A stretch of 64,000 nt of DNA, from assembly GCA_033239005.1 (NCBI GenBank), contig BSQZ01000053.1:2779501-2843500 (forward strand), written 5' to 3'. The notes beneath the pieces were generated by a model. That model was not told the origin of the DNA, did no database searches, and worked only from the letters and a program-made list of their open reading frames with translations. A program made the position numbers and the translations under genes. The stretch's first letter is position 1, and the number at the start of each line of letters is the position of its first letter. Below, piece after piece: positions 1 through 64,000 of the stretch. This stretch comes from Lamellibrachia satsuma. Lineage: Eukaryota; Annelida; Polychaeta; Sabellida; Siboglinidae.

Positions 1-778
1 CCCATAAAACAAATTGTTTTCTCTGTTTGAAAATGGTTGCTAGGTGTCTTTACTTTCACGCCAGTCACCAACGGCACTTTCAGGGTTATTGCGTTGATGC
101 GCACAGTATTCTTGAAGATTGCATTATCATTTTCAAACTACAACTACGATTTTTTTTATTTTGCTCCAATGGTACTTTTGGGGTTATTGCATTGATGTGC
201 ACAATTACGCAGTATCATTAATGCACAATTACAATTGAAGTTACATCACTTCAAAACATTAATTACAATGCTTCATATAGAGTCGATTGCAGTAGTTCAT
301 AGGTTGAGTACTGCTACAGTGTTTTGTAAAGGAAGATTACATATTCCATCTCTGCTCAGTTCTAGACATAGTTTTAGGTGATTCATGTATTCTTGCTGCC
401 TGGGCTGGATTCAGTTACAGTGATCAGTTACAATTATACATCGTCATAAAAATTCAACTACAAACTCAATTACAGTGTTCTAAAATCAACATATAATTAC
501 ACTACATGTAATTGTAATTAATTGCAAATGCTGTATTTACAACTGAACCAAACCCTGAGCATGTGATACAGTGCTAACTGTTACCACAGTCTTGTATCCA
601 TTGTATGCTTAACTGGTTACCAGTTACACAAAATAAAGCTTCTTTAGATATCTTATAAATCTTATCAGATGTCCTGAAATATTTTTTGGGAAACTTGGTG
701 TTCTTGGGAACTGTGTAATGTACTGGACTGAATACAGTTTGTTCTTGATGCATGACAACAATTGTTTTATCGTTTCAG

Positions 779-825
779 CTATCTCCATGCAAAGTCAATC
801 ATCCATAGAGACCTCAAGTCAAACA
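779..825 (+). CDS. Raf: RAF exon: catalytic loop
   Basis: A 47-bp exon follows a TTTCAG acceptor and precedes a GTATCC donor. It encodes [15 protein letters not shown], holding the HRD catalytic loop. The first base completes a codon from the missing upstream exon, and the last base is shared with the next exon to give Asn. Confidence 0.92.
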
Positions 826-3800
826 GTATCCTTTTTTATCATTTGTCTTCACTTGATATTGTTTGATGTACAGTCGAACCTCACAGTCAAAGTCACCCTC
901 GTGGTTGGGCCAAATAGAGAGGTGTCCTGAATAGTGAGGTGACCATATTAGTGAGACTAAATGTCCTATACTACACTGTTATGGAAATAGTTTGGGACTC
1001 TCCGAGAGTGAAGTGAATGTTTTACTGAGGTGACTGTAAAGCGAGGTTTGACAGTACCAGCAACCCTTTTTAATGTCTGTTGTGTGTAATAATGGTGATG
1101 TTTTTACTGTTTTTCTCTGCAGTGTTATCAGCTCACCATACATCAGCTGTCCATTCATCATATGGTCATGTTATCAGCTGTCCATTCATCATATGGTCAT
1201 GTTATCAGCTGTCCATTCATCATATGGTCATGTTATCAGCTGTCCATTCATCATATGGTCATGTTATCAGCTGTCCATTCATCATATGGTCATGTTATCA
1301 GCTGTCCATTCATCATATGGTCATGTTATCAGCTGTCCATTCATCATATGGTCATGTTATCAGGTGTCCATTCATCATATGGTCATGATTCCATAAAATG
1401 TAAAAATAAAAAATAGGAGCCATTATTGGTACATTAGAACTCTGTCTTTGTTGACCAGACCATTTCTCTTGCCTTATTATCAACATTTATAAAATGGAAG
1501 TAATCTGCATATTTTGTGTGATTAAACAGCAGTAAAGTTGGAAGTTACACAAGACGTAATGTTCGTTCTGAATATAGAAATTTTAATAAGTCATTTCGGT
1601 AATGATCTGGAAGTGTCTATGATTGCCAGTGAACTATAAATTTTAATAAACTTGTTTAAGACAAAAATTATCAACAGTTATCCATCTTACACCAATTCTA
1701 ATATCTAATTTTAGAGCAATTTTTTTACTTTCAAACAAATAAACATCAACACCATGAATGCATGCATCATGGAAGTGGACATTTTCAAATTTAACGAATT
1801 TATTGCTTAAACGAAAGTCCCAAAGTATGCCTTTGTACATTATACTCAATTTTCTCGGAATAAGTGTGATGATAATAAAGCATTTACATAAAAAGTCACA
1901 AGGAAAACTCGTAGCATTGTAGCTTCTAGAACATGAATGAAAATATAAACCACATGCGTTACCCGCAAATCTTGTCGACAACGATCCCATGATGCCTTGC
2001 ATCAAATACATACCTGCCAACTGGTGACTAAGAATATACGATTTCGGGTAGCCTCTTTTTGTATTTAACCTGGTATAAAAAGAAAAACAGTAGACAAGCT
2101 GCAACCTTTCCACAACTGTTGGTGCGCGATTCGTGTAAGCAGAACGTTTTTAATGCATCGACCTTAACTTGTGTGCCAGACATCTTTCTGACAGACGATC
2201 TGACTGTAAAGATTGGTGACTTTGGTCTCGCCACAGTGAAGACGCGATGGAGCGGCTCACACCAGTTCCAGCAGCCTACTGGCTCCCTCTTGTGGATGGT
2301 GAGTGTGTCCCACGTGCAGTTTTTAAAGCTGCCTGTGCAATTCAACTTTTCACTTTCAGTCTCATTTCATGAAAAACCTAACCTATCTAGTATCATTTAT
2401 AACATGCTAAACCACTTGGGCAAATTTGCTATTTTGATTTGATGAAATCATTGGAAAAACTATTGAATTATTTCAGTTTTGTCCAACAGAAATTCTGTGG
2501 AAAATGGCTATGTGTAGTTCACCTCTATGTACTATGGCATAAGGGTATTACCACTTTCGCAAATTACCCAATTTAACGATCGAAGTCAATTCTTTCGATG
2601 ATCTTCACAAACGTGCAATCTTTTGTTAAACTGACTAGGCATATTAAACTATTCAACATCAACGGACCAAACTTGCAATGAACTAAAAAGAATTGCGAAA
2701 GTAGTTTTCACTTGACTATAAATAGGTGCCTGTGAATAGAAATTGAAGGGATGATTCCAGTGACGGAATTACAAGAACAAACAGCCTACCTACAGCATTT
2801 GCTGTGTGGTTGGATGCTTATAAGAACATTTTAGATAGTGTTTGCTAGAACACGTGGTAATGTGTGACGATTGTTGGTGGGACGTAATATAAATCAAACA
2901 CTTCTCTTTCAGGCACCAGAAGTGATTCGTATGAAGGAAGATAATCCGTACACGTTCCAGTCGGACATCTATGCCTTTGGCATTGTTGTCTACGAACTGA
3001 TAACAGGACAGCTTCCTTTTGCTCATATTAACAACAAGGACCAGGTTTGTAACATTGCAGTTACTGCGTGTCTTATCTTTTAGATCAGTCACATGTGTCT
3101 GATAGGACATTAGACCTGTCATCACTCCTGTTTTGGCCTGGAGTCTCCCATTTTCTGGCCAATCTCCTTGTCTAAGAAAACTCCTAACCAGTCCTATTTT
3201 CTCATTTATTCTCCCGTTTAAAAAATCACGTAACGTCTAAATTTGTCAAGAAAACATCTCAGAATTCAGCAGAATGACTTATTGTGTCTAAAATAAATTA
3301 TGAGGGCGTGCTACTGGACCCAGCCACCAATTCGCTGACCTCATGATCAGTTATATTTCAAACTGGACAGGTATATGATATTCGTTTGTCTTCAGGCTTC
3401 ATGCGTATTGCGGTAGCTGTATTGCTATTGCAACGTTTATGCGATAGTTCCATAACTATTGTGATAGTAGCATGAGTGGCAGACTTATACCATAATTATT
3501 GGGTGTTGCCATTGGAGGCAGTTGATTCAAAATGGTTAATCTGTGAATGAACCTGCTCTGATGGACGATTGATGATGTTGGGTCGATAGATAAGTAATAT
3601 TACCGAATAAAGTTTAAAAAGCTTGTTTATGAACCAATCACAGTGACACAAGTAGCCCTGCTGTATTGTTTTGCCAACTATTACTATCGATAATCAAATA
3701 CGATAATTATTGATAGGTATATTTACTACCAATAATATTGCATCGTCAAATCTACTGTTGTGAATAGAAAATTTTCACAACATGTGCACCTATCGGCTAA

Positions 3801-5497
3801 GAATAGAACTACGTTTTCTTGTCATGTTTTTAATATTATATCCAAAAGCTGCTGTGTTTCTTTGGTAAATGCAAATGGAATGTTGTCAATGTTATTATCT
3901 GCTGTCATTTCATAGACATTATTTATAACACCTGCAACACCTGTTGGCTAAGAACGGAACCACGGTTGTGTAACGTCATCAAATCTTGTGCTAATGTGTC
4001 GCTAATATCGTCTATAGTTCGATGAGTTGCTGCACTCCTCACTGCTGGCTGTCTGCTTTTAGATTCTCTTCATGGTTGGCAAGGGATACTTACGACCAGA
4101 CATATCGCTGTCTCGCAAAGACACACCGAAGACTTTCAAGCGGATTATGCAGGAATGCGTAAAATACAATCGGGAAGACAGGCCTTTGTTCCCTCAGGTA
4201 TATTTACGCACTGTTTGGAGCATTTTCTGATGCAGTCAAGCAAGCAGCAAATGCGCAGTAAAATTTTTATGGAAACATTTATATATATGTATATTTTCAC
4301 AGTTAATTATGCAAGTGGATGAGATGATATAGCATTAATAAAGAAACAGTGTAGATTGAATATAAGGAAGTATTAATTCTCACAGAGGATGATGAACTAC
4401 TGGAACAAGTTATTTGATGATTGTGAGTATGCTGGCTGCCAGAATACTTTTTAAAACAAAATAGACAAGTACCTCATAAAGGCACGAATAATGATTTCTT
4501 GCCCAGTGTTTTGGCTGCCATCGTTATTCATATATATCTGCTGTGCTAACTTGGTGAAATTTTCATACAGGCAGATTACACATAGATGAATAACCATTAT
4601 TGGATAAGACACTGGCTTCCTTCGCCACTTGCCATCTGTGCTTTTTGCTTTTCAAACTTTTATTCAATCTTGTTAAAAACAAAAGTGACCTGTGTTGTTG
4701 CACACACCATTGGGAGAGATTGTGAAGTGTCTATAACAAACATGCTTGCTGCAAGTAATAATTCTTTTTAAAAAAGCAACTTTTAGCCAAATAAAATACC
4801 TTGACGGTAACACAATCCATTACTTTGATATATTCGTGATATGATATAATTTTTATATATATATGATATATTCGTCACTAAATGTGATAATTCTCAGCGA
4901 TCTTACAGTTGGTTCACGAAATCTGGTTGCACCATTTTGTGATGTTAATGGGGTATGTCTCCCAGCATGTGGGTTTCGCGAACCATTAGTACCGTAGGAA
5001 GGAACTTATGTGGATGTTTGATGAAGATTACATAACTTGGAACAATAATAGAAAACATGCATAGCGATGCGAACAATTGTACACAGTTAAGTACTGACCC
5101 CCGCTGATGTCATTTTACTGTTTGCTCTAAAGAAAAATCATGTGTCCTGGTGGTAATAACAAACTTTTAAAAAATATCTTTATATATCTAGTTCACAAAA
5201 AATTACTACGTTAATTAGTTTTTTATTTGGTATTTGAGCAGAACTAGCAAAAACTGTGTCATAGGCACTTCGAATGTCTACACTTGATATATACTGTTAC
5301 AGAATTTGGCGGCTCTGGAGAACCTGGTTCGATCGCTTCCCAAGGTGCATCGCAGTGCATCGGAACCGACATTGAACCGAACATACTTGCAATCCGACGA
5401 GTGTGACTACACCTACGTGTGCGTGTCGCCTAAGACACCCATAACTAGCAACTTTGGCGCCTTTCCCTTCTTCCCCATGGCAAACAGCATTTATTAG
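779..5497 (+). CDS. Raf: RAF serine/threonine kinase, 3' five coding exons (partial gene)
   Basis: Five exons, joined 779-825, 2180-2298, 2913-3044, 4063-4197 and 5303-5497, encode the C-lobe of a RAF-family MAP kinase kinase kinase, which phosphorylates MEK downstream of RAS. Visible motifs in order: catalytic loop IHRDLKSN, metal-binding DFG in KIGDFGLA, activation segment [26 protein letters not shown], the C-lobe, and a tail with the RSASEP 14-3-3-binding motif followed by SPKTP. All introns are bounded by AG/GT and the phases join cleanly. Internal exon lengths (47, 119, 132, 135 bp) equal those I recall for human BRAF exons 14-17. The protein ends at TAG 5495-5497. The RAS-binding domain, cysteine-rich domain and kinase N-lobe lie left of the window. 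Introns hold only repeats and AT-rich sequence. The single invertebrate RAF is usually closest to BRAF; the family assignment is secure, orthology to one vertebrate paralog is not claimed. Confidence 0.95.
871..1054. mobile_element. pogo/Tigger-like MITE in RAF intron
   Basis: A 184-bp element is bounded by TA dinucleotides at 869-870 and 1055-1056. Its ends are imperfect inverted repeats, CAGTCGAACCTC on the left and GAGGTTTGACAG on the right, and the flanking AGTCACC / GGTGACT sequence is also inverted. TA target duplication and a CAGT-start terminus are typical of Tc1/mariner-superfamily pogo/Tigger MITEs. There is no coding capacity. It begins only 45 bp after the donor of the preceding exon. 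Confidence 0.7.
1142..1388. repeat. 31-bp minisatellite, 8 copies
   Basis: Eight near-identical 31-bp units run head to tail inside the RAF intron. Each contains CAGCTG and CATATG. The last units carry one change (CAGGTG) and a decayed end. Because 31 is not a multiple of 3 and the unit has no forward stop, the array is open in all three forward frames, which produces spurious ORFs of about 100 codons. Confidence 0.95.
2180..2298 (+). CDS. Raf: RAF exon: DFG and activation segment
   Basis: A 119-bp exon lies between the acceptor GTGTGCCAG and the donor GTGAGT. It encodes [20 protein letters not shown] followed by [10 protein letters not shown] and [10 protein letters not shown]. The Thr-Val pair of LATVK corresponds to human BRAF T599/V600. 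The following Ser602 equivalent is Thr here. Confidence 0.95.
2913..3044 (+). CDS. Raf: RAF exon: APE motif and helix F
   Basis: A 132-bp exon follows TTCTCTTTCAG and precedes GTTTGT. It starts with [16 protein letters not shown] and includes the invariant Asp of SDIYAFG (helix F), ending at NNKDQ. It is entirely in frame. Confidence 0.95.
4063..4197 (+). CDS. Raf: RAF exon: kinase C-lobe
   Basis: A 135-bp exon sits between TGCTTTTAG and GTATAT. It encodes [15 protein letters not shown] through [14 protein letters not shown]. It includes the conserved Arg of the ERPLFPQ-type motif (DRPLFPQ here) that pairs with the APE glutamate. Confidence 0.95.
5303..5497 (+). CDS. Raf: RAF terminal coding exon
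   Basis: The last coding exon follows the acceptor CTGTTACAG. It encodes [20 protein letters not shown] continuing into [10 protein letters not shown], and ends with [13 protein letters not shown] and TAG. RSASEP is the C-terminal 14-3-3 site (human BRAF S729). SPKTPI matches the usual BRAF tail. The final residues after GAFPF differ from vertebrates. Confidence 0.95.
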
Positions 5498-6300
5498 ATT
5501 CCGGGGGAAAGGTGATGGGAAGCTGGGGAGTGTGATAAAGGTCGGACAAGCCTTCCCAGTCGGAGAAGGAGAGTATGGGTTAAGTGGGATCGTAGGAACA
5601 CGGGGAAGTGTGGATGTGATAAAACGGGAGTGGATAGATTCGGGAAGATATTGATAACACGACGAGATAACAGGATAAGAAATTGAAGATATTTAGAAAA
5701 AAGGTGATAAATGTGATGAGTTTTGGTGACTTGGCAAGCCTTGGGTGACGCTCGTGGTGGACGATTGCACAAAGCAGAGGAACGATAAGGCCAGTCTACA
5801 TCAGCAATATTTTCCCCGACTTGTTCAGACTTGGGGTCAATTACATTAATTTAAATTCTGATTATACACCCATTCCAAGTACTAATTCCAACTCAGAAAT
5901 CATATTTTATTGATTGTAGGAAATAAGATGTAATTGAGAACATAATTGAAAAGTAATTGAAAATCTGAATTAGATTTTCACCAAGTCCTATCACTTTTAA
6001 AAGCAATTAGTGTTATTCACCCCAAGTCGCTCGATAACAGGGAACTAGATTATGTGTGCATTTAAACAAACGATGTGTAGACACTGCGACCTAGATCCTG
6101 ACCCGCGCCATAGCCATTTTGAGCTTTGAAGAGACGTCGTGATCTGTTGTTGTTCAGTGATTGCCCACTGCTATTTATATTGGAACCAGCCCCAATTGTT
6201 CCTGACATAATTGTTCCAAGTTTGCCTTGCTAATCAGTCTCGTGTGGGTGATTACAAGACAATTCTGTATTATATTACGCGACACCGTGTTGACAATAAA
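5498..6300 (+). other. RAF 3' untranslated region (to first AATAAA)
   Basis: Non-coding sequence follows the RAF stop. The first canonical AATAAA is at 6295-6300, so the shortest supported 3' UTR is about 0.8 kb. Longer forms cannot be excluded, because the next 2 kb is unique-looking AT-rich DNA without genes. Confidence 0.45.
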
Positions 6301-8614
6301 TTGCAAAAAAATTGCTTCTGTAAACCAGCCTAGATTAGGCGGTAGAATCCATGGAAGATCAACAATGCATTGGAAAGAAATAGTCTGAGGCAGAAAGAGA
6401 ATGACAGATGCTGGCATCTTGCTGTCGGTGTGAGTTCACTTCTAACCCACATAGCACAGTTTTGTTAGGTATGGATGTTTGTTCACTGCTATTTTACGTC
6501 CCTCAAATCAACCTCTTCATTTGTCTTCTTACCGTTCCGTCAGATTTAAGCTTTTTCCTTGAAGCCTAAAACGATGGAGAGCTTGCGTCTACCTCTTCCC
6601 TAGAGATAGTGGGACTATCCTGCCACACTTTCTGACGTCTAGTTTCTGACGGCCGGTGTGGAGTTCTTACAGTTTGGCTGCACAAAGGTAATGCTGTTGC
6701 AGACAGAATTATGGTCATGAGCCTGGTGAAATACGCAATTGGTTCATAGAAATGTTTTACATCACAAACTTGCGATATCTTTTAGCGTGTGCGAGAGAGG
6801 ACATTATTGTCACGTTTGTTTTACCGAATTTACAACAGAATTACCTTCTGCTCGACAGCTGTAACGCCAACAAGGTGTTGTTTATTCTATGAAATTGTCA
6901 TGGATGACAGAACAAGTGGTGATTCTTAAAAAAAAGTGGAAAATTATACATTGGTTAAGTGGTGTGCACAGAGTTTGTACTTACGTCATTTAAGCTACTT
7001 TGGTTGCCATAGTAAAACATTTTAAATAACAACCTTTCAATGAACTGTTTCTAAGTAAACAGCTTATGATGAGTGAATTTAGTGAACGCGCTGTTGGAGT
7101 GCATACGTATATTGCTAATACTTTGTAGCTGGTTCTACAAATGTTTTATATTATAGCTTATTAATTAATTAATAGTTGTAGCCAGCATAATGATGGTTGA
7201 CCCTGTATGTTTGTGTGGATGTGTTTGCTACAGACTTCGTCTAACCATTCGCATTTCTGAATAAGATGAACTCGGTCGATTTGTGATGCATTAAAAATGT
7301 GTTTACCCCATCAGGAGATGTTTCGTAAAGTCAGCTGTAGCATGTGACATTGTTAACGTAAAGCATATAAAAAAAAACAGCCAAGAGTGTATGCCATTAA
7401 ATGATTGCATCGTTTACTGAGAACTATTATTGTTCCAACAGTTTTAACAGTATCCCTATGTCCCATTGCTTCATCTAGTATTAAAGCTGTCCACGTAGTT
7501 CATTTAGCCCTTTACAAATCAGGTTCAGATCCATAGCTTCTTAATAGTTTAAATGATATGAGCAGTCGTCGTTGTGAAACTTTATTGAAATTGTCAAAAG
7601 AATTTACTTTGATCATTACCTTGGGACAACCTTTGTTGTAATATGATACAGGTGTGCCACTTGTTTTTGGCGTTTCTCGCAATCGAAAATGGTTTAGTAG
7701 TTTGTTTGATGATTTTATCAAAATTAAATAAGACATTTGCACAAACGAGCTAGCATATCATAGTGGACATTGGATAGGTTTGATTGTTTTGCAAAATAAC
7801 TTGTAAACGAGACAAGTGAACAACTTAATTGGGATGGCAGCTTTAAAGAGCAAAATGTATTAAAAAAAACACCACCTCCATGGCCTGTTGCGAAATGGTG
7901 TAGATATTAGAAGTGATGAAATCGTTGAGCCTGGCATTTTGTTATTTAAGTGAATTTGAATTTTGCATGCAACTTGATTAGATTGCATACATGCAACAAA
8001 TCATGGCTATCGAAAACTATTCGTCTATTGAATGCGTCTGTGAGTGTCCCTCATTTATTTTGTCCGTGATACAATGCGTGACTGCACCTATTCTATTGTC
8101 ACTGTACATAAGTAAATACGTGCACATAATTATGACTGTTTGTATATACGTGTCTATAAACGTGTATAAATGAAACTGTTGCTGATGACTATGGATAGTT
8201 CGTGGAAGTGATACAATTGATCAGTGGTGTATGGATGTCTGTGTATATTAGATGTTCTGTATGTTTGCCGAGAGGCAGTTGTATATAACTGTGATGATGT
8301 TATTTGTAATATATCTACACACATACATACGTGCACGATGCAGATCAAGGGAAGGGCAGGCGGCGTGATATCGTGTCCAGCATTTCTGTCGGCGTGCACC
8401 ATTTTGTATTATACCGCTGTCATCATCAGAGTTTTACGATTTAATTTATGTATTTACATTTGCTGGTGCAACTATGGAGCGAATTCTTTTAATATTAAAT
8501 TTCTTTTCTTCTCCACGTCAAGAGTTGGTTTTGGTTTCTGGCATCACCACGTTTTACACACATTGCATGAATGGGCCGCTGTCACCCAAAGTGTGCAATG
8601 TTGATCAATCGTGT
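6301..8614. other. AT-rich intergenic or long 3' UTR
   Basis: I see no gene, RNA or clear repeat. All ORFs are short and lack recognisable domains. It may include distal RAF 3' UTR. Confidence 0.4.
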
Positions 8615-8621
8615 CTTTTGT

Positions 8622-8662
8622 CTGTAACAAATATATATATATATATATAATATATACATATG

Positions 8663-8723
<61 letters not shown>

Positions 8724-8768
8724 ATACATACATAAATACACATACATATATATATATATATATATAAT
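8622..8768. repeat. (TA)n microsatellite with TATG and CATA interruptions
   Basis: Alternating TA runs are interrupted by TACATATGTATA-type variants, giving a region able to self-pair. Confidence 0.9.
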
Positions 8769-9009
8769 ATGCCCATCTTACTAATGTCTCAAGTGTTTCA
8801 AAAGGATTAAGTTATACAGTCATCACAATATTTAGTATGGTTTATATTTATTAAATTAGTATTTATTCTAATTTAAAGTTTATGTATATTTTAATTTTGT
8901 GCAAGAAAACTTCTTTATTACGTATACCTATAATTCATAAAAAAATTTTGGGCCAGTTCAAAATACAACTGAGCCTATTAAAATCTGGGCCAGTTTTTTT
9001 TTGCTAATA

Positions 9010-9725
9010 TCAGATACTGCATTGTACACATTGATTTAGTTTAGTGCAATGTCATTTGTACTATTCATGCTTTTGAAAAAGTATGTACTTATTTTCATTT
9101 GTTATAAAGAGCTACTTTGTAGAAGTTAAATATGGGTAAGTGGTCAGATATAATTCATTATACAGGATTTCAAATTTTACTGAATATTTAGAATATTTGT
9201 GATTGTTGGTTGCTATATTATCTGTGAGTTAATAATGGTTAAAATAGTTTCAGTTCTGTAAACCTGGATTTCACACTGGCATGTCAAGAAAGTAGCATTA
9301 CGTGAGATACTAGCATGTGATGAAAGTATAGCAAGTTGATTACTAGCTTGTTTAAATATCACGATGAAGCATATTAATTGGAAATGTGTGTGTTGTCAGT
9401 CAGTACAGTGCAGTATTGTATAAAGAGCTTTACTTTGGGTAATTGTGCATGTCAATCTTCAGTTTGCATTTAATTTTGTAATGTTGTTTGAAATATTCAT
9501 GCATTTGAAAAGAAGCATGTACTTATATTCATTTTAATACCTACCCCCCCGGTACTTAACATGCAAGTGATACATTGGGAACTGATCCAACATGTGTCAT
9601 TATTTTTAGTGTACTAGATATATGGAATATTCACAAAGGTGTACGTGTTGTTATGTTATATATGAGCTAGTAATGGTAGAAAATCTACGGTGTTTGTTCT
9701 ATAACCATGGATTGTATGGCTCATT
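9010..9725. repeat. diverged direct duplication
   Basis: About 280 bp at 9010-9290 resembles 9440-9725. Both share TATTCATGC with TTTGAAAA, a GTACTTAT run and a TTCATTT run, then TATTATATGTGAG-like sequence, AATAATGGTTA and a CCTGGATT or CCATGGATT end. Divergence is high and there is no coding capacity. Confidence 0.4.
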
Positions 9726-11990
9726 TTCCTAATTATAATTATTAAACCCCAGTTCATGTGAATGAGTCTGACTTTTTAGCACAACACTGGCTGTGCATAT
9801 AAAAAGCACTGCAGACTGCTACTTGTGATGTAATTGTAGGATTATACAGCTAAAAAACAGGCTAAAAAGAGTTAGCCTTTTGCTAATAATTGTATTTGTT
9901 GTTCAATTTCTGGTAATGTTCTATATAGTAACCATTACACTTACACTTACCACATTGATAATAATGGCTGCGCCTATTTCTGGCATGGTCCTACTTTCAG
10001 CCCTTGACATTACGCTGGCCAAAAGTAGGTGCCTAATTCTGGCTCTCCCTTCGACCGAAAGTAGCTAAGCTGGACTATTTTGAGATAATTACGTTATTGT
10101 AAAGTGCTATATATCATTGGAAAGGTGTGTTATTAAGATACATCATGGTATCAGTTGTGTGGCTGTATGTTAATTAGTTTTTATGTTAGAGCACTTTAAA
10201 AACATCCACATCAACTTTTTCAAAACACATTTTTTTCTATGTTATTAAAAAAGCGTACCTGGCCTAAAAATAGACTAATATTAATCTTAATGTACTTTTT
10301 TGCATATACTGGAACTACTACATTTTGTCAACCTATTGGTGCTCAACATACAACTGTAGCTTCATTATTTTGTCTGCAGTCGAGTTGCAAACATTGAAAA
10401 ATGTGACAAATTTGGCCACATTATATGGGACCGTGTTATAGACTTAAATATGATATGCTATTTGCACTGAATAATGACTTCTTCATATGCTATACACAGA
10501 TGTATGTTGTCTGTGCTGTTGTGTCTTTAATAGCTGTAACTGAAGTGGTTTTGGTCACATCATCAGACAAGAAGGAAATTAAAGGGAAATACTGGAGAAA
10601 ATGGTTGACAGTAAGACAAAGAGGCTAACGAAGACCAAGAGCCACACGGAGAGACAACTGCAAGGCATGGATGGAGAACTTGAAGATCTGGTCAGAATGG
10701 CACAATGCAGATATGAGTATGTGTCTGTGATAGCTGACCTTCCAAGAGGGCATGGTACCACAAGATGATGACGATGATGATAATGATGATGAAGTTGTAT
10801 CATGCATGGTTACATAGGAAATAAAATGTATACACACAGTAAGTGATGCATGTTTATGACTTTATGTGATGAAATACCTTTGAATATATACAACAGTTGT
10901 GAGCCTAAGTATTATATATATAGTATTTACTGAATAATAAGTAATATATGATGAAAATTATGTATTGTTTACAAGGTGCCTATATAAGTAATGCTAAGTA
11001 GGTCAAAAACAATTGCTGGAGATATTTAACCATTTATATAACATTATGTACCATGCAACAAATTTGAATAAGCTCAACTAGCAAAATATTTTAGGCATTT
11101 TACGATTCACAAAATTAGGGTATACGTTGTTGAGCATAACCAAACAATTTGTCTTCAGAATGTTACCACCAGGTCATATATCAGATTGCATAGACCAAGG
11201 GAATATGTTTATGTAGATACACGTGTAAATAATCAATTAAACAAGCTAATTTGAAATGCTCACTGTGACAACATGACAAAGTTCGGTTTGCAACACGCTC
11301 GCTAGGTGACGCCGTTTTCGATTTTAAGCATCCCGCTAAACTATGAAAATATATCAATAAAATTAAGAATTTACGTGTATTCATGTTTGTAAATCAAAGT
11401 TCACCCTTCATCGGATGCTAAATATTAAAAATGATTGCCATAAATCGTTATTTATGTAGTAGAAATTTATCACTGTACGGGAGGCGCACGTGGGGCGTCA
11501 GTTTTAGGAGTGATGTACGTTACTAGCCAGGGCTAGCCAAGCCCAGATATTGTCTAGTAATGTTAATAAATGATTAATGAAAGACATACAATGACTTTTT
11601 CCGTGAATCAAGGTGAATCCCGGATTTGCGAGAATCATGAAATGTTCACCTTGAATAAAAAATACTTTCACTTAAAGAAATAAAACGTGATGTATATCAG
11701 AGTAAAGTACGTTTATTCAGCTTTACAGGCATATGCACACTTTTATTATAGGTTGTCCATGTCAGCTGCTATGGACCGTAGCAGGCACCTCCTATAAACG
11801 GTCCTCTGCGGGTACACGTTTTGGTCAATTTGCCGATGACAGCACTACTATGCTTCCGCCTAACGAGCCCCGGCATTGCTACCGAAAGCCCGACGCTCTC
11901 CCACACGATCACAGCTGGTGATCTCATTCTCTAAACCACCACTGCCACTGGAATAAAACATCCTGACAAATGGATCCTGCCATTTATAAA
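9726..11990. other. intergenic, no supported gene
   Basis: Only short ORFs without recognisable domains. A small GATGAT-type repeat lies near 10766-10790. Nothing else is supported. Confidence 0.5.
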
Positions 11991-12017
11991 TATTAAGAAA
12001 AAAGGCGAAACCTCAGT

Positions 12018-12025
12018 TGACGTCA
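12018..12025. promoter_or_regulatory. CRE-like palindrome TGACGTCA
   Basis: A perfect 8-bp CREB/ATF palindrome lies about 160 bp upstream of the deaminase-like start codon and about 120 bp upstream of its TATA box. A RUNX-like TGTGGTTA follows at 12029-12036. Function is inferred from position only. Confidence 0.4.
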
Positions 12026-12084
12026 TAGTGTGGTTACAGGGCTGTATCCGGTATCGCTATGTGCATTGTCTGCGTATAACCACT

Positions 12085-12095
12085 GGGAAGTTCCC
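12085..12095. promoter_or_regulatory. kappaB-like site GGGAAGTTCCC
   Basis: This 11-bp sequence fits the palindromic GGGAANTTCCC form of Rel/NF-kappaB sites. It is 46 bp upstream of the TATA box and 87 bp upstream of the ATG of the deaminase-like gene. Rel control is an inference. Confidence 0.4.
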
Positions 12096-12140
12096 CAACA
12101 CATAACCACGGTAATACCACACACAACTGCAGCGTCACAC

Positions 12141-12148
12141 TATATATA
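12141..12148 (+). promoter_or_regulatory. TATA box of deaminase-like gene
   Basis: TATATATA lies 41 bp before the ATG at 12182. A TATA box normally starts transcription about 30 bp downstream, so the predicted start is near 12170 and the 5' UTR would be only about 10 nt. This supports 12182 as the first in-frame ATG in the transcript. Confidence 0.55.
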
Positions 12149-12181
12149 CCATTGTAGAGCGCGAGCGCACTAATTCTAAGC

Positions 12182-13522
12182 ATGGAATTCCCATTGCAGG
12201 TGAGTATTATTTTCGATGAAATATTAGTATTACTGAGGGACAAGTATCTCAACGAGGTAGTTCTTCAATATACAAGTCAATTAAATCGTTCAGTAACATT
12301 TTCTGCTAATGAACCATGTGGTATTAAAGAAATTACTACGTTTATAAACCATTCTCAACTTGGAGATGGTGCTGATAACAAAACGTATGCTAATGAACTA
12401 ATCATGTATAGAAACCTTCAATGTATATTAAAATTATTGGATAGGAACACTGTTTCTATTAAAGACAAGTACCTATACCACATTAAGCCTTCAAAAAATA
12501 CAGATGATGAAAAGGAAATTATGTATAATATACAAGGACAAATCAGCAGTAGACAAAGACTAGATCATCTACGAAAATTTGTAGCAGCATGTAGCCTCAT
12601 AGACAAACACGTCACACGGCTCATCTGTATTGTACGTAATGGGAAAAAAACTACGTTTTCTAATTTCTATGAGAATGAACCTTGGGGTCCACACGCTGAG
12701 GACCTTTTTCTTGAAACGTTCAATAAATCAATATTAGAAAATGCTAATGAACTAATCATGTTTATAAACCATTCTCCATGTTGGAAATGTGCTGATAGAC
12801 TACTTCAATTTGTATCAACATTATCGGATATGAACATCACTGTTTCTATTTTATGCATGAACCTATACCACATTAAGCCTTCAAAATATATAGATGATGA
12901 AAAGGAAATAAAGAAAAACAGACAAGGACTCTACAATCTAAGCCGTGCTAATGTGAAATTAAAAATGATCTCCAACAAAGACTTGTTAGAATTGTTTGAA
13001 TGGCTTCAAGTCGATCAACCGGACAATTATTCAAACTATGATGAATCTACTATTCGCCCATTGGTGGAGAACATATCGAACCAAATCGCATGCTTGGCTC
13101 AACCTAACTGTCCAAGCGGAGTCGTAACAACCAATTTTTTGCCAGTTCTTGACGAGTGGCAAACAGCCATGATGGAGCAGACTACTACAAATAAAAATAG
13201 TGAGACAAACATTGAAATTCTTATAAACAAAATGCTTGATATGAAGCAGAAAAGAAAACATAAACGTAAGTTAGATCAGATCAGAAGCGAGTTTACTAAC
13301 CTCACAAAACACCAAGATAAAGACCCCGAAAAACAACAAAATAATAACCCCAAAAACCACCAAATTAATAACCTCACAAGTGACGATTATAAATCTACTA
13401 CACAAGTCATGCTTATGTTGGTACGTCTGCAAATTAGGTATAGATATAAAAACATGTTCAAGCATACATTTGATAAAGAAAGCTTGCAAGATTTGGATGA
13501 ATGTATGCAGGCAAATATATAA
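12182..13522 (+). CDS. AID/APOBEC-like zinc-dependent cytidine deaminase
   Basis: This intact 446-codon ORF has no introns visible. Residues about 140-280 carry the deaminase fold: strands TRLICIVRNGK and TTFSNFYENE, then H171-A172-E173 (zinc histidine, catalytic glutamate), a 25-residue gap, P199-C200-W201-K202-C203 (SPCWKC, zinc cysteines), the strand NITVSILCMNLYHI, then GLYNLSRANVKLKMIS and a final helix LLELFEWL. The LY strand end and the GL..L..A.V.L..M pattern after it match AID/APOBECs rather than free-nucleotide deaminases. The family converts C to U in DNA or RNA; invertebrate members have been proposed to act in immunity. Residues 43-121 are a catalytically dead duplicate of the domain. 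Residues 281-446 are an extension with a basic cluster (KQKRKHKRK, 355-363) and an Asn/Gln/Lys-rich stretch (376-400). The start was chosen from the TATA box. The first 18 nt end in CAG followed by GTGAGT, so splicing after codon 6 is an alternative. Family assignment is strong; activity and substrate are unknown. Confidence 0.85.
   Translation: MEFPLQVSIIFDEILVLLRDKYLNEVVLQYTSQLNRSVTFSANEPCGIKEITTFINHSQLGDGADNKTYANELIMYRNLQCILKLLDRNTVSIKDKYLYHIKPSKNTDDEKEIMYNIQGQISSRQRLDHLRKFVAACSLIDKHVTRLICIVRNGKKTTFSNFYENEPWGPHAEDLFLETFNKSILENANELIMFINHSPCWKCADRLLQFVSTLSDMNITVSILCMNLYHIKPSKYIDDEKEIKKNRQGLYNLSRANVKLKMISNKDLLELFEWLQVDQPDNYSNYDESTIRPLVENISNQIACLAQPNCPSGVVTTNFLPVLDEWQTAMMEQTTTNKNSETNIEILINKMLDMKQKRKHKRKLDQIRSEFTNLTKHQDKDPEKQQNNNPKNHQINNLTSDDYKSTTQVMLMLVRLQIRYRYKNMFKHTFDKESLQDLDECMQANI
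12308..12544 (+). repeat. decayed in-frame duplicate of the deaminase core (residues 43-121)
   Basis: Pieces match the functional domain 0.35-0.42 kb downstream at nucleotide level. The 18 nt encoding ANELIM at 12389-12406 are identical to 12743-12760. The 24 nt encoding LYHIKPSK at 12473-12496 are identical to 12863-12886. The TTTATAAACCATTCTC block at 12341 recurs at 12761. The pieces fit as one partial copy (NEPCG to FINHSQLGDGAD) that lacks the HAE stretch and has Leu and Gly where the zinc cysteines should be. A second partial copy (YANELIM to KEI) lacks the PCxxC segment. Implied gaps are 19 and 12 codons and the overlap is 22 codons, all in frame. Confidence 0.75.
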
Positions 13523-13528
13523 AAACGG

Positions 13529-13534
13529 ATTAAA
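13529..13534 (+). terminator. polyadenylation signal ATTAAA
   Basis: The common variant hexamer ATTAAA occurs seven bases after the deaminase-like stop codon. Cleavage near 13550 would give a very short 3' UTR, in keeping with a compact, apparently intronless gene. Confidence 0.4.
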
Positions 13535-13749
13535 AACTATGAATAATAATGGAAACAGTAGAACGAATTAGTATACCACTTGCAAGAGTGTTAAATGTAG
13601 AAGATATTTACAAAACACAGCATTTTAAATTGTTCTATATGTATATAAACTACAGATTGTGTAATGGCTAGCAGCATGAATATGTTTAAAAACAAAGTTG
13701 ACACATATCTCAAGAGGGCGGGTTATAAGTAGGTGATGATAATAATAAT

Positions 13750-13958
13750 TTCGTTTACCCTACTTTGCCTCAGTCTACTCAGCTGCAAATGAGTACAAAC
13801 ACTATTTGGAAGGTACCTGCGATGGACTAGTGTCCCGTCCAGGAGAGTCAGTATAACTGCACTCTAAGTTGCTTCGCACTATAGAAACCAGGTTTAAGCA
13901 CTGGCCATATAAGCCTTCATGGCTTCCTAAGGCGCAATACCTGGGGGATGACTTTACC
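13750..13958 (+). mobile_element. SINE family 1, head-deleted copy in array
   Basis: First array unit. The tRNA-like head and left target duplication are missing, so the copy begins at TTCGTTTACCC in the conserved central domain and runs to GACTTTACC, followed by TTTTATTTCAGG at 13959-13970. Confidence 0.75.
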
Positions 13959-14036
13959 TTTTATTTCAGGCAAGAGCCCATAATATTATATAAACATAAG
14001 TAAATGATGATAATAATAATAATGTTTTATTTCAGG

Positions 14037-14346
14037 GGGCAGCTGTGGCCTAGTGGTTAAGGTGTTGGACTCTAAATTCAAGGGTTGTGAGTTCAAGACC
14101 CACACTGGTCACGGTTCGTTTTCGAAGCTTAGGCAATTTCGTTTACCCTACTTTGCCTCAGTCTACTCAGCTGTAAATGAGTACAAACACTATTTGGAAG
14201 GTACCTGCGATGGACTAGTGTCCCGTCCAGGAGAGTCAGTATAACTGCACTCTAAGTCGCTTCGCACTACAGAAACCAGGTTTAAGCACTGGCCATATAA
14301 GCCTTCATGGCTTCCTAAGGCGCAATACCTGGGGGATGACTTTACC
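14037..14346 (+). mobile_element. SINE family 1, complete tRNA-derived copy
   Basis: The copy is flanked by 12-bp duplications TTTTATTTCAGG at 14025-14036 and 14347-14358. The head has a pol III A box (TGGCCTAGTGG) and B box (GAGTTCAAGACC), followed by the central domain GGCAATTTCGTTTACCC and TACTCAGCTGTAAATGAGTA. A 63-codon open frame inside it is incidental. Confidence 0.88.
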
Positions 14347-14424
14347 TTTTATTTCAGGCAAGAGCCCATAATATTATATAAACATAAGTAAATGATGATA
14401 ATAATAACAATGTTTTATTTCAGG

Positions 14425-14735
14425 GGGGCAGCTGTGGCCTAGTGGTTAAGGTGTTGGACTCTAAATTCAAGGGTTGTGAGTTCAAGACCCACACTGGTCA
14501 CGGTTCGTTTTCGAAGCTTAGGCAATTTCGTTTACCCTACTTTGCCTCAGTCTACTCAGCTGTAAATGAGTACAAACACTATTTGGAAGGTACCTGCGAT
14601 GGACTAGTGTCCCGTCCAGGAGAGTCAGTATAACTGCACTCTAAGTCGCTTCGCACTACAGAAACCAGGTTTAAGCACTGGCCATATAAGCCTTCATGGC
14701 TTCATAAGGCGCAATACCTGGGGGATGACTTTACC
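14425..14735 (+). mobile_element. SINE family 1, array copy 3
   Basis: Almost identical to the previous copy, with target duplications at 14413-14424 and 14736-14747. One extra G at the 5' end accounts for the 389-bp spacing. Confidence 0.88.
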
Positions 14736-14813
14736 TTTTATTTCAGGCAAGAGCCCATAATATTATATAAACATAAGTAAATGATGATAATAATAATAAT
14801 GTTTTATTTCAGG

Positions 14814-15125
14814 GGGCAGCTGTGGCCTAGTGGTTAAGGTGTTGGACTCTAAATTCAAGGGTTGTGAGTTCAAGACCCACACTGGTCACGGTTCGTTTTC
14901 GAAGCTTAGGCAATTTCGTTTACCCTACTTTGCCTCAGTCTACTCAGCTGCAAATGAGTACATTAACACTGTTTGGAAGGTACCTGCGATGGACTAGTGT
15001 CCCGTCCAGGAGAGTCAGTATAACTGCACTCTAAGTCGCTTCGCACTACAGAAACCAGGTTTAAGCACTGGCCATATAAGCCTTCATGGCTTCCTAAGGC
15101 GCAATACCTGGGGGATGACTTTACC
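14814..15125 (+). mobile_element. SINE family 1, array copy 4
   Basis: The same structure, with duplications at 14802-14813 and 15126-15137. It differs at the ATTAACACTGTTTGG stretch. The LINE body continues to its right. Confidence 0.88.
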
Positions 15126-15137
15126 TTTTATTTCAGG

Positions 15138-16480
15138 CAAGAGCCCATAATATTATATAAACATACAAGTAAAAAAAGATACCCTAATTTTTGCCTCAGT
15201 CTACTCACATGATGAACAATAGAGGTACATGTAGTGAGAAAAATATATATACATAAATATACATACATGACGTGTAGTAAAAATATATATGAGATAAGTC
15301 AAGATAAAAAATATATATATTTGTATAAAAGTATAAACATCATGAATTAAAAGCATACAATTGATCAATCCAATGTTTAATCAAAGGACTTCGATAATAA
15401 ATAAAATTGTGAAGATAATTCACAAAAAGTATATTGTCGGATTTTTCCAACCGGCATAAAAGGCTAAAAATTTATGAGCGAATACGTTCATTAAAGGATT
15501 TAATATGGCTTGCACTACAACGGGGTGACAGGTTGTGTATAATTCTAAAACTGTTGTTATAAGCGACAGTAATACCTTTCAGACTCTGTTTTTTAAAATG
15601 ACACCAAAGACTTGAGGTGTACATTGAACCACAGTATGAATTAAATAAAGTTGTTTTAATGGAATTGTTGCATAAGTAAAATTTTCTGGCTAAAGCATTT
15701 GCCTGAGCATAGATACATCTTTTCTGCCTGGCAATATTGTCATCATCAGTAAGATTATTGTTTATAATATGGCCAAGGTATTTACATTTCTCAGTGTAAG
15801 GTAGTGTATGGTTATTGATAACAACAGGATGAATATTTTTATTGTCCCTAGGTTTGTTATCAATAACCATACAGAAAGATTTGCTGGTGTTGTATGTTAT
15901 ATCAAACATATTGCCGTACTCGGCACAACAATCGGTGAGTTTTCTCAACCCAGCAACACTAGGTGAAAAAACACAAAGGTCATCGGTATACATCATATGA
16001 TTCATTATGGTTCCTGCGTAAAGACAGCCAATTTGTAATTTATTCAAATTTACACTTAAGTCATCCATGTAAACGTTAAAAAGATGTGGAGAAAGGATTC
16101 CACCCTGCTTAACACCGTTTGAAACGGTAAAAAAGGACATCCCCGGTCAATTAGTTTGGTGAATAGCTTACTATGATTGACTTTGTCAAAGGCCTTAGAG
16201 GCATCCAGCATAGTAACATACATAGATGAGCCATTCGCTATGATATGTAGTGTCGAAAGAGTTATTTTAATAAAAATATGAGCTTTCAGTTGAGTGATGC
16301 TTTTTAAATCCAACATTGAACATTGTTGGACTCTCGATAAGCCAATGGCTTCCTTGTCCACTTGCCATCTGGGCCTTTGGCTTGGATGGCAAATCTTGTT
16401 AAACAACAACTTGACAGAGACAGTATCTTCAGGCCATGTGAAATTCATACCGCACTGAGCTTTCAAAAAATAGATATAAA
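15138..16480 (-). mobile_element. non-LTR retrotransposon (LINE family 1), decayed, minus strand
   Basis: Reading on the minus strand, reverse transcriptase motifs appear in order: DASKAFDKVNHSKLF (block A aspartate), SNGVKQGGILSPHLFNVYMD, then MMYTDDLCVFSP, where the usual YADD box is YTDD, followed by a C-terminal part with KCKYLGHIINN. About 95 bp between block A and the GVKQGG motif are deleted relative to the copy at 56.8-57.8 kb, breaking the frame. The non-coding tail (15170-15470) matches 57800-58080. The 5' part, including the endonuclease, is absent. This type resembles CR1/L2/Rex-like LINEs; the exact clade is not decided. Confidence 0.85.
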
Positions 16481-16819
16481 GAAAAGGAAATAGTTTTCTA
16501 ATTCAACTAATCGGTTGTGGCACTAGTGTATGATGCTTGCATAAAGAAAAGTTTTACATAGTTTACCGCTTAAGCGGTTTAACAGTGACTTAAACGAATT
16601 GGGCGATAATATAGGTCGATTTGGTCCTCGCGCCAGCTTGGTTATCGGCGAAACAGATAGGCAGATGCAGTTCCCTTATAAACTTTATACTAACCAGGCC
16701 TTTCACCAAGACGTTCTTTTATACCCAGTGTCGCCCTGGGGGTGAAGACTTCTAACTTTTCATTGCACGGGCACAAAACGTCTTGTCAATCTGACTGTGC
16801 ACCTTGAACTTCTTCGGGT

Positions 16820-17830
16820 CCCGGATGGTTCGGCCCATGACGGGTTCGGCCCACGTCGACGGATGGTTCGGCCTAGTCGATTCGGCCCACGCACACGGAT
16901 TGTTCGACCCACTGTCGCTATTGAATTCAGCGACGGTCTATTCGGCCCACTCTGGTAGCGGACATCTAAGCGGCGAAAATCTAAGAATAGTGGTTTCAGC
17001 CCAATAAGAAAGGCGGAACGGCGGAAATTACGATTGCGCACAGAAACACGCGCACCCGCTCACACGCTAACATAATAATCTAGAACTATTTATAGAAATA
17101 TAGCAATATAAATAAAATAACAGAAAGCGGTTGACATAATAAAATAATGAACCAAATTTCAGTAATTAATGTCTAAGGGAAACGTCCACAAATAAAAATA
17201 ATAACTAATTGAGTTTGTATTGGATAATATAATGTATTGACTTCATTGTTTGTGTGAGGACATTTGATGTGATCTAGCCCTTTATGCTTTTAATCTATCT
17301 GGTGTTTCATCAGCAAATCTTGTTAACTTAAATGTTTAATAGCATGACTTCATTGTTTGTGTGAGCACATTTTTATGTGATCAAACCCTTTGTTAAATTA
17401 ATCGTATTAAGTCAATTGGGCATATTACAAGTTGTAAAGAGGTGTCATTAACGTTTTCGGTTCTATTGTCCCACGTTAGTAGCTGATTTCTATAGTAGTA
17501 GTTTCGGCCCACGGCATATCGATGTAGTAGTGTTGAAAAATTGTGTATTGGTAGTTGTTAATAAAGACAGAAATGTAGCGTATGACATTTCGCTGAAACA
17601 CTGAAACATTTCGCAATTACAACACCAATAAGCAACATTTCATTAGGCACGCAAACAGTTGAAACTGGCGAACGTAATAACGTATAACATTTCGCAATTA
17701 CAATACTCAATTCGCTAACAGTTGCAATTCGTTAGTCGTTTCGGCTCACGGAGCCCGCTGGCACTGGTTGCATACACGGATGGTTCGGCCCATGGTCCGA
17801 ACCCGTTAGGGGCCGAAACATCCGACACCC
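16820..17830. repeat. TTCGGCCCA motif repeats
   Basis: The motif GGTTCGGCCCA or TTCGGCCCAC recurs several times at 16825-16960, once near 17500, and again near 17740 and 17780 (GGATGGTTCGGCCCATGG). It is embedded in otherwise AT-rich DNA. The clusters at both ends of a ~1 kb segment suggest the subterminal repeats of an element. No terminal inverted repeat or coding region was found. Confidence 0.5.
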
Positions 17831-17872
17831 CATGTATACCTCAGTATAGGGAGTACCCCCCCCCCCCCGGTG

Positions 17873-17975
17873 TGGGGTGCGGTGGTCATGTGAGCAGAGC
17901 ATCAGGTTTTCGATCGAAGGGACCGGGGCAATTTCGTTTACCCCGATTTGCCCGTGTCTTTCGGAAGAGACAGTA
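17873..17975 (+). mobile_element. SINE-like fragment with shared central domain
   Basis: A possible tRNA-like head (TGGTCATGTGAGCAG, then TTTTCGATCG in place of a B box) is followed by GGGCAATTTCGTTTACCCCG, the central domain also seen in SINE families 1 and 2. It is preceded by a C homopolymer and truncated afterwards. Confidence 0.4.
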
Positions 17976-18302
17976 AAAACCGTTGGTCCCTTCTATCTGG
18001 TGTCTATGCCAGGGGAAGTAAAAGATGCCACACTGGGAAATGGAAAAAACCTGTGATGGACTCACTCACTCTAGAGAAGGACACTCTTAAAAAACCAGCG
18101 CAGCATGATCTCCAAGCAGACTGGATGGTGGCTGCCTAACATGAAGAAGAAGAGTAACGATCATGTTTGTGGGCAATCAACATTTCATATCAGGTTTGTA
18201 CCATTATTGTTATTAACGGTTAATATTGCCAATGCCATGGACTGGAGACATTCTGTTTACTACTGTTGACAGGTATTATATAAAACACAAGCAGAGTGAA
18301 GG

Positions 18303-18303
<1 letters not shown>

Positions 18304-18366
<63 letters not shown>

Positions 18367-18393
18367 TGTGGGTGTGGGTGTGGGTGTGGGTGT
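18304..18393. repeat. (GT)n microsatellite with GGGTGT end
   Basis: About 30 GT units are followed by four GGTGTG-type hexamers. Confidence 0.95.
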
Positions 18394-19958
18394 GTCATTG
18401 CTTGATTCCTCCACTTGTTACCATGTAAACACATCGATGTAGTTTATATGCTCAGACTCAGTGTCTGGCTGACACAGTCGTTAATGTGCTTATTTCGATT
18501 AAATTAATGCTATTATTATCATACCACCATGCTAAATATATAATGTCTTATTATTATGTGTAGCAATGTAAGCGAAAAAAATTGCCTAGACTAGGTGACT
18601 ATGGCTAACATGGTATGATTGACTAGCAGTGTCTGAAATTAGCCAACAAAATGAACTGTCAGATTTTTTTTAACTGACCCTGTTCTATTTTGAACCAGTC
18701 CAGGTGGGTTCGAACTGGCCCAACAAAAATATATAATATATATATAAACAATACCAATTGTTATTGTTCATTTCTTATAAATAGCAGACCAATAAAATAA
18801 AGTAATGGGTTTAATAAGCATTTCAAATTCTCAATGTGAATTTTATTTGCGAAACAGTTGCAACTGTTGAATGTAACATTATGTTTGATGGCAATGTTTT
18901 GCACACAATGTAACTGCCCTGGCCCGGGCCTGGCATGAGCAAAAATCTGTTCTCAATTCACTCCAAATCGAAGCCTCCAAAGTTCACTTTCACAGCCAAA
19001 TATCACATTAATCAGTCAATCGGATTGTCTGCCTCCTTAGTAATAGTATCACCAGTATGAACTTATGAAGTAAATTGACGTAATACCCTTCAAATATTTT
19101 CAAGCTCTACGATTCTCACAACTTCATCTGTCATCTTTGCTTTGGTGACTCCTTGGTATTCCCCAAGATACTGGCGTCATTAAATGTGAATCATCCAATA
19201 CTAATATAGGCATCCATATTGTAAATACCACGGGTTTCCCTTGCATTTGTGGACTTCACAATTGTCTTGGCAGCGATCTGCCGCTGTAGATGTGTAAGTA
19301 TTTGTGTAAGTGTAGATTACTTAGTACTTTAATGTGCATCACTAATACACTCCAAAATAGCCGTGGCCACCAGATAAATCGGCAAGGTAGGGCCGATAAC
19401 TTGTGCGTTTTGGTGAACTGAATCGCCGGCTGGCAATAAAAAGGCCTTAATTTCAAGCACTGGACTAGTAGTGTCAAGTTAGCCTCAGTTAAGTGGATAT
19501 ACATAATATAGTCTGATTGTAATCAATGTTTGTATTTTTCAGGAAAAGCTATCCCTGATTTGTCAAATCCTGACTATGTTCAATCTCTGAACATGGGGTA
19601 CATTGGGAGTGACAAGCTTACCCCTAATGGAAAGAAGGCAAGCTTTGCCATGTTAAAGAAACATGGTTGCAGAAAGAAGAATTGGCAAAAGAAAAGGAAC
19701 AACAGGCAGAGGTTGCGTAATCCTTGTGGATCTGTCAGTTTCCTCTCTACCGTCAGTGTCCTCTCTACCGTCAGAACCAGACGTGGACATTGAAGTGTCC
19801 AGTGGGCAAGATTCTGGCTGCCTTAATACAAGTAAGGACAGTTGGACTATTATGTATTCAGTAACAATGCATGTTTAAATAACCAATAAATGGCCATCAC
19901 ATTGTTATCAATGAAATACCAATATATTTCTAGGTTCATGGTTTCTACCACCAGTTGC

Positions 19959-20434
19959 CAGAGCTGGGGTCAATACCATTTAATCAATTCAAATTCCTTT
20001 CAATTCAATTTAATCAATTCAAATTCAAGTATTTACAAAAAAAATATAAATTTTTTAAAATTCAAATTCCAGCTCAAATCTTTCAATTCCAATCCAATTC
20101 AATTGCAATAGATATAAAGGTTTTTCAAAAGTAATAATAATAGATCCTAAAGTAATAGATAATAGTCTATTACTTTTCTATTACATCTATTGCTGCAAAC
20201 TTACAAAATATCAGGTTTGTTTGCATGTTATTCCAACTGCTAGTAATTGTAAACAATGTACAGACAATGGCTGAGCCATTATTCAAACAACATAAAAAGA
20301 CCAGTAGACTGATCATTTGATGGTTTAAGAAATACCTGCTCAATGAAGCAATGCAGGAGTAGCAAGCCAATTATTAATTGTTGGGATGCTCCATTGGGGT
20401 GGCTATGGCTTCACGCATTCCTAGCACGCACAAA
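19959..20434. mobile_element. hAT-like non-autonomous element, right-truncated
   Basis: It starts CAGAGCTGGGGTCAA directly after CCAGTTGC, at the same position as the fuller copy at 21857-22791. AATTC-rich sequence follows. The right end is deleted at the junction with AAAATTGATGG. Confidence 0.5.
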
Positions 20435-20644
20435 GGGAAAATTGATGGATCTGTTGCAAGGTCTTTAAAAAAACAACAGTGTCAACTTGAGACCCTTTTC
20501 ACTGTATTGAGAATATGTAGAAGCTACACAAATGATGCTGTTTTTCAGCAATGCATGATGGCTGCTTCAGTCAGACCATGAAGATTCAGGTTGAGACTGA
20601 GTAGGCTATGACCGAGTTAGCCAGACTGCAGCATGAAAATAAAG

Positions 20645-20967
20645 GTGCGTTCTTATATAGCACTGTATCAAGTCCTTGGGACTGTTCAAAGCGCTTTACA
20701 CTTCACCCTCTGGCAGACCTGTTCATTCCAACACCATCTCAACTACTCTGGGAAGCATTCAGCCATGCTGCAATTACTGCGCAAAGACTGTTCATTCAGA
20801 TCTCCACGTCTGTCTATAGCCAGGTACTTATTTATACAGCTGAGTGAACTGTGTCAATGTGGGATGGATGAAATTGTCAAAGCTTCGATACGGCAGCAGG
20901 AGGATTCAAATCTGGGTTCTTTCGATTGAGATCCTGACGCTCTAACTGCTACGTTACCGCGCCCCAC
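20645..20967 (-). mobile_element. SINE family 2 (tRNA head, L2-like tail), copy in block A
   Basis: On the minus strand it starts with the tRNA-like GTGGGGCGCGGTAACGTAGC, then the B-box-like GATTTGAATCC. The middle carries CTCAGCTGTATAAATAAGTA. It ends in AAAGCGCTTTGAACAGTCCC and GCTATATAAGAACG, the tail shared with many L2-type LINEs. The same SINE sits at the same site in the two other blocks, so it predates their duplication. Confidence 0.82.
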
Positions 20968-21856
20968 AAAGAAATTTCGCCAACAGGCTGAACAATGTCA
21001 GTTTGTGGAACATTTCCTGAAAGGCGATCGTCAAGAGTCACGGACTCTTTATTTTACAGGACTGTCATCGTACGCTTTGTTTGTATGGATGGTTAGCTAC
21101 TGTGTCTCTTCTGCCACAGTCACTATCCCTTTCACCTGCAAATGTTCTTTTGTTGACCTTGATGAAGTTGCGGCTTAATCTGCAGTATCAAGATCTTTCT
21201 TTTCGATTTAATATATCGGTTGGTCATGTCTCTGATATTTTAAACAGCAGTCTTCCTGCTCTTGCAAAACATCTAAATTTTCTTATACAATGGCCAGATA
21301 AAGAGGAAGTTGTACGTGATATGCCAAACGTTTCTCGTGAAACATATAGTAACTGTCATGTAGTAATAAATTGTTTTCAGACTATGTTCAATCTCTGACC
21401 TTAGGGTACATTGGCGGTGACAAGCGCTTACCCCTGATGGAAAGAAGGCAAGGTTTGCCATATTAAAGAAACATGGTTGCCAGAAAGAAGAATTGACAAA
21501 ATGAAAGGAACAACAGGCAGAGGTTGCGCAATCCTTGTGGATCTGTTGGTGTCCTCTCTACCGTCACAACCAGACATGGACATCTAAGCATCCAGTGGGC
21601 AAGATTCTTGCTGCCTTAATACAAGTAAGGACAGTTGGACTATTATGTATTCAATAAAAGTTAATGTTTGAATAACCATTGAATGACCATCACATTGTTA
21701 TCAATGAAATACCAATATATTTCTGTTATTTAATAATATATGTACATCTGACATTGTTTTACAACTGAATTATTTCTTGTTCCAAACAAATACATAATAT
21801 ATAAGATATAATAATTCTATGCAATTTCTAGGTTCATGGTTTCTACCACCAGTTGC

Positions 21857-22791
21857 TAGAGCTGGGGTCAAAACCATTTAATCAATTCAAATTCTTTTCA
21901 ATTCAATTTAATCAATTCAAATTCAAGTATAAATATTTTTTTTTATTCAAATTCCAGCTCAAATCTTTCAATTCCAATTCAATTCTAGTAGATGAAGTTT
22001 TTTTTCAAAAGTATTAGTAATAGATCCTAAAGTAATAGATAATAGTATATTTCTTTTCTATTACATTTATTGCTGCAAACTTACAAAATATCAGGTTTGT
22101 TTGCATGTTATTCTAACTGCTAGTAATTGTAAACAATGTATAGACAATGGTTGAACCATTATTCAAACAACATGAAAAGACCAGTAGACTGATAATTTCA
22201 TGCATTCAGAAATACCTGCTCAGTGAAACAATGCAGTAGTAGCAAGCCAATTACTAATTGTTGGGATGCTCCATTGGGGTGGCTATGGCTTCACACATTC
22301 CTAGCACACACAAAGGCCATGGTTTCAGATATGTGGAGGCAGACAACAAATGTTATCTTAGAGCAGGAGCTGCAGCCTGTATTGAATTCAAAGTAAGCTC
22401 ATCACACCCCACCATAGTTTGATTTGAGCACAACTTCTGAGTTCTTTTTTCAAATTGCCAATTGTCACATGGTAACATTGCCATGCAGACTCTGTTCAAA
22501 TTTGGACAAATGTTCTCACGTCACATTTTCAAATGGTGTACAAATGTATGTTTAGGTGCTACAAAGACTTTGAGTTGATATGCAATTCTAGGGTTGGATT
22601 GAGGACCACATTAGAAATAAAACCAGATCGCACCAGCACAAGGAAATGAGGTTTAATTCAGTTCCTTTCAATTCCAATTCAACTTACTCAAAATCTTGCA
22701 ATTCAAATTCAAATTCTGCTTGATCAAAGTCTTTCAGTTCAAATTCTGGTATTAAATTGCATAATTATTTTTTTTATTCACTCCAACCCTG
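21857..22791. mobile_element. hAT-like non-autonomous element with 8-bp target duplication
   Basis: It begins TAGAGCTGGGGTC and ends CTCCAACCCTG. It is flanked by CCAGTTGC (21849-21856) and CCAGTTGA (22792-22799), an 8-bp duplication with one mismatch. The corresponding site in block B (near 27760-27780) has no insertion. The interior is AATTC-rich with no transposase. It is related to the inverted element at 30215-30928. Confidence 0.65.
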
Positions 22792-23052
22792 CCAGTTGAT
22801 AATAAAAGTGATGGATCTGTTACAAGGTCTTCACTAAAAATGCAGTCACTGATTAAAATAGTCATGTTTTATCAAATAGACAACAGTGTCAACTTCAGAC
22901 CTTTTTCACTGTATTAATAATATGTAGATGCTACACTAATGAGTTGTGTTTCAGCAATACATCATGGATGCATCAGTGAGACGATGAAGCTTCAGGCTGA
23001 ATATGAGCAGGCTATTACTGAGTTAGCCAGACTGCAGCATGAAACGAAAAAA

Positions 23053-23376
23053 GGTACGTTCTTATATAGCGCGGTATCCAGTCCTTGAGACTTTTCAAAG
23101 CGCTTTACACTTCACCCCCTGGCAGACCTGTTCATTCCTACGCCATTTCAACTACTCTAGGAAGCATTCAGCCATGCTGCAATTACTGGGCGAAGACTGT
23201 TCATTCAGATATCCACCCCTGTCTGTAGCCAGGTACTTATTTATACAGCTGAGTGAACTGTGTCAATGTGGGATGGATGAAATTGTCAAAGCTTCGATAC
23301 GGCAGCAGGAGGATTCAAACCCGGGTTCTCTCGATTGAGATCCTGACGTTCTAACTGCTACGTTACCGTGCCCCAC
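23053..23376 (-). mobile_element. SINE family 2, copy in block A'
   Basis: Orthologous in position to 20645-20967, with a better B box (GGGTTTGAATCC on the minus strand). The tail lies at the left (TATATAGCGCG). Confidence 0.82.
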
Positions 23377-24204
23377 AGAGAAATTTCACCAGCAGGCTGA
23401 ACAATGTCAGTTCGTGGAACATTTCCTGAAAGGCGATCGTCAAGAGTCACGGACTCTTTATTTTACAGGACTGTCATCGTACGCTTTGTTTGTATGGATG
23501 GTTAGCTACTGTGTCTCTTCTGCCACGGTCACTATCCCTTTCACCTGCAAATGTTCTTTTGTTGACCTTGATGAAGTTGCGGCTTAATCTGCAGTATCAA
23601 GATCTTTCTTTTCGATTTAATATATCGGTTGGTCATGTCTCTGGTATTTTAAACAGCAAAACATCTAAGTTGTCTTATACAATGGCCGGATAAAGAGGAA
23701 GTTGTGCGTAACATGCAAAAAGTTTTTCATGAAACATAGTAAGTGTCATGTAGTAATAGATTGTAGAGAAGTTTTCATTGATGTCTGGGAAATTTAACAG
23801 CCAGGTCATCAGATCAAATTACAAGCACAATATCCTGAAATTTTTATTTAGTTGCCGTTCCCCTTGTGGTGCTGTTAGTTTTGTATCACGTGCTTATGGT
23901 GGCAGAACATCAGACAAAGATGCCTATATTTTCTAAATAACTTGGTAACAATGGTAAAAAAAACACTTTTGAGCTAATATTGGATCTTCTATATAAACGC
24001 TGACACTTAAAAGCCAAAAGATTGATGCTATCCACTGTCCAGACAATGTGTCAGACCTTAAGTAAAATGCATCAGAACAAACTTCCAGAATTGCCAACAA
24101 CAGTTGGAGCATCGTTCTGCTCAATGACATCATGTCTTCTAGTAGAATATGTGAACTTCTGGGCAATGCCACTACCAGTACTTTCATAAGATTCACCTTG
24201 ATTT

Positions 24205-24605
24205 CTACACATTTAAGAAAAATCTGACTTCACCATGGAAACCAGCCCCTTCAAACTTCATAACCACCCAGTCACCTATGTTGATTTTGATGCACTTCTG
24301 TTGTTCATCCATGCTTTCTGAAGTAATTGTATCAATGCTATCATCCAAAGAGTCATCACTAATTGTTACTTCTGTTAAGTCCCATGAATCAGATGTATCA
24401 GCAATAAGCAAATGCTTATTGCCTGTTGCTTATATGCAGTGCAACTGGTGAGTATTAGACAAACTTGACATTCACTCCCGGATTTCGTAGTACAGCCAGT
24501 TCCAAAAAGTCTACAGTTGTGGTTGCACTGCCTTTCCACTTCGAACGTAGCACCAAACTGCTCACATGACCATTCCACTAATTCCCTCTGCAATGCCCTT
24601 GTCAT
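24205..24605 (-). pseudogene. unrecognised coding relic, minus strand
   Basis: Two overlapping reading frames on the minus strand can be read in order. The first contains VEWSCEQFGATFEVERQCNH and CRLFGTGCTTKSG. The second has an acidic segment (DDSLDDSIDTITS) followed by KINIGDWVVMKFEGAGFHGE. The GDWV..KFEG..F.GEV pattern resembles C-terminal segments of repeat-associated animal ORFs. A frameshift lies near 24400. I cannot name the family. Confidence 0.35.
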
Positions 24606-24639
24606 GTGATGTTGCAGAAAAATGTCAGCTCAATGTCAT

Positions 24640-25500
24640 GGCATTCTCTTCTTCCCAAAGGTGAAGGTTTGAGAATAGGAATCTCTGTTTAAGAACTCCA
24701 TCTGAGAATACAGAAATCATGGTCTAGGTTTTTAATGTCTAGTTTAATGGTCTTTTGTTGTGCCCCAATTGAATTTAGGTTTAGTCGGTGTAATTAGTTC
24801 CAAAGGTGCTACTCCAATTATATGGATTAAGAATGACTATGATATAGATAATGTTTATTAACATCACACAAAAATTACATAAACACTTATATTTTGTTTA
24901 AAAAATGTAATCCAATCAGCATGGTGTATGGTGTCGGACGAGTGGGGTGTCGGACACATGGGGTGTCAGACATACAATTTTTACGTACGTCCGAAACCAC
25001 AACTGCCGGTTAATTATTGCATAATCAATAAAAATTTTGAATTTGTTATTTCAAACAAACAAAATTAACATTATATCTCGGTTATTAAAATCTTGTAACC
25101 ATTCAACATCAGTAGAGGTTAAAAAATGTCACTTTTTTGGTGTCGGATGTATGTAAGTAACATACTCATTACTAATTTAATTAAAAGTTAATTTAAAATA
25201 TACCTACCATTTTATATCATGTAAATTAACTAAGTATATGTCTGGGATTAAACTCCATAAAAATGAATAAGCCTACTTATAAATTAAAGTAGATATGGTG
25301 AAAAATGTTTTAATGGAATTTGTCATGAAATATTTTAATCATTGTCATTAGTTGCATTATAAATGATTGCATAACATCTGTTGAAATTGGATTAATGTGA
25401 CATCTGAAACTATGGAATATTACCTCTCAAATGATACCACACTTGCCCCATTTGAACCAGCTTCTAAAAATGGCATGTTGGTTTATCTAAACGTGGACCT
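24640..25500. other. AT-rich spacer with GGTGTCGGAC repeats
   Basis: No gene seen. GGTGTCGGAC or GGTGTCAGAC occurs three times in 24932-24972 and GGTGTCGGAT once near 25140, like subterminal repeats of an unidentified element. Confidence 0.35.
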
Positions 25501-25818
25501 GACCTAAATAATAATTAAATTAATATAAACCATACCAAATGTTGTTGTTCATTTCTTACAACTAGCAGACCAATAAAATAAAGTAATGAATCTAATAAAC
25601 ATTTCAATGTGAATTTTATTTGCGAAACTGTTACAACCGTTGAATGTAACATAATGTTTGATGGCTACATTTTGTGCGCAGTGCAACTGCCCTGGCTTGG
25701 GCATGGCACAGGCAGAAATCTATGCCGTTTTCAATTCACTCTAAATCGAAGCCTCCAAAGTTCTCTTTCACAGCCAAATATCACATTAATCAGTCAATCG
25801 GATTGTCTGTCTCCTTAG

Positions 25819-26768
25819 CAGGCCTCAACATTAACACTGGCCCGCTGGCCCGCTGGCCCGCTGGCCCAGTGCCTTTTTGGGGCTGTTGGGCCAGTTTAGG
25901 CCACAAGTTAAAAAAATTACTGGCCCAGTGGGCCAACATAGTTTCCGATCGTTTTTATCCCATTAGTTACAGCCACAGGTCATTGTTTCAATCGCTTGTC
26001 CTTGCCATCCACCCCAGCGCTACAATTAAACACAATCTTCATCTCATCTGATTTTGTGTTGTCACTTCGTATAGTTGCCATCTTGTTTTGATATGTACAA
26101 GCCTCACAAAACAGTCCGCATGACGTCGCTAGTAACGACGACATCCGGACGTTTTGTGAATTGCCGACGCCTATATTTGACTGTATACGTATTATATCGC
26201 AGCATTTTCTTTTGCGTGATACGTATTAGCTATCATGCTACGCCTTCGACCTGCCGATTTCGTATAAACTAACTGGTTCACGGACTGTCCGATAGGTGTC
26301 GCGACAGCACCTAATATACATTTTAGGCGCAGATAGCTAAGTTTACCATAACTTTGTATTTCAGTCCAAAAGTTTATATTCGAAAGAAATAAACCCAATT
26401 GTAACACTCTTAGTTATATACAGTGTCAGGTCCGGTTCGGCCGTCGTATTTCCAAGTATAACTAGCTGTAAATCGATACGCACGTGGCAGCATCACCTGT
26501 TGCACTTGCGGCTTTAACAGAGGGCCTAAAGATTCTCAAACGATTCCTGCAGCAGCATTGTCTGCCATACAGAATACTGAATGAAAGCATGAAAGTAAAT
26601 CACCAACAGCAAAATAAATAACAGCCAAACTCACATCCTTCGACTTGTAATGTGATGTATTGCAAAAAGTAGTGGTTTTTTAAATCAGTACAAAAATTTG
26701 GGCCAGTAACTGTTAACATCTACTGGCCCGACGGGCTACTTGGTACAAAAGCTTAATGTGAAGGCCTG
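25819..26768. mobile_element. 950-bp TIR element with CTTAG target duplication
   Basis: Terminal repeats CAGGCCTCAACATTAA (left) and its near-complement TTAATGTGAAGGCCTG (right) match at 14 of 16 positions. The flanks CTTAG at 25814-25818 and 26769-26773 form a 5-bp duplication. Block A near 19032-19050 shows the site without insertion. The left interior holds four CTGGCCCG/CTGGCCCA repeats and the right interior has GGGCCAGT and CTGGCCCG. No transposase is encoded. The superfamily is uncertain. Confidence 0.75.
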
Positions 26769-28031
26769 CTTAGTATCACCAGTATGAACTTATGAAGTAA
26801 ACTGGCATAATATCCATCAAATATTTTTGAGCTCTACGATTCTCGCAACTTCGTCCGTCATCTTTGCTTTGGTGATTCCCTTGTATTCCCCAAGATACTA
26901 ACATCATTAAAATGATTTAATGTGAATCACTCAATAGGCATCCATGTTGCAAATACCAGAGGTTTCCCTTGCATGTGTGGACTTCGCCTATGTCTTGGCA
27001 GCGATCTATTGCTGGCAAGGAAGAAGTAGTTTGTTACAATTGTATTTTATATAAAATAAATGTAGATTAGTAAGTACTGTAATGTGCATCACTACCACAG
27101 TCTGACACAGCCGCCGGATGACTCGGTGGGGTGGGGCCGTAAACTTGTGCATTTTGGCTGAATTGACGGGAAGCATTTTGAATTAGCGGCCGCCAATAAA
27201 AAGGTCTTTCAAACAATAAAAACCAGTTAAGTGGATATACATATAGTCTGATTGTAATCAATGTTTGTATTTTTCAGGAAAAACTAGCTCTGATTCATCA
27301 AATCCGGACTATGTTCTATCTCTGAACATGTGGTACATTGGCGGTGACCTGATGGAAAGAAGGCAAGGTTTGCCATGTTAAAGAAAGAAGAAATGGCAAA
27401 AGAAAAGGAACACGCAGAGGCTGGAACACACAGAGGCTGCACAATCCTCATAGGTCTGTCAGTGTCCTCTCTACCGTCAGAACCAGATGTGGACATGAAA
27501 GTGTCCAGTGGGCAGGGTGCTGGCTGCCTTAATACAGGTAAGGATAGTTGGGCTATTTTGTATATAATAACAGTGAATGTTTGAATAACCGTTGAATGAC
27601 CATCATATTGTTATAAATTAAATACCAATATATTTCAGTTATTTAATAAAATATGTACATCTGACATTGTTTTACAACTTAATTATTTGTTGTTCCAAAC
27701 AAATACATAATATACAAGATAGAATAATACTATACAATTTCTAGGTTCATAGTTTGCACTACCACCAATTGGCAGTTGCTAATAAAAGTGATGGATTTGT
27801 TACAAGGTATTCACTGAAAATGCAATCACTTATTAAAATATTAATGTTTTATCAGATAGATAACAGTATTAACATCAGACTATTTTCACTGTATTGAGAA
27901 TATGTAGAAGCTACACAAATGAGTGTTGTGTTTCAGCAATGCATGATGGCTGCATCAGTCAGACGACGAAGCTTCAGGCTGAGAATGAGTAGGCTATGAC
28001 CGAGTTAGCCAGACTGCAGCATGAAAATAAA

Positions 28032-28340
28032 GGTACGTTCTTATATAGCACAGTATCCAGTCCTTGGGACTGTTCAAAGTGCTTTACACTTCACCCTCTG
28101 GCAGACCTGTTCATTCCAACCCCATCTCAACTTCTCTGGGAAGCGTTCAGCCATGCTGCAATTACTGCGCAAAGACTGTTCATTCAGATCTCCACGTCTG
28201 TCTGTAGCCAGGTACTTATTTATACAGCTGAGTGAACTGTGTCAATGTGGGATGGATGAAATTGTCAAAGCTTCGATACGGCAGCAGGAGGATTCAAATC
28301 CGGGTTCTCTCGATTGAGATCCCGACATTCTAACTGCTGT
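28032..28340 (-). mobile_element. SINE family 2, head-truncated copy in block B
   Basis: The third copy at the same site. The tRNA-like head is deleted after GTTAGAATG on the minus strand, and the transposase sequence resumes at CAATTTCCCCAACAGG. Confidence 0.8.
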
Positions 28341-29339
28341 GCAATTTCCCCAACAGGCTGAACTGTGTCAATTCGGGGAATATTTCCTGATTTAATATAT
28401 TGGTTGGTTCTTTTGTTGACCTTGATGAAGCTGCGGCTTAATCTGCAGTATCAAGATCTTTCTTTTCAATTTAATATATCGGTTGGTCACATCTCTGATA
28501 TTTTAAAAAGCAAGTTTTCCTGCCCTTGCTAAACATCTCAGTTTTCTTGTACAATGGCCAGATAAAGAGGAAGTTGTGCGTAATATGCCAACAGTTTTTC
28601 TTCAAACATATGGTAAGTGTCATGTAGTAATAGATTGTACAGACGTTTTCATTGAATGTCTAGGAAATTTAACAGCTAGGTCATTATGTCAAATTAGAAG
28701 CACAACACTACCCTGACATTCTTAGTTGCCTGTTCCCTTGTGGTGCTGTAACTTTCGTATCCCGTGCTTATGGTGGCAGAACATCAGACAAAGTCATAAC
28801 ACAGAAATCAGGATTTTTAGACCTAATTCAACAGGGTGGTGTAGTTTTGGCAGATCAGTGAGGACCTGGTGGTGCAACTCATACCATATTTTACAAAGCA
28901 GCTTAGAGCAAGAGAGGTAGAGAGAAGTCAGAAAATTTAATTGGGTCTAAAAGTCCTGGTTTCTGGGAAGCATGTAATCTTGAACAAAAGAAACGATTGT
29001 CTATGTGTGTAGCTGTATCATTTTTTGTCTGATTAAACTCATAACGAGCTTACCTGGAATATTCGTAGTGAAGCGAGTTCTTTCTATTACCATGGTTATT
29101 GATGTCATCAACGCAGTGGAGGGACGGTTGTGACAAGGTGACTAATGGTATAGACGTAAGAAATGAGACACTCAATTATGTAAAATCAGCTTTTTTGTAT
29201 ACCAAGTTACCAACATCAGAAATACGGCCGGATTTTATAGGGCGTATGGCAGCATGCAAGCATTGGTGCATGCACATGTATTATGAGTGTGTTTTCTAAG
29301 CAGATTGTCATTGATTGGTGATATTTTTTTCATCAGCAG

Positions 29340-29564
29340 GTAGTGGATGAGCCGTTAACAACCCCATCATCGGTGACTTCTGCGACAGAGAGGAAGTTTG
29401 AATTCCGTCGGCCGTCTATGGAGAGCGAGTCATCTGAAGACTGTGCTTACACCAATGACACGAAGACGACCATCCTGCGATGTGAAGTGATGTCAGTGCT
29501 GAAGGAAGATTTGGCATGCACGTTGTGCGCGCTACCTGTTGACTGGTGTTGTGTCTGCTGCTGA
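29340..29564 (+). CDS. possible terminal exon of an unidentified gene
   Basis: A good acceptor (ATATTTTTTTCATCAGCAG) precedes an open frame of 74 codons that starts VVDEPLTTPSSVTSATERKF, contains FRRPSMESESSED, and ends LPVDWCCVCC with TGA at 29562-29564. There is no ATG near the start, so it could only be an internal or last exon. The Ser/Glu-rich part followed by a Cys-rich end is not recognised. The next ~250 bp lack long frames, as expected for a 3' UTR. No partner exon was identified upstream, so this could be chance. Confidence 0.3.
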   Translation, partial: VVDEPLTTPSSVTSATERKFEFRRPSMESESSEDCAYTNDTKTTILRCEVMSVLKEDLACTLCALPVDWCCVCC

Positions 29565-30206
29565 CATACTGCACGTCGTGTGAATCCATCCTCAAGTCAA
29601 CATACAGCAGTGATGCAATGCGATAGTAATGTGCCATTTGGCGTGGCACGTTTGACTTCGGTTGTCTCCGCCACCATGATGACCTAGTGAAGCTGTGTCA
29701 ACATCTCGACGTGAACACTATGACCAAAAACACGTGTGCGATTCGTGAATGTGATTATGAATGCAAACTTGGTGGCGATGTCAGCCATCCTTGGCAATGC
29801 TGTGAAGGTGGTCCGCAGCACCAACGTTCATCTGGAACTGATTGTTTGTTTCTCATATAACTATTGGATCACCTGAGAGACATATTGATAAATAACTAAG
29901 TAGCAACATCTTATTCTTGTATAATTATACACTTTTAAATAATGCAAAACTTTGGCTGTGTATTTTCTTTATCTATCTGTGTAGTTTCTTTACATTTTTG
30001 TCAGTACATGTTGAAAGAATTAACTAAAATAATGAGTAACTATTTTGTTAGATATGCACATAATTATTTTCAACAGTTCGCTATGGATGTATACTGTAAT
30101 CGTGATGTTTGATTACGACATCATTGTAAAATATATATACTGCATTTTAGTGTTTGCCTTGTAGTATTCACTATGCACAGGCATGTATGATACCACATCA
30201 CTGTGT
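29565..30206. other. non-coding, no feature seen
   Basis: AT-rich sequence after the possible exon. A segment near 29915-29960 weakly resembles 31110-31180 (AAAACTTTGGCTGTGT). Confidence 0.4.
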
Positions 30207-30214
30207 ACTATTAC

Positions 30215-30928
30215 CAGGCATGGGTTCTGTTACAGACAATCTATTACTATTACCGTTTCTATTACTATTACATTAATTCTAATCAATTACTGTTACCAGG
30301 ATTAATAAATTCTAATATATTACTGTTAGCAGGATATCTATTACTGGGTCGTTAATACTATCGCTGAATGTCAATTAACTTTTTTTTGATGGGTCTGTGA
30401 ACCCTAGAATTGCCTATGAACTCAGTCTTTGTAGTACTAACTAAATATACATTTGTACGCCATTTTAAGATCTGAGGTAAGAACTTTTTTCAAAATTTGA
30501 GCAAAGGGTCTGTGAGGCCATTGGCAATTTGAAAAAAAAAGAACTCGGAAGATCCGCTCAAATCAATGGTTACTTTGAATTCAATACAGATTGCAGCTCC
30601 TGCTCTAAGAGTTGGCTTGCTACTCCTGCATTGTTTCATTGAGCAGGTATTTCTGAATGCATTAAATTATCAGCCTACTGGTCTTTTCATGTTGTTTGAA
30701 TAAGCCATGACAGCCATTGTCTATGCATTGTTTACAGTTACTAGCAGTTGGAATAACATGCAAACAATCCTGATATTTTGTAAGTTTGCAGCAGAAGATG
30801 TAATAGAAAAGTAATAGGTATTATATTTTACTTTAGGATCTATTACTATTACTTTTGAAAAAAAAATATCATTACTATTACAAGAAAACCGTCTGTTACA
30901 ATTACATATTACTATAATCCCATGCCTG
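30215..30928. mobile_element. hAT-type non-autonomous element, 714 bp
   Basis: The ends are perfect 10-bp inverted repeats CAGGCATGGG / CCCATGCCTG. They are flanked by a perfect 8-bp duplication ACTATTAC at 30207-30214 and 30929-30936. An 8-bp duplication with a CAG-start terminus is the hAT hallmark. The interior has TATTAC-rich ends and a middle that is the reverse complement of the hAT-like element in block A' (about 22020-22590). No transposase. Confidence 0.88.
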
Positions 30929-30939
30929 ACTATTACCAG

Positions 30940-32650
30940 CATTGTCTTAAGCTGATGGATCATTTCACCAGTGGACCATGTACATGTTTATATATAAAGG
31001 ATTATGGACGTATAATACATACCTGTTGTTGTTTACTTGTTTATTATTTATTTACTGAATGTGGTGGTTGGAAATGTACATTACCAGAGAGACATAATTG
31101 TAGATAACTTATTTTATTCATGTACATGCACTTTTAGATACTGCAATGTCATGTTCAAGTTGCTAAAACTTTGGCTGTGTTTTTCACAAATTCAAGTTTT
31201 TTGTCACCGTTGTTACTTGTTACAAAGAGTGTATCTCCTTTATTTATCAGTATAATTGCTTCAGATGTGTGTCTGTGCATGGCGAAATCATGCTCATAAG
31301 TATCATAGAAGCATTTCATTTGTTAGGTACATGTTATTCTCTTATACGAATGTAGACTGTCATCGCTAATTTTTTATAGCATACTTGTAAAATATATGAA
31401 AAATATGGTTTTTATGTTATTGCTTTATCCCTCTTTGGTAATTATCATTTCAAGTGTATGCACACCAATTTTCATTGCATTTGGTCTACCCATTACCAAG
31501 ATACGCTGTTCTCAAGAAAAACGCATTACAATCCAAGATGGCCGCCGTTTCTATGGTAACGCATCACAGTAAAAATGTGAAGAAAAAATATGTGATATTG
31601 CACTTACCCGTATTAACATGCCGTAAACATTTCAACTTGATTGGTAAACAAATAAAAACGATTTTGTCCCACCAGTCGGCCACCTTAATAAAGGGAATAA
31701 AAACAACGATTGCTCAAATTACATAATGTATTATATTTCCACAACACCAAAATAGTTAATTAGAATTCCATTAATTAATCATTCCAAATAATACTCTGTT
31801 CTACCGGCCTGCATCGATTATGCATATTTTCCCGCGATTATTAGCAGGCACTTTCCTTTCATTCACCGTACTGTTGACAGCGATAGCAGTTGTTTAGAAG
31901 CGAGCGTCAGAATGGTTGGCGATCTTTTACTTTCTGACCTAACCATGAAAATTACCACCTAAGGCACCCAAACTTCTCCTCATATATCTACTATACGTAT
32001 ACACATGAATTTGCTTCAGTTATAACCAATGAATAAGTAGCTATACCTGAACACTTGTGTCTGTGTCTGTAACGTCCTATAATGGGTAAGCGCCCAAAAA
32101 CTCACTTGTTATTTTGTCTGTTTTCAGGTGCTTCTAACTTGAGATGTTTACAAGCTACATATCTGAAATTTGCTGAATATGTAGATATATTGGTGCTGAT
32201 TATATGTACAAAACTCAAGAATGATAGTGCAAAGGACAATGTGTATACCGGGTACACGAAATGGAAAATAATTGGGTTTTATTTTCGAAAATGATTTCAA
32301 CAGCTTGTATTTCTTTGTTGTACAATGTCTAAATTGCTATCATCTATTGTCAGGTATACTGACAATAACCTATTAGTCAAGTAGACTTCTAGTTGCTATA
32401 CTTTCAGAATAATTCAGCCTTAAACTTTAACGTTTTCTATATGTTACGAATTTCAGCACAAAAAAGTGAGAACGTGGGACAAGTTGTATGACCACTATTT
32501 TTTAAACTGCACATAGTCCTTTATTAGGTAAACAACATATTACAATTTCAGGATGGTGTTCAGTCTCATGTTGAAATTGTTATCTTGACATATCCAAATT
32601 GTTTTTACCTTTGTACTAATTTTCCTCGTCTTGTCAAGACGACATCATTA
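30940..32650. other. intergenic, no supported gene
   Basis: AT-rich. No domain-bearing ORF, RNA gene or clear repeat was seen. Confidence 0.45.
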
Positions 32651-32654
32651 TTAC

Positions 32655-33950
32655 TAATGACGTTTAGTGACGTCATCGTACAGGTGAGGAACTTCGTAGT
32701 TTCCCCCATCTCGGTTTATCTCTAACTTGGTCTTACGTATCCATATGGCCTCTTTCACATGTCTTCTCCTTCTGTGTGACTCCCTGTCTATCACTTTTAC
32801 TCCCTCCCAGCCTATGATATGGTTTTCGGTGGTTGTGTGGTCTGTGAGGGTAGACTTGTTGGTGGTGGACTGCGACCGCTTCTTTTCGCTCCTCGTGTAT
32901 TGTCCTTTTTGTGTGTTCTCTACGTCTTTCTTGTGTCTGCTTAGTCTGATCTTAAACAATCTCCGTCTCTCCTATGGAAGCAGCGCCACAACTCTTACAC
33001 GGTATTTGGCAGATAAGGTCTTCTAGTTCGACTTTGTCTTTTGGGTGTACCAACAGACGTTTCAGTGTTGTGTGGGGACGTATGGCTGTGGTCACGCCGT
33101 ATTTCTTCAGGACCCGGTCAACCTTCTCTGATACACCATCTACGTATGTAGAGGGTTCCTGTTAAGTGTTCTTCCTTTTCCTTCTTTTCCCCTTCTTTGG
33201 AAGTTATCGTCTCACACCTGTTCATAAGGGTTCTGACTACTCCAAACTTCTGGTGCCTAGGGTGGTGGGCCATAAAGTTCAGGTACTGGTCGGTGTGCGT
33301 CTTCTTTCTGTATTCTGTGGAGTTTACACTGCCATCTTCCTTCCTGGTAAGTTATGCATCAAGGAGTGACATGTTGTTGTTTTCTTCCTCCTCTCTTGTG
33401 AATCTTATGCTACCTGTGGGGTCGACCGTGTTCATATGCCGTTGTGATTCCTCTGTCTTGCCTCTGTATATAGACAAATGACATCTTCCACATACCGCTT
33501 CCAGTTCCTTGTCTTGCAATCACCCGGGGCGGTGGCAATGATTTTTTCTCTCCAAGTTCTCCATGTACAAGTTCACAACAATGGGGGATACTGGACTGCC
33601 CATGGCTACACCAAACCTCTGTTTTACGAATTTCAATAACTCCATGCTATTGTCTTCTTTGAGGTTGGTTCTCTGTCTTAGTGTCTTCTCGTTCTCTCGA
33701 ACATTTCTACAAAGGTATTCTGAGAAATGTTCACTATGGTGTTCTGTCTCATTTAATATATATAGCAACTGAAAGTTACTGTTCTCCCAGAAGGCGTGTT
33801 CTCCTATTCTCCCAAATTGGCCAAAAATATCCAAACAAAGTGACAGAACACCATCCTGAAATTGTAATTCGTTGTTTACCTGATCAGGGACTATGCACAG
33901 TTTTGTTTTTTCAAAATGGTGGTCGCAGGACATTAAGAACAGCAACTAGA
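32655..33950 (-). mobile_element. Penelope-like retroelement, 5'-truncated and frameshifted
   Basis: On the minus strand, 33945-33520 encodes the reverse transcriptase block FGVAMGSPVSPIVVNLYMEN. It continues near 33500 as NWKRYVED, where the catalytic RYVDD has become RYVED. Next come relics of the THTDQYLNFMAHHP motif, and 32959-32654 encodes the C-terminal GIY-YIG-linked part (RLSRHKKDVENT, KSTLTDHTTTENHIIGWEG, EAIWIRKTKLEINRDGGNY). This order (AMGSPVSP, RYVDD, THTDQYL, then a C-terminal EN region) is diagnostic of Penelope-like elements. Stops and frameshifts near 33370-33400 show it is dead. Confidence 0.85.
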
Positions 33951-34118
33951 AATATACTGAGCTAATAGGTTACTGCCAGTGTCCCTGACAGTAGTTTGTG
34001 ATAGGGCGTTACAAACACTATTTGCATGCAAATCGTAAGTTTTTGTTTGTTTGTACAGTTACATATTCATTGGTTAAAATTATTGTAAGCAAATTCTAAT
34101 ACATCAACTTTTTGGTCA

Positions 34119-34355
34119 TTGGTTGATTTGACACGGAATGATCCAGAAACAAGGATAAAAAGCAATAGAATGACTGAAGCTATTAGTGAATGTAATGATC
34201 GCAACCATGGAAAGAGGTGCATAGTCCAAACAAATAAATATTTTTATTTTCTGCCAAATGTTATTGATGGCCATATATTATGTTCAAAATATATTGCTGA
34301 CTTATTTTCCTCAAAGTTTGAACAATTGTACAATTATGTTGGATTTGATGAAGAT
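34119..34355 (+). pseudogene. LINE ORF2 fragment (endonuclease-RT linker)
   Basis: An open frame with ISECNDRNHGKRCIVQ and [20 protein letters not shown] resembles the segment between endonuclease and reverse transcriptase in LINEs. It stops abruptly at the TA microsatellite, which is followed by the LINE family 1 tail. A LINE that lost its RT by internal deletion is the simplest reading. Confidence 0.45.
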
Positions 34356-34356
34356 A

Positions 34357-34550
<194 letters not shown>

Positions 34551-34914
34551 TAGTACATGACAGAATGTCACAAGACAATGCCCCCGTACATGTCAACCGA
34601 GTACAGTCACCTGATATTAGTCCCAGATGCATGTTGTAGAAGGTGGAGAAATAGATGACTTGTAGAAGATGGCAGTCTTGGAGTGTACATGGAGTTGGTT
34701 GTGTGTGCAATTGTTTCATGATGCATGTCTTTAATTAAATCTGATTGTTTTATTCTCCGATCACATATTCCTTGTCTGTATGTTTGCGTAATCTTTACAT
34801 ACATCATACATCCTTAATTATGACAAAGCGTAAGAATGTATTGTTTTGTCCAACAATAAATAAGATAATTATGATGGGAAGACGGTCACACAGAGGTGTG
34901 GGTGAAGACTTCGA

Positions 34915-35100
34915 CCTCACTCACATATGATGTTGATGACCTTGACTTTACTGACATAAATGCAGGTGATGACCCTGACCTCACTGACAAGTGATGGTGA
35001 TGAGCTTGACGTTACTGAGAGAAATTAGCATGATGACCTTGACTTCACTCACATGGGGTGATGATGACCTTGACCTCACTGACAAAGGTCAGGAACACAG
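34915..35100. repeat. degenerate ~36-bp repeat with nuclear-receptor half-sites
   Basis: Repeats of GATGACCTTGAC(T/C)TCACTGAC occur several times. The complement of TGACCTTGA is TCAAGGTCA, the extended half-site of ERR/NR5A-type receptors. At 35067-35095 TGACCTTGACC is followed by AAAGGTCAGG. The same array is at 58575-58745. Regulatory use is speculative. Confidence 0.5.
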
Positions 35101-36309
35101 TGATAATGTGATGATGATCAGGCGCTGCAGGATATGTTGGCTGTCTGACTTATCTGAGGCAGGAGCATAGACATAAATAGAACATGTCTGATAGTCACTC
35201 ACATACAACTAGATGCAAACTTTCAACTCTTCCTTCAGTGAGTTCGAACAGCTGCAGTTGTATGTAGGAAGTTATCCAAGCTTCTCCGTAATCCACAGAC
35301 TGCGACCGAGTTGTATCGTATCTCCGCTGGAACTGCGTGAAAGTTTTGCTACAGTAAACAGTTGCAACATCGTCACACACCTCTAGACGACACAGACACA
35401 GCCGCACTGGTCCCTCCACTGAATGGGGGTAACCAAGCTTATCACCCCAGTATCAGGCACGTCCAGTGAACACACATAATGGCTGTCACTTTTTCATTAG
35501 GTATTGTGCCAATATTTTGACATGTAATTAGGGAAATAATTAGACTGGCTGCAATGCCACAAGTCTAGAAATGGAGCCAGTCACGGCTTTCTTCTACCGT
35601 CTTCTCATTCATAAAACTGGGGTATTGTCCCTCCTGTTGTTTGCTTGTCTCTCGCTATCTCACCATCTATGAAACTCACTTATTTACCTCCAATTCCTCT
35701 GTGCATTTCTCCCATTCCTGCAATATGCACCCGGCTATCCCTGCCACCCCATTCAGTCACCATTCATCCATTCGTCCTTTTATTACTCGGTCCTCTGTTC
35801 ATCGATCCATTCATCATATCCATTACATCTGTGAAGCTCCTGCACTACTGACTTCACCTTTATATTTAGTACTGCCTCCTGCAATTCATCAGGTGGCAAC
35901 ATATCATCTTGGTCTTTTTGGGCTAAAGTTCAGGATAGCTGAAGTCATCAAAGTCAAAGTGCTTTGCAGTGCCATTTGCTGATTATTTTGTCTTGCATTC
36001 ATTGTAATCAGGTTTGAAGAAAAAACAATTGTAAATTTTTATAGTTGTAAAATAAATTGATTGTGAGATTTAAAGGATTTCAAACATACACAGCAAAATG
36101 CTCACTGTGTCGTATAAATTGTTTCCCCAACGAACGTCTACTTCAGCAAAAATATTGGGATGTGTGGAATGTATATCTTTGCACGTGATCAGGTTTGAAC
36201 TAACTTGATACAAATGGACCTATTGTGAATGTAATATTCCATGACATTACTATTTTACAATTTTTCTCCTGTCTTTAGAAAAAAAAATACAAATATAACT
36301 GATGCATTA

Positions 36310-36870
36310 TCAGTGATAAATGTCCTGGTGTGTTGTGTCATGTGTAGGTCATGGTGTGTTTTCTTCTGTAGGTCAAGGTGTGTTTTTTTCTGTAGGTCCT
36401 GGTGTGTTGTGTCATGTGTAGGTGACAGTGTGTTTTTTTCTGTATGTCCTGGTGTGTTGTGTCATGTGTAGGTCCTGGTGTGTTGTGCCATGTGTAGGTC
36501 CTGGTGTGTTGTGTCATGCATATGTCCTGGTGTGTTGTGTCATGTGTAGGCTATGGTGTGTTGTTTCATGTATAAATCATGGTGCATTGTCTTCCGTAGG
36601 CCCTGGTGTGTTGTGTCATGTATAGATCATGGTGTGTTGTCTTCTGTAAGTCCTGGGGTATTGTGTCATGTGTAGGACCTGGTGTGTTGTGCCAATTGTA
36701 GGTCCTGGTGTGTTGTGTCGTGTGTAGGTCCTGGTGTGTTGTGTCATGCATATGTCCTGGTGTGTTGTGTCATGTGTAGGTCATTGTGTGTTGTCTTCTG
36801 TGGTGTGTTGTTTCATGTGTATGTCATGGTGTGTTGTGTCATGTGTAGGGCATAATGTGTTGTACGTGGT
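36310..36870. repeat. GTCCTGGTGTGTTGTGTCATGTGTAG-type satellite, copy 1
   Basis: About 20 diverged units of 26-30 bp built on GGTCCTGGTGTGTTGTGTCA then TGTGTA. Alternative units contain TCTTCTGTAG. Apparent reading frames are artefacts of the repeat. Confidence 0.92.
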
Positions 36871-36948
36871 GCATAGTCCAAATTGTTACATATACTAATG
36901 GTACCAGTTTGTACTGACTTAGTGCCAACTTGTGGAAGAGGGTGGATG

Positions 36949-37630
36949 GCCCTAAAGGATAATCTGTATGGCTTTCTTTCTATACATGTGGTGGATACAA
37001 ACAGTATGAAGAAATAATGTACTTTGAAATGACAATAGTCAGTAGCTGGGGCAAGGAAGCAGCATGTAATGATAACATATGGCCTAAAAACGCAATGGTA
37101 CTGAAGTTTGTTTCTGTGTAAAAATACAGTCAGTGCACATAAACCAAGAAACTACCCCCACCTCCCATCCCCGTATGTGGAGACAATTATTTTTTTGAAA
37201 TCTCATTTAATTCAAAATTTAAGTCAAAATAAATTGATTTAACTTCAACTAAGATATGTCTTCACCAGAATATGTCCTGGTTTGCTGATTTTATCCATGA
37301 GTATTTAAATTGCTTTATTAAAACATAAAATGTAAGGTATTCAGCACATGGATATCTAGTGATAGTGTTTTGGGAGGTTGTCCTACCAACAAATCAGTTG
37401 TCCTAAAGGACATTTCCACCAACAGGCTGATGTTTATCTTTGTCATATTTCAACAAAGTCCTTTCAGGCAAACTTAAAATACATAGGTGCAAAACTTAGT
37501 TAGTTAAATAAATGATAACAAAATAGTTAAAACATGCTGAATATTTCTGCTGCAAGAGTATCATTTAAAATGTTATGTAGTTTATGCCAATAGAAATTAC
37601 GTTTCTGATGTTTGAAGCCTCTATTTGAAG
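36949..37630. other. unique AT-rich sequence
   Basis: No gene or repeat recognised. Confidence 0.4.
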
Positions 37631-37915
37631 GCCAGTTTCTTCACTTTCTTTCCTGTAGAACTCAGTCCAGGCCAGTTACATCACTTTCTTTCCTGTAAAA
37701 CTCAGTCCAGGCCAGTTTCATCACTTTCTTTCCTGTAAAACTCAGTACAGCCCAGTTTCATCACTTTCTTTCCTGTAGAACTCAGTCCAGGCCAGTTTCA
37801 TCACTTTCTTTCCTGTAGAACTCAGTTCAGGCCAGTTTCATCACTTTCTTTCCTGTAGAACTCAGTCCAGGCCAGTTTTATCACTTTCCCTCCTGTAGAA
37901 CTTAGTCTTGGCCAG
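37631..37915. repeat. 40-bp minisatellite, 7 copies, splice-acceptor-like
   Basis: Exact 40-bp periodicity with unit starts at 37631, 37671, 37711, 37751, 37791, 37831 and 37871. Most units read GGCCAGTTTCATCACTTTCT then TTCCTGTAGAACTCAGTCCA. Each holds a pyrimidine tract ending in TAG or TAA. Confidence 0.95.
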
Positions 37916-38463
37916 TCTCCTCACCCCCTCTCCTCAACCTTCTCTCCGCACCCCCTCTTATACCTCTTCTCCGTGTCCCAGTTTAAAGTTCCCTAACAGG
38001 TAGGACAGATTTAATGTCTTCAGTTACCAAAATTTATATATCCTTGTATTGCCCCTAAAATGCACTGGTTAAATCCTCTCTGACAACCACTTACAAAAAG
38101 TATTTCCAATTGTGAATCTTCCATAACTGTTATCACAAGACATTTGTGTTAACATAACTTTCTACTTTTAGTTTTCTTTGATCATAACATGTTTACCTCA
38201 GTGCATAGTTGGTTCACTGTGTCTATTTTATTGCCAATATAAAATATCACACCGAAATGGTTTTTTTTATAATAATTATACACATATATTCCTGTAGCAA
38301 ATATTCCACTTACAAGATATATTCAAATGCACATAATCAAAGTTTGTTAAATACTACAGTACTCATAAACATTTATAATAGTATTTCTCCATAAAATCTG
38401 CATTTAATTCAAACTACTGTCAATCAAAACTCAGCTAATCCATTACCTTAATAGAAATTAATT

Positions 38464-38872
38464 ACATGCATGCTTGCACAAACACATACAGGCCTGCATG
38501 CTCACACACACGCACACACACGCACAAACACATGCACATGCAGACACACACACACACGCACACACACACACACACACACCTGCATGCTTGCACACACACC
38601 TGCATGCTTGCACACAAACATGCATGCTTGCACACATATATACCTTGCTTGCACACACATGCATGCGCATGTGCACGTGCATGCACACACACACCCGCAT
38701 GCACACACACACACCTGCATGCTTGCACACACACACACACCTGCATGCTCACACGCATGCAGGCATGCACACACACCTGCATGCTTGCACACATGCATGT
38801 AGGCATGCACACACACAAACCTGCATGTTTGCACATACGCATGTAGGCATGCATGCACACACACCTGCATGT
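38464..38872. repeat. CA-rich minisatellite with CCTGCATGCTTG units
   Basis: CACACA tracts alternate with CCTGCATGCTTGCA. Long apparent frames on both strands are low-complexity artefacts. Confidence 0.93.
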
Positions 38873-39239
38873 TTGCCAGGATTAGTTTGCCCAGCTCACT
38901 ACAAAGTGGTGAGAGCGAAGTAATCAAGGGTTTGTTATCAAACAACAGCTCACTACAAAATGATGAGAGCGAAGTAATCAAGAATTTTTTATCAAACAAC
39001 AGCTCTATGCCATCATATTGATATTGGTTGCTGGCCACCCTGGACAACATATGTTATGTTAGATTCAATTATAATTGTCAGCTATTAGAATCATTGCTTA
39101 GTGACATAATATTGGTTTGAGCAAACATTGAATGTTCTCCCTTGGGCATAATTTAGCCAGTTCTGTGAAATAAAATTATAATAAGTAATTCCACGTAGTT
39201 ATAAATCTGTCTAACAAAACTGTTACTTGGGGTGGCCTG

Positions 39240-39904
39240 CTGAGGGACTGCTTGCCCTCCTGTCAGTGAGACCTACCCCCTGTATTCTACTTGGCTCTCA
39301 TGTCAGTGAGACCCACCCTCTGTATTCTACTTGGCCCTCCTGTCAGTGAGACCCACTCCCTGTATTCTACTTGGCTATCCTAACAGTGAGACACCCCCTT
39401 GTATTCTACTTGGTCCTCCTGTCAGTGAGACCCACCCCCTGTATTCTACTTGGCCCTCCTGTGAGACCCACCCCCTGTTTTCTACTTGCTCCTGTCAGTG
39501 ACACCCACCCCCTGTATTCTACTTGGTCCTCCTGTCAGTGTGACCCACCCCCTGTATTCTCCTTGGTTCTCCTGTCAGTGTGACCCACCACCTGTATTCT
39601 ACTTGGTCCTCCTGTCAGTGTGACCCACCCCCTGTATTCTACTTGGCCATCCTGACAGTGAGACACCCCTTGTATTCTAATTGGTCTTCCTATCAGTGAG
39701 ACCCACCCCTTGTATTCTACTTGGCCCTCCTCTCAGTGTTACCCACCCCTGTATTCTACTTGGCCCTCCTGTCAGTGTGACCCACCCCCTATATTCTACT
39801 TGGCCTTCCTGTCAGTGAGACCCACCCCTTGTATTCTACTTGGTCCTCCTGTCAGCGAGACCAACCCCCTGTATTCTACTTGGCCCTCCTGTGAGACCCA
39901 CCCC
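39240..39904. repeat. ~38-40-bp minisatellite, left part
   Basis: About 17 units of the type GGCCCTCCTGTCAGTGAGAC followed by CCACCCCCTGTATTCTACTT. The array is interrupted by a LINE and resumes at 41211. Confidence 0.93.
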
Positions 39905-39923
39905 ATGTATTCTATTTGTCCCC

Positions 39924-41204
39924 ATCCTGAGACTTCTTTATGACAAAATTACTACAGCCGTCCTCTTCAATGGGACTGAAACGGAGCCTTTCACCATCAG
40001 AACAGGGGTCAAGCATGGATGCTTTATAGCACCGACCCTTTTCACTGTCTACCTATACGCCATCCTTTTTCTCGTTCATGTTCGATTTCCCCATGATGCT
40101 GAACTTGAGTACCGGCTTGATGGGAGGCTATTTAACCTGATTCGTCTCAAGGCTAAGACAAAAGTGACGAAGACTGCCATCATAGACCTTCAGTATGCTG
40201 ATGACTGTGCCATCCTTGCCCACTCTGCAGAAGAACTTCAGACTAGACTAAGGCTCTTTACAGAAGCCTACCAAAGTCTAGGACTTCCATCAACATCAGA
40301 AAAACCAAGGTTATCCATCAACCTACTCCAGGCATCAATGCAGGACCTCCCGAAGTCAAAGTATCTGGAGGAATCCTAGAAGTTGTTTAACACTTCTCGT
40401 ACTTGGGGATTCACCTGTCCTAGAAAGCTACCATCGAGGCAGAAATTCAGCACCATATATGCTGTGTCAGCATGTCCTTCAGAAAAGGACGTCCTTCAGG
40501 AAACTACGCCACCGAGTCTTTGATGACCACAACCTCAGGAAAGAGACGAAGGTGATGGTCTACAACGTTTGTATTACTACTCTACTATACAGGAGTGAGG
40601 CTTGGGTTATTTACCAATGTCACCTGAAGACCTTGGAGATAGTCCATCAATGTTGCCTCAGAAAGATACTTCACATCAGGTGGGAAGACCGTTGCACCAA
40701 TGCCAGCGTCCTCGCTGAAGCCAATACAATCAGCATCGAGGCAATGTTCATACAAAATCAGCTCTGCTTGACTGGCTACTGTGTCAGAATGTCAGACTCC
40801 CGCCTAGCCCGAGAAGTACTATTCTCCCAGCTGACTCATGGATTGAGAACCCATGGTGGGCAGAAAAAAAGATTTAAAGACACTACCAAACACTATATGA
40901 AGAAGGGTCATATTAACATCAACACTGGGGAGGACATGGCTGCCGACCGTCTACTTTGGTGCCGCAGCATCCACCAGGCAGCAGCCCACTTCAAGACTGA
41001 CCACCTACTTCATGAGATGGAGAAGTGGCAGAGGAGAAAGGAGAGGGAGATGTCTCAACAACTGCACATCTTCCTTCCACCCGGAACCTCCTGTCCCCAC
41101 TGCAATAAGATCTGCAAATCAAGAATCGGGCTCCTGAGTCACCTCAGGACCCACAACCAGCCCCTGGCAGACGTCATCCTCATTTCGAGGGACCGCTGAT
41201 GATG
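39924..41204 (+). mobile_element. LINE family 2, 5'-truncated, inserted in minisatellite
   Basis: Target duplication ATGTATTCTATTTGTCCCC (19 bp) at 39905-39923 and 41205-41223. The insert encodes the back half of a non-LTR reverse transcriptase: FTIRTGVKHGCFIAPTLFTV, the catalytic LQYADDCAILAHSAEEL, then after a stop and frameshift (about 40377-40458) the segment LLYRSEAWVIYQCHLKTLE, RWEDRCTNASVLAEAN and GGQKKRFKD. It ends with a C2H2 finger (CPHCNKICKSRIGLLSHLRT then H). The 3' end is GATGATG. The YADD box is intact, but truncation and the frameshift make the copy inactive. Confidence 0.88.
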
Positions 41205-41210
41205 ATGTAT

Positions 41211-41280
41211 TCTATTTGTCCCCCTCTCAATGAGACCCACCCCTGTATTCTACTTGGCCCCTGTCAGTCTGTTTTCTACC
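41211..41280. repeat. ~40-bp minisatellite, right remnant
   Basis: Continuation of the 39240-39904 array beyond the LINE (TGAGACCCACCCCTGTATTC then TACTTGGCCC). Confidence 0.85.
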
Positions 41281-42230
41281 TGCACCTGAGTTGAGCTTGT
41301 AGTTATTGTGCCTAAACACAGCACTGGCCCAGGATCCAGAGACATGAAGATCAAAGCGAACTGCCCATGTGGACATAGGGTGGACATAATGAGGTGATTA
41401 GGGCAGGGTTATGGGCCATCAGAGTGTTTTATGTTCATCTAAACGCCATTGTGGCCAAGTCAGTGCATGTCACAAATCATGACTGTTGGAAGTTGGAAGT
41501 GTTTTTAAGTGGAACAGGTGCCGTGTGCGTCCCAGACGTCCCAGATGTCTCAGATGTCCCAGACGTCCCAGACGTCCCAGATGTAGGCACCTAATGGAAC
41601 TAGGGAGGGGAAGATACTTGACAAAAATCCAGGTTCATATCCCCCACATAATTTATGTGGGAAGATAAAAAAGACCTGCTGTTATCAGATTATTATATTA
41701 TGTTGGATCCAAGGAGAATATGCAGAGGAAACTTTAGCCGGGATCCAAGGAGAATATAGACGACATAAACTTGGCCAGGAAGAAACCACATATAGGGCCA
41801 GACAGAGAGATCAGCCCTTGTCATAGCTTGTCACTCTGCACTTCCCTCTCTTCCCATTAGGTTACTCTCCATCTAACTGGGAGCAGGTGAAAGCAGGGAA
41901 GTGTTTACAGTGGGAGAGATCAATGATAACTGTCCATCCTGTATATCTCAGTGGTCCAACTTGTTAGAGGCATAGGTCACCTGTTTGGGTGGACATTGAG
42001 CAGCATGGGAAAAAAGGCTAGTGTGTCTATTGTTTGGAGATTCACAATTTTCCCTCTCACAACAAGGTTCTTTTGAGAGTTTCTTTAGGCCTTCCGTTTA
42101 CATTTTTCCAATATATTCTACATAAGTGCTGCTTCGCTTAGTCATACAGGAATGTGTCTATCACTTCTTTCTGATGGTTGTTGATATATGCACCTGTTGC
42201 TGTGTCGCAGAGGCGTATTTATTATTGACC
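41281..42230. other. spacer with 9-bp CCAGACGTC repeat
   Basis: A short array of CCAGACGTC/CCAGATGTC units lies at 41527-41583. A pair of GGATCCAAGGAGAATAT sequences lies at 41705-41760. No gene seen. Confidence 0.5.
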
Positions 42231-42234
42231 ACCG

Positions 42235-42522
42235 ATTGGCTCTGGGAATTCGTCTTTCTTTGGCATTTTTCTTTCGTATATAACCTGTTGTTTCGTATAT
42301 AACTACTACATGGTGGCATGGAAACCTAATACGTGACAAAACTTTGCCCCCCCCCCTCGCTCCAGTATCCTAAATACTCCGCTGCGGTGTACTGTTATAT
42401 GTATATTTCTACTCTTTCTTTTGTTATACGTTTAATTCCATTCCTTGTATTATTACCCCTGTCCACCAACCTGACTTCCACTCCCCAGTTTGGGAGGATG
42501 CAAGTAACCATACAGCGCCGTA

Positions 42523-42561
<39 letters not shown>

Positions 42562-42590
42562 CCAAGTCTCAGTCACCTGGCACTATTTAT
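42235..42590. repeat. repeat block R1 with (CCG)n
   Basis: Starts CTCTGGGAATT and carries TTCGTATATAACCTGTTGTT, GTATTATTACCCCT and a (CCG)n tract at 42522-42562. It matches 47580-47966 in the same orientation; its front part matches 50940-51093, and its end matches 53085-53262 inverted. Confidence 0.8.
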
Positions 42591-42670
42591 CGTGCAGAAG
42601 CGCCTCCTACTCGCCATGTATTTATCGTTTCCACAGTACATCCATGGAACGAAACGGATGCGTTTTCGTG

Positions 42671-43530
42671 CTTATACGTAACCATTGTCTAACAACTGTA
42701 GAATATCTCAGAAATCATATAACTATTCGGTGTAGCAATTATTAAATCACCAACCGTCTTGCCACATTACTGCGCCTGATACCTTTACCTTCTACTTATC
42801 GTGCAGCTACCAGGACACCAGAATTAGAGAACGACTGAACTCAACACATTAACTGCAGTTTGCAAAAACAAAATATCCATTGTCAAAATCCCAATAATTC
42901 AAAATCAACCAAATCAAAATACACCAAAACCACATTCGGCCAAAATCTATGATTTAGCATAAACAGGTTAAGACACTATTGATTACTAAACTGTGTACAG
43001 TTGCGGTCATAAAGCAAGCTAACACTTTTTAATGGAACGTTCCGGTTTTTTAATGTATGTTTTGTATTTCTTCCCAATATTTCGACTGACTCACTCGGAA
43101 AGAATATCAAAAGTTTCTTCTGAGTGAATTACCATGTCAGATGTTAAAGCGTGTTTATATTTTAAAAATATATAGTGATCGATTATTTGGTTGGTTGGTT
43201 GGTTGGTTGATTGGCTGGTTTGGGAGTTTGTTGTTTGGTTGGTTGAATTAAAACAATGACATTCTCGCAAAAGGGTGCATTTTATGTTTTAAACTGTGTA
43301 CTTATAATGTTTCGAAAAAGGTTTCACGCAATTGTTACAGTTTCTTAAATAACTGAACTGGTGTGCGACAGAAAATGATGTGCAAATTACCCCACCCTCG
43401 ACCTGTATTTGGATCCGCTGTTACTTATTCAGAACCATTTGATTTTCACAAAAGCCGCCATTATGACGTTTCCTTGGATTCCACGAACATTTGTCCTACG
43501 ATTTTCTTTGAAACGTCATAACACAAACAA
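42671..43530 (+). repeat. inverted repeat, left arm
   Basis: Reverse complement of about 45230-46085. Shared landmarks include ACTATTCGGTGT, TGCGCCTGATACC, GACTGAACTCAAC, GTTCCGGTTTTTT, the GGTTGGTTGG tract (43190-43250) against CCAACCAACC (45560-45585), and GGTGTGCGACAGAAAATG. Confidence 0.8.
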
Positions 43531-43699
43531 GGAAAACACATGAATCATGTTACACTGTTTCCTTGTAGCTACATCATGTACATCTGACGTCATCGTCCGA
43601 CCGCCCGTTACCCATGTGTTCATGTTGCTTCTGCATTATAGTAATTGAATAGAGCAGAACGTGTAATTTGACACTGGCGTTGCAAACAAAAGACGACTG

Positions 43700-44084
43700 A
43701 TAGATATGAAATGCCTCATCCGTAAACACGGTGAACTGATGTGTTCAGCAATGCTTGCGTTGCTTGCATTTTCTGGGTGCGACTCTACCAGCGCAGTCAT
43801 TCGCGAGTGGAAAATCACAGCCAGAAAGAATTTGGTAATGCATCCCGTGTTTGTGGATGTCAAACATTTGGAGAGTTGTCTAGTCTAAGAAACTGTTCAG
43901 CGTGTTGCCCAAGGTGAAGAGGGTGGACTTTGTGACTGACACCTACAAGGACAACTCAATCAAGTCAGCTGAAAGAAGACGACGAGGAACTGTGGGTGCA
44001 TACCTCGTTAAATGCACATCAACAAAACTGCCAAAAGAATGGAAACCACTCCTATCAAACAATGACAACAAGACGAACGAATAG
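43700..44084 (+). pseudogene. repeat-associated ORF relic (GCDxTSA motif), permuted
   Basis: Frame 1 (43706-43888) reads ALLAFSGCDSTSAVIREWKI, resembling the ALHAFTGCDT.SAF motif of a protein often seen in animal repeat libraries. Frame 2 (43902-44084) reads KRVDFVTDTYKDNSIKSAER then RRRGTVGAY and KLPKEWKPLLSNNDNKTNE. In intact relatives, as I recall them, the DTY..NSIK segment precedes the GCD motif, so the order here is reversed. This suggests rearranged or adjacent partial copies. Confidence 0.45.
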
Positions 44085-44206
44085 TATTTGCGCAGTATTT
44101 GCAGCGCGGCTGAATGCTTCCCAGATACGCCGTCCAAAGGATGGGTATTTTTGCTAGTAACAATAATAATTAACTAATAGACAATTTCGATAAAAATATA
44201 TGAACA

Positions 44207-44392
44207 TATAGCAATCCTAGCTCTACATATAGCAATCATAGCTCTACATATAGCAATCCTAGCTCTACATATAGCAATCCTAGCTCTACATATAGCAATC
44301 CTAGCTCTACATATTGCAATCCTAGCTCTACATATAGCAATCCTAGCTCTACATATAGCAATCCTAGCTCTACATATAGCAATCCTAGCTAT
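44207..44392. repeat. 21-bp minisatellite, 9 copies
   Basis: ATAGCAATCCTAGCTCTACA plus T repeats with exact 21-bp spacing (GCAATC at 44211, 44232, and so on to 44379). The paralogous site near 48310 has a single unit. Confidence 0.95.
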
Positions 44393-45229
44393 TCAAAACT
44401 ATTTTCAATATATGTTGTAGTACTAAGACTCTAATGGTAAACATGATTACTATTGCTATTTTTCCTGATGTGGGGAAGATGGCATTATTGTAGTTCAGTA
44501 CAAAATGTGTATGTCTTTCGTGTGACATTGATGATTGCTGTCCCGTAAATCGTATTGTTATTTGAAAACACATTCACAAAATAATTGTTTATGTGTTACT
44601 CATGGATGTGCTCATTCGTGGCATGTATTTACAAAGGCAGGATGAAAACACAATTGCAGCCATTGCACACAACCAAGCAACCTATTTATTGACAGAAACG
44701 GCATCTTCTCAAAAACATACCATACAATCGTGAAACTCAAACCATTCGTCTAAAACCTGAATATAAATGAGACAACTGTACTTATTGGACAACTGACTCA
44801 CTGAACAGACACTTCACGTGTCCATCATTGAGATGTTGTTGTGTGAATTGTGTTCTGTGGTCGGTCGTTGTTAGTCCAAGTAACCAATTAAAGGTTTCTA
44901 GTAATTGGTAACACATCTGGCCACAAACCACATTCATGATCCATCAGCCATTGTCATTACATAAAGAATCGATAGGAAAGGGGGATTGCGCGTGATGATT
45001 GAATTACGACGTTAGAAAAGTTAATGTTTTTTGCACAACTGCATCTTTCATTTGATAGCAATAGACAGATGCTGACCGCTCGCGTACCACTACACTGGTT
45101 GTTCTTCAGAACGTACCAACATTTCAAAATCAGTCACCGGGTTGAGGTGAAATGGAGGGGTATCAGTTTTGGGTGCGTTTTTTAAAAAAAACGAGGTACT
45201 TCATTTTCACGAATTTCAAAAAGCAGATG

Positions 45230-46085
45230 ATAGATGTAAAAAAGATGTTTTAAAGAAAATCGTTGGACAACTTTCCAGAAATCCAAAGAAACATAATAAT
45301 GGCGGCCTATAGGAAAATCAAATGTGTCGTTCTGAATACTTAATGGCGGATCCAAATATAGTTCGAGGGTGGGGGTAATTTGAACCTCATTTTCTGTCGC
45401 ACACCAGTTCAGTTATTTACGAAATCCAAGCATTTGCGTCAACACCTTTTTTATAAACATTATAGATACCCAGTTTAATACATAAAATACACCCTTTTCC
45501 AAGAATATCATTGTTTTAATTCAACTAAACAATCAACTAACCATCAAACTAGCCAATCAACCAACCGCCAAACCAACCAACTAGTCGATCAGAATATGTG
45601 TCTGAGTATAAAGAAGTTTTAACATCTGGCATGGTAATTACCTCCGAAAAACTTTCAATATTCTTTCCTAGTGAGTCGGTCGAAATATTGGGAAAAATAC
45701 AAAACATTTCTTGAGAGATAATCACCATGTCAAATATCACATTGACAAAAAAACCGGAATGTTCTGCTTTACAATAGTAACTGTACAAAGTTTAGTATTC
45801 AATAGTATATTAACCTTTTTATGCTAATGTTTAGGTTTAAGCCGAATGTGGTTTTTATGGTGTTCTTAGTGTACGGTTTTGAATTATTTGTATTTTTACA
45901 ATGAATATTTTGTTTTGTTTTTTGTTGAGTTCAGTCGTAGGTTTCCTAATTAGTTGTACAGGTAGCTGTACAACGCTATCAGGCGCATTACTGCGCCTGA
46001 TACCGTAACACCGAATAGTTAATTATTTCTTAGTTATTCTACTGCTGTTTAACAATGGTTATATATAAGTCAATGCATTCAATGT
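45230..46085 (-). repeat. inverted repeat, right arm
   Basis: Partner of 42671-43530. Further copies in this orientation are 49085-49720 and 51310-51960. An inverted partial copy is at 61760-62185. Confidence 0.8.
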
Positions 46086-46605
46086 ACTTCTACCAAAACT
46101 ACACACACAGCCCATCCGCTAAATGTCAATGATCGATATCATTTATTAATGACACATCAAATCATTGTAACTACAGCCTAATATCACGTTTGATTCAGTG
46201 CAAACGTGGTTTGCAATATGATAATTATCGTCTCCTCCTTGCATATTGTTCAGAAACCCATAATTACTGTAAGCCTAATTATATGTTGTGATTGTCTGCT
46301 AAGCTGGCGGAAGATCAAGGGCTCGACAATTCAATCACACGCTGGATTGATGCCATAATCTTGCCAGTTGTGACATATCAAGTCTATTTACATTGAACAC
46401 CACATTATTAAGAACACTCCCTAAAAAGCAGTTAGCAATTATCACCATGGGGGGCAGTCAGTCATGAACCGCCACCAGCGTCGACCGTATCAATAACTAC
46501 TGCACCGGTATTAGACGATTAGTCGTAGTTATAATTTGGCACACCCTAGTTGTTGAGTACACATTCGGCTCGACACTCCATGTAAAGTGGCTGTCGCGGG
46601 GTTTC

Positions 46606-46695
46606 GCCACATACGCACGCACGGTCCAAAGCACGCACGCACGCACACACGCTCGCAAGCAAGCACGCACGCACACGCGCGCGCGCACACACACG

Positions 46696-46729
<34 letters not shown>

Positions 46730-46825
46730 GATGCATGCACACAGATGCATGCACACACGCACGCACGCACGCACGCACGCTCGCAAGCAAGCACGCACGC
46801 GCACACACACACACACACACACAAA

Positions 46826-46871
<46 letters not shown>
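46606..46871. repeat. CA/CACG microsatellite
   Basis: Mixed (CACG)n, (CGCG), CACACAGATGCATG and pure (CA)n. Long frames on both strands are artefacts. Confidence 0.95.
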
Positions 46872-46872
<1 letters not shown>

Positions 46873-47161
46873 TTTGTCCTCATTCAACGACAGGGTTAAG
46901 AGGGGCAATATCGATAAACTAGAGCCAGGTTTGCCAAAATATTGTGCGTTATGCTATCTATATTTGGCTATCTATATTTGGCTATCTGTCGTTATATGGA
47001 AATGTGAAAATTATTCACGTCTGAAAATTAATTCTCTCTAATAATTTGTTCCTTAACCACTGACCTTCGCCAGGCCTCGCTACACACAGGCGTGTAGTGT
47101 GAGGCGGCTACACACAGGCGTGTAGTGTGAGGCGGCTACGGATCACGATTCTTACACACTG

Positions 47162-47560
47162 AAGGCTGAAATGTGGAGAATGACACGAACAGACGAGAAG
47201 AAATTGTTTTCCAAAGAACATTCCTACAAATAATTTTAAAGATACACTGGCCTATGAAAATATCAAATGAAGACCTATACCACCGCACTTGTATGTCACC
47301 AGAATAAATCAGACGATGGAGATGGATTGGCCACACACTTAGAAGAAATTAAAATTGCAACACAAAAATAGCACTAACCTGGGCCCTGAATGTAAAAGGA
47401 AGAGAGGAAAATCAAAATCAACAGGGAGAAGGATCGTGGAAACAAAGCGAAAACAACTCGGATGGAAATCTTGGAAGATGGCAGAGAATGCAGCTAGAGA
47501 TCGCACGAAATAAAGGAAGTTACAGAGTGGCCTCATGCACAGACTAGGGTACGAAGTGGA
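47162..47560 (+). pseudogene. LINE family 3, C-terminal fragment
   Basis: Across frames the sequence resembles a non-LTR ORF2 C-terminus: NDTNRREE, LKIHWPMKISNEDLYHRTYM-like text, IRRWRWIGHTL, then KGREENQNQQGEGS-like basic sequence. Several stops. The front part recurs at 51095-51290. Confidence 0.55.
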
Positions 47561-47579
47561 TAAATAAGTAAATCGTCCA

Positions 47580-47966
47580 TGGCAGCCCCGTTAGCTCTGG
47601 GAATTTTTCTTTCGTATATAACCTGTTGTTTCGTATTCAACCACTACATGTTGGCATGACAACCTAATTGGTGACTAAGCTCCCCCCACCCCAATATCCT
47701 AAATACGCCACTGCAGTGTGTGTTGTTATATGTTAATTTTTACTCTTTGTTTTGTTGTACGTTTATTTACATTTTTTGTATTATTACCCCTATTCCCTGT
47801 TTGAGAGCATACAGTATCCATATCCATGCGCCGCCGCCGCCCGCCGCCCGCCGCCCGCCGCCCGCCGCCCGCCGCCCGCCGCCCGCCGCCCGCCGCCCGC
47901 CGCCCGCCGCCCGCCGCCCGCCGCCCGCCGCCCGCCGCCCGCCGCCCGCCGCCCGCCGCCCGCCGC
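47580..47966. repeat. repeat block R1 with 7-bp (CCGCCGC)n tract
   Basis: Paralog of 42235-42590, but the GC tract (47828-47966) is a pure heptamer array of about 19 units. Six open frames through it (PPAARRP and GGRRAAG) are artefacts. Confidence 0.9.
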
Positions 47967-48061
47967 GTTTCATTTCTTGGCCCTGTACATAGTACAGAAT
48001 ACACCAACGAAAAATGCTGAAATTGTAACAATACAATCTAAATACACCATTAATATTGAAC

Positions 48062-48250
48062 AATCCTCTGGTTCAAATCCACTTTCTGCCGTTTCGAACC
48101 TTGGGCAATTTCGTTCATCGGTTCACACAACTGTATAAATGAGAATATGTACATAGAGTGGTTAATATATGTGAACGAATACTATTCGCACAGTAACTGC
48201 AGCGCGGCTGAATGCTTCCCAGATAGGCCGTCCGGAGGATGGGTATTTTT
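48062..48250 (+). mobile_element. SINE family 2, diverged copy
   Basis: Contains a B box GGTTCAAATCC, then GGGCAATTTCGTTC, CAACTGTATAAATGAG and GCAGCGCGGCTGAATGCTTC. These match the reverse complement of the SINE copies at 20-28 kb. The head and L2-like tail are lost. Confidence 0.65.
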
Positions 48251-50240
48251 GCTAGTAACAATAATAATGAACTAACAGACAATTTCAATAAAAATATATG
48301 AACATATAATTGGCAATCCTAGCTCTACAAAACTACTTTCAATATCTGTTGTAGTACTAAGACTCTAATGGTAAACATGATTACTATTGCTATTTTTCCT
48401 GATGTGGGGAAGATGGCATTATTGTAGTTCAGTACGAAATGTGTATGTCTTTCGTGTGACATTGATGATTGCTGTCCAGTAAATCGTATTGTTATTTGAA
48501 AACACATTCACAAAATAATTGTTTATGCGTTACTCATGGATGTTCTCATTCGTGGCATGTATTTACAAAGGCAGGATGAAAACACAATTGCAGTCATTGC
48601 ACAAAACCAAGCAACCTATTTATTGACATAAACTGCATCTTCTCAAAAACATACCATACAATCGTCAAACTCAAACCATTCGTCTAAAACCTGAATATAA
48701 ATGACACAACGGTACGTATTGGACAACTGACTCACTGAACAGACACTTCACGTGTCCATCATTGAGATGTTGTTGTGTGAATTGTGTTCTGTGGTCGGTC
48801 GTTGTCAGTCCAAGGAACCAATCAAAGGTTTCTAGTCATTGTTAACACATTTGGCCACAAACCACATTTATGATCCGTCCGCCATTGTCATTACACAAAG
48901 AATCGATAGGAAAGGGGGATTGCGCGTGATGAGTGAATTTATACGTTAGAAAAGTTAATGTTTTCTGCACTACTGCATCTTTCATTTGATGGCAATAGAC
49001 AGATGCTGACCGCTTGCAAATCGCTACACTTGTTATTCTACAGAAGGTACCAACATTAGAAAAATCAGTCACCGGGTTGGGGTGAAATGGAGGGGTATCA
49101 GCTTTGGGTGCTTTTTTCTAAAAAACGAGGTACTCCATTTTCACGAATTTCAAACAGCAGATGATAAATGTACTATGACGTTTTAAACAAAATCGTAGGA
49201 CAACTTTCCAGAAATCCAAAGAAATGTTATAATGGCGACCTATGGGATAATCAAATGTGTCGTTCTGACTATGCAATGGCGGATCCAAATATAGATCGAG
49301 GGTGGGGGTAATTTGAACCTCATTTTCTGTCGCACACCAGTTCAGTTATTTACGAAACCCTAACATTTGCGTGAACAATTTTTTAAACATTATAGGTATC
49401 CATAAAATACACCCTTTTCCGAGAATATCATTGTTTTAATTCAACCAACTAATTAACCAGCCAATCAACCAACCGCCAAGCCAAAACCAAATATATTTTT
49501 TTAATATTTAGTTTTTCCAATCTGCAGTTAACGTATTGAGTTCAGTCGTATGTTCTGTAATTTCGATGTCCTGGTAGCTGCACAATAAGTACAAGGTAAC
49601 GGTATCAGGCGCAGTAATGTGGCAAGGCGGGTGGTGATTTAATAATTGCTACACCGAATAGTTAAAGACCTCTTAATTATTTTACTGTTGTTTGACAATG
49701 TTTATATAAAAGTCAATGCATACATTGTACTTCTACCGAGACTACACACACAGCCCATCCCGTTAATTGTCAATTATCGATATAATTTAACAACTACACA
49801 TCAAGTCATTGTAATAGTCAGCCTAACATCACGTGTGATTCCGTGCAAACCTGGTTTTAAATACGATAGTGATCGTCTCCTCCTTGCATATTGTCCAGAA
49901 ACACATGATTACTGTAGGCCTAATTATATTTTGTGATTGTCGGCTAAGCTGGCCGAAGATCAAAGACTCGACAATTCAGTCGCATTCTGGATTCTTGTCA
50001 GTCTTGCCAGTTGTGACATATCAAGCCTATTTACATTGAACAAAACATCATTAAGAACACTCCTTAAAAAGCAGTTAGCAATTATCACCATGGGAGGCAG
50101 CCAGTCATGAACCGCCACCAGCGTCGACCGTATCGATAACTACTGCACCAGTATTAGACGATTAGTCTTTGTTATAATTTGGCACACCCTAGTTGTTGAG
50201 TACACATTCGGCTCGACGCTCCATGTAAACCGCGCCTAAT
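48180..50240. repeat. segmental duplication, copy 2 (paralog 44090-46600)
   Basis: Direct copy with frequent small differences. The left-arm inverted repeat and the GCD-motif relic are not present upstream, so the duplication endpoint lies in the SINE. Confidence 0.85.
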
Positions 50241-50267
50241 AATGAGAATTGCTCACGCACGATCTCG

Positions 50268-50413
50268 CCCCCCCACACACACACGCACACACGCACACAC
50301 GCACACACGCACACACGCACACACGCACACACGCACACACGCACACACGCACACACCACACCACCCCACACCCCACACCCCTACACACGAACACACGCAC
50401 GCACGCACGCACA
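50268..50413. repeat. (CACACACG)n microsatellite
   Basis: Octamer array with CACCCC variants, at the position equivalent to 46606 in the paralogous block. Confidence 0.95.
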
Positions 50414-50429
50414 GTTCTTTCCTTAACCA

Positions 50430-50935
50430 CTGACCTTTGCCAGGCCTTTCTACACACAGTCGTGTAGTGTGAGACGGCTACGGACCACGATTCTTACACC
50501 CTGAAGGTATAAAAGAGACGGCGGCGAGAAAGAAATAGGAGGAAAACATAGATGGAAGGGAGGAGTAGGATCGGGGTTGAGGCAGGTATGATTCAGGAAA
50601 AGACGGAGATGCGGCTGCTGCAGCAAAAAAAAATCGCACGTCACCTTCCTCTGTCCTGAGGCACCGCGGCCAATGTGTTTATTGTTTGGAGGTCTACAGT
50701 TTTACCTCTCTCAAGGATGTTCTATTCAAAGTGTCTTTATGCCTTCCCTTTTTATTTTTCCAGATACATACTACTGAAGTGCTGCTTTGAGTAGTCCATA
50801 CACGTGTAGGTCCATCACTTCTGTCTGGTGGTTGTTCAGATGTGCACCTGTCGCTGTGTTGCAGGGACGTATTGACCACCCCTTTGGCTCTGGGAAATGA
50901 ACTGGCACCAACTAGGGTGTGAGGAGGATACGTAA
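50430..50935. other. fragment shared with 47050-47150 and 63220-63300, then spacer
   Basis: CTACACACAGTCGTGTAGTG then TGAGACGGCTACGGACCACG recurs as GTGTAGTGTGAGGCGGCTAC at 47.1 kb and at 63.25 kb. The rest is unremarkable. Confidence 0.5.
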
Positions 50936-50939
50936 GTAA

Positions 50940-51320
50940 TTGGGCCGACCCTTTAGCTCTGGGAATTTTTCATTCGTATATATATCCTGTTGATTCGATA
51001 TAACCATTACATGATGCATGACAACCTAACGGGTGACTAAGCTTTGCCCCATTTGCACCCCCCCCTCCCCACCCCCTTCCAATATCCTAAATGCATGGAG
51101 CTGAATGTGGAGAATGACACGAACAGACGAGAAGAAACTGTTTTCCAAAGAACATGCCTACAAATAATTTTAAAGATACACTGGCCAATGAAAATATCAA
51201 ATGAAGACCTATACCACCGCACTTATATGTCACCAGAATAAATCAGACGATGGAGATGGATTGGCCACACACTTAGAACACTTAGAAGAAATTAAAATTG
51301 CAACACAAAAACAGCACCAA
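50940..51320 (+). repeat. R1 front part joined to LINE family 3 fragment
   Basis: 50940-51093 matches 47590-47705 (CTCTGGGAATTTTT to CCAATATCCTAAAT). At 51095 it switches to the LINE C-terminal fragment also at 47162 (GTGGAGAATGACACGAACAG). Confidence 0.7.
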
Positions 51321-52400
51321 CACTTTTTTTAACATTATAGGTACACATAAAATACACCCTTTTCCGAGAATATAATTGTTTTAATTCAGCCAACCAATCA
51401 ACCAACCACCAAACCAGCCAGTCAACCAACCGCCAAACCAACCAACTAGTCGATCAGTACATTTTTCTAAATATAAAGAAGTTTAAACACCTGACGTAGT
51501 AATTATCTCCGAAGAAACTTTTATTTTACATCTGAGTGAGTCTGTCGAAATATTAGGAAATAATACATCAGATTTCTTGAGAGATAATTATCATATCAAA
51601 TATCATACTGAAAAACCGGAACGTTCCATTAAAAAATGTTAGCCTGCTTTATAATAATAACTGTACAAAGTTTATTAATCAATATTATCTTAACCGTTTT
51701 ATTGCTAACGCTTAGATTTTGACCGTATGTGGTTTTGGTGTAAGGTTTTGAATGATTGGGATTTTAACAAAGGGTATTTTGCTTTTTACAAACTGCAGTT
51801 AATGTGTTGAGTTCAGTCGTGGTGTATTGGTAGCTGCACAATAAGTAGAAGGTAGAGGTATCAGGCGCAGTAATGTGGCAAGGCTGGTCGTGATTTAATC
51901 ATTGCTGCACCGAATAATATGATTTCTTAGATATTCTACTGTTGTTTGACAATGCGCCAGCCAGTCTTGTAAGCCAATCCGACGTTGTACTTCTACCGAG
52001 GCTACACACACAGCCCATCCCGTTAAATGTCAATTATCGATTTCATAAATGTTATTAATGCCACATCAAGTCATTGTTACTACAAAATGTTTAGTCAGCC
52101 TAATCTCGGGTGTGATTCAATGCAACCGTTGTCGTGTATATGATAGTAATCTCTCCTCCTTGCATATTGTTTAGAAACCCATACTTACTGTAGACATAAT
52201 TGTTATATTTTGTTATTGCCGTTCTAAGCTGTCGGAAGATCAAGGACTCGGTAATTTAGTTACACACTGGATTATGTTCATAGTCTTGCCATTTGTGATA
52301 TAATAAACACTCAGCCAAACGATTGATGTACTACCGAGCCTATTTACACTGAACATAACATTGTTAAGAACCTCCTTAGAAAGGAGTTAGCAATTATCAC
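51310..52400. repeat. copy of right-arm repeat and its outer flank
   Basis: Matches 45430-46470 in direct orientation (AAAATACACCCTTTTCC, CCAACCAACC tracts, TATCAGGCGCAGTAATG, and CAATTATCACCATGG at the end). Confidence 0.8.
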
Positions 52401-52830
52401 CATGGGGGCGGGCAGTGAGCGATATGTGCACTTGTAAACATATCCATAGTTGTGACATAATGCCTTTGCGTGGTGCCGTTTTTAGTACCGCAAGTGTATC
52501 AGACGGCACATGAACAGCATTAGCGTATCTAGGATCTCGCAAAGGGGGAGGCCGGGGGCGGGGGGGGGGGGGGCGGGGGGGGGCAAGCTTAGTCACCAAT
52601 TAGTTAACCGTGTGGTGGCGCAACATGTTACATACGGAAAAAATAACAAATTTAAGCCAAATTGGGCAATGGCCTCACCCCTAAATAAGCCACTGGTCAT
52701 ATGTAGACATCCTAAAGTGTTCTCGTATACCGGGCGTGTGACAGCCATTCTCAAAAGTCATCGTGTATGGCCTGGAGTGTGAAATACATTATCATGTGTC
52801 GCCGTTTATGGCCAGGCGTGTGACAAACAT
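52000..52830 (+). repeat. inverted repeat partner of 63310-64000, left
   Basis: Landmarks shared in reverse complement with the window's right end: ATTATCACCATGGGGGCG, TATCCATAGTTGTGACATAA, GGTGCCGTTTTTAGTACCGC, a G homopolymer (52560-52580), AACATGTTACATACGGAAAA, then a minisatellite-like end. The two arms are about 10.5 kb apart. Confidence 0.85.
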
Positions 52831-52904
52831 CTTCAAGTGTGTGTTTGTCAACATCAGTAATGTTTATATGTAACACACACACTCAATAGACAGGTATTCT
52901 TTTA

Positions 52905-52990
52905 TACAGTTGAGTGAACTGGTGAACGAAATTGCCCAACGTTCGAAACGGCGACATGAATATTCGAACCAGAGTATTGCTGCGTAGTTA
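52905..52990 (-). mobile_element. SINE family 2 fragment
   Basis: On the minus strand: a B-box-like GGTTCGAATATTC, GGGCAATTTCGTTC, and CACTCAACTGTATAAAAG. Confidence 0.55.
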
Positions 52991-53084
52991 CAATTTCAGC
53001 ATATTTCATTGGTGTATTCTGCAACGTAAATATATTTAAACTGTCAGAATTGAGAGGGAATAAGTTAAAGTGTAACGTTTCAAA

Positions 53085-53209
53085 ATCTAATATCAGATGT
53101 ACTGGTGGGTGTAGTTGCATGAAAACGCGTCCATTGGATGTGCTGTGGGAATGTTGGCGAGTAGGAAGCGCTTCTGTACCATGTGCAGGGCCAGGAGTCT
53201 GAAACTTGG

Positions 53210-53262
<53 letters not shown>
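53085..53262 (-). repeat. R1-related block with (CGG)n, inverted
   Basis: A (CGG)n tract of about 17 units at 53212-53262 is next to sequence that is the reverse complement of 42563-42660 (GCCCCAAG, AGAAGCGC, CTACTCGCCA). Confidence 0.8.
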
Positions 53263-54060
53263 CAAACATTGATCAATGAATGTCAATATCACTAGAGTTG
53301 CTTGGGTGATGGTATCAGCATGTGCATCAGTCAATGAGCATTACATGCAGAGGCGATTGAAACCATTCAATATTTAATGACACGGATCGACAATGGTCGC
53401 GGTCCGTGACTTGTTCTGGCATATATTGATATTTCGGCGCGTGAGCCCAGGGAACCTTTCTCCGATGAGAATACGCCAACCAGCAAACATATTGACTGAA
53501 CAGGGGACACGATGCAGTGACGCAACATATTACATTCGGAAAAAAAAATTAAGCTAATGGGGGCTCGATGGCCTCCCCCCTACATACGCCCCTGGTCATA
53601 TGTGAACATTCCAATAACGTTGTTCAAGCATTTTGCGATATCAGTAGATCTTTGCGATATCAGTAGGTCATGGAATATGTCAAGTGGAATATCGCGATTC
53701 GTCGTGTTGCTTAGGCAATCTGTTTCTAATGTGAAATGGGCAACAGGTGGCAGCAGTAGTTTGCCGTGTAGAATTATTGTTTTTTTTTACTGTTCTGTGC
53801 ATTTCTATATGTGAACGCCCTTTGCTGGGTTCAGCCATTTGGGAACAGGGACATGTTTAGGCACGAATGTAGGACCTGTGAAAATACGAATTGTGCACTT
53901 AATGTCAAGTTACTTGATGGTAAATGCCCTTTAAAACATATTTCCTCAACTTAGTTTCTATATCTTCTCATTCTGCATGGGTTTTCTTCTTCAGAACAAT
54001 GTTTGAGTTCGTTGCCCAGGGACATTTTATTATTCCTCACTCTTCTTTCACTTCGGCATA

Positions 54061-54400
54061 TTGAAACGTGACACATATTCTTGAGTGTCCCCGTATAGGC
54101 AGGTGATATACAAATGTGCATGGCCAGGCAGGTGACATACATTCTCTAATGTCCCCGAGTATGGTCAGGCAGGTGGCATACATTCTGAAATGTCCCCATT
54201 GCATGGCCAGTCAGGTTATATACATTCTCAAATGTCCCCGTGTATAGAAAGGCAGGTGGCATTCATTCTTAAATGTCCCCGTGTATAGCCAGGCAGGTGA
54301 CATTCATTCTCAAATGTCCCCGTGTATTGCCAGGCAGGTGACGTTCATTCTCAAATGTCCCCCGTGTATAGCCAGGCAGGTGATATACATTCTCAAAGAG
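54061..54400. repeat. ~42-bp minisatellite, about 8 copies
   Basis: Units like GCCAGGCAGGTGACATTCAT then TCTCAAATGTCCCCGTGTAT. Related units close the inverted blocks at 52715-52830 and 63330-63490. Confidence 0.92.
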
Positions 54401-54409
54401 ATTAAAATG

Positions 54410-55195
54410 TCCGCAGCAAGATCTCAAAGTGCCGACATCCCCGGTATCACCTAAGGTCACTTTGTCCTGTTTGTTGCAGACAATGCCGACCACAATGTCA
54501 GGACACTTGATCGACAGAATACCTTCCTAGGGATGGGGAAAATCGCAGCTGTGACACTTGGAACCAAACTACAAATGCATTGCCGAGGAGTTCTGCAACA
54601 ACTGCAGTTGTGGATGATGCTGGAAAATGGGCATGCACTTCTGCAATAAACTCCAAAACCACCGATAAAATTAACCAACCTAGAAGCCTGACCTTCTGTG
54701 GACGGTCGCACGGCCCGTCCTTTCGCCCAGGCCTGGGTGGTCTGGAATGATTTAGGCTATCAATCATGGTACTCACCCAGGTACATCTACAATCATCTTT
54801 TGCCAATGATAAACATGAATACGAGTGACATGAGCTGTGTCTATCCAACAATGAGATTTGCGGCAGCATAATGTAGCCGACTCCAACTGAGTTGACTAGC
54901 CTTATGGTGGAGGGCTCAGTTCACCATTGCCAACGAACCTGATGGCAGCAAATTGTGCTAAAGTTACTTGGCAATAACCATGGACACGTATAAAAGTATT
55001 ACCTATTTGTTATAAAAACGGCAGCATCATGTGACGTCAGTTGCACAATATGGCGGTTGGTTTTCAACAACATTCGTTGTAGCCCGACGATAAACTTACT
55101 CACCATTAATTATTTGGACCAAATTTATTTTATTTAGTGATGACTTTATGCAGATAGTATTACACAGACTACATACGTAGTGAAGTTAGTGCGTA
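54410..55195. other. no supported gene
   Basis: Short frames on both strands with no recognisable domain. Confidence 0.4.
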
Positions 55196-55198
55196 TCG

Positions 55199-55440
55199 GT
55201 GGTGGCTCAGCTAGCCCGACTCGCGGGATGGTCAATGTACTTTGAGCTGTCCGCAAGCGACAGGGTGACTGTGAATGGTTGTGTCCAAATTCCTTGTCCG
55301 TTGTCCACATTAGTCAGGTGGTCGCAAGCAAGCGGACAGTGCAAGCTAATAGGAAGTCATGCGGGGCTTTCAAAAGTGTCCGTTATAGACAGGTGTCCGT
55401 TATGGGAAAGTGTCCGGTAAGGCAGGTTTTACTGTACTTC
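55199..55440. mobile_element. DNA transposon terminus, pogo/Tigger-like
   Basis: The segment ends GTGTCCGTTATGGGAAAGTG then TCCGGTAAGGCAGGTTTTAC and TGTA. Read outward-in, CAGTAAAACCTGCCTTACCG is a typical pogo-like terminal repeat next to TA. The opposite end was not found, so only a terminus is supported. Confidence 0.4.
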
Positions 55441-55649
55441 TATCATTTATTAAAACAACTAGCATTAAAATGTAACAATATTAATACCAATGTTTATTTT
55501 ATAATGACATATGTACATTTAACGTGTTATAGCGTGCACAACTTGGGGGCCGGAAGTGCATTATCTCGTCAACTGTCGCCTCGAAGCGAGAATCACTTGT
55601 GTCCCCTATCGACGCCGCCCCGTGCAGGCCCGGCTGTCTCGCACTCTGT

Positions 55650-55812
55650 TCGCCACGTTGTAAAAACTAGTAACTTGCCCTACAGCAATACCAACTCGGA
55701 GTGGGCCTTTTTGATGGTAAACAAGATTGACACTGAGCGCCGCTCAGAGTTGGCCAAGGGGACAAGTGCTGCCCTTTTCTCAGTAGAGGCCAACTGCAGC
55801 TCAAACTCTTAG
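55650..55812 (+). pseudogene. hAT transposase C-terminal dimerisation fragment
   Basis: The reading frame NLPYSNTNSEWAFLMVNKID then TERRSELAKGTSAAL resembles the hAT C-terminal motif LP.SNA..ER.FS..N.IKT..R..L, with the ERxF residues changed to EWAF. It ends at a stop. The upstream half of the same frame (55279-55650) has no hAT similarity. Confidence 0.5.
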
Positions 55813-55919
55813 AGCTATGAACCGCCGCACGAAGTCATAGGGCAGCAAAGACGGCCACCATCGACAACAACCATATGCACAGGCGTTCAACGTAACGATT
55901 CACTGTTCTCTGTAAATAA

Positions 55920-56201
55920 ATGTTTGTTTGTTTTGTATTTCTTTGTTGCGTTTGCTTTGATTGGTTTGAAGGGGTGCGAAGCGACTACGAAGACACGGGC
56001 GGAGACGGCGACGGGGCTGCTGAAGACGAAGACAAAGACACAGGCGGAGACAGCGACGGTGCTGATGATGAAGAAGAAGACGAAGATACGGGCGGAGACG
56101 GCGACGGTGCTGATGAAGAAGAAGACGAAGACACGGGCGAAGACGGCGACGGTGCTGATGAAGACGAAGATGAAAACATCGATTTTTGCATATTTATGTG
56201 A
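55920..56201 (+). CDS. small acidic repeat protein candidate
   Basis: A 93-codon frame starts with a strongly hydrophobic, Cys/Phe/Val-rich 16-residue stretch that could act as a signal or anchor sequence. It is followed by about four 45-bp (15-residue) repeats of the type DTGGDGDGADEEEDE, then NIDFCIFM and a stop. All length changes in the repeat keep frame, and the reverse strand is also open (Ser/Pro-rich). Secreted Asp-rich proteins occur in biomineralising animals, but no promoter, splice site or homolog is visible. It may be a translated minisatellite. Confidence 0.3.
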   Translation: MFVCFVFLCCVCFDWFEGVRSDYEDTGGDGDGAAEDEDKDTGGDSDGADDEEEDEDTGGDGDGADEEEDEDTGEDGDGADEDEDENIDFCIFM

Positions 56202-56779
56202 CGTTGGCGCTTATGGCAATTATATTATTTGTATTTTTTTCTAATTTTACTGTTTCTCAATATATGTCCTACAAATTGTAACTGTTGATCTTTTTATCGT
56301 TTCCACTAAGTGTCTTTGCTATCCTGCTGCTCGTAATGCCTCTTCATTTGTAATTTGCTACGTCCAAGAGATGTTTTCTTTTCTTCTCAGAATGTGAAAA
56401 TGGTAGACTTCCTGCCTTTTCCCGTCGCACATGGAAACTTTGAATCGTTGTTTTTGGTATCTTAAAAATATATTTAAAAGCTTGTCTTTGTTGTAAGCCT
56501 TTTCCCTCCCTGACAGAGCATGGGCCATTAACGACTCCTTTCCACAAGACGTCGTCGTTCTAATATTTGACTGTGAATGAACACAAATAGTGAATGTTCG
56601 CGCTGTCGTTCTGGTATTTGACTACGAACGAACACACGTAACGAATGTTAGTGGCGGTGCATGATGCGCCACGAAAACAGGTGTAAACAGTTTAAAGTCA
56701 TGCAAACACTTATAATAAACATGTTACGTTGTTCATTTATATATCGTTTTTGTAAACATCTTTGTATATAAGGCTGGTG

Positions 56780-57900
56780 TCCTGTCTTATAACAACAACT
56801 ACCGACCCATTGCTCTAGCCACAATTGCTAGTAAATTATTTGCATCCTTGATATTACACAGGGTTTCTATTTTTTTCAACTACATGTGTAAACCAGTTTG
56901 GATTTAAAAAGCACCACTCAACTGAAGTGCTCATATTTTTATTAAAATAACTCTTTCGACACTACATAACGATTGGCTCATCTATGTATGTCACTATGCT
57001 GGATGCCTCTAAGGCCTTTGACAAAGTCAATCATAGTAAATTGTTCACTAAACTAATTGAACGGGGCTGTCCTTCTTTTATTGTGTGCATTCTCTATTGC
57101 TGGTATAACACTTTGAAATTCACTGTCAGAAAGTGTTGTAACTTCTCTGAATTTGTTACCGTTTCAAACGGTGCTAAGCAGGCTGGAATCCTTTCTCCAC
57201 GTCTTTTTAACGTTTACATGGATGACTTAAGTGTAAATTTTAATAAACTAAATTATGCAGGAACCATAACGAATCATATGATGTATGCCGATAATCTTTG
57301 TGTTTTTTTACCTAATGTGTCTGGATTGAGAAAACTCACCGATTGTTGTGCTGAGTATGACAATATGTTTGATATAACATACAATGCCAACACATCTTTC
57401 TGTATGTTTATTGATAACAAACCTGGGGACAACTGTTGTTATCAATAACCGTACACTACCTCACGCTGAGAAACGTAAATACCTTGGCCATATTATAAAC
57501 AATAACCTTACTGATGATGAGGATATTGCCAGACAGAAAAGATGTGTACCATTAAAATAACTTTATTTAATTCATATTGTGGTTCAATGTATACCTCAAG
57601 TCTTTGGTGTAATTTTTAAAAACAGAGTCTGAAAGGTGTTATTGTTGCTTATAACAACAGTTTTAAAATTTTACACAACTTGTCAACCCGCTGTAGTGCA
57701 AGTCATATGTTCGCTACTAATTATGTTAAATCCTTTAACGAACGCATTCGCTCATCAATATTTTGCCTTTTATGCTGTTTAGAAAAGTCTGATAATGTAT
57801 TTTGGTGAATTATTTTCACACTTTTATTTATTATCGAAATCCAATGATTAAACATTGGATTGATCAATTGTATGCTTTTAATTCATTATGTGTATATATA

Positions 57901-57949
<49 letters not shown>

Positions 57950-58129
57950 CTAACTTATTTTACATATATTTTTACTGCACGTCATGTATGTATATTTAGA
58001 TATATATATATTTTATCCTCACTACAGGTATCTTTAATCTTCAACATGTGTGTATATTTATGGGTTTTTATACTTGTATTTTATATGTATATATGTATAT
58101 ATGTATATATGTATATATGTATATATGTA

Positions 58130-58190
<61 letters not shown>

Positions 58191-58229
58191 GCTCTTGCCT
58201 GAAATAAAACATTATTATTATTATAGTAC
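56780..58229 (+). mobile_element. LINE family 1, second copy with 3' tail
   Basis: Motifs in order: YNNNYRPIALATIASKLFAS, QFGFKKHHST, MLDASKAFDKVNHSKLFTKL, VSNGAKQAGILSPRLFNVYM, and MMYADNLCVFLP, where the catalytic YADD is YADN. After a frameshift near 57440, RTLPHAEKRKYLGHIINN-like text follows. The AT-rich 3' UTR and TA/TATATG microsatellites lead to the tail GGGCTCTTGCCTGAAATAAA at 58189. It retains the ~95 bp lost from the minus-strand copy at 15.1-16.5 kb. Inactive. Confidence 0.88.
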
Positions 58230-59306
58230 ATGACAGAATGTCACAAGACAATGTCCCCATACATGTTAACCGAGTACATGATATAGAAATAGATGACTTG
58301 TAGAAGATGGCAGTCTTGGAGTGTACATGGAGTTGGTTGTGTGTACAATTATTTCATGATACATGTCTTTAATTATATATGACAAATAAATTTGATTGTT
58401 TTATTCTCCGATCACATATTCCTTGTCTGTATGTTTGCGTAATCTTTACATACATCATACATCCTTAATTATGACAAAGCGTAAGTATGTACTGTTTTGT
58501 CCAACAATAAATAAGATAATTTTGATGGGAAGACGGTCACACAGAGGTGTGGGTGAAGACTTCGACCTCACTCACATGTGATGTCGATGACGTTGACTTT
58601 ACTGACATAAATGCAGGTGATGACCCTGACCTCACTGACAAGTGATGGTGATGAGCTTGACGTTACTGAGAGAAATTAGCATGATGACCTTAACTTCACT
58701 CACATGGGGTGATGATGACCTTGACCTCACTGACAAAGGTCAGGAACACAGTGATAATGTGATGATGATCAGGCGCTGCAGGATCTGTTGGCTGTCTGAC
58801 TTATCTGAGGCAGGAGCATAGACATAAATAGAACATGTCTTATAGTCACTCACATACAACTAGATGCAAACTTTCAACTCTTCCTTCAGTGAGTTGGAAC
58901 AGCTGCAGTTGTCTGTAGGAAGTTATCCAAGCTTCTCCGTAATCCACAGACCGCGACCGAGTTGTATCGTATCTCCGCTGGAACTGCGTGAAAGTTTTGC
59001 TACAGTAAACAGTTGCAACATCGTCACACACCTCTTGACGCCACAGACACAGCCGCACTGGTCCCTCCACTGAATGGGGGTAACTGCCTACTGCCCTCAG
59101 CATTGTGGGAAATCTATGCAAATTAGTGTTATCCTTGGGCCGGCCCCTTTACTGGCACCCTGGTGTTGCCCACTTCACCAACAGGTGGCCATGTCAATAC
59201 TACTGGTGATAGCTACACCCTGTTGTTGATGATCTGTCCAGACTTCTTACACCCCATGTCAGATGTCAACTAAGTTGTTTGTGCTTGCAAACTGCAGCTC
59301 TATCTA

Positions 59307-59401
59307 ATGGCTCTATCCTTGAACCTGCAAGTGTGGTGGCTCTATCCCTGAACCTGCATGTCAGGTGGCTCTATCCCTGAACCTGCAAGTGAGGTGGCTC
59401 T
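59307..59401. repeat. 31-bp tandem repeat, 3 copies
   Basis: GGCTCTATCCCTGAACCTGC followed by AAGTGAGGTGG-type ends, in the copy-specific insert of the duplication. Confidence 0.85.
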
Positions 59402-60195
59402 TAATTAGACTGGCTGTAATGCCAAGAGTCTATGAATGGAGCCAGTCACGGATTTCTTCTGCCGTCTTCTCATTCATAAAACTGGGGTATTGTCCCTCCT
59501 GTTGTTTGCTTGTCTCTTGCTATCTCACCATCTATGAAACTCACTTATTTACCTCCAATTCCTCTGTGCATTTCTCCCATTCCTGCAATATGCACCCGGC
59601 TCTCCCTGCCACCCCATTCAGTCACCATTCATCCATTCGTCCTTTTATTACTCGGTCCTCTGTCCATCGATCCATTCATCATATCCATTACATCTGTGAA
59701 GCTCCTGCACTACTGACTTCACCTTTATATTTAGTACTGCCTCCTGCGTTTCATGCTGTCTCAGGTGGCAACAGGGTCATCTTGGTCTTTTTGGGCTAAA
59801 GTTCAGTATAGCTGAAGTCATCAAAGTCAAAGTGCTTTGCAGTGCCACTTGCTGGTTATTTTGTCTTGCATTCATTGTAATCAGGTTTGAAGAAAAAACA
59901 ATTGTCAATTTTGATAGTTGTAAAATAAATTGATTGTGAGATTTAAAGGATTTCAAACATACACTGCAAAATGCTCACTGTGTCACAAAAATTATTTCCC
60001 CACCGAACGTCTACTTCAGCATAAATATTGGGATGTGTGGAATGTATATCTTTGCACGTGATCAGGTTTGAACTAACTTGACACAAATGGACCTGTTGTG
60101 AATGTAATATTCCATAACATTACTATTTTACAATTTTTCTCCTGTCTTTAGAAGAAAAAAAATACAAATATAACTGATGCATTATCAGTGATAAA

Positions 60196-60815
60196 TGTCC
60201 TGGTGTGTTGTGTCATGCTGGTGTTGTTGTCATATGTAGGTCATGGTGTGTTGTTTTCTGTAGGTCCTGGTGTGTTTTCTTCTGTAGCCTGTAGGTCCTG
60301 GTGTGTTGTGTCATGTGTAGGCTATGGTGTGTTGTGTCATATGTAGGTCATCATGTGTTGTCTTCTGTAGGCTATGGTGTGTTGTGTCATGTGTAGGTCA
60401 CAGTGTGTTTTCTTCTGTATGTCCTGGTGTGTTGCGTCATGTGTAGGTCCTGGTGTGTTGTACCATGTGTAGGTCCTGGTGTGTTATGTCTTCTGTAGGT
60501 CCTGGTGTGTTGATTCATGCATATGTCCTGGTGTGTTGTGTCATGTGTACGCTATGGTGTGTTGTGTCATGTGTAGATCATGGTGTGTTGTCTTCTGTAG
60601 GCCCTGGTTTGTTGTGTCATGTGTAGATCACAGTATGTTGTCTTCTGTAGGTCCTGGTGTGTTGTGTCATGTGTATGTCACAGTGTGTTTTCTTCTGTAT
60701 ATCCTGGTGTGTGGTGTCATGTGTAGGTCATGGTGTGTTGTCTTCTGTGGTGTGTTGTGTCATGTGTATGTCATGGTGTGTTGTGTCATGTGTAGGGCAT
60801 GATGTGTTGTACGTG
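60196..60815. repeat. GTCCTGGTGTGTTGTGTCA-type satellite, copy 2
   Basis: About 22 units. The order of unit variants differs from copy 1, so the array has rearranged since the segmental duplication. Confidence 0.92.
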
Positions 60816-61040
60816 GTGCATAGTCCAAATTGTTACATATACTAATGGTACTAGTTTGTAATGACTTAGTGCCAACTCATGGAAGAGGGCGGATGTCATA
60901 TGATGGGGATCATTTGATTGATCATATGATGGGGATCGTTTGATTGCAGGTCAATTATTGGCCTACTTACTAATTATCCACTGGTCTGGTGGATGAGAAT
61001 GGGCAAATAGTAGAGGAATATGGATAAAAAGATGGGATGA

Positions 61041-61350
61041 CTGGGTGACTGGGGGTGACTGGGGGACTGGAGTCAGTGGGGGGACTAGGGGTGACTGAAG
61101 GACTGGAGTCAGTGGGGGGACTGGGGGTAACTGGGGGACCGGAGTCAGTGGGGGGACTGGGGGTGACTGGGGGACCGGAGTCAGTGGGGGGACTGGGGGT
61201 GACTGAGGGACTGGAGTCAGTGGGGGGACTGTGGGTGACTGAAGGACTGGAGTTAGTATGGGGGACTGGAGTCAATGGGGGTCTGGGGGTGACTGGGGTG
61301 ACTGGTGGTCACTAAGGGACTGGGAGTGACGGGGGGGGGGGAGACTGGAG
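61041..61350. repeat. G-rich ~36-bp minisatellite
   Basis: Units such as GTGACTGGGGGACTGGAGTC then AGTGGGGGGACTGGGG, about 8 copies, ending in a run of about 10 G. Runs of four to six G recur every 5-12 bases. Confidence 0.93.
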
Positions 61351-61759
61351 GCGACTGGGTCGCGGCGGATTCATTAATGGGGTCGTGGCATGCGATGTTG
61401 CGTGACTTGTCTTCCGTGTTGTATTCACTTTCAGACTTTCGCCGCCACCGGTGCCTGTCTGTCTCGTGGGCTCACAATACATTATATAGCTAGAGACTAA
61501 TCACCCCTCGCAAAAAGCAGGGATGTGCCGTCCCAAAACAAGGAGTTTGCATGGAAAACCTGTTTCCTGATATACACAAAGCATAGCTTCTGGGAAGTAA
61601 TCTGTTAGTGGGCAGAATTAATTGATTTCCTGCTGATGGAACCCCCCCCTTTCCATTTCCCAATTTGTAAATCTCCCATGGAGGAACTAATCAACCATAT
61701 TTTTGGCCACCATTTGTCTTTGTCAAACCAATTTCCTCCTGGCATTTTATAAGCATTTT
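61351..61759. other. spacer, no feature seen
   Basis: No gene or repeat recognised. Confidence 0.4.
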
Positions 61760-62185
61760 ATCTCTGTTGTGCAGGCCGTCGTAATGTTAGTCATTGATCT
61801 GAACTATTTAGTTAACATGTTGCACTACCAGCATCACCTCAAAGAATGGCCATAAGAAGTAATGGTTTCTGAACAATATGCAAGGAGGAGAGATGACTAT
61901 CATATTCAGGACCACATTTGTATTGAATCACACGTGAGATTAGGCTGACTAAATTTTTTTTAGTTACAATGACTTGATGTGGCATTAATAAATGATATCG
62001 ATAATTGACATTTAACGGGATTGGCCGTGTGTGTGTAGTCTCGGTAAAAGTACAAAGTATGGATTGGCTTACATGTAACCATTGTCAAACAACAATAGAA
62101 TATCTAAGAAAGTCGGTGTAGCAATTATTAAATTATGACCCGCCTTGCAACATTACTGCGCCTGATACCTCTACCTTCTACTTAA
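61760..62185 (-). repeat. inverted partial copy of the 45.9-46.4 kb repeat
   Basis: Reverse complement of 51850-52180 and of 45960-46260 (GGTATCAGGCGCAGTAATGT, ATCGATAATTGACATTTAAC on this strand, and GCAAGGAGGAGA). Confidence 0.75.
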
Positions 62186-62199
62186 TGTGCAGTTGCCAG

Positions 62200-62530
62200 T
62201 GCACCACGTGGAATGGTTCCATTCTCTGGGCCATTCCTTTGTTTTTCAGATCCTCTGGCATAGTGTAGGAAGGACCTCTATCATTTCAGGGCCGCAGTGT
62301 TTGAGCAGCTCTGCTGGAATGTTGTCTGCGCCGGGTGGATTCAATCCTTTCACTGTGCGGAAAGCCTCTACTACTTCTTCTTTCATAATAATACAAGGGA
62401 TGGAAATAAACGTATTACAAAACAAGGCGTCTCGTTGTATGTCCTCTGCTGTGTGTAGCAGGGTCGGTAGGTATCGATGTGTCCACTCTATGTTATCTAG
62501 CCATTTTTTTTCTCTGGCGGCCCCATCGTC
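62200..62530 (-). pseudogene. LINE reverse transcriptase N-terminal fragment
   Basis: On the minus strand from 62386: MKEEVVEAFRTVKGLNPPGA, then DNIPAELLKHCGPEMIEVLP, TLCQRI, a TGA stop, and KTKEWPREW. This matches the start of non-LTR RT domains (A....K..KAPG.D.IPAE.LK, then W.....WP.EW); the stop replaces the expected Trp. The match ends at the junction with the inverted repeat near 62195. Confidence 0.75.
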
Positions 62531-62589
62531 ACTTGCCCTATGTCCCGCAAAAAAATTGCAAAATAAAATCGAATTGACAAGGCACCTTT

Positions 62590-63215
62590 AATTAAAACAT
62601 TGATTATATTCATGTTAAGTAGGAAAATGATTACTACACAGGTGTTTCAAGTTTGGTGGAATGCTGGCATAAAGTTAGGGTAATATCGGCTAAAATTTTA
62701 CTATGTCAGGGAATCTGAATCAAAACGGACCACCGAGTCCCTTGGTCTAACCATCGTCTCTGTTTTACGGCACCCAGATAATACCTGGACCAGAGCCCGT
62801 TGGTCTGCGCAGGAGTTCCCGACAAACGTTGTGTGTGAGCTACTTGCCCTCATTCATCGACAGGGTTAAGATGGGTAACATCGATGAACCAGAGCCAGCT
62901 TTGTCAGAATAATATGCGTTATGTTATCTATATCTATATCTTATCTATCTATATTATCTTTATGTTATCTACATTTGTCAATGAATTGACTTCATGTCTC
63001 ATGTTGATTATCTGTGTCATCACGATTACGTATCCGAACCGCTTTGGGCTGTACTACTTATTAAGACAGATATCAATCTACATCCTTGGGGTTAATGTTA
63101 GAGTCAACGACTACACTGTGTGGTTATTTTCCTAGTGAAATATGCAATGTCTTGATATGAGAGTCTGGATGTAACTACGAGCTCCACGTGTGAAAATTCT
63201 CTCCAATAATTTTAT
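62590..63215. other. spacer
   Basis: Contains a fragment shared with 46880-46960 (CATTCATCGACAGGGTTAAG, CAGAGCCAG, ATGCGTTATG) and a TATCTATA-rich stretch. No gene. Confidence 0.45.
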
Positions 63216-63309
63216 CTTTAACCATTGACCGCCGTCACGCCTCGCTACACACATGTATGTAGTGTGAGGCGGTTACGGATCACAATTGTTAAACATTACA
63301 TTACACACA

Positions 63310-64000
63310 CTTGAGGATGTGTGTTACTCACCTGGACATATACGAGGACACTAGAGAGTGTCTGTCACACGCATGGCCATAAACAGGGACACATGATAAT
63401 GTCTTTCACACTCCAGGCCATACACGATTACATTTGAGAATGGCTGTCACACACCTGGCCGTATACGAGGACACGTTAGAATGTCCACATATGACCAGTG
63501 GCTTATTTAGGGGGGAGGCCATTGCCCCGTTTGGCTTAAATTTGTTATTTTTTCCGTATGTAACATGCTGCGCCACCACACGGTACACTAATTGGTGACT
63601 AAGCTTGCCCCCCCCCCCGGCCTCCCCTCTTGCGATATCCTAGACACGCCAATGCTGTTCATGTGCCATCTGATACACTTGCGGTACTAAAAACGGCACC
63701 ACGCAAAGGCATTATGTCACAACTATGGATATGTTTACAAGTGCACATATCGCTCACTGCCCGCCCCCATGGTGATAATTGCTAACTCCTTTCTAAGGAG
63801 TGTCTTAACAATGTTGTGTTCAGTGTAAATAGGCTCGGTAGTACATCAATCGTTTGGCAGAGTGTTTAGTATATCACAAATGGCAAGACTATGAAAATAA
63901 TCCAGTGTGTAACTAAATTACCGAGCCTTTGATCTCCCGCCAGCTTAGAGTGGCAATAACAAAATATAACAATTATGTCTACAGTAATTATGGGTTTCTA
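63310..64000 (-). repeat. inverted repeat partner of 52000-52830, right
   Basis: Reverse complement of the 52 kb block. It includes three minisatellite-like units at 63330-63490, a C homopolymer at 63609-63618 and CCCATGGTGATAATTGCTAA. It continues past the window edge. Confidence 0.85.

Follow-up and report, generated by a model that had tools for sequence, protein, structure and literature searches.

An open reading frame for an AID/APOBEC-like deaminase with a degenerate first domain, predicted in animal DNA

The window, i.e. the whole 64,000-nucleotide stretch of DNA analysed, has on its forward strand an open reading frame of 446 amino acids (positions 12182–13522), without an internal stop, which is predicted from its sequence to encode an AID/APOBEC-like deaminase of an animal. 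It is probably an animal nuclear gene for a polynucleotide cytidine deaminase of this family, descended from a two-domain protein of which the second domain is catalytic and the first has lost its site. The second domain, with H171, E173, C200 and C203 all kept, would most likely act on single-stranded DNA or RNA, turning C into U. The first domain no longer has this zinc/catalytic set: a relative (P0002, below) shows HAD and HHWKC at these places and the window copy has no site there. With the site lost, this domain would have at most a binding or assembly role, or may be decaying. The features are:

12141–12148, forward strand: TATATATA, 33 nt upstream of the ATG; may be chance
12182–13522, forward strand: predicted AID/APOBEC-like deaminase open reading frame, 446 amino acids, catalytic motif intact (from the reading frame, Pfam and the motif pattern)
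12182–12541, forward strand: N-terminal part, residues 1–120 (from DNA repeats and protein alignment)
12200–12205, forward strand: GTGAGT, donor-like, after CAG and right behind codon 6; possible 5′ intron
residues ~48–120: decayed first deaminase copy, without zinc/catalytic motifs; 28 and 11 amino acids absent relative to P0002
12408–12539, forward strand: internal repeat, N-part copy, with the first LYHIKPSK..DDEKEI block; 81% to 12795–12929
12542–13006, forward strand: predicted catalytic deaminase domain, residues 121–275 (from Pfam, residues 142–275, the model of residues 122–289, and Foldseek)
12692–12700, forward strand: HAE motif, zinc ligand H171 and catalytic E173, roles by homology (from the motif pattern)
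12776–12790, forward strand: PCWKC motif, zinc ligands C200 and C203, roles by homology (from the motif pattern)
12795–12929, forward strand: internal repeat, copy within the catalytic domain; 81% to 12408–12539
13007–13519, forward strand: C-terminal extension, residues 276–446, no domain recognised in Pfam and structure-sequence searches
residues 355–363: basic run KQKRKHKRK, in the C-terminal extension
13529–13534, forward strand: ATTAAA, which could be a poly(A) signal or a chance occurrence

The deaminase frame is the longest in the window, with 454 codons from stop to stop (the runner-up has 305). The probability of 446 open codons by chance is 1.4e-13, based on local base frequencies and with bases treated as independent. 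HAE is at residues 171–173 and PCWKC at 199–203, and 25 residues separate E173 from P199. A first-pass annotation of this DNA had described an intact frame with these motifs and this gap, and both its coordinates and motif positions are confirmed. The strand ending in LYHI and the GLYNLSRANVKLKMIS / LLELFEWL tail that it reported are also located; LYHI occurs twice, at residues 98 and 228, and the tail elements are at 249 and 268. As HAE-x25-PCWKC, the frame satisfies the AID/APOBEC-like pattern H[AVS]E-x(24–36)-PCxxC, defined in PMC5956068 (partial text). This pattern has one match in the six-frame translation of the whole window and none in 100 single-base shuffled windows. The C-terminal tail of the frame also contains a 24-bp tandem repeat of 3.2 copies (13297–13373).

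With the full frame, 11 Pfam families are found at E ≤ 10, and nine of these are AID/APOBEC clades that match residues ~142–275 above the curated cut-off. The three best are APOBEC_N (5.5e-17, 62.7 bits), NAD1 (1.8e-16, 61.2 bits) and SNAD4 (2.9e-16, 60.1 bits, cut-off 27). These are practically tied, and thus the clade is not nameable from these profiles. APOBEC1 is barely past its cut-off (27.2 bits vs 27), the generic dCMP/cytidine deaminase model (dCMP_cyt_deam_1) is under it (18.5 vs 25), and so is the AID model when only the domain is used as query (13.6 vs 27.3). A match to DUF2935 is attributed to chance. Sequence relatives with a solved structure include APOBEC3F, APOBEC3G, APOBEC2 and others (best 4.3e-05), and a four-sequence profile matches APOBEC3G at 1.9e-08. 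In a Foldseek search with a low-confidence model of residues 122–289, AID/APOBEC proteins make up 50 of the 50 matches listed. Profiles, solved structures and Foldseek rows thus bear out the family identity proposed earlier, the top profile matches falling within AID/APOBEC and none belonging to an unrelated family. The five-stranded deaminase sheet that marks the family, in which alpha4 lies between beta4 and beta5, is recovered in part: strands 1–4 are present in the low-confidence model, but the fifth is absent.

At the DNA sequence level, 12408–12539 is 81% identical to 12795–12929 over 135 nt, and nhmmer aligns 12325–12539 to DNA of the catalytic domain (E 1.8e-18). Residues ~48–120 are therefore a second, decayed deaminase copy. 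The protein is long, as noted earlier, and part of its unusual length consists of this degenerate first domain, which had been overlooked. When the first 151 residues are taken by themselves, Pfam finds nothing at E ≤ 10. Residues 19–71 (18.1 bits) and 77–123 (41.1 bits) match a profile built on the domain, but this profile includes P0002 and the matches are therefore not independent. Comparison of the internal copies with each other gives no low dN/dS (dS 0.13 and dN 0.19 over 30 codons; dS 0 and dN 0.10 in a second stretch of 9 codons). Elsewhere in the window, 16413–16494 displays a faint DNA similarity to the LYHIKPSK/DDEKEI region (nhmmer E 0.012; blastn 82% over 45 nt) and is possibly a remnant of another copy of the deaminase gene.

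Two related proteins, P0001 and P0002, were found among 18 candidates with the deaminase-domain query. Both are single members, each on a contig of 1,896,650 bases, presumably one and the same. P0001 has 210 amino acids, aligns at 86% over 204 amino acids and retains HAED and PCWKC. P0002, of 198 amino acids, corresponds to the N part and has HADD and HHWKC in place of HAE and PCxxC; an alignment of its residues 69–158 to the catalytic domain covers 92 amino acids at 64%, and P0002 scores 23.4 bits against Pfam SNAD4, under the cut-off of 27. In one of 24 placements tested, the P0002 end and the P0001 start can lie on common DNA, overlapping by 26 nt in the +1 frame, with just one string possible. 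Most simply, the two would be parts of one frameshifted gene whose frame breaks at a T run, either genuinely or through a sequencing error. P0002 keeps a fuller first domain than the window copy, which is without 28 amino acids carrying the HAD site and 11 carrying HHWKC. Four further gaps of one or two residues each separate the two proteins, the whole-codon character of the gaps being partly a product of protein-level alignment. The C-terminal extension is common to the window frame and P0001 up to INKM (residues 348–351); past this point P0001 continues in a different frame, through DNA that the window has as well (SRKENINVS, then a stop), and ends 11 residues on. A third relative, P0003, is a 126-amino-acid piece from a JGI contig of 1046 bases with HAEE and PCGDC, and its similarity fades shortly past CADRL. 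No further relative reached E ≤ 10 in the list of 7993 scored candidates.

Divergence from P0001 is uneven and concentrated in the catalytic half: 20 of 80 residues differ in 154–233 and 4 of 120 in 234–353 (Fisher p 6.7e-06, the 233/234 boundary having been picked after inspecting the data). This clustering may reflect fast change near nucleic-acid-facing loops, which presumably lie in this region, or conversion from another copy. Within the LYHI block of 22 residues, the first domain of the window protein is like domain 2 at 17 positions and like the first domain of P0002 at 11, which suggests that domain 2 was copied into domain 1; the evolutionary comparison of the window with its relatives is based on three sequences. 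It is conceivable, if doubtful, that an APOBEC3G-like editor arose in an invertebrate lineage independently of mammals. Such an editor would have an active second and a dead first domain, in a family whose catalytic half changes fast and is moved by gene conversion from domain to domain and from locus to locus, in an arms-race pattern against mobile elements or viruses.

Both ends of the 446-amino-acid protein are unproved, but the unspliced model is the likelier. The gene had been described as apparently intronless, which is correct for the catalytic domain as it stands, but a good donor sequence, CAG|GTGAGT, lies behind codon 6 (12200). Together with the lack of Pfam matches in the N part and the early stop that P0001 reaches in a different frame of that DNA, this donor leads to a different model, in which just one catalytic domain of ~170–230 amino acids makes up the true protein, residues 7–120 belong to an intron or an untranslated region, and the tail past ~351 is out of frame. 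We consider this model unlikely. The five frame-keeping acceptors listed for the donor have no pyrimidine tract by eye, and the N part is conserved as protein in P0002 (19/28 and 32/41 residues in the first two stretches). Among the frame-keeping donor–acceptor pairs tested with the given start codon, 107 of 109 remain open, and thus openness does not discriminate spliced from unspliced forms. Codon phase was assessed by comparing the phase 0 score with 2000 stop-free shuffles. Training on the catalytic domain gave 2/2000 for the N part, 181/2000 for 13040–13252, 24/2000 for the last 89 codons and 10/2000 for the whole C part; training on the N part gave 65/2000 for the catalytic domain and 41/2000 for the last 89 codons; training on the C part gave 2/2000 for the N part. 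The N part and the catalytic domain are in-phase duplicates, and tests between them are therefore not independent, a point in favour of mis-modelled ends; tests with the C part are independent.

The window copy could instead be a recent pseudogene, or what is left of a paralog that is active at another site, unused and with its frame open through recent origin. Against this speak the 446 open codons, the codon-phase result for the last 89 codons (24/2000) and the retention of 4/4 motif residues. Furthermore, both frames remain open across the six gaps to P0002, the gaps being partly an alignment product and P0002 having been found as an open reading frame. A pseudogene is rather unlikely on these grounds, although the first domain is without its site, P0002/P0001 would be frame-broken if one gene, the catalytic part has no intron and so is retrocopy-like, and the internal dN/dS is not below 1. 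A further point for a pseudogene is that in the sea urchin reference 5 of 9 loci are frameshifted (PMC5956068, partial text). Another reading takes the protein as a sponge-type SNAD4 relative, and hence as a secreted deaminase rather than a classical intracellular one. Of the three top-scoring Pfam families one is SNAD4, which the available portion of PMC11004436 describes from sponges only; sponges are also named in that of PMC8201067. However, two other clades score equally, NAD1 being known from several vertebrate groups (PMC11004436, PMC8201067; both partial texts), and the first 30 residues, with charges at 2, 12, 13, 19–21 and 25, do not resemble a signal peptide by eye. A secreted SNAD4-type protein is thus improbable.

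The preferred reading, a catalytic second domain joined to a first domain without a site, resembles the layout of APOBEC3G, in which the first domain is inactive and the second active. The pseudo-enzyme partner-domain layout is best known from primate antiviral factors. The second domain of the window protein is like vertebrate APOBEC3G/3F in sequence and in the fold of the low-confidence model, but identities in the Foldseek rows are 18–26% and domain 1 of the window protein is truncated. AID/APOBEC-like deaminases outside vertebrates are indeed known, as had been remarked, with some assayed and one of two domains (PMC5956068, partial text). The latter, LaAIDL1 of Lingula anatina, is an invertebrate member with two tandem deaminase domains, a layout that the window protein, with its partial first copy, may share, and it has mutator activity in bacteria. 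Catalytic H and E residues are present in each LaAIDL1 domain (H81/E83 and H298/E300), whereas window domain 1 is without a site. The same source reports sea urchin and brachiopod members that were expressed and tested, as well as sea urchin SpAIDL1–9, likewise invertebrate, which have an APOBEC_N domain and several loci, some frameshifted. PMC9334734 (partial text) credits Aplysia with three APOBEC3-like proteins. Among three papers listed for two-domain invertebrate members, the phrase "tandem deaminase domains" occurs only in PMC5956068, and the available portions of PMC13428168 and PMC11754093 contain nothing on a dead-first/active-second layout. A two-domain invertebrate member is already published in LaAIDL1, and the dead-first layout is not claimed here as unpublished. 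At present the window gene chiefly adds to a family with known members outside vertebrates, the degenerate first domain adding interest over a plain member. If expressed and active, it would be one more cytidine deaminase, probably from an invertebrate, that is paired with a pseudo-enzyme domain, and would allow one to ask whether dead partner domains recur in the AID/APOBEC family. By analogy with the sea urchin and brachiopod relatives, the protein would probably serve innate defence, directed at foreign or mobile nucleic acid.

An animal host, also suggested in the first-pass annotation, is borne out by a RAF-type kinase exon at 2179–2304 (B-Raf in PDB, E 8.9e-18), which points to an animal nuclear genome. 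The window has 24 open reading frames of at least 120 amino acids, and six besides the deaminase were scanned with Pfam. Reverse transcriptase was matched by three above the cut-off and by one below, and a zinc finger by one below; the RAF frame had no Pfam match. An anti-retroelement role had been proposed from retroelements nearby, but nothing found ties the deaminase gene to them. Just downstream of the gene, at 13747–15165, a 388-bp unit forms a tandem array of 3.6 copies with 98% matches. Rfam RF00005 (tRNA) matches this array at 14046, 14435 and 14823, while ARAGORN called no tRNA in the window; the array is a tRNA-headed SINE-like unit arranged head to tail. Between the gene and the array is a short frame, MASSMNMFKNKVDTYLKRAGYK* (13664–13732), which we take to resemble the final portion of an open reading frame for a LINE reverse transcriptase.
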